This document shows, piece after piece, positions 1-38,077 of a stretch of 38,077 nt of DNA. The translations under genes and the position numbers were made by a program. Origin of the DNA: a virus. How positions within the stretch are numbered: position 1 is the stretch's first letter; each line of letters starts with the position of its first letter. The notes under the pieces are model-generated. The model did no database searches, was not told the origin of the DNA, and saw nothing but the letters and a program-made list of their open reading frames with translations. The stretch is taken from IMG/VR virus record IMGVR_UViG_3300037827_000194, positions 1-38,077 of that record; one strand, 5' to 3'.

Positions 1-127
1 ATGAAATTGAAAATACGGTACAGCATAAGTTCATGGTGGCTAAAGAAGCCCTTCCAAAAGAGGAGGAATTTTTACAGGCTTACAAAGACACTCAAAAAGA
101 GTCTGTGCTGGTTTATAATTCTGTTCA
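1..127. repeat. Terminal direct repeat, left copy (assembly overlap)
   Basis: These 127 bases are identical to 37951-38077. The portal reading frame runs straight through the junction when one copy is removed. 127 is the largest k-mer used by common de Bruijn assemblers, so this is most likely the overlap left when a circular or circularly permuted genome is assembled as a linear contig, not a biological terminal repeat. The unique genome length is then 37,950 bp. Confidence 0.95.
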
Positions 128-1061
128 TGAATCCAATCCTGACATGCCAATTAGTAATCCAATACGCGAGGTTAACCGCATTCCGGCACCACCAGAAATT
201 GCCGAAGCCTTTAAAGGAGCTGATTCTCTCATTCAGAATGTATTGGGCTCTTACGATGCTAGTCTTGGGATTAATAATAATCAGCTTTCTGGTATTGCAA
301 TCGTGGAGGCTGCTAGTCAGTCAAACGCTACTGCTATGCCTTACATCGTGGGCTGCTTACAAGGGTTCCAACGAGTAGCTGAAATATATGTGAACTTAAT
401 GCCCAAATACTTTACTACTCCACGCACCATTCCAATCCTTGATGATGATAAGCGACACTTTGTCAAAATCAATCAGGAAGAAGGGCTGCCGATGGATTTC
501 GACACCAATTCACTTAATGTAACCCTCAAGGCGGGCGCAAGCTTCCAGGTTCAGAAATCAAGAACCATAATGATGGTCAAAGAGATGATGGGTATGTCGC
601 CATTGTTTGCTCAGTTCATTGCTGAAAAAGGCTTGAATTTTGTACTGGATAATCTTGAAGGCAAAGGTGTTGAGCAGCTTAAAGCATTAACTGATGAATG
701 GTTGCAAGAATATCAGAAAGAGAAACAAGCAGCGCAACAAGCGGCACAACAAAATCCTGCTGCTATGAAAGCTCAAGTCGATATGCAAAAAATGCAAATG
801 CAAAACCAGCAATCCCAGCAAAAAATGCAACTCGAAATGGCTAAGCTCCAGCAAGAAGAGAAGAAACTTGAAGTAAACCTCAAGCTTGGCGAGCAGTCAT
901 CAACCGTTCAATTGGTGAAGGCGCAAACCGAACATTTTGCAAAACAGGTTGATTTGAAGATTAAAGGCCATGATATGCGCCATCGCCATGTGAAAGAAGC
1001 GCTGGAGTTTCATCATAAATTAAAACATGGTTCACAAGGAAGTAGACCTAATGCAAGCTAG
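1..1061 (+). CDS. Portal protein, C-terminal part (P22 gp1 type)
   Basis: This is the 3' half of the portal gene. The first full codon is at base 3 and the frame is open at the left edge; it continues the gene that starts at 36915 once the duplicated 127 bases are collapsed, giving about 698 residues, close to the 725 of P22 gp1. The fragment has the portal-family stretch VQHKFMVAKEALP near its start. It ends in a long Gln/Lys-rich helix with repeated KMQMQ- and QQAAQQ-type runs (about nt 700-1000), which fits the barrel-like coiled C-terminus of P22 portals. The dodecameric ring sits at one capsid vertex, binds terminase during packaging and later the tail. The stop overlaps the next small gene. 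Confidence 0.93.
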   Translation, partial: EIENTVQHKFMVAKEALPKEEEFLQAYKDTQKESVLVYNSVHESNPDMPISNPIREVNRIPAPPEIAEAFKGADSLIQNVLGSYDASLGINNNQLSGIAIVEAASQSNATAMPYIVGCLQGFQRVAEIYVNLMPKYFTTPRTIPILDDDKRHFVKINQEEGLPMDFDTNSLNVTLKAGASFQVQKSRTIMMVKEMMGMSPLFAQFIAEKGLNFVLDNLEGKGVEQLKALTDEWLQEYQKEKQAAQQAAQQNPAAMKAQVDMQKMQMQNQQSQQKMQLEMAKLQQEEKKLEVNLKLGEQSSTVQLVKAQTEHFAKQVDLKIKGHDMRHRHVKEALEFHHKLKHGSQGSRPNAS

Positions 1062-1263
1062 AACGTTGTTAACTATTGGTAAGCCAATGGATAAAGATGA
1101 ATGGGTAATCTGCGTTAGCAATGATTTGCACCGATTCGTTATTCCATGTGCTCGGGTTGAATGGTCAATTCCTTGGTACGGCAAAGAATTTCATCCTGAG
1201 GAAATTAAAGAATTAATAGGTTTTTTACAAAAAACATTAGAGGAGAGAGAAGAAAATGAGTAA
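1051..1263 (+). CDS. Small hypothetical protein, 70 aa
   Basis: I chose the ATG at 1051 because AAGGAAG at 1036-1042 sits 8 bases upstream; an earlier ATG at 1027 lies further inside the portal gene and lacks a ribosome site. The product is soluble and mildly acidic, with a Trp-rich middle (DEWVICV, RVEWSIPWYGKEF) and an acidic helical tail (EEIKELIGFLQKTLEEREE). I recognise no family. It overlaps the portal stop and the next start by a few bases, so it is probably translated as part of the portal-to-scaffold polycistron. Confidence 0.75.
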   Translation: MQARTLLTIGKPMDKDEWVICVSNDLHRFVIPCARVEWSIPWYGKEFHPEEIKELIGFLQKTLEEREENE

Positions 1264-1426
1264 GATTAAATGGAATGACCTAAAGGACGCCACGCCAAAT
1301 GAGCTTAAAAAAACCTACAAGCTCAATGATCGTCAGCTTGAGAATCAAGTACGCAAACATATGGATGGCGCAAACCCTGCTGAGCGCAGAGGATTGTATG
1401 AAACTGTTTGGTCTAACAAGAAATAG
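1256..1426 (+). CDS. Small hypothetical protein, 56 aa
   Basis: The ATG at 1256 follows GAGGAGAG, a strong ribosome site inside the previous gene's end, and overlaps that gene by 8 bases. The product is charged and helical (MSKIKWNDLKDATPNELKK at the N-terminus; the end is WSNKK). Too short for family assignment by eye. Tight packing and a good ribosome site argue that it is translated. Confidence 0.7.
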   Translation: MSKIKWNDLKDATPNELKKTYKLNDRQLENQVRKHMDGANPAERRGLYETVWSNKK

Positions 1427-1434
1427 GAATTGCC

Positions 1435-1584
1435 ATGCCATTGAATAAAGGTGCTAAACCAGGAAGCAAAAAGTTTGGTGAAAATATTGCTACTGAGATT
1501 AAAGCAAATAAACCAAGAAATCAGGCTATAGCAATCGCCTTTTCTGAGGCTAAAGAAGGTAAAAAAAGGAGAAAAAAGAAATGA
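1435..1584 (+). CDS. Small basic protein, DUF6496-like, 49 aa
   Basis: The frame has the pattern of small phage proteins in which a Lys/Gly N-terminus is followed by ENIxTEIKANKPRNQAIAIAFS, close to the 'KTEI..GKPQKQAVAIA' signature I associate with the DUF6496 family. The C-terminus is a run of Lys and Arg (KKRRKKK), suggesting nucleic-acid binding, but no function is established. The stop overlaps the ATG of the DUF2829 gene, so the two are translationally coupled. Confidence 0.72.
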   Translation: MPLNKGAKPGSKKFGENIATEIKANKPRNQAIAIAFSEAKEGKKRRKKK

Positions 1585-1871
1585 ATTTTAGTGATGCTTT
1601 AGAATTAATAAAGAAGGGCGAATTATTATCACGAACGGGATTAGATTGTGGATGGCATAATAAAGAGATGTTTGTCTTTTTGGTAAGTGGCTCACAATTC
1701 AAAGTAAATAGAGCCCCTTTATTGGGCATTTTTCCAGAAGGTACGGAAATTAATTATAATCCTCATATCGATATAAAATATCATGACGGCACTATTGGTA
1801 TCTGGACACCTTCTATGAATGATTTAATGGCGGAGGATTGGATTATTCACAAAGGAATTGGTCATTACTAA
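1581..1871 (+). CDS. DUF2829 protein, candidate Tad2-family anti-Thoeris sponge
   Basis: The 96-residue product has the full DUF2829 pattern: MNFSDALELIKKGELLSR at the N-terminus, then VNRAPLLGIFPEGTEINYNP, HIDIKYHDGTIGIW and a closing LMAEDWII. Established knowledge: DUF2829 is the fold of Tad2, a phage protein that sequesters the cyclic-ADP-ribose-type signal made by Thoeris defence. The length and motif order match family members, with no truncation. GGAGAAAAAAG upstream provides the ribosome site and the start overlaps the previous stop. Lying as a cargo gene between portal and scaffold fits an accessory counter-defence role. Family membership is strong; actual signal binding is inferred. 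Confidence 0.85.
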   Translation: MNFSDALELIKKGELLSRTGLDCGWHNKEMFVFLVSGSQFKVNRAPLLGIFPEGTEINYNPHIDIKYHDGTIGIWTPSMNDLMAEDWIIHKGIGHY

Positions 1872-1880
1872 GGAAAACAA

Positions 1881-1997
1881 ATGAAAATGAAGAAAAAAGA
1901 CATCAAACAGCGCGAAAAGAAAATGTCAAAGCATATGGACGCAACACAAGACAAAAAGCTTTTTAAAAAGATAATCAAAAAGGACTGCATGAAATGA
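1881..1997 (+). CDS. Tiny lysine-rich protein, 38 aa
   Basis: ATG at 1881 after AAGGAAAAC. The product is extremely basic (MKMKKKDIKQREKKMSK start, KKLFKKIIKKD near the end) and probably one helix. It overlaps the next ATG (ATGA type), so coupling to the following gene is likely. No family recognised; nucleic-acid binding is only a guess from charge. Confidence 0.6.
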   Translation: MKMKKKDIKQREKKMSKHMDATQDKKLFKKIIKKDCMK

Positions 1998-2230
1998 GTG
2001 ATTTAGAGCAGCGTTTAGACGCGGTATGTGAGTCAATGGAATTAGCGAAAGCTGAATTTGAGCAAGCCACTCAATGTTGCGTTGAAGCAATTCAAGGGAT
2101 GAATCGACGTGTTGAACGACTGGAGATTTTCTTAAATGAAAATTCAACTTGGAACTTAACAATGAAAGTCAAACTGGAGCGTATAGAAAAATGGATAGAG
2201 AGCGAAAAAAATCTGGCGGCAAAGTCTTAG
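1994..2230 (+). CDS. Coiled-coil hypothetical protein, 78 aa
   Basis: The start overlaps the previous stop; AAGGA lies 10 bases upstream. The sequence is almost wholly heptad-like (LEQRLDAVCESMELAKAEFE, then RRVERLEIFLNE and KLERIEKWIESEK), so a coiled-coil oligomer is expected. There is no membrane segment. It may be a virion-assembly accessory from its place between portal and scaffold, but nothing in it names a role. Confidence 0.7.
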   Translation: MSDLEQRLDAVCESMELAKAEFEQATQCCVEAIQGMNRRVERLEIFLNENSTWNLTMKVKLERIEKWIESEKNLAAKS

Positions 2231-2439
2231 ACAAAGACCCGTATGACAGACGAGAAGAAAAAGTCACTAAAAAGGCTTTCAAATCCGTTGAAAAATCGGT
2301 CAAACCTGTTGCCAAGGACACCAACAAGACTCGCAGAAAGGAAACCAAAGCGCGACTTGTAGGCGATACAGTGCCAGCGGTAAAACCTAAATCGAACCTT
2401 AAAAAAGACATGAAAAAGTCTATGAAAGGTAAGTGTTAA
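2191..2439 (+). CDS. Lysine-rich hypothetical protein, 82 aa
   Basis: I prefer ATG 2191 (GGAG at 2176-2179) to an earlier in-frame ATG at 2149, which would overlap the previous gene more. The product is very basic and low in hydrophobics (MDRERKKSGGKVLDKD start; repeated KSVEKSVK, KETKAR, KKDMKKSMKGK), so probably disordered and nucleic-acid binding. Its reverse strand gives spurious open frames. No family recognised. Confidence 0.62.
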   Translation: MDRERKKSGGKVLDKDPYDRREEKVTKKAFKSVEKSVKPVAKDTNKTRRKETKARLVGDTVPAVKPKSNLKKDMKKSMKGKC

Positions 2440-2459
2440 TTCATCACAAGGAGCGTGCC

Positions 2460-2723
2460 ATGCAAATGCTTTTGACATTTATTGGTAGTCATTTACTTAC
2501 TATTCTTGAAGGTTTATTGGTTCAAGAAGAGCCTGTAATTGTAGCTCAAGTTGAAAAAGAAGCTCAATTATTGATTGCTAAAATTGAATCTCTGTTGCAA
2601 GCCAAATCACCAGCTGCGGCAGCTGCTTTAAATCCTGCAATTAATTTGGTTGGCACATTGGCAAACGATGCGGTTGCGGCTGCGGGAAACGCAGTTGCTC
2701 AAGACGTTGCCAAGGCATCGTAA
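2460..2723 (+). CDS. Alanine-rich amphipathic protein, 87 aa
   Basis: ATG 2460 is preceded by AAGGAG at 2448-2453, a consensus ribosome site; a GTG at 2433 is less likely. The N-terminus is hydrophobic (MLLTFIGSHLLTILEGLL), possibly membrane-associating. The rest is Ala-rich helix (AKSPAAAAALNPAIN, NDAVAAAGNAVAQDVAKA). The layout resembles small phage proteins that bind membranes or pack against capsids, but I cannot assign one. Confidence 0.7.
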   Translation: MQMLLTFIGSHLLTILEGLLVQEEPVIVAQVEKEAQLLIAKIESLLQAKSPAAAAALNPAINLVGTLANDAVAAAGNAVAQDVAKAS

Positions 2724-2733
2724 GGAGCTTAAA

Positions 2734-2916
2734 ATGGCTGAAAAGAAAAATTGGATTTCTGGTGCTATAAAAAAACCAGGCGCATTAAGAAAAGAATTAC
2801 ATATAAAAGAAGGTAAAAAAATTCCCGAAAAAAAATTAGAAAAAGCAGCTAAAAAACCAGGAAAAGAGGGAAGAAGGGCAAGATTGGCAGAAACATTTAA
2901 AAAAATGAAGAAATAA
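2734..2916 (+). CDS. Small basic phage protein with KKPG repeats, 60 aa
   Basis: ATG 2734 has AAGGAG at 2722-2727, which rules out the longer frame starting inside the previous gene. The protein has a WISGAIKKPGALRKEL start, a middle KEGKKIPEKKLEKAAKKPG and an end RRARLAETFKKMKK. I recall the same pattern in small proteins near portal genes of many environmental phages, but no established function. Net charge is strongly positive, so DNA contact inside the virion is possible. Confidence 0.75.
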   Translation: MAEKKNWISGAIKKPGALRKELHIKEGKKIPEKKLEKAAKKPGKEGRRARLAETFKKMKK

Positions 2917-2952
2917 AGATAAAATAATTAACTCTTTAATAAGGACATTAAA

Positions 2953-3156
2953 ATGAGCGAATATAAATGCAAAGAAGGAATGATTGATAACCGTATGGTT
3001 AAGGACAATCATCAACAAGGTATTGAGCGTGTAAAACAGCGTAAAGGCGATACAAATCGCGCAGACAAAGAAGGCCATAAAGGCAAGATGGGTATGAATA
3101 TTCCCAGCGAGTCACATTGGAAACGCAATGACATTTTAACCCCAAGAAAAGCATAA
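2953..3156 (+). CDS. Small hydrophilic protein, 67 aa
   Basis: ATG 2953 follows AAGGACATTAAA. The product is charged and Gly/Lys/His-rich with no hydrophobic core (CKEGMIDNRMVKDNHQQG, DKEGHKGKMGMNIPSESHW), so probably disordered. It is the last of the small-gene run before the first large structural gene, 13 bases upstream. No family recognised. Confidence 0.68.
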   Translation: MSEYKCKEGMIDNRMVKDNHQQGIERVKQRKGDTNRADKEGHKGKMGMNIPSESHWKRNDILTPRKA

Positions 3157-3169
3157 GATAAGGACTATC

Positions 3170-4177
3170 ATGCCTACGATATATCAGCTTCCAATTCAAC
3201 AGCCTGCGATGGTAGGCGTGAATCCAAATTTAAAATTTGCTGTATTTGGTGATAATCTTGCAACAATAACCGCTGCTGGTTACCTTAATTCAGTCAACCT
3301 TGAATCTAATCCAATTGCTTCCACCGATGTTTTACAAGTGTTATATAGCTTCAACAATGTCACCAAAGTGGGTACTTATGGAGTATTTACGGTATCGATT
3401 AATAATAGTGGTGTTATCACGCTTGTTGAATTTACTGGAACAAGCGGTATTGTTTTACCAACAATTGCAAATCATATTGCAACCTTTACCAATACAACAG
3501 GGACTATAAGCGAAGACCCAACAACAGCTATTTCAGGTGGAAACATTCAAGCTGGACTATCTGGTACGGCTGGAACTTTAGCCTCATTTCCTGCTACTGC
3601 TAGCAAGGGTTCGTTAATTGTTGCTGGTGTTGCTAACACAGGGAATACCAATACAACCATTAGCAATGCTGCAATGGGTCAAGCCTCGGTCATTAGCATT
3701 CCTGACCCCGCCGCTGCAACTGCTGACTTTGTTTTAGCGCCAGCTGCTTTAGTTAATAATAATCTTGTGAAAGCAAGCGGTACTGCGGGTCTTGTGGCTG
3801 ATGCGGGTTTTGCTGCTGCCAACGTGATGCTGAATAACGCCGTTAACACCATGATAGGTTCTGGTCAAATTATCCTTGTTAAGGCTAATGGTACAGAAGC
3901 TGCCAATGCCGTTACAGCAAGTGGTAATGCTGGGGTGATAACAACCTCTTCATTGACTACAGCTGGTGGTGCTACTTATGCCATTACTTGGACAAATACC
4001 AAAATTACAGTAACTTCTGTAATTGGATTAACAATCCAAGGTGGTAGTAATAATGCCACAAATAACATTACCTTTACTTGTGTTCCAGGTTCTGGTACAG
4101 CTACATTAACCATATTTAATAATACCGCTGCTACTGCTTTAAATGGTACACTTTTAATTGGGTACTCAGTTTTATAA
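3170..4177 (+). CDS. Putative virion surface or decoration protein, 335 aa
   Basis: ATG 3170 with AAGGA at 3160-3164. The N-terminus MPTIYQLPIQQPAMVGVNP leads into a beta-rich domain (LKFAVFGDNLATITAAGYL, VLQVLYSFN). From about residue 115 the protein is almost all small and Thr/Ala/Val residues (FVLAPAALVNNNLVKASGTA, GSGTATLTIFNN), typical of beta-sandwich virion surface proteins. There is no signal peptide or membrane helix. Position between portal and scaffold suggests a structural role; decoration is an inference. A hairpin follows the stop at 4193-4234. Confidence 0.7.
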   Translation: MPTIYQLPIQQPAMVGVNPNLKFAVFGDNLATITAAGYLNSVNLESNPIASTDVLQVLYSFNNVTKVGTYGVFTVSINNSGVITLVEFTGTSGIVLPTIANHIATFTNTTGTISEDPTTAISGGNIQAGLSGTAGTLASFPATASKGSLIVAGVANTGNTNTTISNAAMGQASVISIPDPAAATADFVLAPAALVNNNLVKASGTAGLVADAGFAAANVMLNNAVNTMIGSGQIILVKANGTEAANAVTASGNAGVITTSSLTTAGGATYAITWTNTKITVTSVIGLTIQGGSNNATNNITFTCVPGSGTATLTIFNNTAATALNGTLLIGYSVL

Positions 4178-4192
4178 AGCGTTTGTTCCCTG

Positions 4193-4234
4193 GTTGGGCT
4201 TAATATTTTTCCTTCCTTTTTGATTAAGCCCAAC
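4193..4234 (+). terminator. Hairpin between convergent genes
   Basis: GTTGGGCTTAAT at 4193-4204 pairs perfectly with ATTAAGCCCAAC at 4223-4234 around an 18-base loop rich in T. It lies between the structural gene ending at 4177 (+) and the reverse-strand gene ending at 4239, so it may stop transcription from both sides. The downstream T-run is weak, which lowers confidence in factor-independent termination. Confidence 0.6.
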
Positions 4235-4238
4235 ATTT

Positions 4239-4433
4239 TCAATGAACTGGTTTCAAATTATCTTTGAACCATTTGTCCACATTTTCCGCTGTATAATAAA
4301 CCTTACCATTTAGTTTGTGATATTTCGGACTATTGCCCTCATAACGCGCTTTTCTAAACCAATGAATGGATAGGCCATAGCGTGCCGAAACCTCTTTTTC
4401 TACTAAATATTGAACACCATCCAATAATAACAT
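4239..4433 (-). CDS. AlpA/excisionase-like helix-turn-helix regulator, 64 aa
   Basis: This reverse-strand gene encodes a small winged-helix protein of the MerR/AlpA/Xis type: VEKEVSARYGLSIHWFRKAR forms the helix-turn-helix, then SPKYHKLNGKVYYTAENVDKWF is the wing and C-terminal helix. Such proteins select DNA targets as regulators or excisionases. AAGGAT lies just upstream of the start on its strand. It is the only reverse gene inside the head module, so it has its own promoter, and it faces the scaffold leader, which it could control. No integrase is present, so an excisionase role looks unlikely. Confidence 0.8.
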   Translation of the reverse strand: MLLLDGVQYLVEKEVSARYGLSIHWFRKARYEGNSPKYHKLNGKVYYTAENVDKWFKDNLKPVH

Positions 4434-4750
4434 AATTATCCTTAATTAAGTTCAAAAGTCTATCTAAACATCATATTTCATTCCATTTAATTAGTTAACC
4501 TCGTTTACGTCATATTGATTCAGTAAAACTAATATTAAGTCATACCGCTCTATACGCCTCATTGTTGGTTATCCCTTACTTGGCTACCCTTAGAGTGTGA
4601 AATCGCAAATGGTGCAATGGACTGCAATTCACACACGAGACCCGCGCGTAATGCGGGGATGATTTATTCAGCGTGGCGGCGTAATAGCTCGAGACCTGTT
4701 CGATAGGCAGAGGAATTACCGTGGCGGGGCAATAGCTAGAAGGGACTGTT
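4434..4750. other. Intergenic leader with two hairpins and a tandem repeat
   Basis: This 317-base gap separates the divergent AlpA-like and scaffold genes. On the + strand GTGTGAA (4595-4601) pairs with TTCACAC (4628-4634), and CCCGC (4641-4645) pairs with GCGGG (4653-4657). A 20-base unit beginning GTGGCGG and containing AATAGCT occurs at 4673-4692 and 4721-4740 with 3 mismatches, the second copy next to the scaffold ribosome site. I see no convincing -35/-10 pair and no tRNA cloverleaf. A structured 5' leader controlling scaffold expression is plausible. Confidence 0.55.
4673..4740 (+). repeat. Two 20-bp imperfect direct repeats upstream of scaffold
   Basis: GTGGCGGCGTAATAGCTCGA (4673-4692) and GTGGCGGGGCAATAGCTAGA (4721-4740) differ at three positions and are 48 bases apart, about 4.5 helical turns. 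The second copy ends 10 bases before the scaffold ATG and touches its ribosome site (AAGGGA). They could be protein-binding sites on DNA or RNA. Confidence 0.6.
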
Positions 4751-5458
4751 ATGGATAATAGTGTTATGGATAACGTGTCTGATACAACTCAGGCTCAGGT
4801 ACAAGAAACCGCTCAGCAAGCACAAGAGCGACTTTTTAAGCAATCCGAGTTAAATGAGATTGTAGGGCGAGCAAAGCATGATGCTGTTGAAAGTTTTAAA
4901 CGGCAACAACAGACGCAATATGCGCAGCAAGCACCGCAGTCAAGTCAAGCTCAAAGCTCTAAATCATTGTCGGAAGATGATGTTAAGCGACTAACAAGCG
5001 AAGAGTTAGCACGCCAACGCGATCAGTGGACTCGTGAAGCCCAAGAGAAAGCGGACGCAGAAGTGGCTCAGCGCATTGTAAATAGCTACAAAGAGAAAAT
5101 TGCTCCTGGGAAAGAGAAGTATGAGGATTTCGAAGCCGTCACTAATAATGTCGATATGAGATATTATCCAAATGTCGTTCAGCTTTTAGCCGAGTACGTG
5201 GATAATTCCCATGATGTTATTTACGAACTAGCAAAGAACAGAACAAAACTGTATCAGCTAGAGTCAACGTGCGCTCACAACCCTCAAGATGCCATTTATG
5301 AAGTGAAACGTTTGTCAGATTCTATCAAAGCAAACGAATCAACCTCACAGATGAAACATGCCAATAGCCCTTTATCTCAACAAAGACCTTCTAACACCGG
5401 AACGGATTCAGGTAGTACTCTGTCTATGAAGGATTTGAAGAGAAAGTATAAGGCATAG
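4751..5458 (+). CDS. Scaffolding protein, 235 aa
   Basis: The protein directly precedes the coat gene, as in P22. It is acidic, Gln-rich and helical (AQVQETAQQAQERL, QQTQYAQQAPQSSQAQSS, QRIVNSYKEKIA) and ends in a short basic helix (SMKDLKRKYKA), matching P22-type scaffolds whose basic C-terminus binds coat. The middle holds a family-like block (KEKYEDFEAVTNNVD, VVQLLAEYVDNSHDVIYELA). It would direct procapsid assembly and exit before packaging. AAGGGACTGTT precedes the ATG. Confidence 0.85.
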   Translation: MDNSVMDNVSDTTQAQVQETAQQAQERLFKQSELNEIVGRAKHDAVESFKRQQQTQYAQQAPQSSQAQSSKSLSEDDVKRLTSEELARQRDQWTREAQEKADAEVAQRIVNSYKEKIAPGKEKYEDFEAVTNNVDMRYYPNVVQLLAEYVDNSHDVIYELAKNRTKLYQLESTCAHNPQDAIYEVKRLSDSIKANESTSQMKHANSPLSQQRPSNTGTDSGSTLSMKDLKRKYKA

Positions 5459-5514
5459 GCAGGAAATTACGCTCTGAATCCTAACTTAATGGATGAAAGT
5501 TAGGAGTTATTAAC

Positions 5515-6831
5515 ATGGCAGTTTTTCCGAATAATATTTTACAAACCGTCCAAACCTATCAACGGTCTGGTCTTGCGCTGTTACAGAACTTATGTTGTCA
5601 TATTTCTACAGCTAATACAAAATTTAAAGATTTTGACAAAATTCAAGCCAATTTAGGCTCGACTGTCACTTTCGATTTACCACCACGTGCGACCACTACA
5701 GCCGGACTTGTTGCGTCATTTCAACCCGCTGTTCAACGTGTTCAACAATTGGTGTGTGACCAAGCTAACAACAGTTCATTCGCTGTTACCTCTCAACAAC
5801 GTATCTTTAACTTAGAGAAAGGTGAAGAAGACTACATGCGAGTTTTCGGAAAATCCTTTATTGCTGAATTAGCAACTCAAGTCGAAGGAAACGTGGCTCT
5901 TAACTGGGCATCTGCGGTTCAAAGTCAATTAGATGGCACCTTAAACACGTTTTCAGGACCATATCGTTACTTCGGTAATGGTTCTACAGCATTGACTTCT
6001 TACCAACAATTAGCGCAAGCCATTATGTTCTTCAAGAACTACGGCTCTGTTGCTGAGGGTATTAAGGTTTATCTTCCTGATACTGTGGTTCCTGCTGTTG
6101 TAGGTAATGGTCTTAACCAATTCGTTCCTCATCGTAACGATGAAATCGCGATGTCTTGGGAAATTGGGGACTTCGGTACTCCATTAGTTAGCTACTACCA
6201 GTCAAACTTAATGCCAATTCACGTGTCTGGTGACACTGGTGTTAATCAACAAACATTCACTGTTGTAAGTGTTAACGACCCTACTGGCCAAAACGTAACA
6301 CAAATTACTGTAAGCGGTGCGACTGCTAGTGATGCCAATGCGGTGTTCTCTGGTGACTTGTTCAGCTTCCAAGACGGTGTTTCTGGTCAGCCAAACATGC
6401 GTTACTTGACCTTCGTAGGCCACTTCCCAAGTGCCAACCAGGTTCAATTCCGTGCTACTGCTAACGCTGCGGCCAATGCCTCTGGTGTTGTAACCATCAA
6501 CATTACTCCAGCATTAAATTGGGCTGGTGGACAAAATCAAAACCTAAACAACCCAATCGCGGCTGGAATGCAAATCCTTGGAGTTGCTTCTCACCGTTGC
6601 GGCGGTATTTTGGGTGGCGATGCGTTCTACCTTGCTATGCCTCAATTACCAGAACAAAGTCCTTACGATACTGCAAATGAGTATGACGATGACACTGGCG
6701 TGTCCATGCGCTTGACCTACGGTTCTCTGTTCGGTCAAAACGAGACAGGCATGATTTATGACGAAACTCATGGTTCAGTAATCGTTCCTGAGTACTCAAT
6801 GCGATATGTTATACCTCTTTCTCAGGGTTAA
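5515..6831 (+). CDS. Major capsid protein, P22 coat (gp5) family, 438 aa
   Basis: Length (438 versus 430 in P22) and position after scaffold agree with a P22-type HK97-fold coat protein. Visible family features are the N-terminal helix region (NNILQTVQTYQRSGLALLQN), VTFDLPPR, a central insertion-domain region (TFTVVSVNDPTGQN to MRYLTFVGHF, residues about 240-310) and the C-terminal LTYGSLFGQNETGMIYDETHG. TTAGGAG precedes the ATG. The codons are richer in CAA/GGT/GCT than in nearby small genes, consistent with high expression. A strong hairpin follows, then an HNH gene. Confidence 0.93.
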   Translation: MAVFPNNILQTVQTYQRSGLALLQNLCCHISTANTKFKDFDKIQANLGSTVTFDLPPRATTTAGLVASFQPAVQRVQQLVCDQANNSSFAVTSQQRIFNLEKGEEDYMRVFGKSFIAELATQVEGNVALNWASAVQSQLDGTLNTFSGPYRYFGNGSTALTSYQQLAQAIMFFKNYGSVAEGIKVYLPDTVVPAVVGNGLNQFVPHRNDEIAMSWEIGDFGTPLVSYYQSNLMPIHVSGDTGVNQQTFTVVSVNDPTGQNVTQITVSGATASDANAVFSGDLFSFQDGVSGQPNMRYLTFVGHFPSANQVQFRATANAAANASGVVTINITPALNWAGGQNQNLNNPIAAGMQILGVASHRCGGILGGDAFYLAMPQLPEQSPYDTANEYDDDTGVSMRLTYGSLFGQNETGMIYDETHGSVIVPEYSMRYVIPLSQG

Positions 6832-6843
6832 AGTTTGATCCAT

Positions 6844-6882
6844 CTTCAAGATTAGAGGATAATATCCTCTTTAATCTTGAAG
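6844..6882 (+). terminator. Long hairpin after coat gene that covers the next ribosome site
   Basis: CTTCAAGATTA (6844-6854) pairs with TAATCTTGAAG (6872-6882), and inside it GAGGAT (6855-6860) pairs with ATCCTC (6864-6869); two unpaired T sit at 6870-6871 and the loop is 3 bases. Downstream is GAATTGAAATG, with no T-run, so efficient intrinsic termination is doubtful. The 3' arm includes the first bases of the AAGGA ribosome site (6880-6884) of the HNH gene, so folding should hide it. Confidence 0.75.
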
Positions 6883-6890
6883 GAATTGAA

Positions 6891-7514
6891 ATGCCAGTTG
6901 TAGAAAATTGTTCAAAATGCGGTGAGAAAAAAGATAAAGTAGACAAAGACGGCGTTGGTAGATGCTCTCAGTGTAGAAGAGAAAGAAGCAAAGAACTTAG
7001 AGCAAAAAAGCGCGCTGAAAAAGGACTTCATCCAATTGGTAGTGGTGGAAGAAGTCCCCTTTGTTATAACTGTGGAAAACTAAAAGAAAACCCTAAAATT
7101 GGATATTGTCATGCCTGTAAAAGAGAACAAGATAATGAATGGAGACTAAAAACTGGCAGAACAATTAAACATCGCACGGGAAAATGTGCATGCGGAAATG
7201 AATTTGCGAGTTATAGTCGATACCAGTGCGTAGATTGTTATCGAAAATATAGGCAAGAAAAAAGACAAGATCCAGAATACAGGGATAGAACCTTTAAACA
7301 AAACGTAAGGACGTTTACAAGGAACTGCATTAAAATTGGCATTTTAATTAAGGAACAATGCAAGATTTGCGGGACGAATGAAAATGTTGAGGCTCACCAT
7401 GAAGATTATACAAAACCTTTAGATGTAATATGGTTATGTAGAAATCACCACCGTGAACACCATAAAAATCAAATTAGAGGAGAAGAAAATGCCTACAGCT
7501 CAAATACAAAATGA
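6891..7514 (+). CDS. HNH endonuclease with zinc ribbons, homing type, 207 aa
   Basis: The N-terminal half carries zinc-knuckle pairs: C7/C10 with C25/C28, C58/C61 with C73/C76, and C99/C101 with C113/C116. The C-terminal HNH core has C157/C160, the EAHHEDY histidines (H169, H170) and WLCRNHHREHH. Free-standing HNH genes of this kind nick or cut cognate phage DNA and spread by repair. The ribosome site is inside the 6844-6882 hairpin. The last 26 bases overlap the start of the next structural gene, including its ribosome site, which suggests insertion right at that boundary. Confidence 0.88.
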   Translation: MPVVENCSKCGEKKDKVDKDGVGRCSQCRRERSKELRAKKRAEKGLHPIGSGGRSPLCYNCGKLKENPKIGYCHACKREQDNEWRLKTGRTIKHRTGKCACGNEFASYSRYQCVDCYRKYRQEKRQDPEYRDRTFKQNVRTFTRNCIKIGILIKEQCKICGTNENVEAHHEDYTKPLDVIWLCRNHHREHHKNQIRGEENAYSSNTK

Positions 7515-8355
7515 AACCATATACGCATTGCCACGCCTATATACTCAAGGCTTGCAATTATCCGCTGCCACTCCAACTGCTGCTACAGTAGTTTGTGTTG
7601 CTCCTGGTGCTGCAAGAGATTCCACTAACAGTATCGATATGGTTGTAGGGTTACAAAACTACTTCGGTATTGATAACCCAGCGCAACTATTCAATGGCTA
7701 CCAACCAGGGTTATTTATTAACTCAGCGGTTAATGGTGCTAATGGTTTAGATACCGGTGCAATTGCTGCTAGTACTCAATACGCAGTGTATTTAATTGGT
7801 GATTCACGTAATTATCAAAATACTGCTGCTGTATTAAGCTTGACCAGCAATACTGCTCCATTGTTGCCATCTGGTTATGATTCCTATCGCTTGATTGGTT
7901 TCTGGGCTACAGATGGTTCCAGTCACTTCGTGTACGCAACCAATAAGCCTCAAAACATTGCTGGATTGTTGACTTATTACAATTCCCCTGCAATTTCTGT
8001 GTTATCTGGTGGTACAGCGACTTCCTTTACAGCGATTGACTTAACCACTAATAGTGCTATTCCAACCACTACACTAGAGAACATAATTGTTACTTTGTTA
8101 GTAACTTTTACTCCTGTGGCAGTAGGCGACGCCGTTCAGTTTAGACCTACAGGTTCAAGTGCTACTGGTGGATTGCCAACAATCACTGGTGCGGTTGCCG
8201 GTATTGCTCAAAGCCAATACATCCAAGTAATTGCGGGTGTAGGTTCATCTAAACCTGAAATCGACTACAAGGTGACTTCTGGTTCTGATGCTGTGAGTGT
8301 GTCTGTAGTTGAATGGGCTGGTGTATCTAACAGCGCTTACCCTGCTCTAGTTTAA
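7489..8355 (+). CDS. Putative virion structural protein, 288 aa
   Basis: I chose ATG 7489 because AGAGGAG at 7476-7482 is a consensus ribosome site; an in-frame ATG at 7453 has none. The product is rich in small, beta-forming residues (LQLSAATPTAATVVCVAPGA, NTAPLLPSGYDSYRLIGFW, ending SVVEWAGVSNSAYPALV). It has no membrane helix. It follows coat and precedes the gp4-like gene, where P22-like phages place head or tail accessory proteins. Its fold is unknown; decoration or head-fibre is possible. Confidence 0.72.
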   Translation: MPTAQIQNETIYALPRLYTQGLQLSAATPTAATVVCVAPGAARDSTNSIDMVVGLQNYFGIDNPAQLFNGYQPGLFINSAVNGANGLDTGAIAASTQYAVYLIGDSRNYQNTAAVLSLTSNTAPLLPSGYDSYRLIGFWATDGSSHFVYATNKPQNIAGLLTYYNSPAISVLSGGTATSFTAIDLTTNSAIPTTTLENIIVTLLVTFTPVAVGDAVQFRPTGSSATGGLPTITGAVAGIAQSQYIQVIAGVGSSKPEIDYKVTSGSDAVSVSVVEWAGVSNSAYPALV

Positions 8356-8376
8356 TAACTTAAGGAGTGAGTTGTT

Positions 8377-9162
8377 ATGCCATATTTAGCTCAGGACTTA
8401 ATAACTCGCTCCTGGTTTTTATCAGGGATTGTTGCTCGTAATTTGCAAATACCTACAGGCGATCAAATCTATGATGGCTTGCAGATGCTTAATGATTTGC
8501 TCAATTTTAAACAGATTGAAACCGATCTTATACCTTATTGGCAATACATAACTTTTAACGGAGTGCCAACACAAGAATTTTATTTTTTACCTTATGTTGC
8601 GGCCGTTGAGTCATCGACCTTTAATTTAGATGTTGTCCGCTATCCAATGGTTTCAACAAGTAGAACAAATTATTACGGCTCATCACGAGTTGATAATATA
8701 AGCACATTACCGTTTTCATGGAATTATAACAGAGGTCTTGGTGGTGGTATTTTTGCAATGTATTTTAAACCAGACCAAGCTTACCCCATTAAAATGCAAG
8801 TTAAGATATTTCTTACGGATGTGACTCTTCAAACTGATTTGACTAATATTGCAGAAACATTCACCAATCCAAATAATATCCCTAACTACACGCCGTATAC
8901 ATTTATAAACAATAGTAATCAGGGTTATGACACAGCTTATATCGAGTATTTAAGATATGCTCTTGCTAGATACTTTTGCAGTGAATATGGTATACTATTT
9001 AATCCTGAATCAGAAAAGATATTAATGTCGTATCAAAGAAAGTTAATGTATGAATCTCCTCCTGATTTAACAAACAAAAAAGTGTCAATTTTATTATCTG
9101 ATAATCTAACAGGATTCAATTGGGGAGACGTGAATATTGGTCACGGCTGGAGAAATTCTTAA
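8377..9162 (+). CDS. Head-completion / tail accessory factor, P22 gp4-like position, 261 aa
   Basis: The sequence starts with helices typical of head-to-tail adaptors (LITRSWFLSGIVARNL, GDQIYDGLQMLNDLLNFKQI) and ends IEYLRYALARYFCSEYGI followed by NWGDVNIGHGWRNS. I know the same pattern from podovirus proteins encoded just upstream of the gp10-like stabilisation protein. It would bind the portal ring and close the head after packaging. It is longer than P22 gp4 (166 aa), with a beta-rich insert around residues 60-150. AAGGAG lies 9 bases before the ATG. Confidence 0.8.
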   Translation: MPYLAQDLITRSWFLSGIVARNLQIPTGDQIYDGLQMLNDLLNFKQIETDLIPYWQYITFNGVPTQEFYFLPYVAAVESSTFNLDVVRYPMVSTSRTNYYGSSRVDNISTLPFSWNYNRGLGGGIFAMYFKPDQAYPIKMQVKIFLTDVTLQTDLTNIAETFTNPNNIPNYTPYTFINNSNQGYDTAYIEYLRYALARYFCSEYGILFNPESEKILMSYQRKLMYESPPDLTNKKVSILLSDNLTGFNWGDVNIGHGWRNS

Positions 9163-9171
9163 CAATACGTA

Positions 9172-9188
9172 TTATTTTTTATCTATTA
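9172..9188 (+). repeat. 17-bp AT-rich element, copy 1
   Basis: TTATTTTTTATCTATTA here matches TTATTTTTTATCCATTA at 16078-16094 with one mismatch. Each copy lies just after the stop of a structural gene and close to an endonuclease-VII-type HNH gene. It may be a transcription signal or an insertion-site trace. Confidence 0.45.
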
Positions 9189-9198
9189 GCGAGGTTAT

Positions 9199-9774
9199 TT
9201 GAAGAAGATTAAGCGTTGTGAAAAACATAATTTAGAGAAAAAAGAAATAGGAAAAAATAAACAATTGAGATGCAATGAATGTTTTAACGAATATAGGCGA
9301 AATTATAATTTAAAGAATATAGAAAAAGTCAAAGAAAAAAATAAAAAATATAATGCTTTAACGAAACAAAGACGTGAAGAATGGACTAGGCAAGACAGAA
9401 AAGAGAATCCAGAAAGGCATAAAGAATATGGTAGACGATATTATCATTTAAATTTTATTCAATATCAGGCAAATAGAACAGCCAGAAAATATGGGTTATC
9501 TTACGATGATTATATTGAAATGATTAAATTATCTAATGATAAATGCGCTATATGCAATCAAGAAGAAAAAAGAAGGCTAGGAAAGCAAGAGAAATTAACA
9601 CAGCTCTCTATAGACCATAACCATAAAAATGGAAAAGTTAGGGGCTTAATTTGTTATGGATGTAACTTAATAATTGGTTATGCCGAAGACAATATCCAGC
9701 TACTTAAAAACGCGATAAGCTACCTAGAGAAACACAAGCACTTCATGGATGATTCAATCGGAGTTATTCAATGA
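9199..9774 (+). CDS. HNH endonuclease, recombination endonuclease VII family, 191 aa
   Basis: The start is TTG with GCGAGG upstream. An N-terminal zinc knuckle (C7, C25/C28) and a long Lys/Arg/Asn helix precede the endonuclease-VII core: C116/C119, the catalytic SIDHNH block (D139, H140, H142), and C152/C155 with GCN. The family cuts branched or specific DNA; free-standing copies next to phage genes behave as mobile elements. The gene is much richer in A than its neighbours. Its stop overlaps the ATG of the next small membrane protein (ATGA). Confidence 0.87.
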   Translation: MKKIKRCEKHNLEKKEIGKNKQLRCNECFNEYRRNYNLKNIEKVKEKNKKYNALTKQRREEWTRQDRKENPERHKEYGRRYYHLNFIQYQANRTARKYGLSYDDYIEMIKLSNDKCAICNQEEKRRLGKQEKLTQLSIDHNHKNGKVRGLICYGCNLIIGYAEDNIQLLKNAISYLEKHKHFMDDSIGVIQ

Positions 9775-9971
9775 CACAACAAGAATATATTGACCATGCT
9801 GTACGTATTAAATTGCTAGAAGAAAAAGACAGGGCGTTTGTACATGATATAAAGATACAATTGCTTGAAAAAACAACTAATGACATTAAAAAAGTAGGCT
9901 ATTGGATTCTAGGTACAATTATTGTGGGTATAGCTTTACCTGTAAGTTTACATTCCTTTGGACTAATATAG
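9771..9971 (+). CDS. Small membrane-anchored protein, holin/XhlA-like, paralogue A, 66 aa
   Basis: A soluble helix (YIDHAVRIKLLEEKDRAF, then KIQLLEKTTNDIKKVGYW) is followed by one membrane segment (ILGTIIVGIALPVSL) and a short tail. It shares IDHxVRxxLxE and the W-x-x-G-T membrane entry with the next gene, and the same architecture with the gene at 27336. XhlA-type proteins and small class III holins look like this. A lysis role is possible, since no other holin is evident, but it is not proven. Its start overlaps the HNH stop. Confidence 0.75.
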   Translation: MTQQEYIDHAVRIKLLEEKDRAFVHDIKIQLLEKTTNDIKKVGYWILGTIIVGIALPVSLHSFGLI

Positions 9972-10018
9972 AAGTCAACAAGAACATAGATTAACCCCGT
10001 AAGCCAAGGATGGTTACT

Positions 10019-10204
10019 ATGAGCGATAGGCCTGATTTGATTGACCATGAAGTTAGATTAAGGCTAATAGAAAAACGTCTCGATGACTTTGATAAGAAAG
10101 ACAAGTCCCATCAAGACACATTGAAAGGGCAATTTACATGGATAATTGGCACGGTAATCACGTCCATAAGTGGATTGATACTCCATGCCATTAAATTGAT
10201 TTAA
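10019..10204 (+). CDS. Small membrane-anchored protein, holin/XhlA-like, paralogue B, 61 aa
   Basis: AAGGA at 10006-10010 favours the ATG at 10019 over one at 10010, which overlaps that ribosome site. The order is a charged helix (LIDHEVRLRLIEKRLDDFDK), then a C-terminal membrane segment (FTWIIGTVITSISGLILHAI). It matches paralogue A at IDHxVR and at the W-I-x-G-T entry, so the pair looks like a tandem duplication. It sits 9 bases before the gp10-like gene. Holin, antiholin or virion membrane protein are all possible. Confidence 0.75.
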   Translation: MSDRPDLIDHEVRLRLIEKRLDDFDKKDKSHQDTLKGQFTWIIGTVITSISGLILHAIKLI

Positions 10205-10213
10205 GGACGATTA

Positions 10214-11929
10214 ATGGTTGCTCGCGGGCAGAACTTCAAGGAATTACCAGTAAACATAGTAGGCTCAAGCATCTTTGGTCGTTACCCAAAGATTAGCATT
10301 GAAAAAACCTACAATATGTTTATGTCTGATAATTTCATGGTGCCATATTCTGGTTATGCGATTGGAATTCCTGCCTCTAATTTCCTTAATTCCATAGAAG
10401 GTCGAGCCATATTCACAAGTACCAAATTCAATGAATTGGTAGTTGTGGAAGGCAATAGTGTATTTTTAGTGAACATTGTTTATTCACAACAGCAAGAGAA
10501 GGTCACGTTCTTCCAAGTCTTCAAGATTGGTACGCTCCAAACACAAACCGGTGTAGTCTACATCGCAGAAAATAACAAACCACAAATCGGAATCTCTGAT
10601 GGTACTGCGTTTTATGTTTACGACCCCACTTTATCACCGGTGTTTCAGGCCGTTCCCTTGAGTTTTATTCCAGGTTATTTAACCTTCCATGACACATATT
10701 TTATTTTAGCAGCATCGAATGATTCATTTTATTCACCACCTGCTAATAATACTTGGCGCTTGTCAGGACAAAATGATGGTCTAACTTGGGCTAATGATAG
10801 TGCCAGCATCGGTCTTTTACAAACCAAACCAGATAATGTAAAAGCAGTCGTGCGTTTCCCGTCCAAAGGGAATATGATATTCGTGATGGGCAGCATCGTT
10901 ACAGAAGCTTGGTTTGATACGGGCGCTCAGTTATTCCCCTATCAACGTAACAATCAATTTAATATCGACTATGGCTGCTTGCAACCGGCGACAGTCGCAT
11001 ATATGGATGAATTTGTAGTCTGGCTGGCCCAAAATGAGAAAAGTGGTCCAATTATTGTATATTCTGATGGTGGTATGCCCAAAAAGATTACTACTGACGG
11101 GATTGACTATCTTTTTTCAACACTACAAGACCCTGAAGATTCACAGGCTTTCCTATACCGACAAGATGGACATCTTTTTTATCACATTAATTTTTATACC
11201 GATAATCTATCATTGGTTTACGATTTTTCTACTGAAAAGTTTTACCATGCTTGCGACCAAAATCTTAACTACTTTATTGCCTCTGAAGTAGCATTCTTCA
11301 ACAATCAATACTATTTTATTACAAAGAACAATGGAAATTTATTCGTATTTGATACTACTATTACCACATATCAAGATGTGGACAGCATGGGAAACATTAT
11401 CACTCATGAAATTCCTCGCATTAGAACTTGTGCGAATATCAGAACTCCAGACCAGAACTATCAAATTATTAATGATATTGGTTTTACTATCGAGTCCGGT
11501 GAAACTGATTACCAGCAACAATCACTAGGTGAGATAATATTAGTAACCCAGTCTGGAAATATTCTAGTGACACAAGGAGGAATTCCACCTTTAGTCACTC
11601 AAGATGGTCATGACTTAATCGCTCAAGACGGAACCCAATTCATAACCCAACAAAATACTGGTGGAACTACAGCGTGGCTTATTGCCCAGCAGATGGCTAA
11701 CACTGGAATCAGTAATTTATCGTTACCTCATGTGGATTTGTCAATCTCTACGGATGGCGGCGCATCGTTTGGGAATGAATGGGCTTACTATTTACCTCCA
11801 ATTGGTCATAGAAAAAATAGATTAATGTGGTGGCAGATTGGAATTGCCAATGATTTCGTGCCTCAGTTTAAATTCTGGGGAATGGGGCGTTTTGTAGCTA
11901 CTGATGGTGTTGTTAACGTAAGGAGATAA
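10214..11929 (+). CDS. Tail hub / DNA stabilisation protein, P22 gp10-like, 571 aa
   Basis: The N-terminus (ELPVNIVGSSIFGRYPKISI, EKTYNMF) and blocks such as TLQTQTGVVYIAENNKPQ, YLTFHDTYFILAAS and WLAQNEKSGPIIVYSDG match the packaged-DNA stabilisation family of P22 gp10, which caps the portal-gp4 stack and carries spikes. It is about 100 residues longer than P22 gp10. The extra part includes a tandem VTQxGxxL-type repeat at residues about 440-482. AAGGA precedes the ATG. The next gene follows after 2 bases. Confidence 0.85.
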   Translation: MVARGQNFKELPVNIVGSSIFGRYPKISIEKTYNMFMSDNFMVPYSGYAIGIPASNFLNSIEGRAIFTSTKFNELVVVEGNSVFLVNIVYSQQQEKVTFFQVFKIGTLQTQTGVVYIAENNKPQIGISDGTAFYVYDPTLSPVFQAVPLSFIPGYLTFHDTYFILAASNDSFYSPPANNTWRLSGQNDGLTWANDSASIGLLQTKPDNVKAVVRFPSKGNMIFVMGSIVTEAWFDTGAQLFPYQRNNQFNIDYGCLQPATVAYMDEFVVWLAQNEKSGPIIVYSDGGMPKKITTDGIDYLFSTLQDPEDSQAFLYRQDGHLFYHINFYTDNLSLVYDFSTEKFYHACDQNLNYFIASEVAFFNNQYYFITKNNGNLFVFDTTITTYQDVDSMGNIITHEIPRIRTCANIRTPDQNYQIINDIGFTIESGETDYQQQSLGEIILVTQSGNILVTQGGIPPLVTQDGHDLIAQDGTQFITQQNTGGTTAWLIAQQMANTGISNLSLPHVDLSISTDGGASFGNEWAYYLPPIGHRKNRLMWWQIGIANDFVPQFKFWGMGRFVATDGVVNVRR

Positions 11930-11931
11930 AC

Positions 11932-12303
11932 ATGTCTACGCAACAACCCATATTACAGGCCATTTTCCCAGACTTACCACGTGAGACACCCGTTATTGGT
12001 AGAGATGGTGATTTTAGCCCTCTATGGAGTCTTGGGCTTTCTGCTTTGTTTCAGGCATTGCAAGAAAACTTCAAGAATGAGGGAATTATTTTCCCAAGAT
12101 TAAGTGCTGCGAACATTGCCAATATTCAGGCAATTTATACCCCATTAATTGGTTCACCATTGCCGCAAAACATCCCTGATATTAGCGGCCAAACTGTGTT
12201 CGATACGACCAATCGAGTTTCAAAACAATTTGTAATAACGTATGATGGGGCTACGCCACCGAATATTGTAACGGCAGCGTGGAGACAATTTGTATATCTA
12301 TGA
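11932..12303 (+). CDS. Hypothetical virion-associated protein, 123 aa
   Basis: ATG 11932 follows AAGGAGATAAAC. The protein has a Pro-rich N-terminus (QPILQAIFPDLPRETPVIG), then WSLGLSALFQALQENFKNEG, and ends TAAWRQFVYL. I have the impression of similar proteins after gp10-like genes in environmental podoviruses. Its place matches the P22 needle/gp14 slot, but there is no long coiled coil, so a needle is unlikely. Probably part of the tail or ejection apparatus. Confidence 0.68.
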   Translation: MSTQQPILQAIFPDLPRETPVIGRDGDFSPLWSLGLSALFQALQENFKNEGIIFPRLSAANIANIQAIYTPLIGSPLPQNIPDISGQTVFDTTNRVSKQFVITYDGATPPNIVTAAWRQFVYL

Positions 12304-12317
12304 TTCAAGGATGAATT

Positions 12318-12920
12318 ATGAGCTGGTTTAGCAATATGTTTGGCGGGAAAAATCCCGCAGACTCAGCAATGCCCTATCTTAATCAGATACCTGGGCAGAC
12401 GCAAAAATATCAACAGCCCTGGTTGCAAGCTGGTCAAAATCAATTACCTGGTCTTCAAGACCAATACAGCCAATTGATGAACGACCCAGGTGGTCGCATG
12501 AACAAAATTGGGGAATCATTTAAAGAATCTCCAGGATTTAAGTTCGCAATGCAACAGGCTCTTCAAGGAGGTAATCATGCGGCTGCTGCTGGTGGCATGG
12601 CAGGTTCACCTCAACACGAACAGCAAAATATGCAATTAGCAACTGACCTTGGCAACCAAGAATATAATAATTGGATGAAAAACGCGCTTGGCCAATATGA
12701 TTTCGGGCTTCAAGGCTCTCAAGGCATGGCAAATCAAGGCCAACAAGCAGGGCAAAGTATGGCTGATATGATTGCTCAGACCTTAGCACAACAAGGTAAT
12801 TTGGCTTTCAATGGTCAACAACAACAAAATCAAAATAAAAGTGATATGTGGGGCAATATATTCAAAGGTGCTGGCTCTCTTGCAGCGTTTAATCCTTGGG
12901 GTATGTTTGGCAACATCTAA
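12318..12920 (+). CDS. DNA ejection (pilot) protein, gp7-like position, 200 aa
   Basis: The product is Gln/Gly/Asn-rich and helical with the hallmark block of small ejection proteins: ESPGFKFAMQQALQGGNHAA, AAAGGMAGSPQHEQQNMQLA and YNNWMKNALGQYDFG. Family members leave the virion and help form the conduit across the envelope. The N-terminus (MSWFSNMFGGKNP) is amphipathic and the C-terminus aromatic (FNPWGMFGNI), fitting membrane contact. First of three consecutive genes in the P22 7-20-16 order. Confidence 0.75.
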   Translation: MSWFSNMFGGKNPADSAMPYLNQIPGQTQKYQQPWLQAGQNQLPGLQDQYSQLMNDPGGRMNKIGESFKESPGFKFAMQQALQGGNHAAAAGGMAGSPQHEQQNMQLATDLGNQEYNNWMKNALGQYDFGLQGSQGMANQGQQAGQSMADMIAQTLAQQGNLAFNGQQQQNQNKSDMWGNIFKGAGSLAAFNPWGMFGNI

Positions 12921-12929
12921 GGGGCAATA

Positions 12930-14066
12930 ATGACATTTTCATTCACTAATTATGCGGGCATCGCTCCAAGACATTCGCCACTGAATGATATTATTGGCAA
13001 AGTTCTTGGCGGCTATAATGAAGTCACAAAGTCTAAATATTTAAAGCCTGGACTTGAGGCCGATATTTTTCATAAACAAATATCCCCTTTAGCGATGCTG
13101 GCCAGTAGCCCCTATTTCTCTTCGTTACATCCGCAACAACAACAACAAATTGCGGGTTACATTAGCCAAATGCTTTCCAAGCAAGGCATGGGCGGTCAAG
13201 GCGGTATGGGACAAATGCCAGGAATGCCAGGCCAAGGCGGTGCGATGGGTGGTCAAGGCGGCATGATGGGCGGCCAACAAATGGGCAATGAAGGCCAAAA
13301 TCCTGGAATGGGTGGGGAAGATTCTCTTGTGCCTGGAAATCCAGGTGAACACTTTACTGGGAAATTTACAGAATCGCCATACTCTGGCGGCACAGCCCAT
13401 CGTGGTAGCCAAGGTGAAACTATATATGCGCCTACTGGTGGAGGGGTTCAGAAGGGTCTTGATGTGCTTACAGAAGCCAAAGGACTGAAAAAGCTATTCA
13501 ATGAATATTCAAAAATAGCTCCTAAAGTTGGCGGTGCTGGTGGATTTAAAAGAGACCTCTCAAATGTAGCGAGTGGCATAGGTAAAACTAACCTACCTTT
13601 TTCTCAAAAAATATCCGAATTTTTGGGCGGCTCTACTTTATCCAACGAAGCAGCAAGTGTCGAAGCCTACAAAGCGCAAATGGCACCAGCGTTAAGGGCT
13701 ATCGGCTTTACAAATCCAGAGATTGATGGACTGCTAAAATTTTACCCTGGTGAAACAGAGAAAAATATTCAAGACCGTTTGGAAAAAACATGGGCTGTGA
13801 TTGAGCGTAAAATTAAAACGCATCAAAAGAATTTGAGTAAGGGAATCAACGCCAATCAAAATGTTATCAGCGAGAATGACGTCCCTCGAAGTATCGATCA
13901 GAAAATCGCACGTGATGAGCAAGAAAGAGCTCAAGCACAAAATAACAATGGCAGCTATAAAGAAGCACCACCTGGAACTATTGGCTTATACCGTAAAGGT
14001 AAGATGTATTATATTCCTCAAAATGCAGTAAAAGAAGCATTGAGCGAGGGGTTTACCTATGAATGA
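12930..14066 (+). CDS. Putative DNA ejection protein, gp20-like position, 378 aa
   Basis: Residues about 85-132 are a Gly/Met/Gln low-complexity tract made of GGQGGMG- and MPGMPGQGG-like units. The flanks are helical (LLKFYPGETEKNIQDRLEKT), and the C-terminus has a short fold PPGTIGLYRKGKMYYIPQ. The tract is probably flexible. Position between the gp7-like and the large ejection gene makes it the gp20 counterpart by order; sequence alone would not prove this. It overlaps the next gene by 8 bases. Confidence 0.68.
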   Translation: MTFSFTNYAGIAPRHSPLNDIIGKVLGGYNEVTKSKYLKPGLEADIFHKQISPLAMLASSPYFSSLHPQQQQQIAGYISQMLSKQGMGGQGGMGQMPGMPGQGGAMGGQGGMMGGQQMGNEGQNPGMGGEDSLVPGNPGEHFTGKFTESPYSGGTAHRGSQGETIYAPTGGGVQKGLDVLTEAKGLKKLFNEYSKIAPKVGGAGGFKRDLSNVASGIGKTNLPFSQKISEFLGGSTLSNEAASVEAYKAQMAPALRAIGFTNPEIDGLLKFYPGETEKNIQDRLEKTWAVIERKIKTHQKNLSKGINANQNVISENDVPRSIDQKIARDEQERAQAQNNNGSYKEAPPGTIGLYRKGKMYYIPQNAVKEALSEGFTYE

Positions 14067-16065
14067 TAAATGGGAACAATATGCCGCTCAACCTGCTGAG
14101 GACAAATGGGCTCAATATGAAGCACAACCAATAGAAAAGAAATCATCTAAAAAGGCATCGGGAACCAATAAAGATGAAGAGCAATTGGCTGCGCTTAAAA
14201 AACAACATCCGCTAATGTATAAATTGGCCGAACAATTACAAGGTTCTCCAGCACTTGAAAAAGCGGGGAATATTGCAGGTCATTTCAATAATGCTGTTGA
14301 ACAGACTGGATTGCCTTCAATTGCTAAAGGATTTTTGGGTACTGGTATTGATATGGGACGCGGTATTGCTAATCTCATACCAGGTGTAAATATTCCCAAA
14401 CAGCAATATAAAGAGCTCAATGTAAATCCTTATGTTGGCGAAGGGGCTGAAACTATAGGCTCTTTGGGAATGGGTTTACCTGTTTATCGAGGTTATCAAG
14501 CTGCTAAAAAGGGCATTGAAGCGCTTCCTTATGCCAAAAAAATACCCGAATTGATTCGTAACGTGCTGGCGGGAAGTGGTGTTGGGGCAGCAATTAGCCC
14601 AGACCATAGAGGTTTAGGGGCTGCACTTGGTGGTGGCGCAGAAACCGTTCCTTTTGCGATTCGTGGCGCAAAGAATTGGTATCAAGGTCGTAATACGCCA
14701 GCGCGTGAAAAAGACCTATATAAAGCCATGATGGAACACGAAATGCAAAAAGCAGATTTAGAATCGTTAAAAAATCTGTCCACGCATAAATTTGGTAAAA
14801 ACAATCCCGAAGCACTGTTATTGAGTGCTCAGGACAAAGCCAAACAACTTGAAGAAGCAGAAGCTTTTAAGCGCAGACATTTCCCTGATGAGAAAATGTT
14901 ACCTGGTCAGCAATTAGTACCAGAAGCAGAGCATGGTGTTCATAATGTGAATGAAGTGCTTAAGCAAACCTTAGGCGAAGGCGGCACACACTCACAAGAC
15001 CTGTCAAAGCATGTAGTTAATGCTATTGAAGGCGTTCCTGTTATCGAACCACATCCTAAAACGGGATTGCCACGTGAAGTGAGAAAGGGCGGTCTTCGTG
15101 AAGAAATAGGCAGCAAATACGATAAACTAGAAAATGATTTGCCTAATATAGAAATTCCTGGTTCTCCAGACATGGAAGCTGTTGAAAAAGAATTGCAGAA
15201 ATTTACCAGCGACAAAGCTAATTTAAGCGAAGAACAAAAAGATTCGTTTAGAAAAGCATTAGCCGCCACACATCCCTCTACTAAAAATAAAACCATCAAT
15301 GGAAAACAATTCTTCCGTGCGTACCGCTCATTAAAAAGAATGGAAGGCAATCAACGTTCAAAAGCTTTTGGCTTGTCTCCAAAAGAGCATGATGAATGGA
15401 TTGAGCGCGCTAACGAAACTAAAAAAACATATGAAAATATGGAAAAGATTATTGAGCAACATTTTCCAAAAGATACAATTAAAACGCTTCATGAAATCAA
15501 TCATGAGTACGCCAATAAAGTGGCACCTCTTCATGAAAATCCAATGTATCAGCAAATGCTAAAACATGGGAAATATAAAGGTGATTTAGCCGAAGCCCTT
15601 TCAGGAACAACACCTGGGAATAAAACACTGAATAATTTAATTCAGAGCAATCCAGAATTATCTCGATTGGTTGTTGGCCACTCATTTGCTGAAAATCCTG
15701 CTAAACTAATGAAACCCAATAAAGCAATTGAGCCTTTTGTACGTGCCAATCCTCAGATTGCAGAATTAATGGGTCATCAAAAGGCAGCTGCTTCTGCTCT
15801 TGAAGCTGCTAAAAGAAATGAACAAATGTATAAACACATTGAAAATATACCTAAACTTGGTCAAGAAATTCATGAACAAAGAATGATGGCTAAGCGGTTA
15901 AAACAAGAGGCCGAGGTTGAAGGATTAACCAAAGCCGAAGTTGCTAAGAAAAAAATTGAATATGAAAAAGCCAAGAAAAAACTTACGTCAACAATGAATA
16001 AGCTGATTACAAGTACACTTGCTACAACTGCCATTACTTATGGGCTTAAAAAAATAAGAGAATAA
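14059..16065 (+). CDS. Large DNA ejection protein, gp16-like position, 668 aa
   Basis: The N-terminus repeats DKWxQYxAQP twice (WEQYAAQP, WAQYEAQP), a motif common at the start of ejection proteins. Residues about 90-205 are Gly/Ala-rich and hydrophobic (AKGFLGTGIDMGRGIANLIP, VLAGSGVGAAISPDHRGLGA), suited to membrane insertion. The remainder is long charged helices with a basic C-terminal coil (KLKKEAEVEGLTKAEVAKKK-type). The size is close to P22 gp16 (609 aa). It closes the rightward head/ejection operon; no terminator follows at once. Confidence 0.72.
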   Translation: MNDKWEQYAAQPAEDKWAQYEAQPIEKKSSKKASGTNKDEEQLAALKKQHPLMYKLAEQLQGSPALEKAGNIAGHFNNAVEQTGLPSIAKGFLGTGIDMGRGIANLIPGVNIPKQQYKELNVNPYVGEGAETIGSLGMGLPVYRGYQAAKKGIEALPYAKKIPELIRNVLAGSGVGAAISPDHRGLGAALGGGAETVPFAIRGAKNWYQGRNTPAREKDLYKAMMEHEMQKADLESLKNLSTHKFGKNNPEALLLSAQDKAKQLEEAEAFKRRHFPDEKMLPGQQLVPEAEHGVHNVNEVLKQTLGEGGTHSQDLSKHVVNAIEGVPVIEPHPKTGLPREVRKGGLREEIGSKYDKLENDLPNIEIPGSPDMEAVEKELQKFTSDKANLSEEQKDSFRKALAATHPSTKNKTINGKQFFRAYRSLKRMEGNQRSKAFGLSPKEHDEWIERANETKKTYENMEKIIEQHFPKDTIKTLHEINHEYANKVAPLHENPMYQQMLKHGKYKGDLAEALSGTTPGNKTLNNLIQSNPELSRLVVGHSFAENPAKLMKPNKAIEPFVRANPQIAELMGHQKAAASALEAAKRNEQMYKHIENIPKLGQEIHEQRMMAKRLKQEAEVEGLTKAEVAKKKIEYEKAKKKLTSTMNKLITSTLATTAITYGLKKIRE

Positions 16066-16077
16066 GACTGTAAATGT

Positions 16078-16094
16078 TTATTTTTTATCCATTA
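16078..16094 (+). repeat. 17-bp AT-rich element, copy 2
   Basis: TTATTTTTTATCCATTA, one mismatch from the copy at 9172-9188. It lies 12 bases after the large ejection gene and 70 bases before the 3' end of the reverse-strand HNH gene. Confidence 0.45.
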
Positions 16095-16136
16095 AAGTGT
16101 ATTATGCTTTTTTATTAACCTAAATGAGAGTAAGTA

Positions 16137-16199
16137 ATGTTGCTTTATATGTTCATTTGGCTTTCTATTTATGCTTGTTTGTGTTTTCTAGAAAGTTAA
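16137..16199 (+). CDS. Possible 20-aa hydrophobic peptide
   Basis: ATG 16137 opens a 20-codon frame, MLLYMFIWLSIYACLCFLES, that would be one membrane-spanning helix; GAGAG lies 8 bases upstream. It overlaps the 3' end of the reverse-strand HNH gene. It may be a real toxic-type or lysis peptide, the 5' remnant of a gene cut by HNH insertion, or chance in an AT-rich gap. Confidence 0.25.
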   Translation: MLLYMFIWLSIYACLCFLES

Positions 16200-16734
16200 T
16201 GGCTGACTCAAGATATTCTGGATTATCAAAAAATTGACCAAGACCAGAATTGCATCGTTGGCACAATAATCCACGGATTATTTTTGTCTTATGACAATGG
16301 TCAACAGAAAGCCTTTTTGGAGAACCATCACTTTTGGTTCCAAGTGCCGACTCTGATTTTTTGCATATAGCACATGCGTAATTTTGTTGTATAAGAATAG
16401 TCTCATACTCATTGATATCTAATCCAAATCTTCTTTTTAAATGAGAACGATTTTTATGATATTCCTTGGTGCTATTTTGGAATCTACATATATCACAATA
16501 AGGTGATAATAATTTCCATTGGTAGGGTTTGAACTCAGATTTTGGTTTTATAATACGGCATCGAGAGCATTTTCTTTCAATAATTTCATCTGAAACTGTT
16601 TTGTAACGATGTATGGATGAACGAGTATTATTGCATTGTTTACATACAATTTCATTGCGTGGTGGCTTTCTTCTATAAACTTGATTTTCTGTGAGATTGC
16701 CATGAATTTTACAAGCTTTAACAATTACTGACAT
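16165..16734 (-). CDS. HNH endonuclease, endonuclease VII family, 189 aa
   Basis: Reverse strand; I take the ATG at 16734 rather than GTG at 16740, which is too close to the GGATGAG ribosome-like site. Zinc knuckles in the N-terminal half (CKIHG with CKQC; CSRC with CDIC) precede the core: CAICKKSE, RLSVDHCHKTKIIRGLLC and CNSGLGQF, followed by a helix ESAINFLENT. The core is the same type as at 9199 but the N-terminal parts differ, so the two are not a simple recent duplication. It sits between the ejection operon and the fibre genes. Confidence 0.87.
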   Translation of the reverse strand: MSVIVKACKIHGNLTENQVYRRKPPRNEIVCKQCNNTRSSIHRYKTVSDEIIERKCSRCRIIKPKSEFKPYQWKLLSPYCDICRFQNSTKEYHKNRSHLKRRFGLDINEYETILIQQNYACAICKKSESALGTKSDGSPKRLSVDHCHKTKIIRGLLCQRCNSGLGQFFDNPEYLESAINFLENTNKHK

Positions 16735-16772
16735 AATCACTCATCCAGTGTCATCATTTTAAATGCAAAACC

Positions 16773-16794
16773 AGGCGATGATGAGTCGCTTTTT
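16773..16794 (+). terminator. Factor-independent terminator before fibre genes
   Basis: AGGCGA (16773-16778) pairs with TCGCTT (16786-16791, with one G-T pair) around a 7-base loop, with a run of T at 16790-16794. A larger alternative pairs CAGGC (16772-16776) with GCCTG (16795-16799). It probably ended the ejection operon before the HNH gene arrived. It lies about 80 bases before the fibre start, and TATATTATAG at 16821-16830 could be a -10 region for a fibre promoter, with no clear -35. Confidence 0.55.
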
Positions 16795-16874
16795 GCCTGA
16801 TCGAGCTAGGTTTTGCGGTGTATATTATAGCAGAGTTAGGCTACAATGATAGCAATATAGAGAAAGGACTTCCT

Positions 16875-18797
16875 ATGCCTATTAATACAGATTTACTGAT
16901 TGCAGCTGCAATTCTTCAAGATAGCTTCGTAGATAAAGACGGCACACCTATGTCTGGTGGAACGGTCACATGCTATCAAGACAACAGCCGAACTACGCTT
17001 AAGAATTGGTACTATCAATCAGGCACACCTGGGAATTATACATACATTAAATTGCCAAATCCATTAACATTAAGTGCTGCTGGAACCATCTGTGATATTA
17101 ATGGCGTTGATACCATCCCCTTCTTTTATCCTTACAGTGAATTAGACCAAAGCGAAAGACAGCCTTATTATATTACGATTGTTAATCATGCGATGACCAA
17201 TCAAATCACGCGTGCAAATTTCCCATTCCTTGCCAGCGAAGAAAATGAAATAGGGATTGGCTCACATGATAATTACATCATCAATAATGGATTTTGGCGC
17301 AACATTGGCTCAGCTAATTTAACGAATGTATTGAACACTATAGTCGCACCAAGTCAACATGACGGCTTTAGTTCACCTGATATACAGTTTTTCAAAAACG
17401 TCACAGGCGGGGAAGATACACTCACTTTCACTAATTTTCCTCTGACCACGGTTCCCATTCTCACTGGTGATATTACCCCAGAATTTTATATCAATCACAC
17501 AACAAGCAATACGCCAACAGGTGAAACACAGAAATGTTATCAGTTTCCGATCTCATTACATGTTAATACCCTGGCCTCTGTGCCTTTTACTGTAACCATC
17601 CAAGCACAAAATGCTGGAGGAACAGCAACAGGTCAGAATGTGATTAATTTATTTATATTGCAAAATACTGGAACTGGAACCACATCGCCAGCACCATTTT
17701 TGATAAGTTCAATCACATTAAATGGCGCTTGGACTAAATATGAATTTACTAGTGTCTTCCCTGCAACCTCAGGACTTACTCTAGGAAACGGTGGTGATGA
17801 CGCACTTTATTTACAAGTACAAATGCCACTAAATATTACCTGTTCAATTAATTTCACAAAACCATCTATTTATTTAAATAATGTAGCACCTACCAATAGT
17901 TTTCAAACGTACGACCAGGTTGATGCGATTATTAATAGCCCAAGAACAGGCGATATACGCACCAGCATTAATTCTTTTTACCCTTATGGTTGGGTGCCAA
18001 TGAGTGATGGCACGATTGGTTACAATCCAAATTCAATGGCCACCTATTTACCAACTGCTTTAAATTCAAAACAAGCATGGCAGCTTTATAATTTGATATG
18101 GACAATGTTTCAACCCTACACAGGCGTTTCTTCTAATCCAATTTGCCCCATGATTAACTCAAGTGGCGCATCAATTGCTTATGGTGGCTCGGCTATAGCT
18201 GACTTTAATGCCAATAACTCATTAACCCTTACAAAGATGATGGGTAGAGTGATGCTAGGCGCTGTTCCGCAAGCTGCTTTGATATTGGCTTATGCGAACA
18301 ACTTCACTGGAAGCAATTCAGCTGGTAATTTGCTGCTTACGGCATCAGGAACCATGAATTTATGGAACGGAATGCCTTTCCATGTATCAAATACAGGTGG
18401 CGCATTACCTGGAGGGTTGGGACAAAACACTGTGTACTATGTCTCTGGATTTAATGGAACCAATACCTTTTTCGTTGCAACTTCTTTTGCTAACGCATTA
18501 TCCGGTACAGTAATTGGTTACACTTCTTCCGGTACGGGAACATCCGTAATAGATACATCACTTGCTGGCACCACGACTGGTGAGTACGCTCATACTCAAT
18601 TATTAAATGAGATGATCGACCACGTACATGTGGCCACACCTGCAAACTTCGTTAATACAGGCTCAGGCGGTGTATTTGCAACAGGCGGTAATGGCGGCTC
18701 AACTGGATTAACCGGAGGCGTATCAGGTCATGGCGTTCAAACGGCATTTAACGTGACACAGCCCGCTACGTTCTATAACATATTTATGAAGTTATAA
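16875..18797 (+). CDS. Tail fibre / receptor-binding protein, 640 aa
   Basis: ATG 16875 with GAAAGGA 7 bases upstream is preferred to a GTG at 16818 that lacks a ribosome site. An N-terminal virion-binding-like domain (DSFVDKDGTPMSGGTVTCYQ, LKNWYYQSGTPGNYTY) resembles fibre heads that describe 'extra' output strings. The centre is beta-rich. The C-terminal part has YGWVPMSDGTIGYN and TTTGEYAHTQLLNEMIDHVH, typical of collar-domain fibre tips, ending with GGNGGSTGLTGG. It probably recognises the host surface and begins the fibre module. Confidence 0.85.
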   Translation: MPINTDLLIAAAILQDSFVDKDGTPMSGGTVTCYQDNSRTTLKNWYYQSGTPGNYTYIKLPNPLTLSAAGTICDINGVDTIPFFYPYSELDQSERQPYYITIVNHAMTNQITRANFPFLASEENEIGIGSHDNYIINNGFWRNIGSANLTNVLNTIVAPSQHDGFSSPDIQFFKNVTGGEDTLTFTNFPLTTVPILTGDITPEFYINHTTSNTPTGETQKCYQFPISLHVNTLASVPFTVTIQAQNAGGTATGQNVINLFILQNTGTGTTSPAPFLISSITLNGAWTKYEFTSVFPATSGLTLGNGGDDALYLQVQMPLNITCSINFTKPSIYLNNVAPTNSFQTYDQVDAIINSPRTGDIRTSINSFYPYGWVPMSDGTIGYNPNSMATYLPTALNSKQAWQLYNLIWTMFQPYTGVSSNPICPMINSSGASIAYGGSAIADFNANNSLTLTKMMGRVMLGAVPQAALILAYANNFTGSNSAGNLLLTASGTMNLWNGMPFHVSNTGGALPGGLGQNTVYYVSGFNGTNTFFVATSFANALSGTVIGYTSSGTGTSVIDTSLAGTTTGEYAHTQLLNEMIDHVHVATPANFVNTGSGGVFATGGNGGSTGLTGGVSGHGVQTAFNVTQPATFYNIFMKL

Positions 18798-18869
18798 CAG
18801 GTCGATGCAATAAACATGATGTTAAAATGTGTCGAAATTTAGGGATTTTTTAAACATAAGGATATGTTC

Positions 18870-19232
18870 ATGTCTACGTTATTAAATTTCGGGCGTGACG
18901 TACAGGGCTTTAATGCTTACGCGCCACAGTTCCCGACAGATATTTTCACAGCAACCTTAGCGGCAAGCACTGCTGAAAGTGTGACTGTTCCCTCTAACTA
19001 TCCAAGTTTTATAATGGTTGTTCGGGTACAACCCAATGGATGGTGCTGGTGTTCGCGCACAACTACAGCTGCCGTTCCTGCTGGTGGCACTTTGGCCGCT
19101 GCCAAATCCGAATTGATTGCTGGTACTATTGAATACAAAAGAACTGTTTATGCTGCGGATGTGATTAGCTTTATCACACCAAATACCACTTGCGACATTG
19201 AAGTTGCTTTTTTTGCGAATAGTTACCCATAA
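18870..19232 (+). CDS. Small fibre-module protein, 120 aa
   Basis: AAGGA at 18858-18862 supports ATG 18870 over the one at 18864. The beta-rich product has FTATLAASTAESVTVPSNY, a Trp/Cys-rich strand (QPNGWCWCSRTTTA) and ends DIEVAFFANSYP. No membrane or signal segment. Position between fibre genes suggests a virion distal-tail component or trimerisation partner; no family recognised. Confidence 0.65.
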   Translation: MSTLLNFGRDVQGFNAYAPQFPTDIFTATLAASTAESVTVPSNYPSFIMVVRVQPNGWCWCSRTTTAAVPAGGTLAAAKSELIAGTIEYKRTVYAADVISFITPNTTCDIEVAFFANSYP

Positions 19233-19268
19233 GTTATGTGGTTAACCTAAGACAAGGAATGTTAAAAA

Positions 19269-19904
19269 ATGGCCATTGAAGAAATGTTTACCCAGTTACC
19301 CACGGTATCGTCATCTACTTTGAACGATATTATTTGTGCGGTACAAGGATATGTAAGCCCCTCTGTTCTTGGGCTATCCACACAACAAACATTACAACAA
19401 GTTTATAACCTGTTTCAATCCAATTTGATTTTATTTAATGCTGGAAATCCCAATGGGTCAGTGGCAGGAACCACCTATCAGTTATGCTGGGACACTGTTG
19501 ATTTGATTTTGTGGGTGTGTACCACATCAGGCACCTCAACAACCGCAGTTTGGACTGAATGTATTAATCCCCAAAGTAACTGGACAAGTGTTGTAGCAAG
19601 CACTCAAGCAATTGTACCGAACATGAGTTATGTATGTAATAACGGTGCCAGCCTTATTACTTTTACCCTACCAGTAACGGCAGCTTTTGGCACAATCATT
19701 CAAATTGCTGGCTTATCCTCTGGTGGCTGGACATTAGCGCAAAATATAGGGCAATCGATTAATTTTGGAAGTCTGGCCACAACGACCGGAATAGGTGGAA
19801 GCTTATCATCATCAAATAAAAATGATTTTATAAGACTTCTTTGTGTCACTGCAAATACTACATGGAATGTAATTAGCTCCGTTGGCAACTTAACTATAGT
19901 ATAA
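19269..19904 (+). CDS. Fibre-module protein with duplicated C-terminal domain, 211 aa
   Basis: The N-terminal part (TLNDIICAVQGYVSPSVLGL, QQTLQQVYNLFQSNLIL) and NPNGSVAGTTYQLCWDT resemble fibre-attachment sequences. Residues about 103-211 form a beta domain (GASLITFTLPVTAAFGTII, INFGSLATTTGIGGS, VTANTTWNVISSVGNLTIV) that recurs in the next protein. Shared domains suggest both assemble on the same fibre or spike. AAGGAATG precedes the start. Confidence 0.75.
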   Translation: MAIEEMFTQLPTVSSSTLNDIICAVQGYVSPSVLGLSTQQTLQQVYNLFQSNLILFNAGNPNGSVAGTTYQLCWDTVDLILWVCTTSGTSTTAVWTECINPQSNWTSVVASTQAIVPNMSYVCNNGASLITFTLPVTAAFGTIIQIAGLSSGGWTLAQNIGQSINFGSLATTTGIGGSLSSSNKNDFIRLLCVTANTTWNVISSVGNLTIV

Positions 19905-19916
19905 GGACATCATAAA

Positions 19917-20408
19917 ATGGCTACAAATAATGCTACCAATACACCAGAACTTACCCTAAACGGTCAGACATTTATTGGTTCTACAGGCTTAAATCCGGTT
20001 GCCGCAACTTTGACAGCTGGTGCTGGAATATCCATTGTTAATGGCGCAGGCTCCATTACTATTTCAGGCTCAGGAAGCTCTGGATGGGTTGACCAAACAA
20101 CTGGCTCCGTTACGATGGCAGTTAACACTGGCTATACATCAGATGATGGCGCATCGCTTGTTACCTTTACGCTACCCGCAACTGCTGCTATTGGGGACTT
20201 CGTTGAGATTAATGGTAAAGGCTCAGGATTATATACAATCGCTCAGGCAGCTGGACAACTTATCCATTTTGGTAATCTTGTTTCTACCACTGGGGCTGGG
20301 GGCTCTGTTGCGTCCACTCTACAGTATGATTGCATCAGGCTACGATGTATTACAGCAAATACCACATGGGTAGTCGTATCATCTGTAGGTAACTTTACTG
20401 TAGTTTAA
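19917..20408 (+). CDS. Fibre-module protein, paralogous C-terminal domain, 163 aa
   Basis: The N-terminus MATNNATNTPELTLNGQTF and PVAATLTAGAGISIVNGAGS are fibre-like. Residues about 57-163 repeat the domain of the previous protein (GASLVTFTLPATAAIGDFV, IHFGNLVSTTGAGGS, ITANTTWVVVSSVGNFTVV), at roughly half identical residues. The next protein begins with the same MATNNAxN. AAGGACATCATAAA precedes the ATG. It looks like an internal duplication within the adhesin array. Confidence 0.75.
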   Translation: MATNNATNTPELTLNGQTFIGSTGLNPVAATLTAGAGISIVNGAGSITISGSGSSGWVDQTTGSVTMAVNTGYTSDDGASLVTFTLPATAAIGDFVEINGKGSGLYTIAQAAGQLIHFGNLVSTTGAGGSVASTLQYDCIRLRCITANTTWVVVSSVGNFTVV

Positions 20409-20421
20409 TTAAGGGATTATT

Positions 20422-21540
20422 ATGGCTACGAATAATGCAATTAATGCAAATTCAACGACCCCGTTGCCAGTAGTTGACGGGGGGACTGGAGTAACTTCGG
20501 TTACTATCTCTCCAACAGCGACCGCCTTTGCCGGATGGGACGCTAACAAGAATTTGTCTACTAACAATCTTATTGATGCTTATGCGACCACTGCAACAGC
20601 TGCCGGAACCACTGTTTTAACGGTATCTAGTGCGTACCAACAGTTTTTCACTGGAAGCACAACGCAAACCGTTCAAATGCCAGTAGCCTCTACTTTGGTA
20701 CTGGGTCAATCCTGGTTAATAGTGAATAACTCCACTGGCACTGTAACCATAACCTCTTCTGGTGGTAATACCATCACAACAATGGCGGCCTCTACACAAG
20801 CCGTGGTTACTTGTATATTAACCTCAGGAACAACAGCTGCAAGTTGGAACTCCAACTATGCGGCAAACGTAGTGGGAATTGTCGCCATATCGGTTCAGAC
20901 CTTTACCTCAGGAACAGCTACCTATACCCCAAGCGCAAATACCATTTTGTGCGATGTCTATGTAACGGGTTCGGGTGCTGGTGGTGGTGGGGCGGCTGGA
21001 GGAACCTCTCCTCAAGCTGCTGCTGCTGGTGGTGGTGGAGCAGGAGGAACATCAGTTTTATACGGTGTTGCAGTAGCCACTATATCAGGCCAAACAGTCA
21101 CAGTGGGTACTGGAGGCAATGGAGGTACAGCCGGAAATAATAATGGCTCAAACGGCAATACAAGTTCGGTTGGGGCTGTTATAACTGCAAACGGAGGCAC
21201 AGGAGGAAGCGGGATGCCTTCATCAACCAATACTAACTCTGGTGTGACTGGTGGCGCAGGTGGTACGGCTGGCTCTGGTGGTTCAATTAATATAACTGGC
21301 GGCAATGGTGGAACTTCTACAGCAAACGGGGGCTCAGGTGGTCCAACTCTTAGGCCTGGGCTTGGTGGCGCTTCATTTTGGGGCGGTGGTGGTACTGTGT
21401 CGACGGCCGCATTAGCTGGAGGGAACGCGCCTGGTACAGCTTATGGTAGTGGTGGTGGCGGTGGTGGGGCTACTACTGGGAATCTTGCTGGTGGTAATGG
21501 CGCTAATGGCATAGTCGTTATTGTTGAATATAAGTCATAA
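20422..21540 (+). CDS. Glycine-rich tail adhesin, 372 aa
   Basis: Residues 1-160 have a fibre-like beta region (PLPVVDGGTGVTSVTISPTA). Residues about 180-365 are Gly-rich, with GSGAGGGGAAGG, GGTGGSGMPSSTNTNSG, LRPGLGGASFWGGGG and YGSGGGGGGATTG runs, and end NGIVVIVEYKS, a motif common at the end of glycine-rich phage proteins. Such tracts form polyglycine-II adhesin tips in some phages, as in the gp38 of phage S16. Hence receptor binding is a reasonable inference. AAGGGATTATT precedes the ATG. Confidence 0.8.
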   Translation: MATNNAINANSTTPLPVVDGGTGVTSVTISPTATAFAGWDANKNLSTNNLIDAYATTATAAGTTVLTVSSAYQQFFTGSTTQTVQMPVASTLVLGQSWLIVNNSTGTVTITSSGGNTITTMAASTQAVVTCILTSGTTAASWNSNYAANVVGIVAISVQTFTSGTATYTPSANTILCDVYVTGSGAGGGGAAGGTSPQAAAAGGGGAGGTSVLYGVAVATISGQTVTVGTGGNGGTAGNNNGSNGNTSSVGAVITANGGTGGSGMPSSTNTNSGVTGGAGGTAGSGGSINITGGNGGTSTANGGSGGPTLRPGLGGASFWGGGGTVSTAALAGGNAPGTAYGSGGGGGGATTGNLAGGNGANGIVVIVEYKS

Positions 21541-21548
21541 GGATAATT

Positions 21549-21980
21549 ATGAACGCTTTAATTTATCAAGGTTATGTAATGCAATTGGAAGAAGTTCCTT
21601 TTGCAGTCCATCCTAATTATCAGTGGGTTTCTTGTGACAACACTGTTCAGGTTGGGTATAGCTATAGCAATGGGGTATTTTCTGCCCCTCCGGTTCCCGT
21701 GCCAACTCAAGAAGAAATATTAGCTTCTTATCAAACTGCAATCCAGGCGGCTCTTGATAGCAAAGCACGTGAGAAAATGTACAATGATTCAATTTCAATT
21801 GCTACATACATCAATAGCACGAATGCTTCCTGGAAAGCCGAAGCAACTGCTTTTCTGGCATGGCGTGACGCAGTATATGTTTATGCGGTCAATATTTTGA
21901 CGCAAGTTCAAAATGGTGGCGCACAACCCGCTTTATCTGATTTTATTGCAGCACTTCCCGTGATGACCTGGCCAGACTAA
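21549..21980 (+). CDS. Tail fibre assembly chaperone-like protein, 143 aa
   Basis: The C-terminal half follows the pattern of DUF4376-type fibre-assembly proteins: AREKMYNDSISIATYINSTN, then AEATAFLAWRDAVYVYAVN and LSDFIAALPVMTWPD. The N-terminal half (YVMQLEEVPFAVHPNYQWVS) resembles the fibre-binding region. It would help the upstream adhesin fold. It lies 8 bases after the glycine-rich gene, as chaperones usually do. Confidence 0.75.
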   Translation: MNALIYQGYVMQLEEVPFAVHPNYQWVSCDNTVQVGYSYSNGVFSAPPVPVPTQEEILASYQTAIQAALDSKAREKMYNDSISIATYINSTNASWKAEATAFLAWRDAVYVYAVNILTQVQNGGAQPALSDFIAALPVMTWPD

Positions 21981-21988
21981 GGATTAAT

Positions 21989-23044
21989 ATGACCGTTAAT
22001 GCAAAAGATGTAGGGGCGTTAGGAAATGGTATTGCCGATGATACAATGGCGTTGCAAGCCGCGATTAATCAAGCTTATTTGAATGATGAGTACCTTTATA
22101 TTCCCTCTGGAAATTATCTTGTAAGCTCCTCTTTAATTATGCCGTTTGATAGCTCAGGAACATTTAACAAAGGCAATTATATTGTTGGTGACGGCATGAT
22201 GCGTACTAACATCGAAGTGACTGCGCCAAACACTATTTTATTTAAATATTCGCAACCAAGTCCATTAAAATTTATGTTAGGCGGTGAGATTTCTGGGATG
22301 ACATTGAGCGGCAATAATCAATCAGGCTCCGTGGGCATTCAAGCACAAGCCTTATTTAGTCAGCGTTACAGCAATATGCAGGTGACTGGATTTACCAATG
22401 GATTTAATATTGTGAACACAGGCAATCCAGGTGATAACGATGCGTGTAATCACTTAATCATTGAAAACAGTAGAATTGAAAATTGCTCACAATGGGGTAT
22501 TTTTAGCACGTTGGCCACAGGCAATAATGAGACTTCTTTTATAAGCATCAGAGACACAACCATTGAATCATGCGGTACCAGTGCTGGCGCTATAGGTGGT
22601 GGTATGTATTGGCGTGGTCAAGTGCTGCAATTTGATAACTCAGCTTTTGTGGTTAATAAAAATCGCGGTCTTTATATCGAAGGTGGCGCGGGTCTTGGTA
22701 GCAATGTACTGGCTAATAGTCTTTGTTTTGAGAACAACCAAGGAATGAGCCTACAATGCTATGGCATCACAGGGATGGAATTTAACAACCTACAAATCTA
22801 TAACAATGACGCTAATGTGGCTCAATATGGCATTTATCTTAATGCGCAATCAAGTTACATAGGTCAAGTTCGTGTCAATTCGGCAAAAATTCGCGCAACA
22901 GCTGGCAACAATCCTTATGTGGCATTTTTAGCGGCAGGGGCAAATGTGGCGGCTGGGACAATCGTTGCTGATGGTAAGCAGATTCGCTGGGACAATTGGG
23001 GTTATGCGGGACAAACTCAATTCTCAGGATTTACTGTTGTATAA
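21989..23044 (+). CDS. Tailspike with pectate-lyase-type beta-helix, 351 aa
   Basis: The N-terminus carries the pectate-lyase-3 signature DVGALGNGIADDTMALQAAI near residue 7. It is followed by right-handed beta-helix repeats (LIIENSRIENCSQWGIFST, ISIRDTTIESCGTSAG, MEFNNLQIYNND). Such spikes bind or cleave surface polysaccharide. There is no N-terminal virion-binding domain, so it must join the virion through a partner, likely one of the upstream fibre proteins. The whole gene appears intact. Lyase activity is inferred. Confidence 0.85.
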   Translation: MTVNAKDVGALGNGIADDTMALQAAINQAYLNDEYLYIPSGNYLVSSSLIMPFDSSGTFNKGNYIVGDGMMRTNIEVTAPNTILFKYSQPSPLKFMLGGEISGMTLSGNNQSGSVGIQAQALFSQRYSNMQVTGFTNGFNIVNTGNPGDNDACNHLIIENSRIENCSQWGIFSTLATGNNETSFISIRDTTIESCGTSAGAIGGGMYWRGQVLQFDNSAFVVNKNRGLYIEGGAGLGSNVLANSLCFENNQGMSLQCYGITGMEFNNLQIYNNDANVAQYGIYLNAQSSYIGQVRVNSAKIRATAGNNPYVAFLAAGANVAAGTIVADGKQIRWDNWGYAGQTQFSGFTVV

Positions 23045-23065
23045 ATAAATTAGCAAAGGATTGCT

Positions 23066-23620
23066 ATGACAAATGAAGCAATAACGCCACAAGAGCGGTT
23101 TGATTATGCCGTTAATGTTATTTTGGGTCATGAAGGAGGCTATTCTAATGACCCAGACGACCCAGGTGGTGAAACCAACTTTGGGATTACGCAAGCCGAT
23201 TTAAATGAACATATGAAGGATTTCACAAGCTTCCCTTCGGATGTCAAAGATTTGACTAAAATAGAGGCCGAATATTTCTACAAAGTCGTTTATTGGGACA
23301 AATACAATTACAACGCGATTAATTCATTATCGATTGCCACCAAGTTATTTGATATGTGCGTTAACATGGGCGCTCACGAGGCTCATGAATTAGCTCAGCG
23401 CGCTTTGGGCTATTGCGGCTATAGTTCTCTTGCTGTTGATGGAATTCTTGGTGGTCACACGTTGGCGGCTATTAATGAAGTCTGTTTACATGGTCGTGAA
23501 GAAGACTTAATGAATGAGCTCATCAACGAAGCCAAATGGTTCTATGAACATTTAGTGGAGGAAAAGCCTGTTCTTAAGAAGTTCTTAAACGGATGGATTG
23601 ATAGAGCCTCATGGTCATAG
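23066..23620 (+). CDS. Endolysin, glycoside hydrolase family 108, 184 aa
   Basis: GHEGGYSNDPDDPGGETNFG (residues 21-40) is the GH108 signature; E23 is the expected catalytic acid. The C-terminal part resembles the peptidoglycan-binding domain that accompanies this family (LAVDGILGGHTLAAIN). The enzyme cleaves the glycan backbone of peptidoglycan at the end of infection. No signal peptide, so it needs a holin; candidates are the small membrane proteins elsewhere. AAAGGA precedes the ATG. The 3' end overlaps rusA by 10 bases. Confidence 0.92.
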   Translation: MTNEAITPQERFDYAVNVILGHEGGYSNDPDDPGGETNFGITQADLNEHMKDFTSFPSDVKDLTKIEAEYFYKVVYWDKYNYNAINSLSIATKLFDMCVNMGAHEAHELAQRALGYCGYSSLAVDGILGGHTLAAINEVCLHGREEDLMNELINEAKWFYEHLVEEKPVLKKFLNGWIDRASWS

Positions 23621-23952
23621 AGCTTCCTTGGCCACCAAGCGTTAATCATTATTGGCGACACACAAAGAACGGTCATTACATCAGCGCTGAGGGCATAAAT
23701 TATCGTGAAACAGTCTTTTATTCTTGCGTGAAACATCGAGGCACACTTCCAGACGATGCTAGATTATCGGTTCGTATAGAAGCCTTCCCACCGGATAAGA
23801 GAAAAAGAGACCTGGATAATGTGCTTAAGGCGCTTTTAGATGCGTTGCAGAAAGCGGGCGTTTACAAAGATGACAGCCAGATCGACTTTCTGGCCATCAA
23901 TAGAAATCCTTCGAAAGAAGGAAAGGTGAGAGTGGAAATAACCGAGCTCTAA
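23611..23952 (+). CDS. rusA: RusA-type Holliday junction resolvase
   Basis: The 113-residue product has PWPPSVNHYWR at the N-terminus and RDLDNVLKALLDAL with the catalytic Asp pair (D67, D69) and Lys 73, then YKDDSQI with the third Asp. RusA cuts four-way junctions symmetrically, resolving recombination and replication intermediates before packaging. It overlaps the endolysin stop and converges on ssb, with a 4-base tail overlap and no terminator between. Confidence 0.93.
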   Translation: MVIELPWPPSVNHYWRHTKNGHYISAEGINYRETVFYSCVKHRGTLPDDARLSVRIEAFPPDKRKRDLDNVLKALLDALQKAGVYKDDSQIDFLAINRNPSKEGKVRVEITEL

Positions 23953-24359
23953 AATGGAATTTCGCTGTCATTAAAATCATTATAAGAAGCTTTCTTTTTT
24001 TCTTGACTGGGTTTTGATTCAGGCTCTTTTTTCTTAGCGCTTTGTATAAATTTTATATCTTGAGCCGTTACCGAATAAATGTATTGGCCAGCGCGTTCGC
24101 CCGTTTCAATTTTCTTATTATTAATCTCACCACGCACATAAATGCTATCTCCTACATGAACATATTTGGCAGCAATCTCAGCAAGCTTGCTAAAGCAATT
24201 TATATTGTGCCAGGTCGTGCGCACCTGCTTTTCACCGCTAGAGTCCTTGTATTTCGTGGTCGTGGCCAAGGAAATGACGGTTATTTCACCGCCATTATTT
24301 AATGTTTTGGTTTCTTTTTTGCCAACATGGCCAACTAAAATAGCTTCATTTATCATCAT
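23949..24359 (-). CDS. ssb: Single-stranded DNA-binding protein
   Basis: OB-fold features are MMINEAILVGHVGKKETKTL at the start, TTWHNINCFSKLAEIAAKYV and VRGEINNKKIETG, and the C-terminus ends DFNDSEIPF, like the acidic tip that recruits partner proteins. AAGGA lies 4 bases before the first ATG and 7 before the second, so translation may begin at 24356. The last gene of the reverse recombination operon. The HNH stop overlaps its start by 14 bases, and the first residues are copied at the start of that HNH protein. Confidence 0.93.
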   Translation of the reverse strand: MMINEAILVGHVGKKETKTLNNGGEITVISLATTTKYKDSSGEKQVRTTWHNINCFSKLAEIAAKYVHVGDSIYVRGEINNKKIETGERAGQYIYSVTAQDIKFIQSAKKKEPESKPSQEKKKASYNDFNDSEIPF

Positions 24360-24924
24360 ATTGTCCTTTAAATTGACCTTTATTATTTATTTTTCTATTC
24401 TTGTAATTTTCTTTTGCGTGATGCGCGCTATGCTCACTACGTGTCATAATCTGTAAATTATCTAGACAGTTGTTCGTTTTATTACCATCTACGTGATGAA
24501 CCACTTCTTCTTTTTTTAATTTCCTGCCTAATTTTGTTTCCATTATTAATTTATGTTCACTTTTGTGTTTGTATTCTCCGCGAGTTAGTTCTATATATCC
24601 AGATGGCTTTAAAGTTCTTCCCTTGGCATTAACATTACTCCATGAATTTCTGGCTATAGAAATATTTTCTTTCCATTCTTCTGTAAATATTCTTTTTTTA
24701 CCTTTTATCATGCAGGTTCTTCCATCTTTGGAGGCTATTCTTATTCCTTCTGTTCTTGTCCTAAGCAATCCTTCCTTCAATAAAATCAACCTTATCGTAG
24801 AAGGTGCTCTATTTAGTTGCGTAGCAATCTGTGCGATGCTTAATTTTTTGTTTACATATAAAAAACAAATATATTCTTTTTGATTTAATTGATTATTTTC
24901 CACGCGGATGGCTTCGTTAATCAT
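24346..24924 (-). CDS. HNH endonuclease with helix-turn-helix, homing type, 192 aa
   Basis: The ATG at 24924 overlaps the recT stop, with GGAG upstream. Domains in order: an ssb-like start (MINEAIRV), a helix-turn-helix (LSIAQIATQLNRAPSTIRLI), a middle typical of HNH homing proteins (PSGYIELTRGEYKHKSEHKL), and the HNH core VVHHVDGNKTNNCLDNLQIM. The tail ends inside the ssb start. The family cuts unoccupied alleles and promotes its own transfer. Its A-rich coding differs from recT. The enzyme core looks intact. Confidence 0.88.
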   Translation of the reverse strand: MINEAIRVENNQLNQKEYICFLYVNKKLSIAQIATQLNRAPSTIRLILLKEGLLRTRTEGIRIASKDGRTCMIKGKKRIFTEEWKENISIARNSWSNVNAKGRTLKPSGYIELTRGEYKHKSEHKLIMETKLGRKLKKEEVVHHVDGNKTNNCLDNLQIMTRSEHSAHHAKENYKNRKINNKGQFKGQYDDK

Positions 24925-25802
24925 CAAGCTTTCTCCAATTGTAATAAAAATATGCGTGCTTGCGCATCGGTTAATTCCTCAAGTACTTCAACTTTATGAT
25001 AGGCCAAAGCTTTCTTGATTCGCTCTTTACTGAACTCTTTCAACATCATTAAATCGTTGATTTCATCTATTTGTTCCTGGCTTACTGGCAATGTAGTGCT
25101 GCCTGATTCACGGGCTTTTTTAGGCGTGTCAACAAGCTCTCCTGTCTCAGAGTCAATCACATTGTCCTCTAAAATACTTTTGAGTTTTTCAGTTTGCGTA
25201 TTGCCTTCAATGACGCGAATATTCTGGGTTTCTTGTTGCGGTATTTCAGCATCAGAATAAGTGCCAGAAAGGACTTCCTGAAAGGCTTGGCGCAACGCTT
25301 GAGCTTCCGCTACCTTCTTTATCATCGTCTCAGGCTTTGACTTCCACAGGCTCTGATTGGCGTTATACTCTTCCATTGTCACCATCACATAAGTGTATTT
25401 AGAAGATGTTTTGCGCTTAACAATACAATAAGCCCCTATTAATTGACCTCGGTTAGAAAAGCCATAACTGTGCTGAATCTCATTGTTTACGATTTTAAAT
25501 TCATCGTCTGAGTACACCGCATTTACTTGGTGGTACTCATAATCTTTCTGGCGTTGTGCGGCCTTCCTGTAGCCGTCACGTCCTAAGAATATACTCGCTG
25601 GTGTGCCTTGCTTGTACTTAACAGCCCATATTTCCCGCATGAAGGGATTGAGTTGTGTGGCTTTCCCAAGCTCTACTAAAAAACTAAATTCAATATCTGT
25701 TAAAGGAGCGGATGGAGATACTAATTTTCGTATTTCAGCTAACTTAGATGCGTTACTCCACATATCAATTGTTGTATTATTTAATGCTATTACGTTACTC
25801 AT
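24924..25802 (-). CDS. recT: RecT-family single-strand annealing protein, 292 aa
   Basis: ATG 25802 (MSNVIALNNTT) with AAAGGCG upstream is chosen; the longer in-frame ATG at 25832 lacks a ribosome site. Family features are the annealing core (GKATQLNPFMREIWAVKYKQ, IFLGRDGYRKAAQRQ) and YTYVMVTMEEYNANQSLW. The C-terminus is a charged helical tail. It anneals complementary strands resected by the YqaJ nuclease encoded upstream, as in RecET-type systems. It overlaps the HNH start by one base. Confidence 0.9.
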   Translation of the reverse strand: MSNVIALNNTTIDMWSNASKLAEIRKLVSPSAPLTDIEFSFLVELGKATQLNPFMREIWAVKYKQGTPASIFLGRDGYRKAAQRQKDYEYHQVNAVYSDDEFKIVNNEIQHSYGFSNRGQLIGAYCIVKRKTSSKYTYVMVTMEEYNANQSLWKSKPETMIKKVAEAQALRQAFQEVLSGTYSDAEIPQQETQNIRVIEGNTQTEKLKSILEDNVIDSETGELVDTPKKARESGSTTLPVSQEQIDEINDLMMLKEFSKERIKKALAYHKVEVLEELTDAQARIFLLQLEKA

Positions 25803-25803
25803 G

Positions 25804-25971
25804 TTATTCGCCTTTCGCAAACTTGATGCCATCTATGAATGATTGTGCTGCTATAGTTGCCTCTTTTTCAGAGGCATAATCACTTAAGGCATAAACCAAG
25901 TCACTATTAGCAAAAATATCAGCCATCCAAATATCCTGTATTTCCCATGTTTTAAAGTAATAATTAATCAT
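25804..25971 (-). CDS. Small protein between exonuclease and RecT, 55 aa
   Basis: The ATG (25971) overlaps the exonuclease stop (ATGA) and the TAA ends one base before the recT ATG, with recT's ribosome site inside its 3' end, so it is certainly positioned as a translated gene. The product has MINYYFKTWEIQDIWMADIF, then ALSDYASEKEATIAAQSFID, and ends FAKGE. Short, acidic and helical. No family recognised; a recombination modulator is a possible role. Confidence 0.7.
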   Translation of the reverse strand: MINYYFKTWEIQDIWMADIFANSDLVYALSDYASEKEATIAAQSFIDGIKFAKGE

Positions 25972-26810
25972 TGTGCCATTCCTTTCATTAAGAAGGTTCG
26001 AGTTCCTCTTTTGTTAGCCTTCCATGAAACAATGGGTCTTCCTGATTCGTCTGTGAGACATTCTGCGTCTTTCATAAATTGCATGATGTTAAATTTGTGC
26101 TTTTCTTCAACCTCACTCAAAGCCTTTATTTTAAAGCGTGTGTCAGCCAAAGTTGTTAATTGTTCTGCTACCTCTGGCGCAATTGTTACAGTCTTTTCTG
26201 GGTCATGTTTTGGGTACATGAGCTTCAAATCAACTTGGTTAATAGGTTCAGGTGGGGTACGAGTTTGAACACATTCCCAGAACTTTTTAGCCGCATCAAT
26301 AATCTTTGATTCCAGGTCAAGGTCACGAGTGTACTTAAACTCACGGTAATCGTTGCCACCAATTAATACAGCAATGTAGGCGCAATCTGCGTTCATTACC
26401 GCGCAATAGTGCGCAACTTGAACCAAATATTGCATAGGGATAACATCAGAACCGTCTTCGCCCCATTCATGAGCCATGAAACCAGCAGAGCATTTGACTT
26501 CAAGCACGGCATTCCACTCAGGAATGAAACCATCGACATTACCACGTAGAAAATCGTGGAAAGGGTGAACCAATGTATCGGGCGTTTCAACTGCCACATT
26601 GTTTCGTTTGGCGAACTCATCACGGATAACACCTTCAAGTTGATGACCCCAATATTGAAATGGCGTCATTTCACTATCATTTTCGACTTCGCCAATCTTC
26701 TCAAGGTATAATTGATATGGGGTTTTGTAATTGGATAGACCTAGAATTATTGGCATGTCGCTACCACCAATACCCAGTTTACGTTCTTCGCGTTGTTGTT
26801 CTGTAATCAT
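25968..26810 (-). CDS. YqaJ-type recombination exonuclease, 280 aa
   Basis: The nuclease-family signature GIGGSDMPIILGLSNYKTPY is near residue 13. Catalytic residues visible are E59 (HQLEG), D93 in GNVDGF and E104/K106 in LEVKCS. The enzyme degrades one strand of duplex ends, feeding RecT, and helps make recombination intermediates and concatemers. It is the first gene of the reverse recombination operon; a leader of about 90 bases with a shared operator-like repeat precedes it. Confidence 0.9.
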   Translation of the reverse strand: MITEQQREERKLGIGGSDMPIILGLSNYKTPYQLYLEKIGEVENDSEMTPFQYWGHQLEGVIRDEFAKRNNVAVETPDTLVHPFHDFLRGNVDGFIPEWNAVLEVKCSAGFMAHEWGEDGSDVIPMQYLVQVAHYCAVMNADCAYIAVLIGGNDYREFKYTRDLDLESKIIDAAKKFWECVQTRTPPEPINQVDLKLMYPKHDPEKTVTIAPEVAEQLTTLADTRFKIKALSEVEEKHKFNIMQFMKDAECLTDESGRPIVSWKANKRGTRTFLMKGMAQ

Positions 26811-26837
26811 AATAATTGCTCTCTATTGTTAAATTTA

Positions 26838-26853
26838 TTATCTCTGGTTAAAG
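26838..26853 (-). promoter_or_regulatory. Operator-like repeat in recombination operon leader
   Basis: On the reverse strand the core reads TTTAACCAGAGATAA. The same TTAACCARAGATA core occurs at 32411-32426 and 32433-32448, in the leader of the other reverse-strand operon. Here it lies about 50 bases after the predicted start site, so it could act as a DNA operator or an RNA control element. Confidence 0.5.
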
Positions 26854-26901
26854 AAACAAAATCCGTGTTCATAGTTCCTTCCTTAGTCGCCAATCATTGG
26901 C

Positions 26902-26939
26902 ATTGACACATCATGACAAATATAATATCATTTGTCAAT
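26902..26939. promoter_or_regulatory. Divergent promoters with overlapping palindromic operator
   Basis: Rightward: TTGACA (26903-26908), 17-base spacer, TATCAT (26926-26931) drives the Cro-like gene. Leftward: TTGACA on the reverse strand (26938-26933), 17-base spacer, CATGAT (26915-26910), to the recombination operon. A palindrome TGACAAAT (26914-26921) and ATTTGTCA (26930-26937), and outer arms ATTGACA/TGTCAAT, cover both. The Cro-like protein encoded next door is the natural ligand by position. The leftward -10 is weak. Confidence 0.68.
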
Positions 26940-26967
26940 ACTAATTACGTTTGTTATAGAGGTTTTT

Positions 26968-27147
26968 ATGAAGTTCAGTGAAGTCATGATTTATTATGAT
27001 TATAACATGTCTAAGATTGCTAAGGCTTTAGATACGAGCCGCCAATACGTGTCGTTATGGAAAAAAGAAAATCAAATACCGTTCCCAATGCAATGTATGT
27101 TACAGGTCATTACTAATGGGAAATTAAAGGCGAGCAAAGATGATTGA
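26968..27147 (+). CDS. Cro-like helix-turn-helix repressor, 59 aa
   Basis: ATG 26968 with AGAGG 6 bases upstream is chosen; an earlier in-frame start lacks a ribosome site. The sequence MSKIAKALDTSRQYVSLWK is a Cro-type helix-turn-helix, followed by ENQIPFPMQCMLQVITNGKL, matching lambda-Cro-like proteins. It probably binds the palindrome at 26902-26939 and balances its own rightward transcription with the leftward recombination operon. The partner repressor of a lysogeny switch is not present. Confidence 0.85.
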   Translation: MKFSEVMIYYDYNMSKIAKALDTSRQYVSLWKKENQIPFPMQCMLQVITNGKLKASKDD

Positions 27148-27400
27148 ATTACCTTGGGGTGAAAAGTGGGTGGTTAGATACAAGGAAAAGAGCGGGGCAG
27201 CAGGTATGGGAATGGCGAATCACTGGCAATGCTTACCGATAATGATAAGCCAGATTTTACAAAGCGGTGGACATGGAATTGTGATAACAGATGAGACCAT
27301 TAGACCGAAAATTATAGATGTAACTGGAGAAGAAAATGAGCAACACAGCAGCGAAGTACACACAAGAGCAATTGGATATAGCCCTATTGAAGAACACTAA
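27140..27400 (+). CDS. Hypothetical protein, 86 aa
   Basis: It overlaps the cro-like stop by 8 bases. Sequence features include MIELPWGEKWVVRYKEKSG and GMGMANHWQCLPIMISQILQ, then GIVITDETIRPKIIDVTG; the tail is charged. No membrane helix or known motif. Probably early, in the rightward operon of small genes. The 3' 65 bases overlap the next gene in another frame, so the C-terminal end may be less constrained. Confidence 0.6.
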   Translation: MIELPWGEKWVVRYKEKSGAAGMGMANHWQCLPIMISQILQSGGHGIVITDETIRPKIIDVTGEENEQHSSEVHTRAIGYSPIEEH

Positions 27401-27545
27401 TGAGGGTATTTTAAGAACTTTATCTCGCATAGAAACCGAGATTAAAAGTCATTTTCATTGGACTATGGGACTTATATTAGGTTTATATACGATTGGAGTT
27501 GGTGCGCTAATTAGTGCGCTTGGTAAAGCTTATGGAGTGTTTTAA
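27336..27545 (+). CDS. Small membrane-anchored protein, holin/XhlA-like, paralogue C, 69 aa
   Basis: GGAGAAGAAA precedes the ATG. A soluble helical part (QEQLDIALLKNTNEGILRTL, SRIETEIKSHFHW) leads to a C-terminal membrane segment (TMGLILGLYTIGVGALISAL). The order and the aromatic/Trp-Gly entry resemble the pair at 9771 and 10019, but here it is in the early region. XhlA-like sequences of this shape occur in many phages. Either a holin-type or a membrane-linked host-takeover role is possible. Confidence 0.72.
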   Translation: MSNTAAKYTQEQLDIALLKNTNEGILRTLSRIETEIKSHFHWTMGLILGLYTIGVGALISALGKAYGVF

Positions 27546-27547
27546 TT

Positions 27548-27613
27548 ATGAGTTGTATTACTGAAATAGAGTGTCATTCGATTATCGATCAGCTTATCGA
27601 GGTGGCCGCATGA
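27548..27613 (+). CDS. Possible 21-aa leader peptide
   Basis: ATG 27548 opens a frame of 21 codons (MSCITEIECHSIIDQLIEVA) whose TGA overlaps the ATG of the next gene (ATGA). A weak GGAGTG lies 9 bases upstream. The arrangement fits translational coupling, but there is no independent evidence of expression. Confidence 0.35.
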   Translation: MSCITEIECHSIIDQLIEVAA

Positions 27614-27807
27614 CCTTTTTTGAAGCTTTGCCGAGTATTTTATTATCAATAGCAGTCGTTTCTCAAGCTAGATGGATATCGAACCTAAGTGGTCGCATAA
27701 ACAAGCTTGAACGTGTAAACGCCACAAAGCAATGGCTTGATGCTATAGAGAGCGGTGAATCTCCAAGTGATTTGGCGTACATGCGAGAAAAAGGTTTTCT
27801 CAAATGA
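27610..27807 (+). CDS. Small membrane protein, 65 aa
   Basis: ATG 27610 (GAGG 8 bases upstream) is preferred over GTG 27571. An N-terminal hydrophobic segment (MTFFEALPSILLSIAVVSQA) is followed by a cytoplasmic-type charged helix (NLSGRINKLERVNATKQWLD) and a soluble tail ending REKGFLK. N-terminal anchor plus coiled helix is a common small-phage layout. It overlaps the next gene by 4 bases. Confidence 0.65.
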   Translation: MTFFEALPSILLSIAVVSQARWISNLSGRINKLERVNATKQWLDAIESGESPSDLAYMREKGFLK

Positions 27808-27995
27808 ATAAAACATTAAAACCAGAAGACATTTATGATGTATTTCATTCTATGACCGAAATAGAAATTCACGCAGCCACATCGACAATTAAGGCCGGAG
27901 AAGAAAAAGACCAATTAATGGGTCAAGGTTACATTTTGGCCGTAGAGCGTTGCCCTAATATTCTTAGGTCGATTATGAAGGATGTCCCATGCTAG
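27804..27995 (+). CDS. Small acidic hypothetical protein, 63 aa
   Basis: ATGA overlap with the previous gene; it overlaps the next by 7 bases. MNKTLKPEDIYDVFHSMTEI then HAATSTIKAGEEKDQLMGQG and a C-terminal RCPNILRSIMKDVPC. Helical, soluble, no motif recognised. Its presence in a dense run of overlapping frames supports translation. Confidence 0.62.
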   Translation: MNKTLKPEDIYDVFHSMTEIEIHAATSTIKAGEEKDQLMGQGYILAVERCPNILRSIMKDVPC

Positions 27996-28213
27996 ATAAA
28001 GCCACCAAATATAAAGCGGTTGGATGTGCTAACAAGTCGTTGCATTTTTTGCAACAACTGAAAAAGCACGTTCAAATTGGTGATGGATTTACACAAGCGC
28101 GCGCAGCATATGGATTAATGCTCATTGAAGCCTATTTGAATGGGCAGTTTTTAACAGAAGTTCAGGAGTTCACGGGTCATGAAGATGAAACCAATGAAAA
28201 TGGAAATCGATAA
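27989..28213 (+). CDS. Small hypothetical protein, 74 aa
   Basis: Overlaps both neighbours. MLDKATKYKAVGCANKSLHF then QQLKKHVQIGDGFTQARAAY and LMLIEAYLNGQFLTEVQEF; the end is acidic (GHEDETNENG). Helical and soluble. No recognised family; one of the early small-gene run. Confidence 0.6.
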   Translation: MLDKATKYKAVGCANKSLHFLQQLKKHVQIGDGFTQARAAYGLMLIEAYLNGQFLTEVQEFTGHEDETNENGNR

Positions 28214-28454
28214 GTATATTTATGTAGGTTGCATTCCCGTTTATGCCCATCCTGAGCGACCAAAAGACCAATCATTTTGTATAAAAAGAGATTGTCCTCA
28301 TTGTAAAAAACCGATGTGGGTTAGTGAGAAAAAAAGACAGCTTGAAGAAATTGACCCCGAAAGAATGAAGGTCTATTGCCTGGAGTGTTTAGCAATTGGG
28401 GCTATGAATCAAGGATATGAGCCGGAATTATTTGATATAGGAAAGATTAAATGA
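28179..28454 (+). CDS. Zinc-ribbon protein, 91 aa
   Basis: AGGAG lies 10 bases before ATG 28179, though later ATGs at 28185, 28194 and 28200 are possible. Two Cys pairs, DCPHCKKPMW and VYCLECLAIG, plus an upstream Cys (FCIKRD) form a zinc-ribbon-like fold. Such small proteins often bind nucleic acids or protein partners. Its stop overlaps the ATG of the next, frameshifted frame. Confidence 0.68.
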   Translation: MKMKPMKMEIDKYIYVGCIPVYAHPERPKDQSFCIKRDCPHCKKPMWVSEKKRQLEEIDPERMKVYCLECLAIGAMNQGYEPELFDIGKIK

Positions 28455-28736
28455 ATAAATATTTATGTATCTGCGGAGTCGGATTTAACAGAAAAAAAAG
28501 CTGATGACCACGTTAAAGTTTTTAGCGATGTGGACAATTCATGGCCTCACCAGGTAATGAAACGGAATTGGAAAGGACGATTTCTTGATTTTATATTTGA
28601 ATTTCCTTGGGGAAAGTGTTTCAGATTAATAGGATTAACTCTCATTTTATTTGTATTAGAGCATCATTTTAAAATTGATTTTACCATTTGGGAAGCCACT
28701 TTTTTAGGACTAGGAATAGGATTATACATTGACTAA
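28451..28736 (+). pseudogene. Frameshifted zinc-finger plus membrane protein gene (A8 tract)
   Basis: The first frame, from ATG 28451, reads MNKYLCICGVGFNRKKS and stops at 28504. A second frame from just after the A8 run at 28492-28499 continues as ADDHVKVFSDVDNSWPHQVM, then a basic stretch (KRNWKGRFLDFIFEF) and a hydrophobic C-terminus (LIGLTLILFVLEHHF) to 28736. Removing one A joins them into one 94-residue protein with an uninterrupted CIC...DDHVK finger. Either a real loss-of-function indel, slippage at the A run, or an assembly or sequencing error. Confidence 0.7.
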
Positions 28737-28950
28737 TGGACTATACAATGAGTACTCAGTGCTTACGGACGAGCGACATACCTGGCGCGTGGAAATAGAA
28801 CAAGGTTTATGGCACGAGCCGCTTGTGTTACAACAGTATAGAGAAAACAGAGAATCTAATCTGTGGCGCTCGACAAGAGAAGTGGAAAAGTTATGCGAGT
28901 ACGTTCTTTTTTTAGAAGAGCAACTCGCAAAACATAGGGAACACATTTAA
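28729..28950 (+). CDS. Small charged helical protein, 73 aa
   Basis: A TTG start at 28729 with TAGGA 7 bases upstream overlaps the previous frame by 8 bases. The product is helical (LTDERHTWRVEIEQGLWHEP, STREVEKLCEYVLFLEEQLA) and probably a coiled coil. No family recognised. The reverse strand also gives an open frame, but this strand fits the operon. Confidence 0.6.
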   Translation: MTNGLYNEYSVLTDERHTWRVEIEQGLWHEPLVLQQYRENRESNLWRSTREVEKLCEYVLFLEEQLAKHREHI

Positions 28951-28963
28951 TAAGGATTTTATT

Positions 28964-29299
28964 GTGGAATATAAGACATCACATTATGTGCTTGGTGAAA
29001 CTGAGCCTGAATCACAACCTCAAAAAGCTTTATCCGAAATAGTATTTTTGGTTAAAGAACGTCTTTCTGATGCCCTACATGATAATGATAGTGGACTTGC
29101 TGGTAATCATCCCAGGGTCATTATCTCAATGGTAATCACCAATATCCTCGTAAATTTATTATTTAATTCTATCGCTATCACTGATGTAAGCAGACGCTTG
29201 AATATGGTCAATGAAAGCCTGGATGAAATAAAAGAAATGACTTTAAATCTGTGGCACGCTATGGAAGCCCGTAGAGCCGACACGAAGACCCCACACTAA
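28964..29299 (+). CDS. Small membrane-associated protein, 111 aa
   Basis: GTG start at 28964 with AAGGAT upstream. An acidic N-terminus and helix (ALSEIVFLVKERLSDALHD) precede a hydrophobic stretch (VIISMVITNILVNLLFNSIA) and a C-terminal charged helix (VNESLDEIKEMTLNLWHAM). One membrane segment in the middle is likely. No family recognised. Confidence 0.62.
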   Translation: MEYKTSHYVLGETEPESQPQKALSEIVFLVKERLSDALHDNDSGLAGNHPRVIISMVITNILVNLLFNSIAITDVSRRLNMVNESLDEIKEMTLNLWHAMEARRADTKTPH

Positions 29300-29312
29300 C
29301 TTAGAGGTAATT

Positions 29313-29534
29313 ATGACCCATCATATCGTTGAGCCGTATGGTACAATTACAGTACCCGCAAATAGCGGTAAAGACCTTGTTAAGATAAAGTTAAATACCG
29401 AGAGTTTGACGACATTATTAAGGTCAAATATTTCTTGCCATATGAACAAAACTCTGAACCAAGAGCTAATTGATACGCTTACAAAGCAAATAATTGAATC
29501 TATTGATTTTTTCTTGAACAATCCTGTCGATTAA
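29313..29534 (+). CDS. Small hypothetical protein, 73 aa
   Basis: ATG 29313 after AGAGGTAATT. MTHHIVEPYGTITVPANSGK then KIKLNTESLTTLLRSNISC and a helical C-terminus (QIIESIDFFLNNPVD). Soluble, no motif seen. Last gene of the small-gene run before the repeat-rich region. Confidence 0.6.
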   Translation: MTHHIVEPYGTITVPANSGKDLVKIKLNTESLTTLLRSNISCHMNKTLNQELIDTLTKQIIESIDFFLNNPVD

Positions 29535-29808
29535 TTTTGGACTAGATTATATGAATTTGAGAAATTAACGGTTACTATATCTAGGAAGTTTTAGAGGCTT
29601 CCTGCCTCACTACTTTTTTATTATTAGGTCGTTTGAATACAATCCGCCAAGATACTTATTCAAACTTTACACGTCACGCGAAACACAAAAAGTTTTGGCT
29701 TCGGGCTTTTTGTTATGGACTACACATCCGTTCGCGCTACTACCATAACAAGTGTGTTATTTGCATTGGGCGATTAACCTACACACATAACAAGGGCGAT
29801 TATACACC
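29535..29808. other. Repeat-rich region upstream of replication genes (possible origin)
   Basis: This 274-base gap carries two terminator-like hairpins (29583-29619 and 29686-29712), an inverted repeat GTTATGG (29712-29718)/CCATAAC (29743-29749), and two direct repeats: CATAACAAG at 29744-29752 and 29786-29794, and GGGCGATTA at 29768-29776 and 29794-29802. Phage O-type initiators often bind repeats in or beside their own gene. An origin is a reasonable inference, but control of the O-like gene is equally possible. Confidence 0.5.
29583..29619 (+). terminator. Terminator after the early small-gene run
   Basis: AGGAAG (29583-29588) pairs with CTTCCT (29598-29603), and an alternative pairs GAGGC (29594-29598) with GCCTC (29604-29608), followed by a run of six T at 29614-29619. 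A plausible factor-independent terminator for the operon ending at 29534. Confidence 0.55.
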
Positions 29809-30600
29809 ATGACGGACGACAATAACAACAAATCACAAGCATATGGAATAGAAAAGTATGAAGGTTCTTTTGACCAAGATGATTTAGGCGTCACTCAAAT
29901 TCCTACTGAAACAATCAAGACGATAAAAAACTTTACACAGCTCGCTTTATTTACATTTCTTGCCTCATGCTCCAAAGACTGGAGACTTAACGCAAAACAT
30001 CTAGCCACTCATTTTGACTGCAATAAAGAAACCATTTACAAAGCAATTGACGCGCTCATTGCTCAAGGCTTCTTAACACGCACCCAAGTAAGAAACAAAG
30101 GGAAGTTCGTAAGATACCATTATCGGTTAAGTTTAAGACAAATTAATAAATCGACCGAACCGAGTCTGGAAAAACCGTATACGGTCGAACCAGATACGGA
30201 AAATCCAGACGCATATAAAACAGAGAACTTAACAAACAAAGAAGTTATATTAAAACCCTCTGTCGATTCTAAATCGACGGCTAAGCCTAAAGAGTACAAA
30301 GAAGATTTATTATTCATGGAATTTTACAAGCTCTACCCAAACAAACAAAAGCCAACCATAGCCTACAAAGCCTTCTTGAAGCATAAGCCTACGCCTGAGT
30401 TTGTGGCTATGCTGATTACTGACCTCATGGAACGCATAGAGGGGAACTGGAAGGGAAGAGATAAAAGCAAAATACCATTTCCAGCAACTTACCTGAATGG
30501 TCGAGAATGGGAAGGCGAAATTTACGACAATGTAGTATCGACCGTTAAGAAATCGACTAAATACAAAACATGGGATGAAATTGTAGGGGACGTCGCATGA
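29809..30600 (+). CDS. Replication initiator, O-like winged-helix protein, 263 aa
   Basis: The N-terminal part has a winged helix (FTQLALFTFLASCSKDWRLN, KHLATHFDCNKETIYKAIDA, LIAQGFLTRTQVRNKGKF). A linker with Ser/Thr/Glu/Pro follows. The C-terminal part (FYKLYPNKQKPTIAYKAF, KIPFPATYLNGREWEGE) resembles the C-terminal helicase-loader contact of phage O-type initiators. It would bind origin repeats just upstream and recruit the P-like protein and host helicase. The stop overlaps the P-like ATG (ATGA). Confidence 0.78.
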   Translation: MTDDNNNKSQAYGIEKYEGSFDQDDLGVTQIPTETIKTIKNFTQLALFTFLASCSKDWRLNAKHLATHFDCNKETIYKAIDALIAQGFLTRTQVRNKGKFVRYHYRLSLRQINKSTEPSLEKPYTVEPDTENPDAYKTENLTNKEVILKPSVDSKSTAKPKEYKEDLLFMEFYKLYPNKQKPTIAYKAFLKHKPTPEFVAMLITDLMERIEGNWKGRDKSKIPFPATYLNGREWEGEIYDNVVSTVKKSTKYKTWDEIVGDVA

Positions 30601-31328
30601 AACAAATAGGCGATTTACTTAACGTAGGTAGCTTATCTGTAGCACGAGACGAAAAACAAACTTACACCACCATTGACCCATTGGCAGTTAAACTTGTTGA
30701 GTATGTATTTGCTAAGTTCTATGTGCTTTGTCGTGGTACTGATGCGTTATTCGCTGATGAGAAACGCAAACAGGCTGAAAAAACACAGTGGTATGCTTCA
30801 TTCACGCGCCAGCAATACACCTGTGTAGACCATATCCGCAAAGCATTGTTAAGGCTAGAACGTCATAAATACCCAAACCCACCACAGTTAGGCGAATTTT
30901 TATCCTGGAATGAGTCAAGCCCAGATGATTTAGGGCTTTTAAGCAAAGAACAGGCATTTAACCGTAGTGCTGAATTTATTCGTGATGGTAGTGTGAAGGG
31001 ATTATCAGACGATCAGAACATGCTAATTGGCTTATCAGTCAAGGAATCAGACCGCTATTTCATGCGCAATAACCCGATAAGCAAAACACAGCCAGTCTTT
31101 CAGCGTAACTATGAGCTAATCGTAAAAAATTACCTTGATGGCAAGATTGAGCCAATACCGAAAGGCTTAGAGGATAAGCACGAAGAAACCCAAGAGCTAC
31201 AAAAGCAGCAAGAAATCAAAAAGGACTTTGATAATTTTAAGGGCTATGAGCAATGTATGCCTGAAATAAGAAAAATGTTAGGGATGAACGCGGATGGCTC
31301 ACCAAACACCCATGTTAAGCGACGATGA
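30597..31328 (+). CDS. Helicase loader, lambda P-like, 243 aa
   Basis: Coupled to the O-like gene by an ATGA overlap. The central block QWYASFTRQQYTCVDHIRKA, then LLRLERHKYPNPPQLGEFLS, matches the P-family pattern of Trp/Phe-rich helices followed by a PxPPxxxEF motif. Such proteins load the host DnaB helicase. Residues around 190-230 are charged coil. Role is by family and synteny; the sequence is distant from lambda P. Confidence 0.72.
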   Translation: MKQIGDLLNVGSLSVARDEKQTYTTIDPLAVKLVEYVFAKFYVLCRGTDALFADEKRKQAEKTQWYASFTRQQYTCVDHIRKALLRLERHKYPNPPQLGEFLSWNESSPDDLGLLSKEQAFNRSAEFIRDGSVKGLSDDQNMLIGLSVKESDRYFMRNNPISKTQPVFQRNYELIVKNYLDGKIEPIPKGLEDKHEETQELQKQQEIKKDFDNFKGYEQCMPEIRKMLGMNADGSPNTHVKRR

Positions 31329-31629
31329 TTGCAAGTCGATTATATCCATACTTTGCAAGCGTTTATGCGTAAGACCAAAGCTTGTCGTTGAAAGACTAGT
31401 AAGCGAGGATGATAAAGACGATATGAGAAATGGCGATTTAACTATCGACCAACTCGAAGCGCATATCAAAGTATGGGTAGCTAATGGAATGCCTGACTAC
31501 GCACACGGTAAAACTGAAACCTATCACGATGAACAAAAACGTATTAAACGCGAAAAACCTTTTAATACCATCGTAGAAAATAACGAAGGGCTAATATATC
31601 GCAAACCCTTCGTTCCATATGCTGATTAG
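31294..31629 (+). CDS. Hypothetical protein after the P-like gene, 111 aa
   Basis: It overlaps the P-like gene by 35 bases. SDDDCKSIISILCKRLCVRP, KLVVERLVSEDDKDDM, then HIKVWVANGMPDYAHGKTE. The pattern 'KVWVANGMPD' recalls small proteins found near phage replication genes, but I cannot name a family. Its 3' end meets the reverse-strand operon tail to tail with a 4-base overlap. Confidence 0.65.
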   Translation: MAHQTPMLSDDDCKSIISILCKRLCVRPKLVVERLVSEDDKDDMRNGDLTIDQLEAHIKVWVANGMPDYAHGKTETYHDEQKRIKREKPFNTIVENNEGLIYRKPFVPYAD

Positions 31630-31817
31630 CTTAAGGCAAACTGCTGTAGCTTTAATAAAACGATATTACCATCAGTATCAGCGATAATATTTCTACGCTT
31701 ACCCCGTAGTATATTCACAGTAAGCTTATTATCGATTGTGGCTACATTGACCTTACAGTCTTTGTTTTTCTCAATGATAGCCCATAGTACAGCCATTATC
31801 TTAGTGATTAAGTCCAT
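31626..31817 (-). CDS. Small protein, last of reverse operon, 63 aa
   Basis: ATG at 31817 with GGAGAGGG upstream is chosen; the longer frame's ATG at 31832 overlaps that ribosome site. MDLITKIMAVLWAIIEKNKD then CKVNVATIDNKLTVNILRGK and a tail ending LLKLQQFALS. The N-terminal helix is hydrophobic and may associate with membrane. No family recognised. Overlaps or abuts the upstream gene of the same operon. Confidence 0.65.
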   Translation of the reverse strand: MDLITKIMAVLWAIIEKNKDCKVNVATIDNKLTVNILRGKRRNIIADTDGNIVLLKLQQFALS

Positions 31818-31818
31818 T

Positions 31819-32019
31819 TTAACCCTCTCCATTTTCTAATAAGTCGATATGACCTATTACCGCAAACCGAGCCTCTTGTTCAGCTTCAAAGAAATCATCT
31901 GATTCAATTTCACCATTATCATAGGGTGGACATCCTGTCCCGTAAATAATGTAATACCAACCGAAATCAATATCATACTCAATGATAAATTCATAACAAC
32001 TGTATTTTTCTCTGCTCAT
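31819..32019 (-). CDS. Small acidic protein, 66 aa
   Basis: Start overlaps the previous stop (TAATG). The product is acidic and Tyr/Trp-rich (CYEFIIEYDIDFGWYYIIYG, then NGEIESDDFFEAEQEARFA), resembling small phage proteins that mimic nucleic acid or cover protein surfaces. That is an analogy from charge only. Part of the four-gene reverse operon. Confidence 0.68.
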   Translation of the reverse strand: MSREKYSCYEFIIEYDIDFGWYYIIYGTGCPPYDNGEIESDDFFEAEQEARFAVIGHIDLLENGEG

Positions 32020-32165
32020 TATGCTGCTTCCTCATCACGCCATAAATCATATTCATAATCAGCGCGTTCATCCGCAGCACGCTCACAATCATCACACAAA
32101 CCACAGTGGCCATGACATTCGTTCTCATCACCATGCCAACCGTCCATCATTCCTCGATAGCTCAT
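32019..32165 (-). CDS. Small Cys/His-rich acidic protein, 48 aa
   Basis: ATG 32165 overlaps the previous gene's stop (ATGA), and its TAA overlaps the next ATG. The 48-residue product (MSYRGMMDGWHGDENECHGH) has CGLCDDCERAADER, giving a clustered C-x3-C-x2-C-x2-C pattern around the HGH, so a small zinc site is likely. The C-terminus is acidic. Its coding frame was supported by continuity and overlaps. Confidence 0.68.
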   Translation of the reverse strand: MSYRGMMDGWHGDENECHGHCGLCDDCERAADERADYEYDLWRDEEAA

Positions 32166-32401
32166 GCTGCAACCTCCATGTTAAGTTCACAATATTGCCT
32201 GAACTTAGGAATCATCCCGACTAGCTCATCCAAGCTGTCACTTTTTTTATGAATGAGTCCATCAACCCAAAAACGATACTCAGCTTTTTCATCACCTGAG
32301 CATGTATGACACCACATGCTTATTTCAATATTAGAGGACTTACCGACATTAACGCGAACCCAATTTGCGAACTCACGTAATTGATTGATTTGCTCATTCA
32401 T
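32162..32401 (-). CDS. Small hypothetical protein, first of reverse operon, 79 aa
   Basis: First gene after the near-consensus reverse promoter at 32454-32482, with GGAG at the ribosome site (GATAGGAG). QINQLREFANWVRVNVGKSS, then NIEISMWCHTCSGDEKAEYR (two Cys in CHTC), RFWVDGLIHKKSDSLDELV and a C-terminus KFRQYCELNMEVAA. No family recognised; the CxxC may bind metal. Confidence 0.7.
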   Translation of the reverse strand: MNEQINQLREFANWVRVNVGKSSNIEISMWCHTCSGDEKAEYRFWVDGLIHKKSDSLDELVGMIPKFRQYCELNMEVAA

Positions 32402-32410
32402 AAAAAACTC

Positions 32411-32448
32411 CTATCTCTGGTTAAAAGTAAAATTATCTTTGGTTAACG
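32411..32448 (-). promoter_or_regulatory. Two operator-like repeats in the reverse operon leader
   Basis: On the reverse strand TTAACCAGAGATA (copy at 32411-32426) and TTAACCAAAGATA (32433-32448) match the copy at 26838-26853. The distal copy overlaps the predicted transcription start of the four-gene operon. Shared only between the leaders of the two reverse-strand operons, this suggests common control. Confidence 0.55.
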
Positions 32449-32453
32449 AAGCT

Positions 32454-32482
32454 ATTATGTCAAAGTAAATAACACATGTCAA
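32454..32482 (-). promoter_or_regulatory. Near-consensus reverse promoter for the four-gene operon
   Basis: On the reverse strand TTGACA (32482-32477), a 17-base spacer and CATAAT (32459-32454) form a strong sigma70-type promoter. The spacer resembles the leftward promoter at 26910-26938 at many positions. Transcription would start near 32447 and run into the gene ending at 32162. Confidence 0.7.
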
Positions 32483-32572
32483 CTACAATTTACAATAATA
32501 ATAATTATGACTTTATGTCATCAATATAGTATGTTAGTATTTGATTTATTAGATAAGCTAAGGATAGCTATT

Positions 32573-32803
32573 ATGTTGTGTCATAGATGTCGTGGTACAG
32601 GAAGATACTTAGGCAATGGGATGATGATGACCAATTGCACTTTATGCGATGAGGATGGAAAGCCAATCAAAGCCGAACAACCTAAGATTGACCGTAAATC
32701 CAGTTCCTACCAGAAAGCTATAAAAGATATTATGGCTATTAACCCTACTATATCCCGTGCTGAGGCTGTTAAGATGTTTGACAAGGCTTATGACAAAGTT
32801 TGA
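32573..32803 (+). CDS. DnaJ-type zinc finger protein, 76 aa
   Basis: ATG 32573 with AAGGA about 8 bases upstream is chosen; an earlier in-frame ATG at 32507 extends through a poor region. MLCHRCRGTGRYLGNGMM and NCTLCDEDGKP give two CxxC pairs, the first with the CxxCxGxG arrangement of DnaJ zinc fingers. The C-terminal half is a basic helical tail (AIKDIMAINPTISRAEAVKM). It overlaps the region before the small terminase gene, suggesting a partner or regulator of packaging. Confidence 0.7.
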   Translation: MLCHRCRGTGRYLGNGMMMTNCTLCDEDGKPIKAEQPKIDRKSSSYQKAIKDIMAINPTISRAEAVKMFDKAYDKV

Positions 32804-32811
32804 GGTCAAGG

Positions 32812-33276
32812 ATGACTAAGAAAAAAATAGGTGCGCCTACAAAATATACTGAGGCTCTTGGGAAAAGGATTTGTGAGTTGATATCAACTCATCCTCACGG
32901 ATTACCTACGATAATTCGCATGTTTCCTGATTTACCTGATAGACAGAGTATTTACAATTGGTTACAGATACATAGAGAGTTTTTCGACAGTTACATGCGC
33001 GCAAAGGAACAACAAGCGCATTTATTGGCTGATGAAGTGCTTGAAGTAACGAATGATATTCCAACTTATGAAGATAAAGATGGTCATGACAGAATTGATA
33101 GCGGAATGCTAGGCAGAGGAAAACTTCAAATGGACGCATTACGTTGGAGTGCCGCAGTTCTTGCGCCCAAGTTCTATAAAGAGAATAAGAATAATGAAAA
33201 TAGCAATACAGAAGTTCATGAGGATGTTATGAAGCGTAAGCATGAACTGGATGAGAAGAATAAAAAAGAGTTTTGA
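32812..33276 (+). CDS. terS: Terminase small subunit, Sf6 gp1 type, 154 aa
   Basis: ATG 32812 with TGAGGT upstream; a longer frame from 32800 has no proper start. The N-terminal helix-turn-helix (GAPTKYTEALGKRICELIST, PDRQSIYNWLQIHREFFDSY) is followed by MRAKEQQAHLLADEVLEVTN and a charged tail, matching the Sf6-type small terminase family. It binds the packaging recognition site and regulates TerL. P22-like phages often keep pac inside this gene. Confidence 0.86.
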   Translation: MTKKKIGAPTKYTEALGKRICELISTHPHGLPTIIRMFPDLPDRQSIYNWLQIHREFFDSYMRAKEQQAHLLADEVLEVTNDIPTYEDKDGHDRIDSGMLGRGKLQMDALRWSAAVLAPKFYKENKNNENSNTEVHEDVMKRKHELDEKNKKEF

Positions 33277-33279
33277 TAA

Positions 33280-33537
33280 ATGAGTAAAGCGAATTACATA
33301 AATGGGCGGTTGGTGACTGATTTTGTGCGGTTACAAAACTGGCTCCAAAGTCGAAAGCTTGATTCACGAAATGAATGGGATTTACGATGCCATGAGATGG
33401 ATTCTCACGAAATGGCAGAACACCAAGGGTACATGAGAGCCATTCAAAGCACGATTGATGAATTGTGTAGGCTTATGAATGATTGGCCTGACTTAGATGC
33501 TCGCAGGCCGTATAAGAACAATACTAAGCCGGAATAG
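33280..33537 (+). CDS. Hypothetical protein after small terminase, 85 aa
   Basis: ATG 33280, 3 bases after terS. The product (VRLQNWLQSRKLDSRNEWDL, HEMAEHQGYMRAIQSTIDEL, ending ARRPYKNNTKPE) is helical and mildly basic. I recognise no family. Position argues for a packaging-module accessory. Confidence 0.6.
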   Translation: MSKANYINGRLVTDFVRLQNWLQSRKLDSRNEWDLRCHEMDSHEMAEHQGYMRAIQSTIDELCRLMNDWPDLDARRPYKNNTKPE

Positions 33538-33701
33538 GCATTGTATAGCTCATCTACCAAGGTGTAGAAGGAGTACTCGGGTTTGTTACGGCATTCCCAG
33601 CAAGGACGCTGCGTGCTTCCATCACGTTTATTGCTAGCAGCCCTCTGGAGAGCGCCTATAGCTCACATGCTCAAATCGCTCCCTACTGTTTGGTGTAAAT
33701 T
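33538..33701 (+). other. Leader with short hairpins
   Basis: The 164-base gap has a CTAC/GTAG stem at 33554-33567 and a TATAGCTCA motif near both ends. No tRNA cloverleaf, promoter or open frame of note. A hairpin of similar sequence (ATCTACC, CAC, GGTAG) lies at 34088-34100 before the next small gene, so a repeated leader element is possible but weak. Confidence 0.3.
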
Positions 33702-34082
33702 ATGATTGACGAAGAAATTGAAGATACACCGTACCTCACAAACAAGCGATTACTTGTCGCGTTTAAAGAAAGGCTTGATGAATTTGAAAAGCAATTAAAT
33801 CAAACGGTGGTGAATTTTGATAACTCTCAACGTTCCACGGCTGCTGGATTGCAGAATGTTTATAATGAGTTTAAAGCATTAGTATCAGGAACAATGCTCG
33901 CTTCAACTGAAAATAAGATTCAGAAGATGAGGGATGAGCTATATAGCCTAAAACGAGATTTATTAGATGATATAAAGTTTTTAAGGAAGTGTTATAAAGT
34001 AATGCCAGCAATGAGCAAGATTAAAGAGCTTGATGACGAATCTTTTGAGAGATTGCAAAAAGTATTGGCTTTAATAAGTTAA
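33702..34082 (+). CDS. Coiled-coil protein, 126 aa
   Basis: ATG 33702 has only a weak ribosome site (GGTG). Long heptad-like helices dominate: KERLDEFEKQLNQTVVNFDN, KMRDELYSLKRDLLDDIKFL, SKIKELDDESFERLQKVLAL. No membrane helix. Lies between terS and terL and may be a packaging accessory; function not assigned. Confidence 0.65.
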   Translation: MIDEEIEDTPYLTNKRLLVAFKERLDEFEKQLNQTVVNFDNSQRSTAAGLQNVYNEFKALVSGTMLASTENKIQKMRDELYSLKRDLLDDIKFLRKCYKVMPAMSKIKELDDESFERLQKVLALIS

Positions 34083-34160
34083 CTTATCTACCCACGGTAG
34101 AAAAAGTTGAGCAATCGTTATGCGTGCGCTCCTTTATTTAAGGATGATAAATGATAGGTC

Positions 34161-34325
34161 ATGTATTTAAGTACGAAATACCAAGTTTCAGATGGGCTTT
34201 GCTGCCTTATGTGGAAGAAGCAGTTTAACCATATCGAGGACATGCTCGAAAAGGTATTATTGGGCTATGGTGAAGTTGAAGAGTTTATTGAGATTTGCAA
34301 ACAAATAATTGAATATAACAGTTGA
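34161..34325 (+). CDS. Small hypothetical protein, 54 aa
   Basis: The frame from ATG 34161 reads MYLSTKYQVSDGLCCLMWKK then NHIEDMLEKVLLGYGEVEEF and IEICKQIIEYNS, an acidic amphipathic helix. Another ATG at 34209 is possible. A competing 25-codon frame from 34151 has the better ribosome site, so the true start is uncertain. No family recognised. Confidence 0.45.
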   Translation: MYLSTKYQVSDGLCCLMWKKQFNHIEDMLEKVLLGYGEVEEFIEICKQIIEYNS

Positions 34326-34342
34326 ATTAGTAGGTTTTTAGT

Positions 34343-34702
34343 ATGAATGAGTGGATTAGCATTAAAGAAAGATTGCCAAACAAATTGCAAAAAGTGTTGT
34401 TTCATTGGGTATTATGTGACTCTTTTGGCAATCCATGTGTAAAGAATGTTTCAATGGGCTATTTATGTGAAGGAGGCTGGGATATTTATGTGCCTTATCA
34501 CTCATTTGCTTTGAGGGCAGATGTTTGTCCCGTTACTCATTGGATGGAATTGCCAGAATTTCCAGAGGATGATGGATTTCCCTTTCAAAGCGCAAACATA
34601 ATTGAGATGCCAGAAAAACCTACTTTAGAGCACACCAAAGATTTTGCTGATAAGTTTTGTAGAGAGAATGATGAATTACTTAAGAGGCTGGCCGATCGAT
34701 GA
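34343..34702 (+). CDS. DUF551-containing protein, 119 aa
   Basis: WISIKERLPNKLQKVLFHWV near the N-terminus and VCPVTHWMELPEFPE further along are the DUF551 signature seen in many phages. The extra C-terminal tail is a charged helix (FADKFCRENDELLKRL). No function is known. It overlaps the next gene by 4 bases (ATGA). Confidence 0.78.
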   Translation: MNEWISIKERLPNKLQKVLFHWVLCDSFGNPCVKNVSMGYLCEGGWDIYVPYHSFALRADVCPVTHWMELPEFPEDDGFPFQSANIIEMPEKPTLEHTKDFADKFCRENDELLKRLADR

Positions 34703-35076
34703 ATAAAAAATCAATACAGAAGCTTGAGGCATTATATAAACGCATTCCCGAGATTGAGTGCAAAGGCCTTTGCCATCAAAGCTGTTCCATTGTGCCAGCC
34801 GAAGACTTAGAGATTAAAAGAGCCAGAAAAAAAATTAGCTTTAATCCATTTCGAGTATCAAATAAAGACGTTGAAAAAACAAAAGCAAAAGGTGAAATAC
34901 CAAGTTGCGGGGCTTTAAAAAACAAAAGATGTACAATTTATAGCATTAGACCTGCAATATGCCGATTGTATGGTGTAGCTGAAGGCTTAGAATGTCCTTT
35001 TGGATGTAAGCCAAAGGAAAAAGAACTGAGTAGGCAGGAAGCTTACGCTTTAATAAGGGAACTAAGGGATATATGA
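34699..35076 (+). CDS. YkgJ-family cysteine-cluster protein, 125 aa
   Basis: Cys residues recur in CKGLCHQSCS, SCGALKNKRCTIYSIRPAIC and RLYGVAEGLECPFGCKP, the pattern of the YkgJ/UPF0153 family, whose Cys cluster is believed to bind a metal. Adding CRLYGV and CPFGC is characteristic. Members are mostly bacterial, with some in phages; biological role unclear. It is coupled to the upstream DUF551 gene and to terL by 4-base overlaps. Confidence 0.8.
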   Translation: MNKKSIQKLEALYKRIPEIECKGLCHQSCSIVPAEDLEIKRARKKISFNPFRVSNKDVEKTKAKGEIPSCGALKNKRCTIYSIRPAICRLYGVAEGLECPFGCKPKEKELSRQEAYALIRELRDI

Positions 35077-36617
35077 TTCTAAGTGAGGACAAGGACGAAC
35101 TCGCATCACAATTAAGGTCAAGTTTATTAGAGTTCACGCAATTCTTCTATCCTTTGCTTACGGGTAGGCAATTTATTGTCTCTCAGCCCATTGGCCGTGA
35201 ATCGCATCACATTACTATTTGTCGCGCATTAAGCGAAGCGGCACGTCTTGAAATCCCAGACCATCGATTGCTTGTAAATATTAGTCCTGGCTCGGGTAAG
35301 TCAACCTTATTAGCGATGTGGGTCGCTTGGACAATGGCTAAATGGCCTGATTCACGCTTCCTTTATATTTCATACTCCAAAGTATTAGCCGCTAAGCACA
35401 CTGAAACAATCAAAAGAATTATGCAATTAGCGCATTATGTTTACTTATTTGACGTGAGGATTAGGCATGACTCCAAAGCAAGAGAATATTTCCAGACAAC
35501 TTCGGGTGGAGCTGTTGCAGCATTTGGGTCAGGTGGTGCAATTACTGGGCAGGATGCAGGATTGCCTGGTCTCGCACGATTCAGTGGGGCAGTTATCATT
35601 GACGATGCCCATAAACCGGATGAAGTCCATAGCGACACGATTAGACAATCAGTTATTGATAACTATCGTGAAACCATTCAGCAAAGAGCACGAGGAATCA
35701 ATGTCCCGTACATTTTCATTGGACAACGACTCCACGAGGACGATTTAGCAGCCTATTTGCTAGCTGGAAAGGATGGTTATAAGTGGACGACCGTTATTCT
35801 CAAGAGTATTGATGATGCGGGTAATGCTTTGTACCCAGAGGTTAATACGCTGGCATCATTGCAAATTAAGCAAGAACGTGACCCCTATGTATTTGCCTCA
35901 CAATACCAACAAGACCCAATACCCGCAGGTGGTGCGCTCTTCAAGCCTGAATGGTTTGTGATGATGGAAGAAGAGCCCAATGTGTTATACAGTTTCATCA
36001 CGGCTGACACGGCAGAAACCTCAAAGAGTTATAATGACGCCACAGTATTTAGCTTCTGGGGAATCTATGAAATTGAGTCCTACGGTGTAAAAACTGGCCA
36101 ATATGGGCTACACTGGATAGATACGCTAGAGTGTCGAATAGAGCCAAAGGATTTAAAACCTACCTTTCTCGATTTCTGGCAACAATGTATGAGATATGCT
36201 AAGCCGCCACAAATGGTAGCTATTGAGAAAAAGTCCACAGGTGGCACGTTACTAAGCTTATTGGATGAGATTAGAACGGTCAAGATGATGGATATTCCAA
36301 GGACTCGTGAGCAGGGTAATAAAACAAAACGATTCCTGGAAGCTCAGCCTTACCTTGCGGAAAGACGTGTTTCCTTTCCCATGTTTGGTAAGCATGTGAA
36401 ACTTTGTATTGACCACATGAGCAAGATTACAGCGAACGAAACGCACCGCTGGGATGATATAGCAGATACCGCAGCCGATGCGATAAGGATAGCTTTAATC
36501 GATAAAACAATTATATCATCACAGGTAAATGCGGTAGATTATACCCAAATGGCGAAATCAATGACTGGACAACAGAATAAGGTGAATAGATTGAGGCAAA
36601 ATGCTTACTTACGGTGA
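35073..36617 (+). CDS. terL: Terminase large subunit, 514 aa
   Basis: ATPase motifs: Walker A SPGSGKST (residues 71-78), Walker B VIIDD (174-178, with Asp where Glu is usual), and coupling-type motif IFIGQRLHEDDL (214-225). Nuclease residues: ITADTAETSK around D312, VAIEKKSTGG and HRWDDIADTAADAIRIAL near the C-terminus. It powers packaging and cuts concatemers. Length is typical. It overlaps the YkgJ-type gene and the next small gene. Confidence 0.95.
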   Translation: MILSEDKDELASQLRSSLLEFTQFFYPLLTGRQFIVSQPIGRESHHITICRALSEAARLEIPDHRLLVNISPGSGKSTLLAMWVAWTMAKWPDSRFLYISYSKVLAAKHTETIKRIMQLAHYVYLFDVRIRHDSKAREYFQTTSGGAVAAFGSGGAITGQDAGLPGLARFSGAVIIDDAHKPDEVHSDTIRQSVIDNYRETIQQRARGINVPYIFIGQRLHEDDLAAYLLAGKDGYKWTTVILKSIDDAGNALYPEVNTLASLQIKQERDPYVFASQYQQDPIPAGGALFKPEWFVMMEEEPNVLYSFITADTAETSKSYNDATVFSFWGIYEIESYGVKTGQYGLHWIDTLECRIEPKDLKPTFLDFWQQCMRYAKPPQMVAIEKKSTGGTLLSLLDEIRTVKMMDIPRTREQGNKTKRFLEAQPYLAERRVSFPMFGKHVKLCIDHMSKITANETHRWDDIADTAADAIRIALIDKTIISSQVNAVDYTQMAKSMTGQQNKVNRLRQNAYLR

Positions 36618-36855
36618 TGAAATAAAGCTATTTTTGAATGAGATGAGATTTATTCCTTCCGATAGTAGCGTATTGAATTATCCTTTAAGAGATTTATATA
36701 AGAAATTTTTTTTATATTGTTTAGAAAAAGAACCAGAAATGAAAAAAAAAGAATGGATATTATATAAACAATTTAGACAGTTAATGCGAGATAATAATTT
36801 TATAACGTTAAAATATAATGGAGTATTTAAAATATTTTATAATTTTGAAAAGTAG
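36601..36855 (+). CDS. AT-rich small protein between terL and portal, 84 aa
   Basis: Starts 17 bases inside terL. The sequence (DEIKLFLNEMRFIPSDSSVL, PLRDLYKKFFLYCLEKEPEM, LYKQFRQLMRDNNFITLKYN) has a winged-helix-like layout of helices ending in short strands, similar in shape to small DNA-binding domains at the end of viral primases. It uses TTA, ATA and AGA heavily and is noticeably AT-richer than its neighbours, so recent transfer is likely. Function unknown. Confidence 0.65.
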   Translation: MLTYGDEIKLFLNEMRFIPSDSSVLNYPLRDLYKKFFLYCLEKEPEMKKKEWILYKQFRQLMRDNNFITLKYNGVFKIFYNFEK

Positions 36856-36914
36856 ATAATTAAGATACAATAAATTCAAGCAGGGAAAGGATTTCTCTAC
36901 AAGGAGCTACAACA

Positions 36915-38077
36915 ATGAAGGACGTAGCAAAACGCTATCAAGATAATCTTGCGCGTATTAAGAAAAAAGTACGCAATGCGCACGATTATTTTAAAGACAA
37001 TTACGACCGATATAATGAGTTCAGACGCTTTGTTTTCGACTCTTCATTGAAAGAAGACGAAATCACTTTACTTCAAACCATTGGCCGACCGCAACTAGAG
37101 TTCAACGTACTCGAAGCCTATATTAGCAGACTTCTTGGTGAGTTTTCAAAGCAAGAGCCTGATATTGAGGTTAACGCTTACGATGAAGATAAAGCAGACC
37201 CTATCACCATTAAGGTTGTTGAGCAACATCTAAAGCATATGTTTATGGATGACAATAACGAACACACCCGTTATGAAGTCTATAAAGACCTGCTTTCAGG
37301 TGGCTTTAGCACCATCAAAGTATTCACTGATTACGAACACCCCATGTCGATGAATCAAATCATTAAGATTCAGCGTGAAGAGCCCACACTCACGGGGTTT
37401 GATAAGCTGGCACGATTCTCGCATAAAGGAGACGGTCAGTTTTGCTTCCAGCTATTCCCTAAAGATAAAGAAGAGTTCCTTGAAGAAAATCCAGACATAA
37501 AACTGGAAAAATTAAGCTTTAGACGGGATTTTGCGGGATTTAATTGGTCATATCAAAATGACAACAGTCAAATTATTGTCGTGGCTGATTATTACGAGAA
37601 AAAACGCAAAGAAGAAACCATCGTTCAGGTGCGTGACGGTCGAGTAATGACCATGACCCAATACCGCAAGATGGTCGATTCATGGAATGATATTACCGTA
37701 CCACCTACTCTCATTGGAAAACCAAGGAAAACCTTACTTGACAGTATTTGCCGTTATCGAGTAATCGAAAACCAGGTGCTTGAGTATGAAGAAACCGACT
37801 TTTCTCACTTGCCATTGGTATTTATTGACGGCCATTCGTTAATGATTAAAACACCAAAGAACGGCAACATCAGACAGGTAACAAGACCCTATGTCTATCA
37901 TGCTAAAGGTGCGCAACGCCTTAAAAACTATGCGGGTATTTCCCTTGCTCATGAAATTGAAAATACGGTACAGCATAAGTTCATGGTGGCTAAAGAAGCC
38001 CTTCCAAAAGAGGAGGAATTTTTACAGGCTTACAAAGACACTCAAAAAGAGTCTGTGCTGGTTTATAATTCTGTTCA
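36915..38077 (+). CDS. Portal protein, N-terminal part (P22 gp1 type)
   Basis: ATG 36915 after AAGGAGC; the frame runs off the right edge and continues at base 3 of the window once the repeated 127 bases are collapsed (about 698 residues in all). It begins MKDVAKRYQDNLARIKKK and has the P22-type portal blocks RFVFDSSLKEDEITLLQTIG, RPQLEFNVLEAYISRLLGEF and RPYVYHAKGAQRLKNYAGIS. The portal forms the dodecameric DNA gate and binds TerL. Confidence 0.94.
   Translation, partial: MKDVAKRYQDNLARIKKKVRNAHDYFKDNYDRYNEFRRFVFDSSLKEDEITLLQTIGRPQLEFNVLEAYISRLLGEFSKQEPDIEVNAYDEDKADPITIKVVEQHLKHMFMDDNNEHTRYEVYKDLLSGGFSTIKVFTDYEHPMSMNQIIKIQREEPTLTGFDKLARFSHKGDGQFCFQLFPKDKEEFLEENPDIKLEKLSFRRDFAGFNWSYQNDNSQIIVVADYYEKKRKEETIVQVRDGRVMTMTQYRKMVDSWNDITVPPTLIGKPRKTLLDSICRYRVIENQVLEYEETDFSHLPLVFIDGHSLMIKTPKNGNIRQVTRPYVYHAKGAQRLKNYAGISLAHEIENTVQHKFMVAKEALPKEEEFLQAYKDTQKESVLVYNSV
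37951..38077. repeat. Terminal direct repeat, right copy (assembly overlap)
   Basis: Identical to bases 1-127 of the window. See the left copy for the reasons to treat this as an assembly overlap of a circular genome. Confidence 0.95.

Follow-up and report, generated by a model that had tools for sequence, protein, structure and literature searches.

In phage lambda, the pL operon (gam-bet-exo) is a leftward early operon in which an exonuclease, an annealing protein and small accessory genes are placed under the same control. In phage T7, the Gp1.2 protein is an inhibitor of E. coli dGTPase. In cluster K mycobacteriophages, a short asymmetric sequence (SAS) with a GATAGGAG-like core lies directly upstream of selected start codons. 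The SAS sites are numerous in each genome, an extended form (ESAS) has 17-bp inverted repeats, and the extended part is subcluster-specific (PMC3203893). In archaeal viruses, small unknown anti-defence genes have been recognised by a shared strong early regulatory sequence (PMC11065993).

Here we analysed an island of four small genes in a 38,077-base virus record with a lambda-like layout; the window below means this whole stretch. As in the lambda pL operon, leftward early-type control appears to be common to recombination genes and small accessory genes. Unlike in lambda, these accessory genes are organised as an operon of their own, which lies about 5 kb from the recombination genes, between P and the terminase genes, and has a separate copy of the control region. 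As with the early anti-defence genes of archaeal viruses, a shared strong regulatory sequence lies upstream of small genes. In contrast to the archaeal system, the virus is a bacterial phage, the motif is different, and the partner operon is a recombination operon.

Layout and conservation of the island

The island is a tight chain of four minus-strand frames between a lambda-P-like replication block and the terminase genes (Table 1). The earlier note had placed it against the replication and packaging genes, and the flanking genes on both sides are indeed on the plus strand. The same note described the four frames (79, 48, 66 and 63 codons) as overlapping. The chain and the lengths are correct, but only the first two junctions overlap: A79/B48 is ATGA, B48/C66 is TAATG, and C66 and D63 are separated by a 1-base gap. 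Two of the proteins had been said to contain cysteine, but it turned out that all four do (three residues in A79, four in B48, two in C66 and one in D63). The protein singled out as acidic and containing aromatic residues can be recognised in C66 (pI 4.1, 13 aromatic residues of 66), but B48 is also strongly acidic (pI 4.2). D63 is basic (pI 9.7).

Table 1. Positions of the island, its partner operon and the neighbouring genes in the window
Feature	Position	Strand	Remark
YqaJ/RecE-type exonuclease gene	25968-26810	-	First recombination-operon gene; phage homologues annotated RecE-like exonuclease
YqaJ leader repeat, copy 2	26820-26833	-	TTTAACAATAGAGA
YqaJ leader repeat, copy 1	26839-26852	-	TTTAACCAGAGATA
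Recombination-operon promoter	26910-26938	-	TTGACA, 17 bp, CATGAT
P22-Cro-like gene	~26968-27147	+	Pfam P22_Cro
O-like replication gene	from 29809	+	O/P-like genes span 29809-31328
Lambda-P-like replication gene	from 30597	+	Pfam Phage_lambda_P
g111	from 31294	+	Island neighbour on the P side
D63, island gene 4	31817-31626	-	ORF, 63 aa (68 aa from upstream ATG)
C66, island gene 3	32019-31819	-	ORF, 66 aa
B48, island gene 2	32165-32019	-	ORF, 48 aa
A79, island gene 1	32401-32162	-	ORF, 79 aa
Island leader repeat, copy 2	32412-32425	-	TTTAACCAGAGATA; runs into Shine-Dalgarno AGGAG
Island leader repeat, copy 1	32434-32447	-	GTTAACCAAAGATA; begins at predicted transcription start
Island promoter	32454-32482	-	TTGACA (32482-32477), 17 bp, CATAAT (32459-32454)
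TerS, Sf6-type	from 32800	+	Beyond g98
TerL	35073		Terminase gene, lambda-like layout

The g98 gene (32507-32803, plus strand), opposite to the island and ahead of TerS, is conserved and carries a CxxCxG...CxxC knuckle; judging by its homologues, the true start is probably 32573 and not 32507. Four free-standing HNH-endonuclease-like ORFs were seen by eye in the 38 kb (6891-7514 and 9199-9774 on the plus strand, 16165-16740 and 24346-24927 on the minus strand), one of which lies between RecT and SSB. No tRNA genes were found in the window.

About 30 IMG/VR contigs of uncultivated phages have the same island, likewise placed between g98/TerS and g111/O and in the same orientation. For pairs with estimable dS, dN/dS against the window was mostly 0.02-0.3, with values up to 0.38 in the C66 pairs that are furthest apart. 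Synonymous sites were saturated in many of the D63 comparisons and in several of those with C66. Thus, judged by synteny and purifying selection, the four ORFs are real genes. Purifying selection at the amino-acid level in all four ORFs means that the proteins themselves are selected. This speaks against the idea that the transcript matters too, with the island RNA running antisense into g111, P and O and tempering replication like lambda OOP/paQ. Such antisense action would fit with the convergence of D63 and g111, whose stop codons share 4 bases in most relatives, and with the terminator scan, which lists no minus-strand terminator at 31210-31626 and only a weak one at 31209-31196. We consider it very unlikely.

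The order and content of the island are modular. The first gene is A79, X68 (MNFADLTDTDYTF...) or DLM, and the third is C66 or encodes a 72-residue protein. The members that vary least are B48 and D63, B48 being absent from a few islands. We considered A79, X68, DLM (and C66) as one family and rejected this, as it has no sequence-level support (hhalign probability of ~1% or less). In B48, the cysteines C17, C21, C24 and C27 are invariant in 11 sequences, and this predicted four-cysteine site is probably a metal-binding knuckle. C66 has the conserved tail EARFAAIGHIDLLENGEG. In one relative, a gene is inserted at the island head (L053 3224-3673, plus strand; its start is probably an internal methionine), and it carries the Pfam domain LPD25, named for large polyvalent proteins. 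In more distant phages, a cold-shock-domain gene lies near the C66 homologue (L020 5511-5729 and L021 6522-6737, both minus strand); the L020 copy, the only one scanned, matches Pfam CSD with an E of 2e-22.

Promoter and leader sequences common to the island and the YqaJ operon

A strong near-consensus promoter had been proposed for the island from the window's letters, and the comparison with relatives bears this out. The promoter has 11 of 12 matches and TG before the -10, and only three sites of this quality exist within 12.5 kb. The -35, the exact 17-bp spacer and the -10 are kept in 21 of the 21 islands examined, where the best site is TTGAC[AT], 17 bp, [CA]A[TC]AAT. In several relatives, extra genes separate A79 from the promoter, which remains at the island head.

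The partner of the island is the leftward YqaJ-RecT-SSB operon at 23949-26810 (RecT and SSB were named by eye). To compare the two leaders, we used local alignment, which gave a score of 15.9 within a genome; shuffled pairings scored 11.7 (sd 1.0), and 0 of 10,000 came up to the observed value. The promoter spacers agree at 9.35 of 17 positions within a genome versus 7.85 (sd 0.46) when shuffled (4 of 10,000); clade structure contributes to both scores, and the shuffle tests are not independent of phylogeny, since leader similarity partly follows clade. The clearest cases do not depend on such statistics. In the relative L090, tandem ACATGTACGCA boxes 21 bp apart (two helical turns) lie at both promoters, at 7726 and 7747 for the island and at 12051 and 12072 for YqaJ. 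They are found nowhere else in the 13.8 kb examined, and one of the four reads ACATGTACTCA. In the phage L087, a stretch close to CACAYGTATAAAAATAGTTGACATGT is present at both promoters. Taken together, these boxes, the shared stretch and the leader and spacer scores give good evidence that a single regulator may act on both operons. With leader and promoter sequences common to both, the island resembles a second early operon that is regulated together with YqaJ-RecT-SSB. Control shared with an early-type recombination operon and the conserved strong promoter also argue against late expression or a role in virion assembly, the case which the earlier note had set against its own proposal.

Common control with YqaJ-RecT-SSB could also be explained if the island proteins assisted the phage machinery for recombination or replication as accessory subunits, similar to the Gam, Abc or NinB helpers. 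C66 homologues beyond this phage group lie in leftward operons (L006 664-882, L008 6001-6186, L019 3997-4188 (+)). By eye, the L019 homologue is directly ahead of exonuclease and RecT genes, and those of L006 and L008 are upstream of a RecA/AAA-like ATPase gene, which fits this explanation. However, in this phage group the island and the recombination operon are separate loci, and none of the island proteins could be matched by sequence or fold with a known recombination mediator. We regard the role of recombination helpers as unlikely.

Two further observations concern the control region of the partner operon. Beside the P22-Cro-like gene, no recognisable CI-type repressor ORF was seen by eye (26700-29800), so the phage may be strictly lytic. 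A 21-codon upstream ORF (MNTDFVSLTRDNKFNNREQLL; 26807-26872, minus strand) lies ahead of YqaJ, with an ATGA overlap at the YqaJ start, and has AAGGAAGG as a ribosome-binding site of its own. Similar upstream ORFs of 16-21 codons end at the same spot in most of the 20 relatives examined, and this may possibly be a conserved leader peptide.

Directly before A79, the island leader contains the direct tandem repeat TTTAACCANAGANA, and such a pair is also present in the YqaJ leader (Table 1). The copies are 19-22 nt apart, the second is 22-25 nt before the ATG, and the repeat is retained where the promoter is not adjacent to A79. Scanning the whole IMG/VR for the exact pair, with small spacing changes allowed, gave 13 stretches among the matches listed, each of which stands immediately before A79 or YqaJ. 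Among 84,980 genomes of bacteria and archaea, the pair had one match, a low-complexity repeat on an unrelated contig of a Bacteroidales MAG, which was rejected. Two relatives (G001 and G014) have the motif at A79 and not at YqaJ, and the DLM-type islands G008 and G013 are without it. Relatives with another gene-1 family have different sequences in common between the two leaders, such as CAAAGATAAGAGGA in L061 and ACGCATA...ACTAGGAGATTGA in L083.

Like the SAS, the motif is short and asymmetric with a GATAGGAG-like core, and it precedes a start codon at all IMG/VR matches listed. Unlike the SAS, it consists of direct tandem repeats, is limited to leftward early-type operons and has only one to three sites in a genome. 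The SAS is defined as 5'-GGGATAGGAGCCC with at most 2 deviations and precedes many genes per genome, whereas the island leader reads TTTAACCAGAGATAGGAGTTTTTT, with few exact matches per genome, all confined to leftward operons, and falls outside this definition. The TTTAAC of the leader recalls the rRNA boxA core. A boxA/nut antitermination site was not adopted, because GCTC, upstream of it, is not conserved and the spacing is constant relative to the ATG and not to the promoter. The predicted fold of the island leader is a weak hairpin of -7.2 kcal/mol over 86 nt (a value without shuffle control).

The fixed distance to the ATG and the run of the second repeat into the Shine-Dalgarno sequence could mean that the shared leader is a copied efficient ribosome-binding region with no regulator, the island being a constitutively strong early operon; single TTTAACCANAGANA copies also precede a few inserted genes. 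But the first repeat is 19-22 nt upstream, outside the ribosome-binding site, and the promoter sequences, including the tandem upstream boxes of L090, are also shared within genomes. A leader copied for translation alone seems quite improbable.

In two distant relatives, a CsrA gene is the last island gene (L087 8398-8577 and L090 8383-8568, plus strand; Pfam PF02599, E of 3e-23 and 8e-23). CsrA is an RNA-level regulator, and its presence there points to RNA or translation control in these relatives. It is conceivable, although decidedly doubtful, that a phage or host protein reads the tandem TTTAACCANAGANA leader as an operator at the RNA level. The two operons would then form a post-transcriptional regulon coupling new host-directed proteins to recombination, and in the CsrA-carrying relatives the same switch would be read by another factor.

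Predicted folds and relatives of the island proteins

Pfam and PHROG scans of the four island proteins gave nothing above chance, and solved-structure profile searches with C66, D63, B48 and A79 gave chance matches only. B48, a D63 relative and C66 were compared with named phages; the first two had no match, and C66 had one match at chance level (E 0.8). No match to C66 was found in bacterial and archaeal genomes.

A79 is modelled well (pLDDT 90), with a predicted alpha-beta3-alpha fold that may be of the dsRBD/Gp1.2-like type. Its best solved match is T7 Gp1.2 (PDB 7u65, 7u66), which the model resembles in arrangement and size, but the match is weak (Z 6.8 over 70 residues, rmsd 2.6, Foldseek E 0.095). 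A79 has 4% identity to Gp1.2, and the match is tied with the dsRBD 8z49 (Z 6.0) and the hibernation factor HPF 4hei (Z 5.9). Many dsRBDs are found at Z 5-6 and are not separable from other families. When PDB sequences were searched with a profile built from 10 sequences of A79, Gp1.2 was absent from the hits at E up to 10, and A79 had no match to a dsRBD family of Pfam up to E 1. The best predicted-structure matches of A79 are unnamed small phage proteins (TM 0.69-0.71). The C66 model (pLDDT 84) has a beta3-4-alpha fold and weakly matches small beta-alpha proteins, the best being MmoD (Z 6.8). MmoD is the inhibitory subunit of methane monooxygenase. In VIA-align, a Z under 8 may reflect only a common arrangement, and the A79 and C66 fold matches are thus leads only.

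Structure comparison with anti-defence proteins, which the earlier note had suggested, did bring up a weak candidate, C66 with AcrIF24 (Z 4.6 and 4.1). In line with the earlier note, which had linked such gene sets with host takeover or anti-defence, each of the small proteins might block a bacterial immunity system (restriction, CRISPR, RecBCD or toxin-antitoxin). Slots 1 and 3 swap unrelated small families around the near-constant B48 and D63, as is expected of genes chasing host variation, and in archaeal viruses anti-defence genes are known to be predicted by an early regulatory sequence that they share (PMC11065993). However, the AcrIF24 match lies at background (Z 4-5), the island proteins fit no family in Pfam or PHROG, and typical anti-defence genes vary more than B48 and D63 do. 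We consider an island devoted to anti-defence rather unlikely, although anti-defence would be one plausible kind of host-directed action.

Proposed role of the island

The reading that we prefer, and hold to be fairly likely, is that the island is a second early leftward operon under the control of YqaJ-RecT-SSB, making small host-directed proteins. It would be a pL-type operon of a lambda-like phage starting at 32482. From the partner operon and by analogy with lambda, we infer early timing; a common regulator and the protein targets are likewise our proposal. A shared phage regulator, for which the P22-Cro-like protein is a candidate, would act at both promoters, and the shared leader element at the ribosome-binding site would add to the joint control. 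The four small proteins would be made together by coupled translation through overlapping start and stop codons. Since the on-switch of the island matches that of the recombination genes, the proteins probably act on the host cell early in infection. The products are most likely small host-directed accessory factors. They would bind and retune host nucleic-acid-handling proteins (nucleases, dNTP/RNA enzymes, defence nucleases) during phage DNA replication and recombination.

Thus, four undescribed protein families, conserved in phages without a named relative, are linked by sequence to a recombination operon, and a guess about tiny genes becomes a testable regulon. The small size of A79 and B48 makes them suitable for direct structure determination and pull-down experiments. 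In this group of phages, the shared control region can serve to find more early genes directed at the host.
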